A DNA stretch of 21,412 bases from a virus (IMGVR_UViG_3300007963_000064:1-21412); one strand, 5' to 3'; shown: positions 1 to 21,412, counted from the stretch's first letter. The notes: generated by a model from the sequence alone, not told the origin. Numbers and translations: made by a program.

Positions 1-166
1 ACCCCTAGGGATACCCAACAGAACTAACTCTCGACTTTCCCGGCTTGCTTGTCCTTCGCCCCGGATGCTGCTTCAGCACAGACGTTATTGCGCGCCGTTC
101 GCATCGCTGTTTGGTTATGTGGGCCAGCTGATCGCCCCAGTGCTAATCCCCTTAGATTTCAGCACG

Positions 167-193
167 TTGTCATATTGTACGCTGTTCTATAAT
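167..193 (+). promoter_or_regulatory. Candidate sigma70-type promoter in leader
   Basis: TTGTCA at 167-172 (5 of 6 matches to the -35 consensus) is followed after 15 bases by a perfect TATAAT at 188-193. The spacer is shorter than the preferred 17. A transcript would start near 200 and run through a GCCCC/GGGGC hairpin at 214-232 before reaching the first gene about 520 bases on. Seen by eye only. Confidence 0.35.
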
Positions 194-459
194 GCCTCCA
201 GAAGTTGGGTTAAGCCCCGTTGATCGAGGGGCCAAGGTAATATGTCCTAGTACGTCTTGTCAAGCATGGACAACCTAGTTCATGTTCTCTGGTTGTGGTT
301 TGGGTCATCTTCTGGCTTAATAGTCGGGCCAGTGTTTCATCAGGTTTGACTGGCAAACTGAAACCAACGAACTCAAACTTTGCTGCATGGCTTCGCAGTA
401 TAAATATCAGCTAGAAAGAGAAATCCATGATAGGACCCAAGGCCGTCTGTCAAGCATGG

Positions 460-532
460 TCACCAATGGTGAACCGAAAGGGTAGATAAAAGGGTGAACC
501 GAGTAACCTAGTTGGTAGTACCTCTAGGTGAA
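460..532 (+). repeat. GGTGAA repeat cluster with inverted repeat
   Basis: TCACC-AAT-GGTGA (460-472) is a perfect 5-base inverted repeat with a 3-base centre. The hexamer GGTGAA occurs at 468, 493 and 527, and the first two copies extend to an identical decamer GGTGAACCGA spaced 25 bases apart. Such spacing is compatible with operator or iteron-like protein binding sites. No binding protein is encoded nearby that would identify the role. Confidence 0.4.
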
Positions 533-647
533 GGGTCTTTAATAGTAACCGGAGTAAACGTAACTTATTGATTTTACTGAGGATCTAAGTACCTAGAAAA
601 TGACGATCTACAGAAAGGAAGGCCGTTTTTCGCGGGGGGGTGGGGCG

Positions 648-687
648 TATAATATAGACACCTCAGAACATCTAGGGGTTATTCTGA
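648..687 (+). promoter_or_regulatory. Candidate -10 element plus operator-like inverted repeat
   Basis: A perfect TATAAT lies at 648-653, 68 bases before the first start codon, with no good -35 at the proper distance. Directly downstream, TCAGAA (663-668) and TTCTGA (682-687) form a perfect 6-base inverted repeat with a 13-base spacer. It lies where a transcript would begin, so it could be an operator or a leader hairpin. The position just upstream of the co-directional genes supports a regulatory role, but the -35 is missing. Confidence 0.35.
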
Positions 688-721
688 AAATTGGCGGGGG
701 GTATTTTTTTGGGGAGCAAGT

Positions 722-916
722 ATGGGGAATCAGGAGACGTCCGACTATCTAACTAGCGGGTTTAGCGACTGGCTTAAAACCGGCGAGTACCTGCAAAGCG
801 CTAACATGAGGAGCGCCATGCAGTTAGCTTTTCTGGCTGGTGTTAAGCACGGGGCAGAATACATCAAGGAGAAGGCTGAGAACGTCCCTCCACCAACGAA
901 CACCGAGTTACCCTAG
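722..916 (+). CDS. Small hypothetical phage protein (64 aa)
   Basis: First convincing gene of the array. ATG at 722 is preceded by GGGGAGCAAGT, a good Shine-Dalgarno with about 7 bases spacing; nearly the same leader occurs before the genes at 8181 and 10824. The product is soluble, mixed-charge, with a predicted helical centre rich in Ala, Met and Leu and a Pro/Thr tail. No signal peptide, membrane segment or known motif is seen. Its stop TAG (914-916) lies one base before the TTG used by the next gene, so the two are probably co-translated. Function unknown. Confidence 0.65.
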   Translation: MGNQETSDYLTSGFSDWLKTGEYLQSANMRSAMQLAFLAGVKHGAEYIKEKAENVPPPTNTELP

Positions 917-917
917 G

Positions 918-1313
918 TTGACCCTTACCTTGTCCCTAGAGTCGCCCATACACGCTGTCATTCGCTCAGCTGAAGAGATGTCCAAGCTGGTCCTGCAATG
1001 GCATGACCGGGGCATATTTAACGGCAAACCATTTCGCCTTACCTTGGCCAATCTCCGGGCCCCTCGCACCAGCTCACAAAACCGGAAGCTACACGCATTG
1101 TTCAGGGAGATCGCCAAGTACACGGGGTACTCCGAACGGGAAATAAAGGAATTAATAAAGGTTAGCTATGGGCCGGTTAAGCCGGTTAGTTTAAACGGCG
1201 AACAGAGGGCTATTGCAAAGCCAACTCACGAATATTCTATAGATGAGTTAAGCTGTCTCATAGAACGCTGTCACCAGATAGCGGCAGAAATTGGTTGCAC
1301 GGTGCGCCAATGA
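918..1313 (+). CDS. NinB/YbcN-like recombination protein
   Basis: 131-aa product. The central part has the RTSSQNRKLHAL pattern followed by a Lys/Glu-rich helical stretch. This resembles the R-S-x-x-QN-R-K-L/W signature of lambda NinB/YbcN-type recombination mediators, which bind single-stranded DNA and load or replace RecFOR-like functions. I chose TTG at 918, directly after the upstream stop. An in-frame GTG at 840 would overlap the previous gene heavily, and an ATG at 978 would drop a plausible N-terminal strand. No clear Shine-Dalgarno precedes 918, so translation may depend on coupling. The stop TGA overlaps the next ATG as ATGA. The family call rests on motif memory and is moderately sure. 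Confidence 0.6.
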   Translation: MTLTLSLESPIHAVIRSAEEMSKLVLQWHDRGIFNGKPFRLTLANLRAPRTSSQNRKLHALFREIAKYTGYSEREIKELIKVSYGPVKPVSLNGEQRAIAKPTHEYSIDELSCLIERCHQIAAEIGCTVRQ

Positions 1314-1507
1314 CATGGGAAAAGAAGATGGTTCCCCCGTTACCGATGGATCTGAACGAGAGACTAGATAGCATAGAGGCTAGGCTTTTATTTATAGAGA
1401 GGTGGATTTCCTCTTTGGTTGAGTCTATTGCAGAGGAAGAGTGCGAAGAGGTAATAGTTTTTGAGCCAGAGATAGACGTCTTTCGAGACAAGTCTAAAGA
1501 CAATTGA
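1310..1507 (+). CDS. Small acidic helical protein (65 aa)
   Basis: ATG at 1310 overlaps the TGA of the NinB-like gene as ATGA, the usual sign of translational coupling. An in-frame ATG at 1295 is possible but would lengthen the overlap. After a short Pro-containing start the protein is one amphipathic helix with heptad-like Leu/Ile spacing. A strongly acidic C-terminal half (several Glu/Asp runs) and a charged tail follow. It may be a small coiled-coil partner protein. No family recognised and no catalytic motif seen. Confidence 0.55.
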   Translation: MTWEKKMVPPLPMDLNERLDSIEARLLFIERWISSLVESIAEEECEEVIVFEPEIDVFRDKSKDN

Positions 1508-1531
1508 CCAATTGTGGGTACATGGGGTCGC

Positions 1532-1768
1532 ATGAGAAAGGATGAAAAGAACGCAGAGAAATACTGGGAAAGGCTAAAGCGGGAATTTGTTAATGGCTCT
1601 TACCAGAACAGCGGGGCTTACAGTTCCAGCTCGGTCCACCCACCCTTACGCAAATTACCACAGGAGAAAGAGCATGGGGCATTTAGTAAACCTAATTTGG
1701 TTTATTTGCCTAGCAGGTCTACCCGCAGCAGCGCTGTCGCAAGAGGTAAGCTCGACAAGGATAAGTGA
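1532..1768 (+). CDS. Doubtful small ORF overlapping the exported-protein gene
   Basis: 78-aa reading frame from ATG 1532; a GTG at 1514 in the same frame is an alternative. The first 30 residues are charged and helix-like (KYWERLKREF). The rest is Ser/Pro/Arg-rich and lies largely in the 95-base overlap with the next gene, where its composition looks like out-of-frame translation. The ribosome site is weak (GGGG shortly before the ATG). It fills an otherwise empty 166-base gap, which is its main support. It may be real with an ill-defined end, or no gene at all. Confidence 0.35.
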   Translation: MRKDEKNAEKYWERLKREFVNGSYQNSGAYSSSSVHPPLRKLPQEKEHGAFSKPNLVYLPSRSTRSSAVARGKLDKDK

Positions 1769-2729
1769 TTACGAATGGGAGTGCCAAGACGCAAGTGGCG
1801 CCCGCATCTCTGGTCACACCCGGCAGGACAAGGCATTCCAGCGCTGCTACAACGAGGCTCTGGACACCGGAGAGACTTTCCGGGTAGTTGGTGGTTCGTA
1901 CCGGGTCAAGGCATCGCAGCCAGAATCTGCTGAACTTATAACGCCGCTGCCCCCGGTTGCCGATGCGCAACCCCCAGAGGAATCAGTCCTGATCTCCTTC
2001 GGGCCGGAAGAGTCCCCAACCATATACCCGTCAGAAATATCTGTGTTATCGAGAGCCAACGTCCGGTGGGATATAACCTTTACCCTTGCTGATGTGGAAA
2101 CAATGCAGGGCTTGGCAAGCAGGGATGAACGAGGGCAAAGAGAAGGCGGCCACCTTACAGTATGGGTAGAGGGGGGTGTAGTGCATGTCCGCAACCAAGA
2201 CGTTGCCGGAGGGCGCCCATCCGTTAAGCTCACTTCAGCAACAGTCATTAAGGAAGACACTCAATATACAGCGACTATTATTATTTCCGATGCAGGCTTG
2301 GTTTTGCAGATCAACGGGGTAACTGAAGGCACCAGCAGTGTTGTATATCAGTTAGACAGGAACAACTTGCCGTTGGTGGTTGGAGCGAGTTGCACGATAT
2401 GTGACGAAAACCAAGGGCCGCATTACCCGGCAAGCGGCCCGGTAGAGCTTGAGATCTACGCCTTGGAAGTTCTCCCGGTCATAAACAGATCACTAATGCT
2501 TAGCTGGGTAGGGCCAACAGAGCGGGTTGACGGAACAGCGCTTGGGGTAAACGAAATAGCGACCTTTATTTTAAAAAAAGACAACGTAGAAATAGCGTCA
2601 GTAGATGGCGATGCGTGGCAGTTTGAGGTAACCAACCTTGACAATGGCAAGCATTGCTTTACGGTACAAGCTGTAGATATTCATGGACTTACATCCGAAA
2701 ACTCAAATATCGCTTGTAAAACTATCTAG
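1674..2729 (+). CDS. Exported LamG-like + fibronectin-III domain protein
   Basis: 351 aa. ATG 1674 is preceded by CAGGAG at 7 bases; the in-frame upstream ATG at 1587 would bury the signal sequence. Residues 1-22 form a typical signal peptide with a hydrophobic core and an Ala-rich end before QEV. Residues 30-80 form a small Cys-containing domain (C37, C58) and 85-120 a Pro/Glu linker. Residues 130-268 have the strand pattern of a LamG/concanavalin-like jelly roll (LTVWVEGGVVHV; then Y-T-A-T-I-I-I; L-Q-I-N-G-V; LVVGAS). Residues 269-351 look like a fibronectin III domain (LMLSWVGP, CFTVQAVD). Six Cys outside the signal peptide suggest disulfides after export. Probable carbohydrate-binding protein acting in the periplasm or outside the cell, possibly cell-surface modifying. 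Domain calls are from pattern; the role is inferred. Confidence 0.75.
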   Translation: MGHLVNLIWFICLAGLPAAALSQEVSSTRISDYEWECQDASGARISGHTRQDKAFQRCYNEALDTGETFRVVGGSYRVKASQPESAELITPLPPVADAQPPEESVLISFGPEESPTIYPSEISVLSRANVRWDITFTLADVETMQGLASRDERGQREGGHLTVWVEGGVVHVRNQDVAGGRPSVKLTSATVIKEDTQYTATIIISDAGLVLQINGVTEGTSSVVYQLDRNNLPLVVGASCTICDENQGPHYPASGPVELEIYALEVLPVINRSLMLSWVGPTERVDGTALGVNEIATFILKKDNVEIASVDGDAWQFEVTNLDNGKHCFTVQAVDIHGLTSENSNIACKTI

Positions 2730-2730
2730 C

Positions 2731-2746
2731 AAAGGAGCCGACCATT
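2731..2746 (+). promoter_or_regulatory. Strong ribosome site serving an apparent ATT start
   Basis: AAAGGAG at 2731-2737 is followed six bases later by ATT (2744-2746), which opens the frame of the metallophosphoesterase. That frame has no ATG, GTG, TTG or CTG between the upstream stop (2717-2719) and ATG 2870. A nearby GTG at 2748 is in another frame and meets a stop after 17 codons. The ribosome site therefore decides for the rare ATT start, or points to a base error there. Confidence 0.6.
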
Positions 2747-3868
2747 AGTGATTACGGCACAAACTGGAAGGACATTGATGATATCCGCAAAGGCGCTGTA
2801 ACTGACCGACAAAAAGAGTTACTTGACGCGATAGATAAGAATCCCACCTTTAACGATGTCTGCGACTTCATGGGCATTCGGACGGTCAACGGCCACGCCA
2901 TGCTTAACCGCATACGCAAGAACGCTGAAACAGCAGAAACCACGCTGGAGTTCTCGCCGCTACCTGATGACGATGTAGAGGTAACCCAGCTTTGGCAGTG
3001 GCGCAAAAAACAATACAAAAAAAAGAACGAGCATGAGCTGGCGCTAAAACTTCGGGATGTGCATGTAAAGACAGAGGGCGCCATAGGGATCCTTCACTTT
3101 GGTGACCCACACGTTGATGACGACGGCACTGATCTCGCTGCTATCGAGTACCACTGCCAGCTGGTAAGGCAGACCGATGGCTTGTTTGGTGCAAACATTG
3201 GGGACGTTCATAACAACTGGATCGGGCGCTTGTCCCGGCTCTATGGGGAACAGGCCACTAGCGCTGCACAAGCATGGAGAATGGCTGAATACTTCCTGCA
3301 CTTTTGCCCTGACACCGACCCGGCAAAGATGGCAGAAAACGAAAGGCAGCATCACTTACGCCACTGGTTGTATCTGATCGGTGGTAACCACGACTGTTGG
3401 TCGGGGGCTGGTGATCCATTCAAATGGATATTGCGCCAAGCTGATGCTGCTTATGAAGAAGCCTCATCCAGACTGGTCTTGAAGTTTCCAAACGGACGGG
3501 AATGCAGGATTAACGCCCGACACGATCACCGGGGAACTTCGCAATGGAACCCGGCGCACGGCGCGATGAAGGCCAGCCAGATGGGGTTCCACGATCACAT
3601 ACTTATTAATGGCCACAAACACACCTCTGGATATGGACTTATCAAAGACCCAGCTGGGGGCACTGTCAGTCACTGCATACAGGTAGGCAGTTATAAAATA
3701 CACGACAGGTTTGCTAAAGAACGCGGGTTCAGGGACCAGCATATCTCGCCGTCAGTGGTGACCATAATTGACCCGGACGCTACCGAGGTCGGGCTTGTGA
3801 CCGTGTTCCATGATGTAGAGGCAGCAGTTGATTACCTGACATGGAAGCGAGAACGCCATGCTGGGTAA
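2744..3868 (+). CDS. Calcineurin-like metallophosphoesterase with N-terminal helical (HTH-like) region
   Basis: 374 aa if read from ATT 2744; 332 aa from ATG 2870. The 42 codons before ATG 2870 read as protein (TDRQKELLDAI, TFNDVCDFMGI) and look like a helix-turn-helix, and the only good ribosome site precedes ATT. The catalytic domain has the metal-binding series of calcineurin-type phosphoesterases: GDPH (120-123), GD (153-154), GGNHD (213-217), an HDH pair (260-262) and GHKH (290-293). Such phage enzymes are usually annotated as Mre11/SbcD-like nucleases or DNA repair exonucleases; a phosphodiesterase on other substrates is possible. It lies between the exported protein and DUF3310 and overlaps the latter by 11 bases. 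Confidence 0.85.
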   Translation: MSDYGTNWKDIDDIRKGAVTDRQKELLDAIDKNPTFNDVCDFMGIRTVNGHAMLNRIRKNAETAETTLEFSPLPDDDVEVTQLWQWRKKQYKKKNEHELALKLRDVHVKTEGAIGILHFGDPHVDDDGTDLAAIEYHCQLVRQTDGLFGANIGDVHNNWIGRLSRLYGEQATSAAQAWRMAEYFLHFCPDTDPAKMAENERQHHLRHWLYLIGGNHDCWSGAGDPFKWILRQADAAYEEASSRLVLKFPNGRECRINARHDHRGTSQWNPAHGAMKASQMGFHDHILINGHKHTSGYGLIKDPAGGTVSHCIQVGSYKIHDRFAKERGFRDQHISPSVVTIIDPDATEVGLVTVFHDVEAAVDYLTWKRERHAG

Positions 3869-4118
3869 CAATAAAAACGGCAGCGTCTTGCTGTTTGGCG
3901 CTGCGTTTGAAAAACAGGTTGGCGGGTCTCACTATATGAAACAAGAGGCGCAACCTGTACACTATGCGGAAGCGAACGGGTTTGGGTATTGTGAAAGCAA
4001 TGCTCTTAAATATTTGACGCGACACCGGCAGCCCACCGGAAAAGGGCAAGAGGATCTGGAGAAGGCTATACATTCTTTAGAAATGGCAATCTCCATTTAC
4101 TACGATGAGAAAACATGA
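3858..4118 (+). CDS. DUF3310 family protein (SaV-like)
   Basis: 86 aa. It shows the DUF3310 layout: VGGSHY near residue 21, then Q-P-V-H-Y, E-A-N-G-F, the core helix NALKYLTRHR, and EDLEKAIHSLEM near the C-terminus. DUF3310 proteins are common small phage proteins of unsettled function, sometimes labelled nucleotide kinases without proof. The start overlaps the phosphoesterase stop by 11 bases, and the 3' end overlaps the next small gene by 14, so the three are likely co-translated. Confidence 0.85.
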   Translation: MLGNNKNGSVLLFGAAFEKQVGGSHYMKQEAQPVHYAEANGFGYCESNALKYLTRHRQPTGKGQEDLEKAIHSLEMAISIYYDEKT

Positions 4119-4275
4119 GGATAATGTAGAAGAACTGGAACAAAGGGTTTCGGATTTGCAAGATGAAATAGATCGCATAAAAAAAGAAGCAATAGAAAAG
4201 TCAGCTCAGGAACAAGCGATGATAGGGCAGCTTGCAATTAAGCGCATTGACAGTGACTACCCTGTTGACTTCTAA
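4105..4275 (+). CDS. 56-aa coiled-coil protein
   Basis: Short gene between DUF3310 and the terminase region. ATG at 4105 lies inside the 3' end of DUF3310 (14-base overlap); an ATG at 4115 is out of this frame. The product is almost wholly helical with heptad-like hydrophobic spacing (VEELEQRVSDLQDEIDRI) and many Glu/Lys pairs, ending in an acidic tail (DSDYPVDF). No membrane segment or signal is present, so it is not a spanin. The ribosome site is weak and coupling is probable. Function unknown; oligomerising helper protein is a guess. Confidence 0.6.
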   Translation: MRKHEDNVEELEQRVSDLQDEIDRIKKEAIEKSAQEQAMIGQLAIKRIDSDYPVDF

Positions 4276-4280
4276 TGGGG

Positions 4281-4302
4281 GCGGGCCGCCTGAAGGTGGT
4301 CC
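4281..4302 (+). other. Strong hairpin upstream of terminase genes
   Basis: Nine-base-pair stem (4281-4289 with 4294-4302, two G-T pairs) closed by a TGAA tetraloop. It sits six bases after the stop of the coiled-coil gene in the 125-base gap before terS. No T-run follows, so it is not a standard terminator. It could be an mRNA processing or stability element, or part of a packaging site. Confidence 0.4.
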
Positions 4303-4400
4303 GGTAATTTGCTCCCTGCGACCCGGCTACTGGATGGCGGCCCACTCAGGGCGGGGCAGATCTGACGCTATGCAGAGGCTACCCGAAAAGGAGTATATGA

Positions 4401-4796
4401 ATGCCAAGACCGCGTGGCAGCAGGAACAAGATAACGCAGAAGTGGCTGGACCAGATTGGCGCAAGCGGCCAAACTCCAGTCGAATTTTTGCTAGACAGGT
4501 TTCGTGATGAGGGTGAAGAATTATCAGTACGGATTGATTGCGCTAAAGCGGCGGCCCCGTATTGTCACCCGAAGATTATGGCCGTAGCCCATGCACACCT
4601 TACCGCCAAAGACGAAGAAACTGAATCTATCGGATTACCCCGTGTTTCTGCAATCCTTGACGAACTTATCGGAACCGGAATTACACGCGACGATGAGGCA
4701 TCTGTGTCGGACGGATCTGTACTTTCTACTGAGGTACGTCCTGAACCGACCGGACATAGAAAACCAGTGGTTGTTCGATCGAATCAGGGAAGTTGA
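4401..4796 (+). CDS. terS: Terminase small subunit (probable)
   Basis: 131 aa. AAGGAG at 4388-4393 lies 7 bases before ATG 4401. The N-terminus PRPRGSRNK and the following Q-I-G-A-S-G-Q-T-P-V-E-F-L-L helix, then CAKAAAPYCHPKI, are typical of a family of phage small terminases that recognise the packaging site and feed DNA to the large subunit. The last 67 residues run out of frame with terL. They are weakly conserved-looking (Ser/Thr/Pro/Arg-rich), and the protein may function with only its first 60-70 residues. The family call is supported both by motif and by position directly before terL. Confidence 0.75.
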   Translation: MPRPRGSRNKITQKWLDQIGASGQTPVEFLLDRFRDEGEELSVRIDCAKAAAPYCHPKIMAVAHAHLTAKDEETESIGLPRVSAILDELIGTGITRDDEASVSDGSVLSTEVRPEPTGHRKPVVVRSNQGS

Positions 4797-6174
4797 AGAA
4801 TCACCAGACGGACACTTAGACTTATGGGCGCGGGGGCATTATAAGTCTACGATCATTACTTACGCCAAAACCATACAGGATATTCTGTCCAGCCATGGCG
4901 AGGATCCGCTGTTTCACTGGCGCGGGGCCCAGCCGACTTTCTGCATATTTAGTCACACGCGACCAATCGCCAAAGCATTCTTGCGACAAATCAAGCAAGA
5001 GTTTCAGTACAACGAAAAGCTGAAAGACCTTTTTCCAGACATACTTTACGCGAGGCCGGAGATTGACAGCCCTAAGTGGTCGGAAGATATGGGGATTGTA
5101 GTTATTAGAAAAAGCAATCCAAAAGAGGCTACAGTTGAGGCGTGGGGTTTGGTAGACGGACAGCCTACTTCAAAACATTTTAACATTCTTGTATATGACG
5201 ACGTTGTGGTTCGCGCCTCTGTCAATACCCCCGACATGATTCAGAAAACCACAGAGATGTGGGAGCTATCTTTGAACCTTTGTTCAACGGTAGCTTGCGA
5301 GCGTTACATTGGAACGCGGTATCACTGGGCTGATACATGGCACCAGATAATGAAGAGGAACGCCGCAAAGCCAAGGATCTACCCCGGCACCGAAGACGGC
5401 ACCTTGACCGGCAAGCCTGTATTCCTGACGCAAGATGAATGGACGAAACGGGTAGAGCGAATGGGCCCCGTAACCGCAGCCAGCCAGCTTTGCCAAAACC
5501 CAAGCCGGGGAACTCAGGAAGGGTTCAGTCGCTCATGGATCATGCGTTTTGATGCAGCTGATGTGCGCAAACGCGGAACATGGAAGCAAATGAACCGCTA
5601 CCTGCTGGTAGATCCCGCCAACGAAAAGAAGCGACATTCAGACTGGACAGCCATCGGTGTGATCGGTTTGGGCCGTGACGGAAATTATTATTTGCTGGAT
5701 GGGTTAAGAGACAGGCTGAACCTAGACGAAAGGACTGAGGCGGTGTTTGAGATGCACCGCAAATGGGATCGCCCCCGCGTCGGCTATGAAAAATATGGAA
5801 AAGACTCAGACATCCAGCACATCGAATATGTGCAAAAAGAAAAAAACTACAGGTTCAACATTACGGAGTTGGGGGGTGGCCTGAAGAAAAATGATCGCAT
5901 TAGGCGTATGATTCCAGAGTTCAAGTCGGAAAGGTGGTGGCTGCCTGATGAAATTTGGCGCACAACCTACGACAAGAAAACAATCGAGCTGATTGATACT
6001 ATAATTGAAGAGGAGCTGCTGGCCTTTCCAGTTCCGGTGCATGACGATTTTATTGATATGATGTCGAGAGTCCATGACATGTCGCTGAGCTGGCCGCGCT
6101 TACATGATGTAGGGAACATTCGGGATCGCTATGGCGAGCCCAAAGATATTAACCGGAGCTTTATGAGTGCCTGA
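4591..6174 (+). CDS. terL: Terminase large subunit (packaging ATPase/nuclease)
   Basis: 527 aa from ATG 4591. Residues 40-87 include the adenine-side segment LYFLLRYVL and a degenerate Walker A, ARGHYKST (80-87). Walker B is ILVYDD (199-204). A C-terminal RNase H-like nuclease shows VDPA (D341), D351, a candidate Glu in VGYEKYG (E400) and HDDFIDMM (484-491). It drives DNA into the prohead and cuts concatemers. The start is uncertain: 4591 has no clear ribosome site, and GTG 4642, TTG 4657 and ATG 4693 are in frame. Even the latest leaves at least 104 bases overlap with terS. The 3' end overlaps the portal gene by 8 bases. Confidence 0.93.
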   Translation: MHTLPPKTKKLNLSDYPVFLQSLTNLSEPELHATMRHLCRTDLYFLLRYVLNRPDIENQWLFDRIREVEESPDGHLDLWARGHYKSTIITYAKTIQDILSSHGEDPLFHWRGAQPTFCIFSHTRPIAKAFLRQIKQEFQYNEKLKDLFPDILYARPEIDSPKWSEDMGIVVIRKSNPKEATVEAWGLVDGQPTSKHFNILVYDDVVVRASVNTPDMIQKTTEMWELSLNLCSTVACERYIGTRYHWADTWHQIMKRNAAKPRIYPGTEDGTLTGKPVFLTQDEWTKRVERMGPVTAASQLCQNPSRGTQEGFSRSWIMRFDAADVRKRGTWKQMNRYLLVDPANEKKRHSDWTAIGVIGLGRDGNYYLLDGLRDRLNLDERTEAVFEMHRKWDRPRVGYEKYGKDSDIQHIEYVQKEKNYRFNITELGGGLKKNDRIRRMIPEFKSERWWLPDEIWRTTYDKKTIELIDTIIEEELLAFPVPVHDDFIDMMSRVHDMSLSWPRLHDVGNIRDRYGEPKDINRSFMSA

Positions 6175-8170
6175 CCTATTAAAAACGCAAGACAGCGACC
6201 TAATGGCGATGATTGCTCAGCGATACAGTCAAGCTGAGCAGTACACCAAGGAATGGCGCCGCGAGTCCCGTGAGATGTACGGAATGATTGCTGGCGACCA
6301 ATGGTCTGAAGAAGATCGGTTGAGGCTGATGGAGCAGCTGCGCCCAGCGGTAACCTTTAATGTTGCCGGAAAATATATTGATGCAATCGGGGGTTTGCAA
6401 ATTACAAACCGCCAAGAGATTAAATACCTTCCACGCCAGCTTGGAGAGGCCGGTGTTAATGAGCTGCTTACCGGGGCGGCAGATTGGGTCAGGGATGAGA
6501 GCGATGCCGAGGATGAAGAGTCCGAGATGTTTCTTGATATGCTCATTTGCGGGGAAGGCTGGACGGAAACGTCTATCAGCTTTGATAACAACCCGCAGGG
6601 TGAAATCGCCATCGAGCGCAGGGACCCCATGGAAATGTATGCGGATCCCCGCTCCAGAAAAAGGAATCGGAGGGACGCCAGATGGGTGATGCGGATTAGC
6701 CGCATGACAAAGCAAGACATCATAGACAGATGGGGAGAGAGCGCATACGACAACATGGGTGGAGACACCATGGGCATAGAGCCGGATCTGGATGAGATGC
6801 CGATCCATGTTGCTGACCAAGGCTACCGTTACCAAAATGACAACGCAGATTCTATTTATGTGGAGGGAACAACCCCGATTATTCAGTTTGAAACATACGA
6901 AATGGTGGATTCAGTATTTGTTCAAACTGAGCAGTTTGGTGGGAAGTCGTTTACTAAACCGCAATGGAAAAAATTAAAGGAAGTGCTTGATCGTAACGGA
7001 GTTGAATACCAAACCGAAAAAGCGAAACAAAAGCAGTACATAAGAATTTTTTGCGGGGGCGGCACGATTCTTCAAAAGGGGCTTAGCCCGTATCAGGAAG
7101 GCTTCACCTTCCAGAACGTAACGGGCAAACGCGACCGCAACCACAATGTATTCTATGGGATCGCCAGAAATCTGCGGGACCCGCAGATGTGGACAAACAA
7201 ACTTTTTTCTACAATTCTGGATGCCTTAGCCACTGGCTCGAAAGGCGGCTTGATGGCCGAGGAAGGCGCCTTCACGGACCCGGCTAGGGCTGAGGACCAA
7301 TGGGCCAGACCAGATTCAATAACTTGGGTAGAAGACGGCGCGATTACCCAAGGAAAGATAAAAGAAAAAGCACCAGCTACTTATCCCGCTGGGCTTGACC
7401 GGCTAATGACATTTGCTCTTAGCTCGCTACCAGAGGTCAGCGGAATCAACCTAGAGATTCTGGGGCTGGCTAATAAGGTGCAACCGGGGGTTGTGGAGAT
7501 GCAGCGAAAGCAAGCTGGTATGACCATGGTGGCGTGGGCCTTTGATTCAATGCGACGGTATTACAAAGACGCAGGCAGGCAGCTTGCCTATTACATTCGT
7601 GAATACATTGCAGATGGACGCCTAGCCAGAATTGCATCTCAAACCGGGCAGCAATACATCCCGCTGGTTAGAAGCGAACTAACAATGGAATACGACGTTA
7701 TTGTTGATGAGGCGCCGACGTCTGCCAATGTGAAGGAGCGAGTGTGGGGAACATTGCAATCACTTCTACCCGGACTATTGCAAATGGGCTTTCCCATTCC
7801 GCCGGAAATTCTGGACTTCTCACCGCTGCCTGAAGACTTGGCTAACCGCTGGAAAGAGCTACTTAACCAAGGGCCTTCTCCTCAGCAGCAACAGCAAGCC
7901 CAGATTTTCCAAGCTGATAAGATGGCAGAGATCAAGAAAGATGAGTCTATTGCCATGCTAAATACAGCCAAAGCGCAAAAAACAATGGCCGAAATGGGCG
8001 TAGATCAGCAAGGAAGGGTATCAAGGGATGCGGCGCTTAACTTGCGGGACCAGTCAGAAGTTGAACTTAATTTAGCGAAGACGCAGAAAACGCAAGCCGA
8101 AACAGGCGAGGTCGTCGAGAAGATAAGGCAGACCGCAGCGAAAACAGGAAAAATAGTATCAGGAATGTAA
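6167..8170 (+). CDS. Portal protein, P22-type
   Basis: 667 aa, close to the size of P22 gp1. GTG start at 6167 with CGGAG 8 bases upstream, overlapping the terL stop. The N-terminus has the helical YSQAEQYTKEWRRESREMY segment and the AGDQW motif. After that come RPAVTFNVAGKYID and ITNRQEIKYLPR, all characteristic of P22-like portals, with later DPRS and the long crown region. The C-terminus is Gln-rich (QQQQQ near residue 575) followed by helical repeats (LNTAKAQKT; LNLAKTQKT). The dodecameric portal is the DNA entry channel and attachment point of the tail. Its place between terL and scaffold agrees. Confidence 0.92.
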   Translation: MPDLLKTQDSDLMAMIAQRYSQAEQYTKEWRRESREMYGMIAGDQWSEEDRLRLMEQLRPAVTFNVAGKYIDAIGGLQITNRQEIKYLPRQLGEAGVNELLTGAADWVRDESDAEDEESEMFLDMLICGEGWTETSISFDNNPQGEIAIERRDPMEMYADPRSRKRNRRDARWVMRISRMTKQDIIDRWGESAYDNMGGDTMGIEPDLDEMPIHVADQGYRYQNDNADSIYVEGTTPIIQFETYEMVDSVFVQTEQFGGKSFTKPQWKKLKEVLDRNGVEYQTEKAKQKQYIRIFCGGGTILQKGLSPYQEGFTFQNVTGKRDRNHNVFYGIARNLRDPQMWTNKLFSTILDALATGSKGGLMAEEGAFTDPARAEDQWARPDSITWVEDGAITQGKIKEKAPATYPAGLDRLMTFALSSLPEVSGINLEILGLANKVQPGVVEMQRKQAGMTMVAWAFDSMRRYYKDAGRQLAYYIREYIADGRLARIASQTGQQYIPLVRSELTMEYDVIVDEAPTSANVKERVWGTLQSLLPGLLQMGFPIPPEILDFSPLPEDLANRWKELLNQGPSPQQQQQAQIFQADKMAEIKKDESIAMLNTAKAQKTMAEMGVDQQGRVSRDAALNLRDQSEVELNLAKTQKTQAETGEVVEKIRQTAAKTGKIVSGM

Positions 8171-8180
8171 GGGAGCAAAA

Positions 8181-9131
8181 ATGTCGGAAGAGAATCAAGA
8201 GCAACCTCAAGACGAGTGGATTGAGGGGTTAACCGGGTCACGCGATGCTGAGCCCGACGAGGAGCTTGTGGATGCGCAGGCTCGCGCTGCTGAACCTACT
8301 GAAGATGTGCCAGCAGAAGAGGCGCAGCCAGAAGAAACGCAGAATCAAGCAGCAGAGGAAACGGAAAAAGAAGCGGGCAAAATTCCCGTGTCTGTCTTAA
8401 CCGAAGAGCGCAATAAGTTTCAGGCGCGTATTGGTGCATTAGAGGGCCGCATAAACCAGCTTGGCCAAGAGAACACGCGCTATCAATCGCTAGCTGAAGA
8501 GATCCGGGCGCTAAAGCAGGCTAAAGAATCTGTGTCGGCGCAGCCAGAACCAGACTATCTGGAAGACCCCAAGGCTTATATCGACCAAAAGGTCGGTACA
8601 ACCTTGGATCAGTTGCGCAATGTACAGGAAACTGTAGAGCAAACAACTGAGTCTGTGGGTGCGCAAAGTAGCGCTATGCAACAACAGCAGCAGATACAGG
8701 CTATCCAAAGAATGGCTGGTTCAGCAGAAGAGGCATTTGCACAAACTAAAAGCGATTATTGGGAGGCATTGGATTATGCGAGGAACGCAAGGAATGGGCA
8801 GTTAAAACTTGCCTTTCCTGACGGTACGCCAGCTCAGCTGGCAGAGCATATACGCGCAGAAGAGTTCGCTACTGCCGCACAAATTTTGCAACAAGGCAGG
8901 AATCCAGCTGAATTTGCCTATGAGTATGCAAAGAGTTTGGGGTATACTCCGGGGCAAGCGCAGGAGGATCCGGCGGTAAAAAGAGATATTGCTGCGGTCA
9001 GGGAAAGTGTGGCAGTTCCAAAGACTGACGCGCAAGGACTTGGCTCTCCGGGGGCTTCGTCAGAACTTGATGGCTTGTTAAACATGGAGCCAGATGAGTT
9101 CGATCAAGCGCTTAAAGAAGTTTTTAATTAG
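8181..9131 (+). CDS. Capsid scaffolding protein
   Basis: 316 aa. ATG 8181 follows AAGGGAGCAAAA, a good ribosome site. The first 65 residues are very acidic and disordered (Glu/Asp/Gln/Ala/Pro). A coiled coil follows (NKFQARIGALEGRINQLG to about 115), then more Gln-rich helix and a C-terminus ending in FDQALKEVFN. This composition, and the position between portal and capsid, matches phage scaffolds such as P22 gp8, which guide prohead assembly and leave before packaging. The call is from composition and context; sequence similarity to a given scaffold was not tested. Confidence 0.8.
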   Translation: MSEENQEQPQDEWIEGLTGSRDAEPDEELVDAQARAAEPTEDVPAEEAQPEETQNQAAEETEKEAGKIPVSVLTEERNKFQARIGALEGRINQLGQENTRYQSLAEEIRALKQAKESVSAQPEPDYLEDPKAYIDQKVGTTLDQLRNVQETVEQTTESVGAQSSAMQQQQQIQAIQRMAGSAEEAFAQTKSDYWEALDYARNARNGQLKLAFPDGTPAQLAEHIRAEEFATAAQILQQGRNPAEFAYEYAKSLGYTPGQAQEDPAVKRDIAAVRESVAVPKTDAQGLGSPGASSELDGLLNMEPDEFDQALKEVFN

Positions 9132-9176
9132 TTCGGATGGTCGCCGCATTGCGGGCGTTTCGGTTCGATGGTCCGA
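9131..9176 (+). repeat. Hairpin flanked by near-identical direct repeats
   Basis: In the 123-base gap between scaffold and capsid. CGCCGC (9142-9147) and GCGGGCG (9151-9157, one bulged G) form a stem with a 3-base loop, followed by TTT. It is flanked by GTTCGGATGGTC (9131-9142) and GTTCGATGGTC (9163-9173). TCGGA (9133-9137) and TCCGA (9172-9176) could add an outer stem. It may be an RNA processing or attenuation element setting the capsid to scaffold ratio. The T-run is too short for a strong terminator. Confidence 0.4.
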
Positions 9177-9254
9177 TAACCATTGCTGCGTAGGCACTTA
9201 CGATACAGTGCGACACAATTCGTTTTTTGACACTTTTATCGAGAGGATTTAGGT

Positions 9255-10334
9255 ATGGCTACTACTGACTTCGGTGTCAATCATCCGATGGCGGTCAAAC
9301 ACTGGTCTGCCGATTTGATGAAGGAGGCTTTGAAACGGACGTATGCGTTACAGTTTATGTCCAAAGGCAAAGATTCCATCGTTCAAATCAAGACTGAGCT
9401 AAACAAGAACGCGGGAGATCGCGTTCGGTTTGGACTTAGGATGCAGCTGACTGGTGACGGTATCGCTGGAGATGGCACCCTAGAGGGCAATGAAGAAGCA
9501 CTGTCGATTTACACCGACAATGTTTTCATTGACCAACTCCGTCAAGCTGTGCGCAGTGAAGGAAAGATGTCTGAACAACGCGTCCCGTTTTCCGTCAGGG
9601 CAGAAGCCCGCGACGGACTCGCCGATTGGTGGGCGGCTCGCATTGACGCAGGCTTCTTTAATCAGCTGGGCGGCAGCACGAGGGAATCAACTGTATACAC
9701 TGGTATGCAAGCTGCAACTGAGCCTGATGCTGACCATGTGATTTTCCATTCACAAGCAGCTGGCTCTGCTCATGCAAATGAGGGGCAGATTTCAGCCGGA
9801 GATACATTTGACCTGTCGGTCATTGATGCTTGCCGCGAACAGGCGACTGTGGGTTCACCGAACCCGATTCGTCCACTTCGTTTGCGAGGCGATGACTATT
9901 ACTGCATGTTCCTGCACCCTTACCAAGTTTACGACCTGCGAACGAATACCACCACTGGACAGTGGCTGGATATTCAGAAAGCAGCAATGAACGGCGGTCG
10001 AGTGCTAAAGAACCCAATCTTTACGGGTTCGCTGGGCATGTACAACAATGTGATCCTGCATGAAAGCACGAGGGTTCCTCCGGGTTCTGTTAGTGCTTCC
10101 AACGCAAGTGGGGTGGCTGTAAGGCGAGCAATCTTTGCTGGTGCGCAAGGTGGCGCAGTAGCATTCGGGCGCAAGTCTGGACGCAATACTTACACTTGGC
10201 GGGAGGAAATGTTCGACTACGGCAACCAACTGGGTGTCGCGGCGGGCTCAATCTGGGGCTTGAAGAAGACAGTTTTCAATGGCTCCGACTTTGCAACCAT
10301 TGTCGTTTCCACGGCAGCGGCTTCGCATAGTTAA
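9255..10334 (+). CDS. Major capsid protein, N4-gp56 family
   Basis: 359 aa, the usual length for this HK97-fold group. Hallmarks in order: MAVKHWSADLMKEAL (about 11-25), FGLRMQLTGDGIAGD with LEGNEEAL (59-83), IDQLRQAVRSEGKMSEQRVPFSVR (92-115), LADWWAARID (121-130) and the C-terminal YNNVILHES strand region. It forms the icosahedral shell. ATG 9255 follows AGAGGA at about 7 bases. A TTGACA at 9227-9232 has no -10 box in reach of a sensible start site, so transcription likely comes from upstream. It is followed by the putative decoration gene and a terminator, as usual for the most expressed head genes. Confidence 0.92.
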   Translation: MATTDFGVNHPMAVKHWSADLMKEALKRTYALQFMSKGKDSIVQIKTELNKNAGDRVRFGLRMQLTGDGIAGDGTLEGNEEALSIYTDNVFIDQLRQAVRSEGKMSEQRVPFSVRAEARDGLADWWAARIDAGFFNQLGGSTRESTVYTGMQAATEPDADHVIFHSQAAGSAHANEGQISAGDTFDLSVIDACREQATVGSPNPIRPLRLRGDDYYCMFLHPYQVYDLRTNTTTGQWLDIQKAAMNGGRVLKNPIFTGSLGMYNNVILHESTRVPPGSVSASNASGVAVRRAIFAGAQGGAVAFGRKSGRNTYTWREEMFDYGNQLGVAAGSIWGLKKTVFNGSDFATIVVSTAAASHS

Positions 10335-10351
10335 TCGAGGAGGATAATCTA

Positions 10352-10774
10352 ATGGCGACTTATGAAGCAGATAAAGCCAAGTCAGGTGTCCAGCCTCGTG
10401 AGATTGAGACTGGAGCTAACGTAGTTCGGGCAAGTTACGTTTCAGAAGTAACTCACGCAGCAGCAGACGTTATTCAGTGCGTTAAGGTTCCGTCTGGAGC
10501 AATCATTGATAGCGTGGTTTATGCGGCCCCAATTTCGGGGTCTGCGCCAGCGCAAATGATGTGCCAAATAGGTGACGGGGATGACCCCAACCGATTTGGT
10601 AGCTCCACTTTAAGCTCGGTTGCATTTACTGGCAATTTGGCTTTGGGCTACCAATACTCACTTAGCGATGCAGCTGATCCATTCTATGACACCATAGATG
10701 TAACAATTGACGCTGGTGCGTTGACTGTTTCTCAAGGGTTTGTTTTGATCGTGACTTACCACTGTGATGACTAG
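10352..10774 (+). CDS. Probable head decoration/stabilisation protein
   Basis: 140 aa. ATG 10352 has an excellent ribosome site (CGAGGAGGATAA), implying high expression. The protein is beta-rich with many Ser/Ala/Gly/Val and has a C-terminal strand GFVLIVTYHCDD. An N-terminal extended segment is rich in charged residues. No signal or membrane segment. Its place right after the capsid gene and before a strong terminator is where small capsid-binding decoration proteins are encoded in N4-gp56-type phages. Function is therefore inferred from context. It could instead be another minor structural protein. Confidence 0.65.
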   Translation: MATYEADKAKSGVQPREIETGANVVRASYVSEVTHAAADVIQCVKVPSGAIIDSVVYAAPISGSAPAQMMCQIGDGDDPNRFGSSTLSSVAFTGNLALGYQYSLSDAADPFYDTIDVTIDAGALTVSQGFVLIVTYHCDD

Positions 10775-10781
10775 GTAACAC

Positions 10782-10811
10782 CGGGGGGTCTTTCGGGGCC
10801 CCCCGTTTTTT
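10782..10811 (+). terminator. Rho-independent terminator after capsid genes
   Basis: CGGGGGG (10782-10788) pairs with CCCCCCG (10799-10805), with a 10-base loop that can pair further inside, followed directly by six T (10806-10811). It ends the head transcript 7 bases after the decoration stop. The next start codon is only 12 bases beyond, so later genes need read-through of this site. Confidence 0.9.
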
Positions 10812-10823
10812 AAGGGAGCAAGT

Positions 10824-12275
10824 ATGGCTGTAGAAGTCGGGCTTCACGCCATTGTGGAGCAAATAGCGGATTCAATAACCTCAGAAAACACTGAGTTAAC
10901 TGAGCGGCTGATCTGGCCAGCACTCGATCAATTTCCTTTTGTTCCCCAGCTTTGGTATCACGCGGGCAATCATTTATTTAGTATTGGCAAACTAACATTG
11001 GCGGCGGTTGCTTATGAAAAAGCAATTGACCTAGAACCTAATGCCGTTTGCTATGCCAATCTAGGCGCCTCCTATCGCCAGCTAAATCGGGCCGATGATG
11101 CTCTAAGAGTATTAACCCAGTCAGTTGAAATTGACCCCGAAAGCAAGTCGGCATGGACGAACCTAGCTGCTTGCTACATTAATGAGGGAACCCCGGAGAT
11201 CGGGCTTGAACACGCCAACAAAGCGCTGGCAATTGATCCAACCTTTAACCGGGCCCAATGGAACGCGGGCCTTTGTCACTTGGAGCTGGGAAATTTTCGT
11301 AAAGGCTTTGAGTTTTACGAGGCCGGGTTGGACCATGATCGAATTTTGCGAAGCTATGGCAACGCCAAGTACCTGACCGACCCCGTACACCAGAACGTAA
11401 AAGGCAAGAACATCAAGCTGATTGTCTATGGCGAACAAGGGATCGGTGATGAGCTTATGTATGCCAGCATGTTGTTTGATGTCTGCAAGGACTACGACGT
11501 CATCTGGGATCACCACCCGCGTTTAGGATCTTTTTACAAAGCGGCATTTCCCTATCTTGAAACACACCCCACGCGCAAAGACGACCCAGCGGAGGCGCCG
11601 TGGGTCAAGAGAACCTTCGCGCCTTATTTTATTTCTATAGCCGACCTCGGCAAATGGTACAGGCCAAGCAGGAACGCCTTTAGCAAAGCGTGGCAAGAGC
11701 ATGGTCCTTTTTATAGCCCAGACCCGAAGCTGACAGAGCAGTACAGGTGCGGCTTAATGGCCATGGCTGGCGGTAAAAAAATTATCGGCATTTCAACTAG
11801 GGGCGGCGTATTAAAGACTAACAGGTTTTATCGTTCGGTTAAGCCCGACCACCTAGATGATCTGCTTCAGGATGAACGCTATCACTTTGTAAATTTAGAT
11901 TATGAAGAGGTGGACGTCATGGTAAACGAGATGAACACAAAGCGACCGGGCTCTGTAAGCTATTGGCGCTCAATTAATCATCATTTTAATTACAAACACA
12001 CGGCAGCATTAATAGCGGCTACTGACGCCTTTGTAACGGTTTGCCAGTCGGCGGCGCATCTTTCGGCAGCTATGGGGCACCCAACAGCTGTGCTAACACC
12101 CAAGCGGCCAGCATGGAGGTACGGATTAAAAGGCAAGCGGTGGTATTGGTATCCATCTAAAAACGTATCTTTATTCAGGGCGCCAGAAGATGGCGCGTGG
12201 GATGAGCCGGTTGCAAATGTAAAGGATTGGCTGGAAAAGATCCTGCACCGCAAACAGGAGAAAAAAAATGCGTAG
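10824..12275 (+). CDS. TPR protein with GT-B/heptosyltransferase-like glycosyltransferase domain
   Basis: 483 aa. ATG 10824 follows AAGGGAGCAAGT. Residues about 40-170 are four TPR-like helical pairs (AAVAYEKAIDLEPN; DALRVLTQSVEIDPES; GLEHANKALAIDPT; FRKGFEFYEAGL). From 195 on there is a GT-B-like fold: YGEQGIGDELMYAS (202-215) matches the first motif of TPR-linked GT9/GT41-like enzymes. A later D-A-F-V-T-V-C-Q-S-A-A-H-L segment (401-413) with MGHPTAVLTP resembles the nucleotide-sugar site of the C-terminal lobe. It likely transfers a sugar to a protein or glycan. It is the first gene of the coupled cassette and overlaps the methyltransferase by 8 bases. Substrate not readable. Confidence 0.8.
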   Translation: MAVEVGLHAIVEQIADSITSENTELTERLIWPALDQFPFVPQLWYHAGNHLFSIGKLTLAAVAYEKAIDLEPNAVCYANLGASYRQLNRADDALRVLTQSVEIDPESKSAWTNLAACYINEGTPEIGLEHANKALAIDPTFNRAQWNAGLCHLELGNFRKGFEFYEAGLDHDRILRSYGNAKYLTDPVHQNVKGKNIKLIVYGEQGIGDELMYASMLFDVCKDYDVIWDHHPRLGSFYKAAFPYLETHPTRKDDPAEAPWVKRTFAPYFISIADLGKWYRPSRNAFSKAWQEHGPFYSPDPKLTEQYRCGLMAMAGGKKIIGISTRGGVLKTNRFYRSVKPDHLDDLLQDERYHFVNLDYEEVDVMVNEMNTKRPGSVSYWRSINHHFNYKHTAALIAATDAFVTVCQSAAHLSAAMGHPTAVLTPKRPAWRYGLKGKRWYWYPSKNVSLFRAPEDGAWDEPVANVKDWLEKILHRKQEKKNA

Positions 12276-12789
12276 GTGGGATGTTTTAGCGGCGATGATA
12301 CACGCGGAGGGTTTCACAAAATTTGTAGAAGTCGGAACAAAAGAGGGACGAACGACCGCGCACATATTGCAAGAGTGCCCAAACGTGCAGGTTACAGCGC
12401 TTGACCCTTGGTGCGAAATGCCCTCCCAGCGGCCAGTGTCAGGCGGTGAGGTATATAACCAGTGGGACTTTGATGCAATCGAAAGCAGCTTCTGGGAAAG
12501 GGTGGATCCTTGGAAGGACCGACTGACTTTCCTGCGGCGCACCAGTGAAGAAGCGGCACCTGCTGTAGACGATGGCTCGCAGGATCTTGTGTTTATTGAT
12601 GCAGCGCACGATTACGACAGCGTTAAGCAAGACATTGAGCTGTGGATTCCAAAGGTAAGAAATGGCGGCATCTTGGCGGGCCATGACTTCCAGCACTCAT
12701 TTCCGACAGTCATGGATGCGGTGGCTGATTCTTTTAATTTAATGTTTGTCGAGGTTATGCCTGACAGCGTTTGGTGGGTGAGATGTTAA
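12268..12789 (+). CDS. Class I SAM-dependent methyltransferase
   Basis: 173 aa, a short Rossmann methyltransferase. FVEVGTKEGRTT (19-30) is the glycine-rich SAM loop. ALDPW carries the acidic residue after strand 2 (D46). DLVFIDAAHDYDSVKQDIELW (106-126) and GGILAGHDF (133-141) match the Methyltransf_24-type methyltransferases that act on sugars or small hydroxyl groups in surface-glycan clusters. ATG 12268 has CAGGAG upstream and overlaps the previous gene by 8 bases. Placed between glycosyltransferases, it probably methylates a sugar made or moved by its neighbours (inference). Confidence 0.85.
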   Translation: MRRWDVLAAMIHAEGFTKFVEVGTKEGRTTAHILQECPNVQVTALDPWCEMPSQRPVSGGEVYNQWDFDAIESSFWERVDPWKDRLTFLRRTSEEAAPAVDDGSQDLVFIDAAHDYDSVKQDIELWIPKVRNGGILAGHDFQHSFPTVMDAVADSFNLMFVEVMPDSVWWVRC

Positions 12790-13514
12790 ATGTTGTTTAC
12801 TGGGTGAGAGGGGAAGAATACGCGGGGCTGGCAGTTCGTAGTGCGGAAACAATGAAGCGCGTATACGACGGCGCTAAAATAATAATTTACGCTGACCAAG
12901 AATGGCCGGTGTTTGCAGGCGGCAGCGTTGACGAAGTTATCTGTCTCCCCATACAAAAGATGATGCCGCACATGATTGCCAACGTGCATTGTCAAGTGCA
13001 TTACGTTGTCAACAAGGGCTTTGACCGGCTCACTCTGTTTTGTGACGCCGATGTACTGGCGGTTAAAAAGGCCGATCTGTCCCTGCTGACCCAAGACCTG
13101 ATAGTGACCAAGCGGGACCATGTGTATCTGGATGAAAACGGGGAAAAGTTAGTAGGGGTTGCAAGGCCAATGCCATACAACTATGGCGTCTTATTAGCCA
13201 ACCCGACGATGGAAGCGAAAGAAATTTTTATCTGGATGCGCGAACGCTTGGTAAAAATGGGCAGCCATTTGCAAGACTGGTACGGCAACCAATGGGCGCT
13301 AAGGGAATTGGTTGGTGGCTCTATGGATGAGCAGGCGCCACGAGAGGTTAAACGCGCCATGGCGTGGGGCCCCGTGTCGATCAAGGTTGAGGACTGTTCG
13401 ATGTGGAATTACCTGCCGCATGATGATGAGCCTATTAACAACAAATACTTTGTTCATGTTAAGGGGGGCGACAAGGTGCGCTTTCATGAAATCGCAGATG
13501 AGTTAGCAGCATAA
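12783..13514 (+). CDS. GT-A-like glycosyltransferase
   Basis: 243 aa from ATG 12783, which overlaps the methyltransferase stop by 7 bases; an in-frame TTG at 12771 is less likely. The N-terminal strand NVVYWVRGEEYAGLAVRSAETM and the A-K-I-I-I-Y-A-D strand fit a nucleotide-diphospho-sugar transferase fold. LTLFCDADVL gives a DxD metal/sugar-nucleotide motif (D88, D90). Downstream are NYGVLLANP and QDWYGNQWALRE, where acceptor residues usually lie. No membrane segment. Donor and acceptor unknown. It is joined by TAATG to the next glycosyltransferase. Confidence 0.72.
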   Translation: MLNVVYWVRGEEYAGLAVRSAETMKRVYDGAKIIIYADQEWPVFAGGSVDEVICLPIQKMMPHMIANVHCQVHYVVNKGFDRLTLFCDADVLAVKKADLSLLTQDLIVTKRDHVYLDENGEKLVGVARPMPYNYGVLLANPTMEAKEIFIWMRERLVKMGSHLQDWYGNQWALRELVGGSMDEQAPREVKRAMAWGPVSIKVEDCSMWNYLPHDDEPINNKYFVHVKGGDKVRFHEIADELAA

Positions 13515-14323
13515 TGTTTGACTTACCAAGAATCTTTATCGGGTACGATAAAAAAGAGCGCATTGCATGGCATGTGCTTGCGCACAGCATCATAGAAAGA
13601 AGCTCGGTTCCGGTGCTGATTTCGCCCATAGGTAACGAAACCATGGGGCCCGCCCTATGGGACAGGCCACGCGGCGAGAAAGACTCGACTGACTTTAGCA
13701 ATGCTAGGTGGATGATTCCTCATCTTTGTAACTACGAGGGGTTTGCCATCTTTATGGATTGCGACATGGTTTGTGATGGGGACATTGCCGAATTGTGGGA
13801 TCAGCGCAATTCAGACAAGGCTCTCGTATGCAGGAAGCACAACCACAAAGTAGTCGATGGAGAGCGGAAGTTTTTAGGCGGCGTACAGGCCGCCTATGAC
13901 AGAAAAAACTGGTCATCACTGATGGTGATTTCCTGTGCCCACCGATACTGGAAAAGCATTGATCCAGAGGAGGGCTCCGGCTTGGATCTGCATAAATTCA
14001 AGGGGCTGCCGGACAACAAGATTGGGGCGCTAAGCGGCTCGTGGAATGAATTACTAAAACCGGGCGAGGTGAATCCGCAAGAGTTTTACCCAAGCCTGTC
14101 GCATTTTACTTGGGGTGGGCCATGGCATGGCTGGACTAAATACTGGCAGACCGAACTGTGGACGCGGGAACTTTCTGATATGCTTGGCGGGGACAATCCC
14201 TGCGCGTATGTCAACGTGGGGTATGATGAGCGGGGAGTGTATATAGGAGGCGCTTTTCATGTACGGGCACAAGATGCACAAGCGGAAGCAGAGCAAGAAA
14301 CAAGGTCACGCGAAAGGGAGTAA
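13514..14323 (+). CDS. GT8-like glycosyltransferase
   Basis: 269 aa. ATG 13514 overlaps the upstream stop by one base (TAATG). IFIGYDKKERIAWHVLAHSI at the N-terminus, the segment STDFSNARWMIPHLC and IFMDCDMVCDGDIAELW give a DxD motif (D82, D84). A C-terminal HFTWGGPWH supplies the extra metal-ligand His region seen in GT8-like enzymes. This type is frequent in phages and in LPS/capsule clusters. The C-terminal 20 residues are Glu/Arg/Gln-rich and overlap the next microprotein gene. The substrate is unknown. Confidence 0.82.
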   Translation: MFDLPRIFIGYDKKERIAWHVLAHSIIERSSVPVLISPIGNETMGPALWDRPRGEKDSTDFSNARWMIPHLCNYEGFAIFMDCDMVCDGDIAELWDQRNSDKALVCRKHNHKVVDGERKFLGGVQAAYDRKNWSSLMVISCAHRYWKSIDPEEGSGLDLHKFKGLPDNKIGALSGSWNELLKPGEVNPQEFYPSLSHFTWGGPWHGWTKYWQTELWTRELSDMLGGDNPCAYVNVGYDERGVYIGGAFHVRAQDAQAEAEQETRSRERE

Positions 14324-14357
14324 AAAGAAAAAGCGCGGGTTTGGACAGCTATATTAA
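14259..14357 (+). CDS. 32-aa very basic microprotein
   Basis: Starts inside the end of the GT8-like gene (65-base overlap, other frame) and has one of the best ribosome sites of the window: AGGAGG at 14245-14250, 8 bases before ATG 14259. The product has 12 Lys/Arg and 3 His, no acidic residue, and ends RGFGQLY. It is probably a nucleic-acid- or phosphate-binding peptide, or a virion component packed with DNA, but nothing proves this. The RGFGQ motif returns at the end of the next small protein. Confidence 0.65.
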   Translation: MYGHKMHKRKQSKKQGHAKGSKKKKRGFGQLY

Positions 14358-14371
14358 GAGTTGGGGTTGTT

Positions 14372-14545
14372 ATGGCAAACTGGATTGAGGGGGCAATAAA
14401 GAAATCGGGCGCTTTGAGGCGCCAGCTTGGTATTAAAAAGGGGAAGAAGATTCCCCTAAAGACACTCAATGCTGCGGCCAAAAAGCCGGGGAAGCTGGGC
14501 CAGCGGGCGAGATTAGCTAAAACCATGAGAGGGTTTGGGCAGTGA
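14372..14545 (+). CDS. 57-aa basic protein
   Basis: ATG 14372, stop TGA 14543-14545 overlapping the GTG of the adaptor gene as GTGA. Sixteen Lys/Arg against one Glu; starts NWIEGAIKKSGALRRQLG and ends TMRGFGQ. Small basic proteins with a W-I-x-G-A-I-K-K-x-G-A-L start occur in other podovirus genomes next to connector genes, as far as I recall, with no known function. The ribosome site is weak. It could bind DNA during packaging or be a minor capsid component. Confidence 0.7.
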   Translation: MANWIEGAIKKSGALRRQLGIKKGKKIPLKTLNAAAKKPGKLGQRARLAKTMRGFGQ

Positions 14546-15174
14546 CTACTGTTGCGACAATGGTGTCTAGGATTGAAAACAGCCTTAACCGGGGATCCTC
14601 TTTTACCTCACAGATTAACAGCTCCATTATTGATGCTGTTAAATACTACAAGCCCCGGCGGTTTACCTTTAACACTGGCAGGGCGACCGCCTCGACAGTG
14701 GACGGTCAGGAATATTATGCGCTCCCCAATGACTGCATTGAGGTGGACATGATGACTGTCACCTATTCCAGCAACAATGTGGAGTACCTAGACGAAACCA
14801 CATATCGCTGGATTCAGCGGAACACATCAGACACTACTCGAACCAGCCAGCCAGACAAATTTGCAATAGAGGGGTTGGATCTTCGCATGTGGCCCGTTCC
14901 AGATGGTGTGTACACATTGACCATGACCTATTTGCGTGACATTGGGGGTTTTTCTGCTACCCTTACTTCCACCCTGTCTAATGCGTGGACGGATGAGGCA
15001 GAGGAGTTGATAAGGTCACGGGCTATGGCCGCTCTATTGCAAGACACAATAGGGGGCCCAGATGCTGAGGCTGCATCTGTGAAATGGGTGGTTAGGGAGC
15101 GCCAAAAATTTAATGAATTACGCCGCGAGGCAAATCGACGGGAAAGCTCTGGCAGGCTAATCCCGTATCTTTAG
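14542..15174 (+). CDS. Head-tail adaptor/connector protein
   Basis: 210 aa. GTG 14542 overlaps the preceding stop; GAGAGGG lies upstream. The N-terminal helices (ATMVSRIENSLNRGSSFTSQINSSIIDAVKYY) and a middle beta part (EYYALPNDCIEVDMMTVTY; LRMWPVPDGVYTLTMTYL) are followed by a helical end (AEELIRSRAMAALLQDTIG). This layout is that of phage adaptor/tail accessory proteins related to P22 gp4 or gp6-like connectors, which join the portal to the tail. Position just after the small basic genes and before tail genes agrees. The exact family is unsure. Confidence 0.72.
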   Translation: MTTVATMVSRIENSLNRGSSFTSQINSSIIDAVKYYKPRRFTFNTGRATASTVDGQEYYALPNDCIEVDMMTVTYSSNNVEYLDETTYRWIQRNTSDTTRTSQPDKFAIEGLDLRMWPVPDGVYTLTMTYLRDIGGFSATLTSTLSNAWTDEAEELIRSRAMAALLQDTIGGPDAEAASVKWVVRERQKFNELRREANRRESSGRLIPYL

Positions 15175-15182
15175 GAGTAAAT

Positions 15183-15581
15183 ATGGCACAAGGCGACGTT
15201 GTAGTTTACAACCAATTCAAAGAGGGATTGGGCGATGGCCTGCACGACTTGTCAAGTGCGAGCGTTTGGGTTGCTTTGGTTACGAATGCCGCAACACAAA
15301 GCGCAGCAGTGGCAGACCCACGGTGGGGAAGCGGCGGCTCAACGAACCTGAGTTCTAACCAAGTTTCCGTGGGAGGAAACTATGCGACGGGCGGGGTGTC
15401 GGCATCTCCATCAGATCCTTGGACCCGAAGCGGGGCTACCTGTACCTTCGATCTAACAGACATAACTTGGTCACAGAATGCGTCGAACCCTAAATCAGCT
15501 ACTTGGGCAGTGGGTTACAATAACTCCGACAGCGGAAAGAGGGCAATTTTTAGCGTGGATCTGGGGGTTTGTTTGACATGA
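15183..15581 (+). CDS. Virion structural protein, frame interrupted at C-terminus
   Basis: 132 aa in the unshifted frame; ATG 15183 after AGGAGT. The protein resembles a phage family with the start VYNQFKEGLGDGLHDL, a central D-P-R-W-G-S-G-G-S-T-N-L-S and a C-terminal ITWSQNASNPKSATWAVGYN before SVDLG. Members usually go on past this point to a DLVITWNASGVFTLA-like end. Here that end exists in the -1 frame (see next entry) and the unshifted frame stops after GVCLT. No signal or membrane segment. Probably a minor head/tail protein. Family recall is moderate; the frame break is seen directly. Confidence 0.75.
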   Translation: MAQGDVVVYNQFKEGLGDGLHDLSSASVWVALVTNAATQSAAVADPRWGSGGSTNLSSNQVSVGGNYATGGVSASPSDPWTRSGATCTFDLTDITWSQNASNPKSATWAVGYNNSDSGKRAIFSVDLGVCLT

Positions 15582-15637
15582 CGAGCGGCGACCTCGTGAT
15601 AACGTGGAATGCTTCAGGGGTATTTACTCTTGCCTGA
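15563..15637 (+). other. -1 frame extension of the 15183 gene at a G5 run
   Basis: Reading GGGGG (15563-15567) with a -1 shift gives L-G-G-L-F-D-M-T-S-G-D and then the expected C-terminal strand ending ...FTLA with a stop at 15635-15637, for a product of 151 aa. The next gene's TTG (15630) overlaps this stop, not the earlier one, in the usual coupled way. Either one G is missing from the assembly, or a natural or programmed -1 shift occurs. Confidence 0.6.
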
Positions 15638-15854
15638 TTTGACAGATCGTCTCGCAGGAAAAACGGTTGAGGCGGTGTTAAAAAGCGACGAAACTTTGGT
15701 GATTCGTTGCGAGGACGGGCTAGAGGTCCATGTGAATTGGCAGGATGACGAGGGTTCTGCCGTTAAGGGGGAGCCTAAAGTCGTATGGTCTGGTAAACAC
15801 GTTTATGCTGACGCCGCCCATATTGGGATGTTTAATGGAGCAGTAGGAGAATGA
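15630..15854 (+). CDS. Small beta-rich hypothetical protein (74 aa)
   Basis: I chose TTG 15630, with AGGGG about 9 bases upstream and overlapping the -1 frame stop of the previous gene; ATG 15609 in frame lacks a ribosome site and would lie inside that gene. After LPDLTDRLAGKTVEAVLKSDETLVI the product is a compact beta barrel-like sequence (IRCEDGLEVHVNW) and ends with SGKHVYAD. It may be a small virion or regulatory protein. No family recognised with confidence. Confidence 0.65.
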   Translation: MPDLTDRLAGKTVEAVLKSDETLVIRCEDGLEVHVNWQDDEGSAVKGEPKVVWSGKHVYADAAHIGMFNGAVGE

Positions 15855-15855
15855 A

Positions 15856-16161
15856 GTGGCATATCGCGTCAGGCACAGAAACGAAATGCGCGGAACTTCG
15901 GAAGAATCCGCAGAAACTTATGCGCAAAAACTAGACGCCTTCGACGCGGCATGTGACACATGCGTGTCGTTTATTAAAGCCAACTCCAAAGAAAACCGTT
16001 CTGGCGATCTTGACTATCCACCCTCTGACGGATCTCGCTATAAAATTTGGGTAGAGCTACGGGCTGCTTATGCTGTCGGGATGCAGCTCCGTTACGATTT
16101 TTACACCGGGTCTGACTGGGAAACTAATCAACTAGACTGGCAAGTCGTTGAGTCAACTTAA
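15856..16161 (+). CDS. Hypothetical phage protein (101 aa)
   Basis: GTG 15856, with TAGGAG at 15844-15849 about 6 bases upstream, only one base after the preceding gene. The sequence has a charged helical start (RVRHRNEMRGTSEESAETYAQKLDAF), a Cys pair (CDTC), and a Tyr/Trp-rich end (YDFYTGSDWETNQLDW). No known motif. Its stop TAA overlaps the next ATG as TAATG, so it is part of the tail operon and may be a structural or assembly protein. Confidence 0.65.
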   Translation: MAYRVRHRNEMRGTSEESAETYAQKLDAFDAACDTCVSFIKANSKENRSGDLDYPPSDGSRYKIWVELRAAYAVGMQLRYDFYTGSDWETNQLDWQVVEST

Positions 16162-17924
16162 TGGCGACGGCTATCGACTATGCGTGGGTCGGTTCAGACG
16201 GGAACCATTCTAGTAACAACACCTCTTGGACGAACATTTCGTCCACCATAAAGATACCTGCGGCTGACCTGACCGCCAGCACCGAATACCTTTTGCTCAT
16301 GGGTATGTTGGTCAATGGCAACAACGCTGGCCAAAACGGATTTGAGTTTCGTGTTGCAGCTGACACTACAGAGATCTCCGGCAAAACCATTAACGGGCAA
16401 GCTGGAAGCTACCAGCGAATGGAACCCCGAAGGACGGGGGCGGGTTTTGGAGCGGCTTATTTCTATATGCAGAAATATACAGCGCCCAGCACCCCGGTAG
16501 ACATTAATCAACAATTCCAAGTACAGAACAGTTCTTATCAGTCCCAATGTACAGGGGCTTGGTCACTAGCACTTAAACTGGATGAGTCGGATGACGGGCT
16601 ACATGAAAACACAGATTATAAATACGCGGAAGATGAAACCACCCACAGCGCATTAAGTTCGGCCAGCTGGACTGATGGTGCATCGATCACCATAGGAGAC
16701 GGTTCAGCGAGCTGGCTTGTTTTTACTTACATACGACCGGAGGTAAACAGTTCGTCATCTTCAATCAGGTATCGGCTCGGCGGCGACCTGAGTGGCTATA
16801 CCTCCACTGCCTACGCCGAATATGAGGGGGAGGATTCAGTAGAGGTTTGGCAGCAAGGGGCGATGTATGTCTTGTCAGCTGTTGCTTCTGATACTGCCGT
16901 CACCCTGCAAATGCAAACAGACTCAGGAACCGCCGGGGAGTTTGCGGTCGGGCTGAATCGCATTGCGGCGGTTCGCCTAAATGCCTTTACCCAGTTTGCT
17001 GCTGATATCAACACCACTGGAACCGAGGTTACCCCGGAAGACACTTGGGTAGAAATGGCTGCTAACAAGGGCTTCGTTGTTAGTGCCTCAGCTGCTGATG
17101 TGGCTGCCTTGGGCGCTTTTGCTTATACCACGGGAGACACAAATAAGACGCTCCAGATGCGAATGCAAGATGATGGGGCCGAGGGAGAATGGGGTGGGAT
17201 GAATACCTATGGAATGCAAATTTCCAATGGGTCTTCTGACAGGCGAATCCTTTATTACAGTGGCATAAACACAGTCAGCGGAACCTACACCCTTAGTACC
17301 GATTTAGATGTTCAAGAAAAAGCTGACGTCTCCCCGGCAAGTGAGCGCCTGTACAGCAACCTAGTTTTGCTTGAGCTTAACTTGCAGGAGAAACCATCTA
17401 CGGCTAGGTCGGTGACGGCTGCGACACAGGCCCTAGCTATTGCCCAGTATCAGGCGTCAATTACGACGCACAGAGCCGTCTCCGCATCAGTTCAGGCGCT
17501 TGCAATAAGTGAAGCGCAGGCGGCAATAACTACGCACAGAAACATAAATGCGTCCGTGCAGGCGCTTAGCCTCACGGAGCTGGTGGCCGCTATTACTACC
17601 CACCGGGGTATTGCTACATCTACTCAGGCCCTTAGCCTTACTGAGCAACAAGCCACGGTAGCAAAAAACGTAATCCGAGAAGTGCAGGCTGCGGTTCAAG
17701 AGCTAGACATTACGACCTACGCTGCTGCGATTAAGGCCAGCCGACAAATTGCGGCTACCGCGCAAGCGCTGTCGATGACGGCTTACTCTGCTACTATAAA
17801 CACCAGTCCTGCATGGACCCCTGTGGTTGATGCAAGTACCAACTGGGCGGCTGTTGCCGATGCAAGCACCAACTGGACTGCTGTTGCGTCTGCCAGCACA
17901 AACTGGAGTGCGTGGGTGCAATGA
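16161..17924 (+). CDS. Large repeat-bearing virion structural protein
   Basis: 587 aa, starting at the TAATG junction. Residues 1-400 are beta-rich, low in charge, with many Ser/Thr/Gly/Asn, and read like two related halves (NTSWTNISSTIKIP...; HSALSSASWTDGASITIG...). Residues 412-545 are six 22-aa tandem units (one has 24), with core ITTHRxIxASVQALSLTExxAA. The end (552-587) is three and a half 10-aa units of the WTxVxDASTN type. Such sequences are typical of tail or capsid fibres and adhesion proteins, so a receptor or decoration role is likely but inferred. There is no signal peptide. Confidence 0.75.
   Translation: MATAIDYAWVGSDGNHSSNNTSWTNISSTIKIPAADLTASTEYLLLMGMLVNGNNAGQNGFEFRVAADTTEISGKTINGQAGSYQRMEPRRTGAGFGAAYFYMQKYTAPSTPVDINQQFQVQNSSYQSQCTGAWSLALKLDESDDGLHENTDYKYAEDETTHSALSSASWTDGASITIGDGSASWLVFTYIRPEVNSSSSSIRYRLGGDLSGYTSTAYAEYEGEDSVEVWQQGAMYVLSAVASDTAVTLQMQTDSGTAGEFAVGLNRIAAVRLNAFTQFAADINTTGTEVTPEDTWVEMAANKGFVVSASAADVAALGAFAYTTGDTNKTLQMRMQDDGAEGEWGGMNTYGMQISNGSSDRRILYYSGINTVSGTYTLSTDLDVQEKADVSPASERLYSNLVLLELNLQEKPSTARSVTAATQALAIAQYQASITTHRAVSASVQALAISEAQAAITTHRNINASVQALSLTELVAAITTHRGIATSTQALSLTEQQATVAKNVIREVQAAVQELDITTYAAAIKASRQIAATAQALSMTAYSATINTSPAWTPVVDASTNWAAVADASTNWTAVASASTNWSAWVQ
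17394..17795 (+). repeat. 66-base tandem repeats in the fibre-like gene
   Basis: Six in-frame units of 66 bases (one with 72) encoding the 22-aa repeats. Sequence between units is diverged at third positions but the protein pattern THR, VQAL and SLTE/ISEA is kept. This suggests selection at the protein level and old duplications rather than a recent expansion. Confidence 0.75.
17814..17921 (+). repeat. 30-base tandem repeats encoding WTxVxDASTN
   Basis: Three full and one partial 10-aa unit at the very end of the fibre-like protein, each starting with TGG. Short Trp-Asp-Ala-Ser-Thr repeats like these are seen at the C-termini of several phage structural proteins. Confidence 0.7.
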
Positions 17925-19432
17925 GATACCAAGCGAATGATTTAAACTTTGGAGTGAGCGTAGATATTCCGGCGTGGAACCTTCCGCCCGGAGTAATGAC
18001 TGATTCCCTGAACGTCCGCTATCGGGACGGTGGCGCAGAGAAGATGCAGGGTTGGGATGATGTGTTTGGTGCGACTTCTGTTACTGGGAGTTGCGCTTTG
18101 GATATGGTGGCTGATGACGACCTTAATGTGTTCTACGTTTATGGGGACACTGACAATCTTTATTACGCAAGAAGCGCCGGAGCCGCCCATGTAAAAATTT
18201 CGCACACAAGTTTTAGCGCTAGCGTTGACATTGGGTTTAATGGTGGCCCCTACAATGGGTACTTAGTTTACACGGGGGGAGGAAAGCTCCAGCCGTTTTC
18301 ATGGGACCCCAATACGCCTGCCACTGCTACTGCGATCCTTACGGGCTCGCCTATTTGCGATGTTATCAGACCATTTAAGAACTTTCTGATTGCTTTGAGG
18401 GTGACCGAGGGTGTGGACAAAAAACCCCTAATGCTGCGGTGGTCATCGTCTGCCTTCACGGGGTTGCCTTCTAGCTGGGACTACACAGACCCGGCAAATG
18501 ATTCTGGCCGCGTGACGCTGGCGGACTCAAGCGATCCGATTATTGATTGCTTGCCATTGCGTGGCGCTAACATTGTTTACAAAGAGCAACACACTTGGGC
18601 AATGGATTATGTTGGTGGCTCCAATGTATTTTCATTTAGAGAATTATTTGGTGAGGTTGGGATGCTTGCTGAGCAGTGCGCGTCGGCCTTCAAGAACATG
18701 CACTTTGTTGTGACCAACAACGACGTAGTTGTGCATGACGGGAACGAAGCGCAGTCGGTTGTAGATCGAAAGACTAGGGACTGGCTGTTTAACCGAATTG
18801 ATGCAGATAATTACCGCAGAAGTTTTGTGGTGCGCGACAACCGAAACAGGGAGATGATTTTTTGCTACCCGGCGGAGGGGGCTTCTGCCCCTAATGCAGC
18901 TTTAGTTTGGAATTGGCAAAGCAACTCTGTGTACCCAAGGGACTTGGGTGGAACCATGGCAAGAGGCACGAATGGCAGGTTGCCGGATACCTTCTCCAGA
19001 GCGACCTATGCGACACGCAACACCGCAGAGGAGTATTCGTTTTTAACGCGGGCCGACCGTCGAGAGATTGTTTATTTTTCTAATAGCGAAACATACAAAG
19101 GCATTTCGGACAGTGCGAACATGGACGTCTACCTTGAGCGCAAGAACGTACCTCTTGATAAAGACATTAACAGTTACAAGAGGGTGTTGAGGTGCTATCC
19201 GTGGGTTCAGGGCACAGACGGGGACTCTCTAAAAGTTCAGCTATATACGAAAGACGCACTTAGCGATGCGTCAAGAACAACGGCTTCTGCGTCGTTTACG
19301 ATTGGGCAAGATTACAAGACCGACTTTAGAGCCAGCTCGCGTGTCTACGACATTCGTTTCATTTACGAAGGAACTAACGACGTCAAGCTATACGGTTATG
19401 ACTTAGAGTTCTTTAGAGAAGGTGAGCGGTGA
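17921..19432 (+). CDS. Tail hub/accessory protein, P22 gp10-like
   Basis: 503 aa from ATG 17921, which overlaps the upstream TGA as ATGA; a GTG at 17912 is possible. The start PAWNLPPGVMTDSLNVRYRDGGAEKMQGW, the repeated beta blades (FYVYGDTDNLYYA; GYLVYTGGGKLQPFSWDP; VVHDGNEAQSV) and length near P22 gp10 (472 aa) support a tail accessory/stabilisation protein that closes the connector. Some phages call it phage stabilisation protein. Placed just before the final tail genes. Fairly sure of the class, less of the exact family. Confidence 0.78.
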   Translation: MRYQANDLNFGVSVDIPAWNLPPGVMTDSLNVRYRDGGAEKMQGWDDVFGATSVTGSCALDMVADDDLNVFYVYGDTDNLYYARSAGAAHVKISHTSFSASVDIGFNGGPYNGYLVYTGGGKLQPFSWDPNTPATATAILTGSPICDVIRPFKNFLIALRVTEGVDKKPLMLRWSSSAFTGLPSSWDYTDPANDSGRVTLADSSDPIIDCLPLRGANIVYKEQHTWAMDYVGGSNVFSFRELFGEVGMLAEQCASAFKNMHFVVTNNDVVVHDGNEAQSVVDRKTRDWLFNRIDADNYRRSFVVRDNRNREMIFCYPAEGASAPNAALVWNWQSNSVYPRDLGGTMARGTNGRLPDTFSRATYATRNTAEEYSFLTRADRREIVYFSNSETYKGISDSANMDVYLERKNVPLDKDINSYKRVLRCYPWVQGTDGDSLKVQLYTKDALSDASRTTASASFTIGQDYKTDFRASSRVYDIRFIYEGTNDVKLYGYDLEFFREGER

Positions 19433-19854
19433 GCCGCAAGCAAGTTATACCGTATGCGCCTCCTAATGATGTAAGCGGGTTGCCGGGGTATTTAAGCGGA
19501 GAACTGCAAAGATTATCCGGCCTTATAACTTGGGATCCAGATATTGCGAGGGTTCGAGAGATATCGGCAACAGCAACTATGACGTTGGTGCTGGACGATG
19601 TGCTGGGCGGCGTTGTCCTAGGGAAAAACTCAATAACCAGCGCATTTGTTATAGACCCGACGTCCGCCGTGGCTTGGCCGATTGGCGCAAAAATAACCAT
19701 GATTCAGTACGGCACCGGATTGGCGCAGATCTCGGGCTCAGGCGCGGCTACAGTGCAGACCCCAAGCACCGCAAATTTCGGGGGCCAATACAACACTGTA
19801 GAGGCCGTGCATGTTGAGACGGATGTTTGGATTGTGTCAGGGGGACTTGCATGA
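19429..19854 (+). CDS. Small tail/virion protein with beta C-terminal domain
   Basis: 141 aa. GTG 19429 overlaps the stop of the gp10-like gene as GTGA. After a Pro-rich start (YAPPNDVSGLPGYLSGELQRL) the second half is a beta domain with the pattern IGAKITMIQYGTGLAQISGSGA, a middle Tyr-Asn turn and a WIVSGGLA end. This domain is frequent at the C-termini of phage structural proteins. It likely joins the tail. A short ATG frame at 19851 just behind it looks like noise. Confidence 0.65.
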   Translation: MSRKQVIPYAPPNDVSGLPGYLSGELQRLSGLITWDPDIARVREISATATMTLVLDDVLGGVVLGKNSITSAFVIDPTSAVAWPIGAKITMIQYGTGLAQISGSGAATVQTPSTANFGGQYNTVEAVHVETDVWIVSGGLA

Positions 19855-19885
19855 TGTATGATATAAGGGCAGTAGGGAGCGTAGT

Positions 19886-20332
19886 ATGGTTGAAATCTTT
19901 GAGGTGCCAGCACAGCTGGCGAGAGAAGTTTGGGAGGAGCTGCACACGCCATTGGTGAGTGCGATGCGCTACCATGAGGGGATGGATGCTGACGATTTGT
20001 TAGTGCTTTGCGAGTCAGGGCACTTAACAATTCTGGTGTCAGCGGTGGACGACGAGATTAAGGGTGCCTTTATTACCCGGCTTGTTCAGTTCCCCAAGAA
20101 GCGTGGATGCGAGCTGGTCGCGGTAGCGGGAAAGAGTGGCGAAACCCGGTCATGGATTGACGATATGCTGAAGTTCCTTGACGATTTTGCCATTAGAAAT
20201 GGTTGCGATTTTATTTATGGAGTGGGTCGCAAAGGCTGGATGGTAGCGAAGGACTACGGCTATAAGGTCGAAAGTCGCGCAATTTTAAGAAAGGAACTTA
20301 AGAAATGGCAGGAGGCGGTGGAAGCAACGTAG
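19886..20332 (+). CDS. GNAT-like, T7 gp13-type protein
   Basis: 148 aa. ATG 19886 has GGGAG about 7 bases upstream. The fold pattern is GNAT-like: a helix, strands LTILVSAVDDEIKGAFITRLV, a long helix, then IYGVGRKGWMVAKDYGYKVES and a short end. The GRKGW...GY motif with a following strand is found in T7 gp13-related and other phage proteins with an acetyltransferase-like fold, which act in virion assembly and often lack catalytic activity. No acetyl-CoA loop (RxxGxG) is clear. Its stop lies 28 bases into the next gene. Confidence 0.6.
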   Translation: MVEIFEVPAQLAREVWEELHTPLVSAMRYHEGMDADDLLVLCESGHLTILVSAVDDEIKGAFITRLVQFPKKRGCELVAVAGKSGETRSWIDDMLKFLDDFAIRNGCDFIYGVGRKGWMVAKDYGYKVESRAILRKELKKWQEAVEAT

Positions 20333-21336
20333 CAAATACGGGCCCGTGGGAGGGTGCGCGTCCGTACATAAGTAACCTGTATGGCTCGGCTAACTCGTTA
20401 TTTAACCTAGGCGGCCCTCAGTATTTTGACCGGCAAGCCTATCTTAACCCACTTCCCAGCCAGCTTGCGCCATACAACTACGGCTTTGGTTTTCTTGGCG
20501 ACGTTTTTGGCCAAGACTTTGGCTCTGCGCAGCCGTGGCAGCCAGCTTTTGGTGGGGGAGGAGCCCCACAGACTTGGGCTGGCGGAAACACAGGTTACCA
20601 AGTAGGCACAGAGGGTTATCAGCCAGCACCCCCGCAAACGCTGGAGCAACAGGTGGCCTTGGGTTACGTCCCAGCAGGGACGGCTGGCGGAGTTAGTGGC
20701 TGGAACTCGCAGAACTACGAGTGGCAACAAATTATTGGGCCTGATGGCACTCCAACGTATGTGCCTGTTTGGGCCGGGGATCCTGCGGGAAGTCCTGCGG
20801 CGACGGTTCCAGCTGGGACCGCGACAAGCCAAGGGCAAATACCTTACGTTGACACCGGAACCACCGGGACGGTTCCGGGTGCCTCTGGTTATATAGGGAC
20901 AGACGGGGCAGCAACAAACGGGGGAATGGGGACTACGGGCGCTGGCGCAATCCCAGATCCATTTAACCTGATGCCTCCTGAATACGTTGACCAACAGGTG
21001 CTTCCAATCGCACCAGTGGCGCCTCCGGTCGCACCAGTAGTGCCGCCGGTCGCACCAGTAGTGCCGCCAGTCGCGCCAGTAGTGCCCCCGGTTGCGCCAC
21101 CAGTACCTCCGATCGCACCGCCGCCAGCACCACCGCAGGAGGAGGAGGAAGAAGAGTCTCCACCCAGAGGAGGCGGCAGGCCCGGCGGCGCACCACCAAG
21201 AGGGGGTAGAAAAAAACCAGCAGCGCCACGGGGAGTACCCATGGTTATGGGGGGCAATCCAAACGCGAGAGCGCTACAGGACAGCCCTCTTACACCGGCT
21301 GTTAGGCGCTTACCACAACGCAGAGGGCGAGGTTAA
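20305..21336 (+). CDS. Proline/glycine-rich virion protein
   Basis: 343 aa. ATG 20305 follows AAAGGAACTTAAGAA and overlaps the previous gene by 28 bases. The first 220 residues are low-charge, Gly/Tyr/Gln/Pro-rich, without signal. Residues about 234-275 contain 7-aa VAPVVPP-type repeats, then a run of six Glu. A basic Gly/Arg/Lys-rich tail (GGGRPGG; GGRKKP) follows and the end is RRLPQRRGRG. This is likely a disordered or internal virion protein, perhaps binding DNA by its tail. The function is unknown. Confidence 0.7.
   Translation: MAGGGGSNVANTGPWEGARPYISNLYGSANSLFNLGGPQYFDRQAYLNPLPSQLAPYNYGFGFLGDVFGQDFGSAQPWQPAFGGGGAPQTWAGGNTGYQVGTEGYQPAPPQTLEQQVALGYVPAGTAGGVSGWNSQNYEWQQIIGPDGTPTYVPVWAGDPAGSPAATVPAGTATSQGQIPYVDTGTTGTVPGASGYIGTDGAATNGGMGTTGAGAIPDPFNLMPPEYVDQQVLPIAPVAPPVAPVVPPVAPVVPPVAPVVPPVAPPVPPIAPPPAPPQEEEEEESPPRGGGRPGGAPPRGGRKKPAAPRGVPMVMGGNPNARALQDSPLTPAVRRLPQRRGRG
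21004..21129 (+). repeat. 21-base tandem repeats in the proline-rich gene
   Basis: Six units of 21 bases; copies at 21025 and 21046 are identical (CCGGTCGCACCAGTAGTGCCG), others differ by a few bases. Each encodes PVAPVVP or a close variant. Confidence 0.85.
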
Positions 21337-21412
21337 TGGTTCAACCAGCAAATCAATTCTCAAATTACGCAGCTGGGTGGGGGCCGCAGCAGCAACAACT
21401 TCCGGGGGCTAA
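21336..21412 (+). CDS. 5' end of a further virion gene, cut by the window
   Basis: ATG 21336 overlaps the preceding TAA as TAATG, with GAGG just upstream. The visible 25 codons read MVQPANQFSNYAAG and then W-G-P-Q-Q-Q-Q-L-P-G-A without a stop up to the window edge. Gln-rich start and position after the proline-rich virion gene suggest another internal or tail protein. Partial only; no family can be given. Confidence 0.55.
   Translation, partial: MVQPANQFSNYAAGWGPQQQQLPGA

Follow-up and report, generated by a model that had tools for sequence, protein, structure and literature searches.

Why would a virus carry a block of glycan-modifying genes among the genes that build its virion? We address this question in a stretch of viral DNA of 21,412 nucleotides (IMGVR_UViG_3300007963_000064:1-21412, hereafter called the window), in which four consecutive genes, overlapping by 8, 7 and 1 bases, are located between the capsid and decoration genes and the gene for the head-tail adaptor. 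An earlier reading of this DNA from its letters alone (the sequence-only reading) had described such a cassette and leaned toward virion glycosylation over the alteration of host LPS or capsule; its gene coordinates and overlaps were confirmed, as was the slot, which is flanked by PF13252 and the decoration gene on the left and by PF24175 on the right. Here, we present evidence that the cassette is likely part of a portable module in which the capsid decoration protein (DEC) is joined to its own modifying enzymes and is O-glycosylated by them with a methylated glycan.

Layout of the cassette and predicted folds of its enzymes

The features of the locus are the following.

9255..10334, + strand: major capsid protein (Phage_capsid_3; PF13252, 2.4e-79; phrog_334 major head protein)
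10352..10774, + strand: capsid decoration/cement protein (DEC), 140 aa, proposed glycan acceptor (cement-protein profile matches; subtype tracks the cassette)
10658..10669, + strand: S103-L-S105-D106 motif of DEC, candidate O-glycosylation site (conservation in cassette DECs)
10782..10805, + strand: intrinsic terminator/attenuator in the gap between DEC and the cassette, then a T run (10-pair stem, 8 G-C)
10824..12275, + strand: TPR + GT-B glycosyltransferase (gene 1, TPR-GT), proposed initiating protein O-glycosyltransferase (Pfam TPR, AF2, structural matches)
12268..12789, + strand: SAM-dependent methyltransferase (gene 2; PF13578)
12783..13514, + strand: GT-A glycosyltransferase (gene 3) with an invariant DxD (AF2, fold match, alignment)
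13514..14323, + strand: GT8-like GT-A glycosyltransferase (gene 4) with an invariant DxD (PF01501, WbbM profile, invariant residues)
14372..14545, + strand: very basic ORF of 57 aa (translation; near-identical ORF at the same place in the related contig L004)
14542..15174, + strand: head-tail adaptor, SU10 type, the right flank, outside the co-inherited unit (PF24175, 9.2e-18)

The start of gene 3 was taken as the ATG at 12783; the mechanical ORF opens at the TTG at 12771. The 57-aa ORF separates gene 4 from the adaptor gene, so that cassette and adaptor are not immediate neighbors, and small arginine-rich ORFs are found at a similar place in many relatives. A 36.8-kb contig contains the same genes at 100% protein identity. 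Compared with contig L004, the cassette proteins have 77–91% amino acid identity, and the dN/dS ratios that could be measured are 0.04 (TPR-GT) and 0.08 (GT8-like). Many diverged contigs also share the gene order; consequently, the cassette is not a chance pattern. The GC content is flat (~0.49–0.51) and thus offers no compositional hint that the cassette was acquired recently. The window's cassette contains no gene for sugar-donor synthesis, and PADLOC gave no defence-system match.

The N-terminal part of the gene 1 protein contains TPR repeats (Pfam, 2.4e-19). Its remainder has no Pfam glycosyltransferase match, including to the GT41 (OGT) domain Glyco_transf_41 (PF13844) up to an E-value of 1, and NCBIfam returned generic TPR matches only, far below cut-off. 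In an AF2 model built from 52 relatives (pLDDT 94), residues ~197–479 match the GT9 heptosyltransferase 1psw (Z 18.7, 3.3 Å over 259 residues) and the C-terminal half matches TibC (Z 17.3); OGT and SPINDLY head the model's Foldseek list, and GT9 scores higher by VIA-align. From this model, gene 1 is confidently predicted to encode an N-terminal TPR domain fused to a GT-B (GT9-like) domain. Gene 2 matches Methyltransf_24 (PF13578) above cut-off (1e-19, 71.8 bits versus 26.3). Its PHROG label, ‘DNA methyltransferase’, was set aside, as that match covers part of a 599-position profile and the neighboring genes are glycosyltransferases.

The AF2 model of gene 3 (pLDDT 94) has a clear GT-A fold, and its DxD motif (D88, D90) is invariant in the alignment. 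The protein has no family match, no relative in the annotated phage collection and no useful sequence match among solved structures. Its best fold match is PBCV-1 A64R (2p73, Z 16.6), tied with glycogenin (16.5). A64R is a virus-encoded glycosyltransferase for a capsid glycan, but PBCV-1 is an algal giant virus with an unrelated capsid, and the fold match is uninformative on the acceptor. Gene 4 matches the GT8 family (PF01501) at 4.7e-4 with 20.3 bits, under the cut-off of 24.3, and is hence filed as GT8-like only; it has a profile match to WbbM (6u4b, 0.0013) and an invariant DxD (D82, D84). Profile searches thus recovered Methyltransf_24, which the sequence-only reading had proposed looking for, and the TPR repeats, whereas the glycosyltransferase families were weak (GT8, sub-threshold) or absent (gene 3). 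It was structure prediction that revealed the GT-B fold of gene 1 and the GT-A fold of gene 3, and glycosyltransferase folds, whose absence would have spoken against that reading, are therefore present.

The domain layout of gene 1 is the same as that of FlmG from Caulobacter, a cytoplasmic enzyme whose TPR domain binds flagellin and which suffices for modification when the sugar is present (PMC7591256). Both have an N-terminal TPR substrate-binding domain and a C-terminal GT-B domain within one soluble protein, a likeness of layout between proteins of 596 aa (FlmG) and 483 aa (gene 1). Enzymes of the FlmG-like class transfer nonulosonic acid to the protein bound by their TPR domain; like them, gene 1 is predicted to be cytoplasmic, with no membrane anchor. 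FlmG acts on a polymer-forming surface protein, as gene 1 would if DEC is its target. In contrast, FlmG is bacterial and located near flagellins, whereas the window's enzyme is phage-encoded, adjoins the decoration gene and is accompanied by a methyltransferase and two GT-A enzymes. The bacterial relatives of the phage TPR-GT (~23–33% identity) form arrays with GT8-like genes, few of them near flagellin. According to the FlmG precedent and these arrays, phages have probably adopted a protein-glycosylation pair from bacteria and linked it to their cement protein. Within the bacterial loci L223–L300 (e.g. L226, L229, L252, L299), arrays of several TPR-GT genes are accompanied by a GT8-like gene that closely resembles its phage counterpart; most of the fetched bacterial loci are without a flagellin motif nearby.

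Distribution of the cassette and co-inheritance with the decoration protein

We surveyed 86 slots between the capsid and adaptor genes, after removing redundancy at 95% capsid identity, using a survey and a DEC profile that were seeded from the window's relatives, with many loci fetched by TPR-GT itself. The slots are divided into 28 that are compact and cassette-free (0.4–1.3 kb), 56 with a TPR-GT (2.3–6.2 kb) and two with other inserts. TPR-GT, methyltransferase, GT-A and GT8-like genes occur in this order in 17 of the 86 slots (lineages). Contigs in which the window's gene order was found at this position have proteins that are ~30–90% identical. The sequence-only reading had proposed looking for the same four genes in other podoviruses, and they are clustered there in the same slot, not single and scattered. 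The first gene is nearly always a TPR-GT and the last is mostly GT8-like, while the middle genes, which are methyltransferases and sugar-tailoring types, are swapped: 31 other slots have a methyltransferase of another family (Methyltransf_23), and some cassettes add radical-SAM, cupin, epimerase or sulfotransferase genes.

Several individual loci have distinctive contents. A Cupin_2-type gene is added in L117:10945-11295 and L170:11558-12043, and a radical SAM/SPASM gene, an unusual companion of glycosyltransferases in a phage structural module, is found in slots L065, L146, L164, L178, L184 and L189. The L077 and L126 slots are enlarged without glycosyltransferases and contain a large glycine-rich or unknown ORF instead. 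The major capsid gene of a related contig is broken after codon 104 by a group I intron (L031:3387-3689; RF00028, 71 bits), and in L088:9826-10284 the TPR-GT gene is split by ~460 bases encoding an HNH-endonuclease-like ORF.

Viral relatives of the TPR-GT were found on at least 570 viral stretches. Among the best 80 of these loci, 65 of the 68 with enough upstream sequence have the gene directly downstream of a DEC or capsid gene. Searches of the open-licence literature turned up no report of TPR-GT genes at the capsid loci of phages. Among annotated phages, the cassette was seen only in the environmental genome MW202512; it is absent from the phages with related capsids that infect Paracoccus, Rhizobium and Microcystis. 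Two cassettes are located in bacterial assemblies, one on a Thiotrichaceae MAG contig (L239) and one on a scaffold of 525 kb from a Reyranella in culture (L228; Reyranella sp. CPCC 100927, NZ_VOHA01000004.1), where no tyrosine integrase was found.

Contrary to an initial assumption, a decoration gene is present in cassette-free phages too. The gene after the capsid gene belongs to one family with two subtypes, which are remote homologues (hhalign probability 97), and the cassette-free phages have the other subtype. For each gene, we determined whether its nearest match outside close kin had the same cassette state. The agreement was 80/81 for DEC, compared with 66/86 for the capsid, 66/86 for the adaptor, 46/65 for the scaffold, 38/50 for the portal and 44/62 for the next gene (Fisher 8e-6 for DEC versus capsid or adaptor, at most 4e-5 versus all compared genes), though these counts and p-values overstate independence, and sign tests are powerless, because the cassette was gained or lost independently only a few times (2–5). 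When other kin cut-offs were used, or TPR-GT-fetched loci were dropped, DEC agreement was 91–100% while capsid and adaptor agreement was 37–85%; for loci from the major capsid protein query alone, DEC agreement was 49/49. Unsupervised clustering of DEC sequences reached a purity of 71/81 with two clusters and 79/81 with three.

The capsid tree contains five changes of cassette state, three of them forced by starred branches, with two supported independent pairs. Four lineages (L030/L114, L084/L109, L029 and L198) have capsids nearest to those of cassette-free phages, yet cassette-type DECs, and in L030, L114, L084, L109 and L198 the adaptor's best match is still a cassette-free relative. In the distant capsid lineages L172, L191 and L204, a cassette-type DEC adjoins the TPR-GT. 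Since DEC adjoins the cassette, linkage contributes to their co-inheritance, and linked transfer alone could explain it, although the adaptor, which flanks the cassette at its other end, shows no such association. Overall, these comparisons are strong but not decisive evidence that DEC subtype and cassette are inherited together.

The co-inheritance of DEC also bears on whether the cassette instead glycosylates another virion protein, such as the major capsid protein, the adaptor or a tail protein. Such an acceptor would agree with the cassette's placement among virion genes and with mycobacteriophages, whose capsid and tail-tube proteins are reported to be glycosylated at their C-termini (Freeman et al. 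2023, as cited in PMC11256854 and PMC12619734), but we consider it unlikely because it is DEC that tracks the cassette, whereas no such link is seen for the capsid, adaptor, scaffold, portal or next gene. In the mycobacteriophages, as is proposed for the window, phage-encoded glycosyltransferases act on virion proteins. The glycosyltransferase genes of phage Maravista are described near the genome's 3′ end, whereas the TPR-GT cassette is next to the decoration gene and is inherited with it. A paper on the ‘sugars’ of an Acinetobacter phage was rejected as a precedent, as it concerns a host-derived glycolipid and not a phage cassette.

It is quite unlikely that the cassette alters glycans on the surface of the host (those of LPS, capsule or flagellin), as it might in superinfection exclusion. 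Phage glycosyltransferases often do so (PMC12619734), and in bacteria the TPR-GT relatives are accompanied by GT8-like genes and, in 7 of the 78 loci fetched, lie near a flagellin motif. However, the cassette is tied to the decoration gene across lineages and co-inherited with its subtype, and it has no flippase, polymerase or membrane-anchored enzyme. No membrane segment was found in the four proteins (no 19-aa stretch above 1.3, Kyte-Doolittle), which argues against LPS or capsule modification; the membrane flippase and polytopic glucosyltransferase of gtrABC-type seroconversion are likewise absent, with four soluble proteins and no matching Pfam family. It is very improbable that the slot is a passive (moron) site taking arbitrary genes, as its variable middle genes, the other inserts in L077 and L126 and the homing endonucleases that invade the region in relatives might suggest, given its nearly constant first and mostly constant last gene, the purifying selection and a DEC subtype that follows the cassette.

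The proposed acceptor and its candidate site

By profile comparison, the window's DEC is a homologue of the Ig-like cement proteins of phage Pam1 and Ralstonia phage GP4: a profile of 35 DEC homologues of the cassette subtype matches their solved structures (7eel_H, 2.6e-5; 8h89_J, 3.4e-4). In GP4, 540 copies of the cement protein form trimers that cover the outside of the capsid (PMC9698820). The DEC family is variable, with a mean column identity of 31%, and serine makes up 9.9% of cassette DECs versus 4.8% of cassette-free ones (p 2e-12). In the aligned cassette DECs, the conserved residues are Ser or Thr at position 105 of the window's protein (91%), Ser103 (about two-thirds) and Asp106. 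The motif S-x-[S/T]-D occurs in 33 of 53 cassette DECs and 2 of 28 cassette-free ones (p 1e-6), where shuffling predicts 6.1 and 1.2. In the alignments with the Pam1 and GP4 cement proteins, nothing clearly corresponds to the S-x-S-D segment, which may be a glycan acceptor site or merely structural.

A strong intrinsic terminator separates DEC from the cassette. A comparable hairpin and T run was found in 23 of 53 cassettes, 8 of 168 control windows and 4 of 28 cassette-free slots, a pattern that fits the production of abundant structural proteins followed by enzymes at a lower dose.

Virion glycosylation, the reading favored from the sequence alone over host LPS or capsule, is thus supported by the adjacency to DEC, the co-inheritance of its subtype, the FlmG-like architecture and the lack of membrane proteins; to it we add a probable acceptor, DEC, that had not been named. 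From these data we infer the catalytic steps, their order, the sugars and the modified site as follows. DEC would be made in large amounts together with the capsid protein, while the terminator after it would pass only some transcripts, keeping the enzymes at a lower level. DEC would be bound in the cytoplasm by the first enzyme's TPR domain, and the GT-B domain of that enzyme would place the first sugar on a Ser or Thr, plausibly within the S-x-S-D segment. The GT-A and GT8-like enzymes would then extend the glycan and the methyltransferase, whose conservation suggests an O-methylated sugar, would methylate it. Glycosylated DEC would bind to the outside of the capsid, yielding a sugar-coated head, with a benefit that may lie in masking, stability or adhesion.

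Implications for phage biology

More broadly, a large group of podoviruses may possess a portable unit that combines a cement protein with a dedicated FlmG-like O-glycosyltransferase and swappable sugar-tailoring enzymes, moves between capsid lineages as a single block, and adds glycans to the capsid surface at the short site S-x-[S/T]-D; we regard the case for this general claim as evenly balanced. The glycosylation of tailed-phage virions has been shown in few systems. Because enzyme, acceptor and even a candidate site can be predicted from a gene unit that recurs among phages, the proposal is directly testable by mass spectrometry or by co-expression in E. coli. The unit would also be a compact natural system for learning how TPR domains choose their glycosylation substrates. 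With TPR-GT relatives on so many viral stretches, sugar-coated capsids may be common among environmental phages and, if they are, there would be consequences for phage persistence, recognition and display technology.
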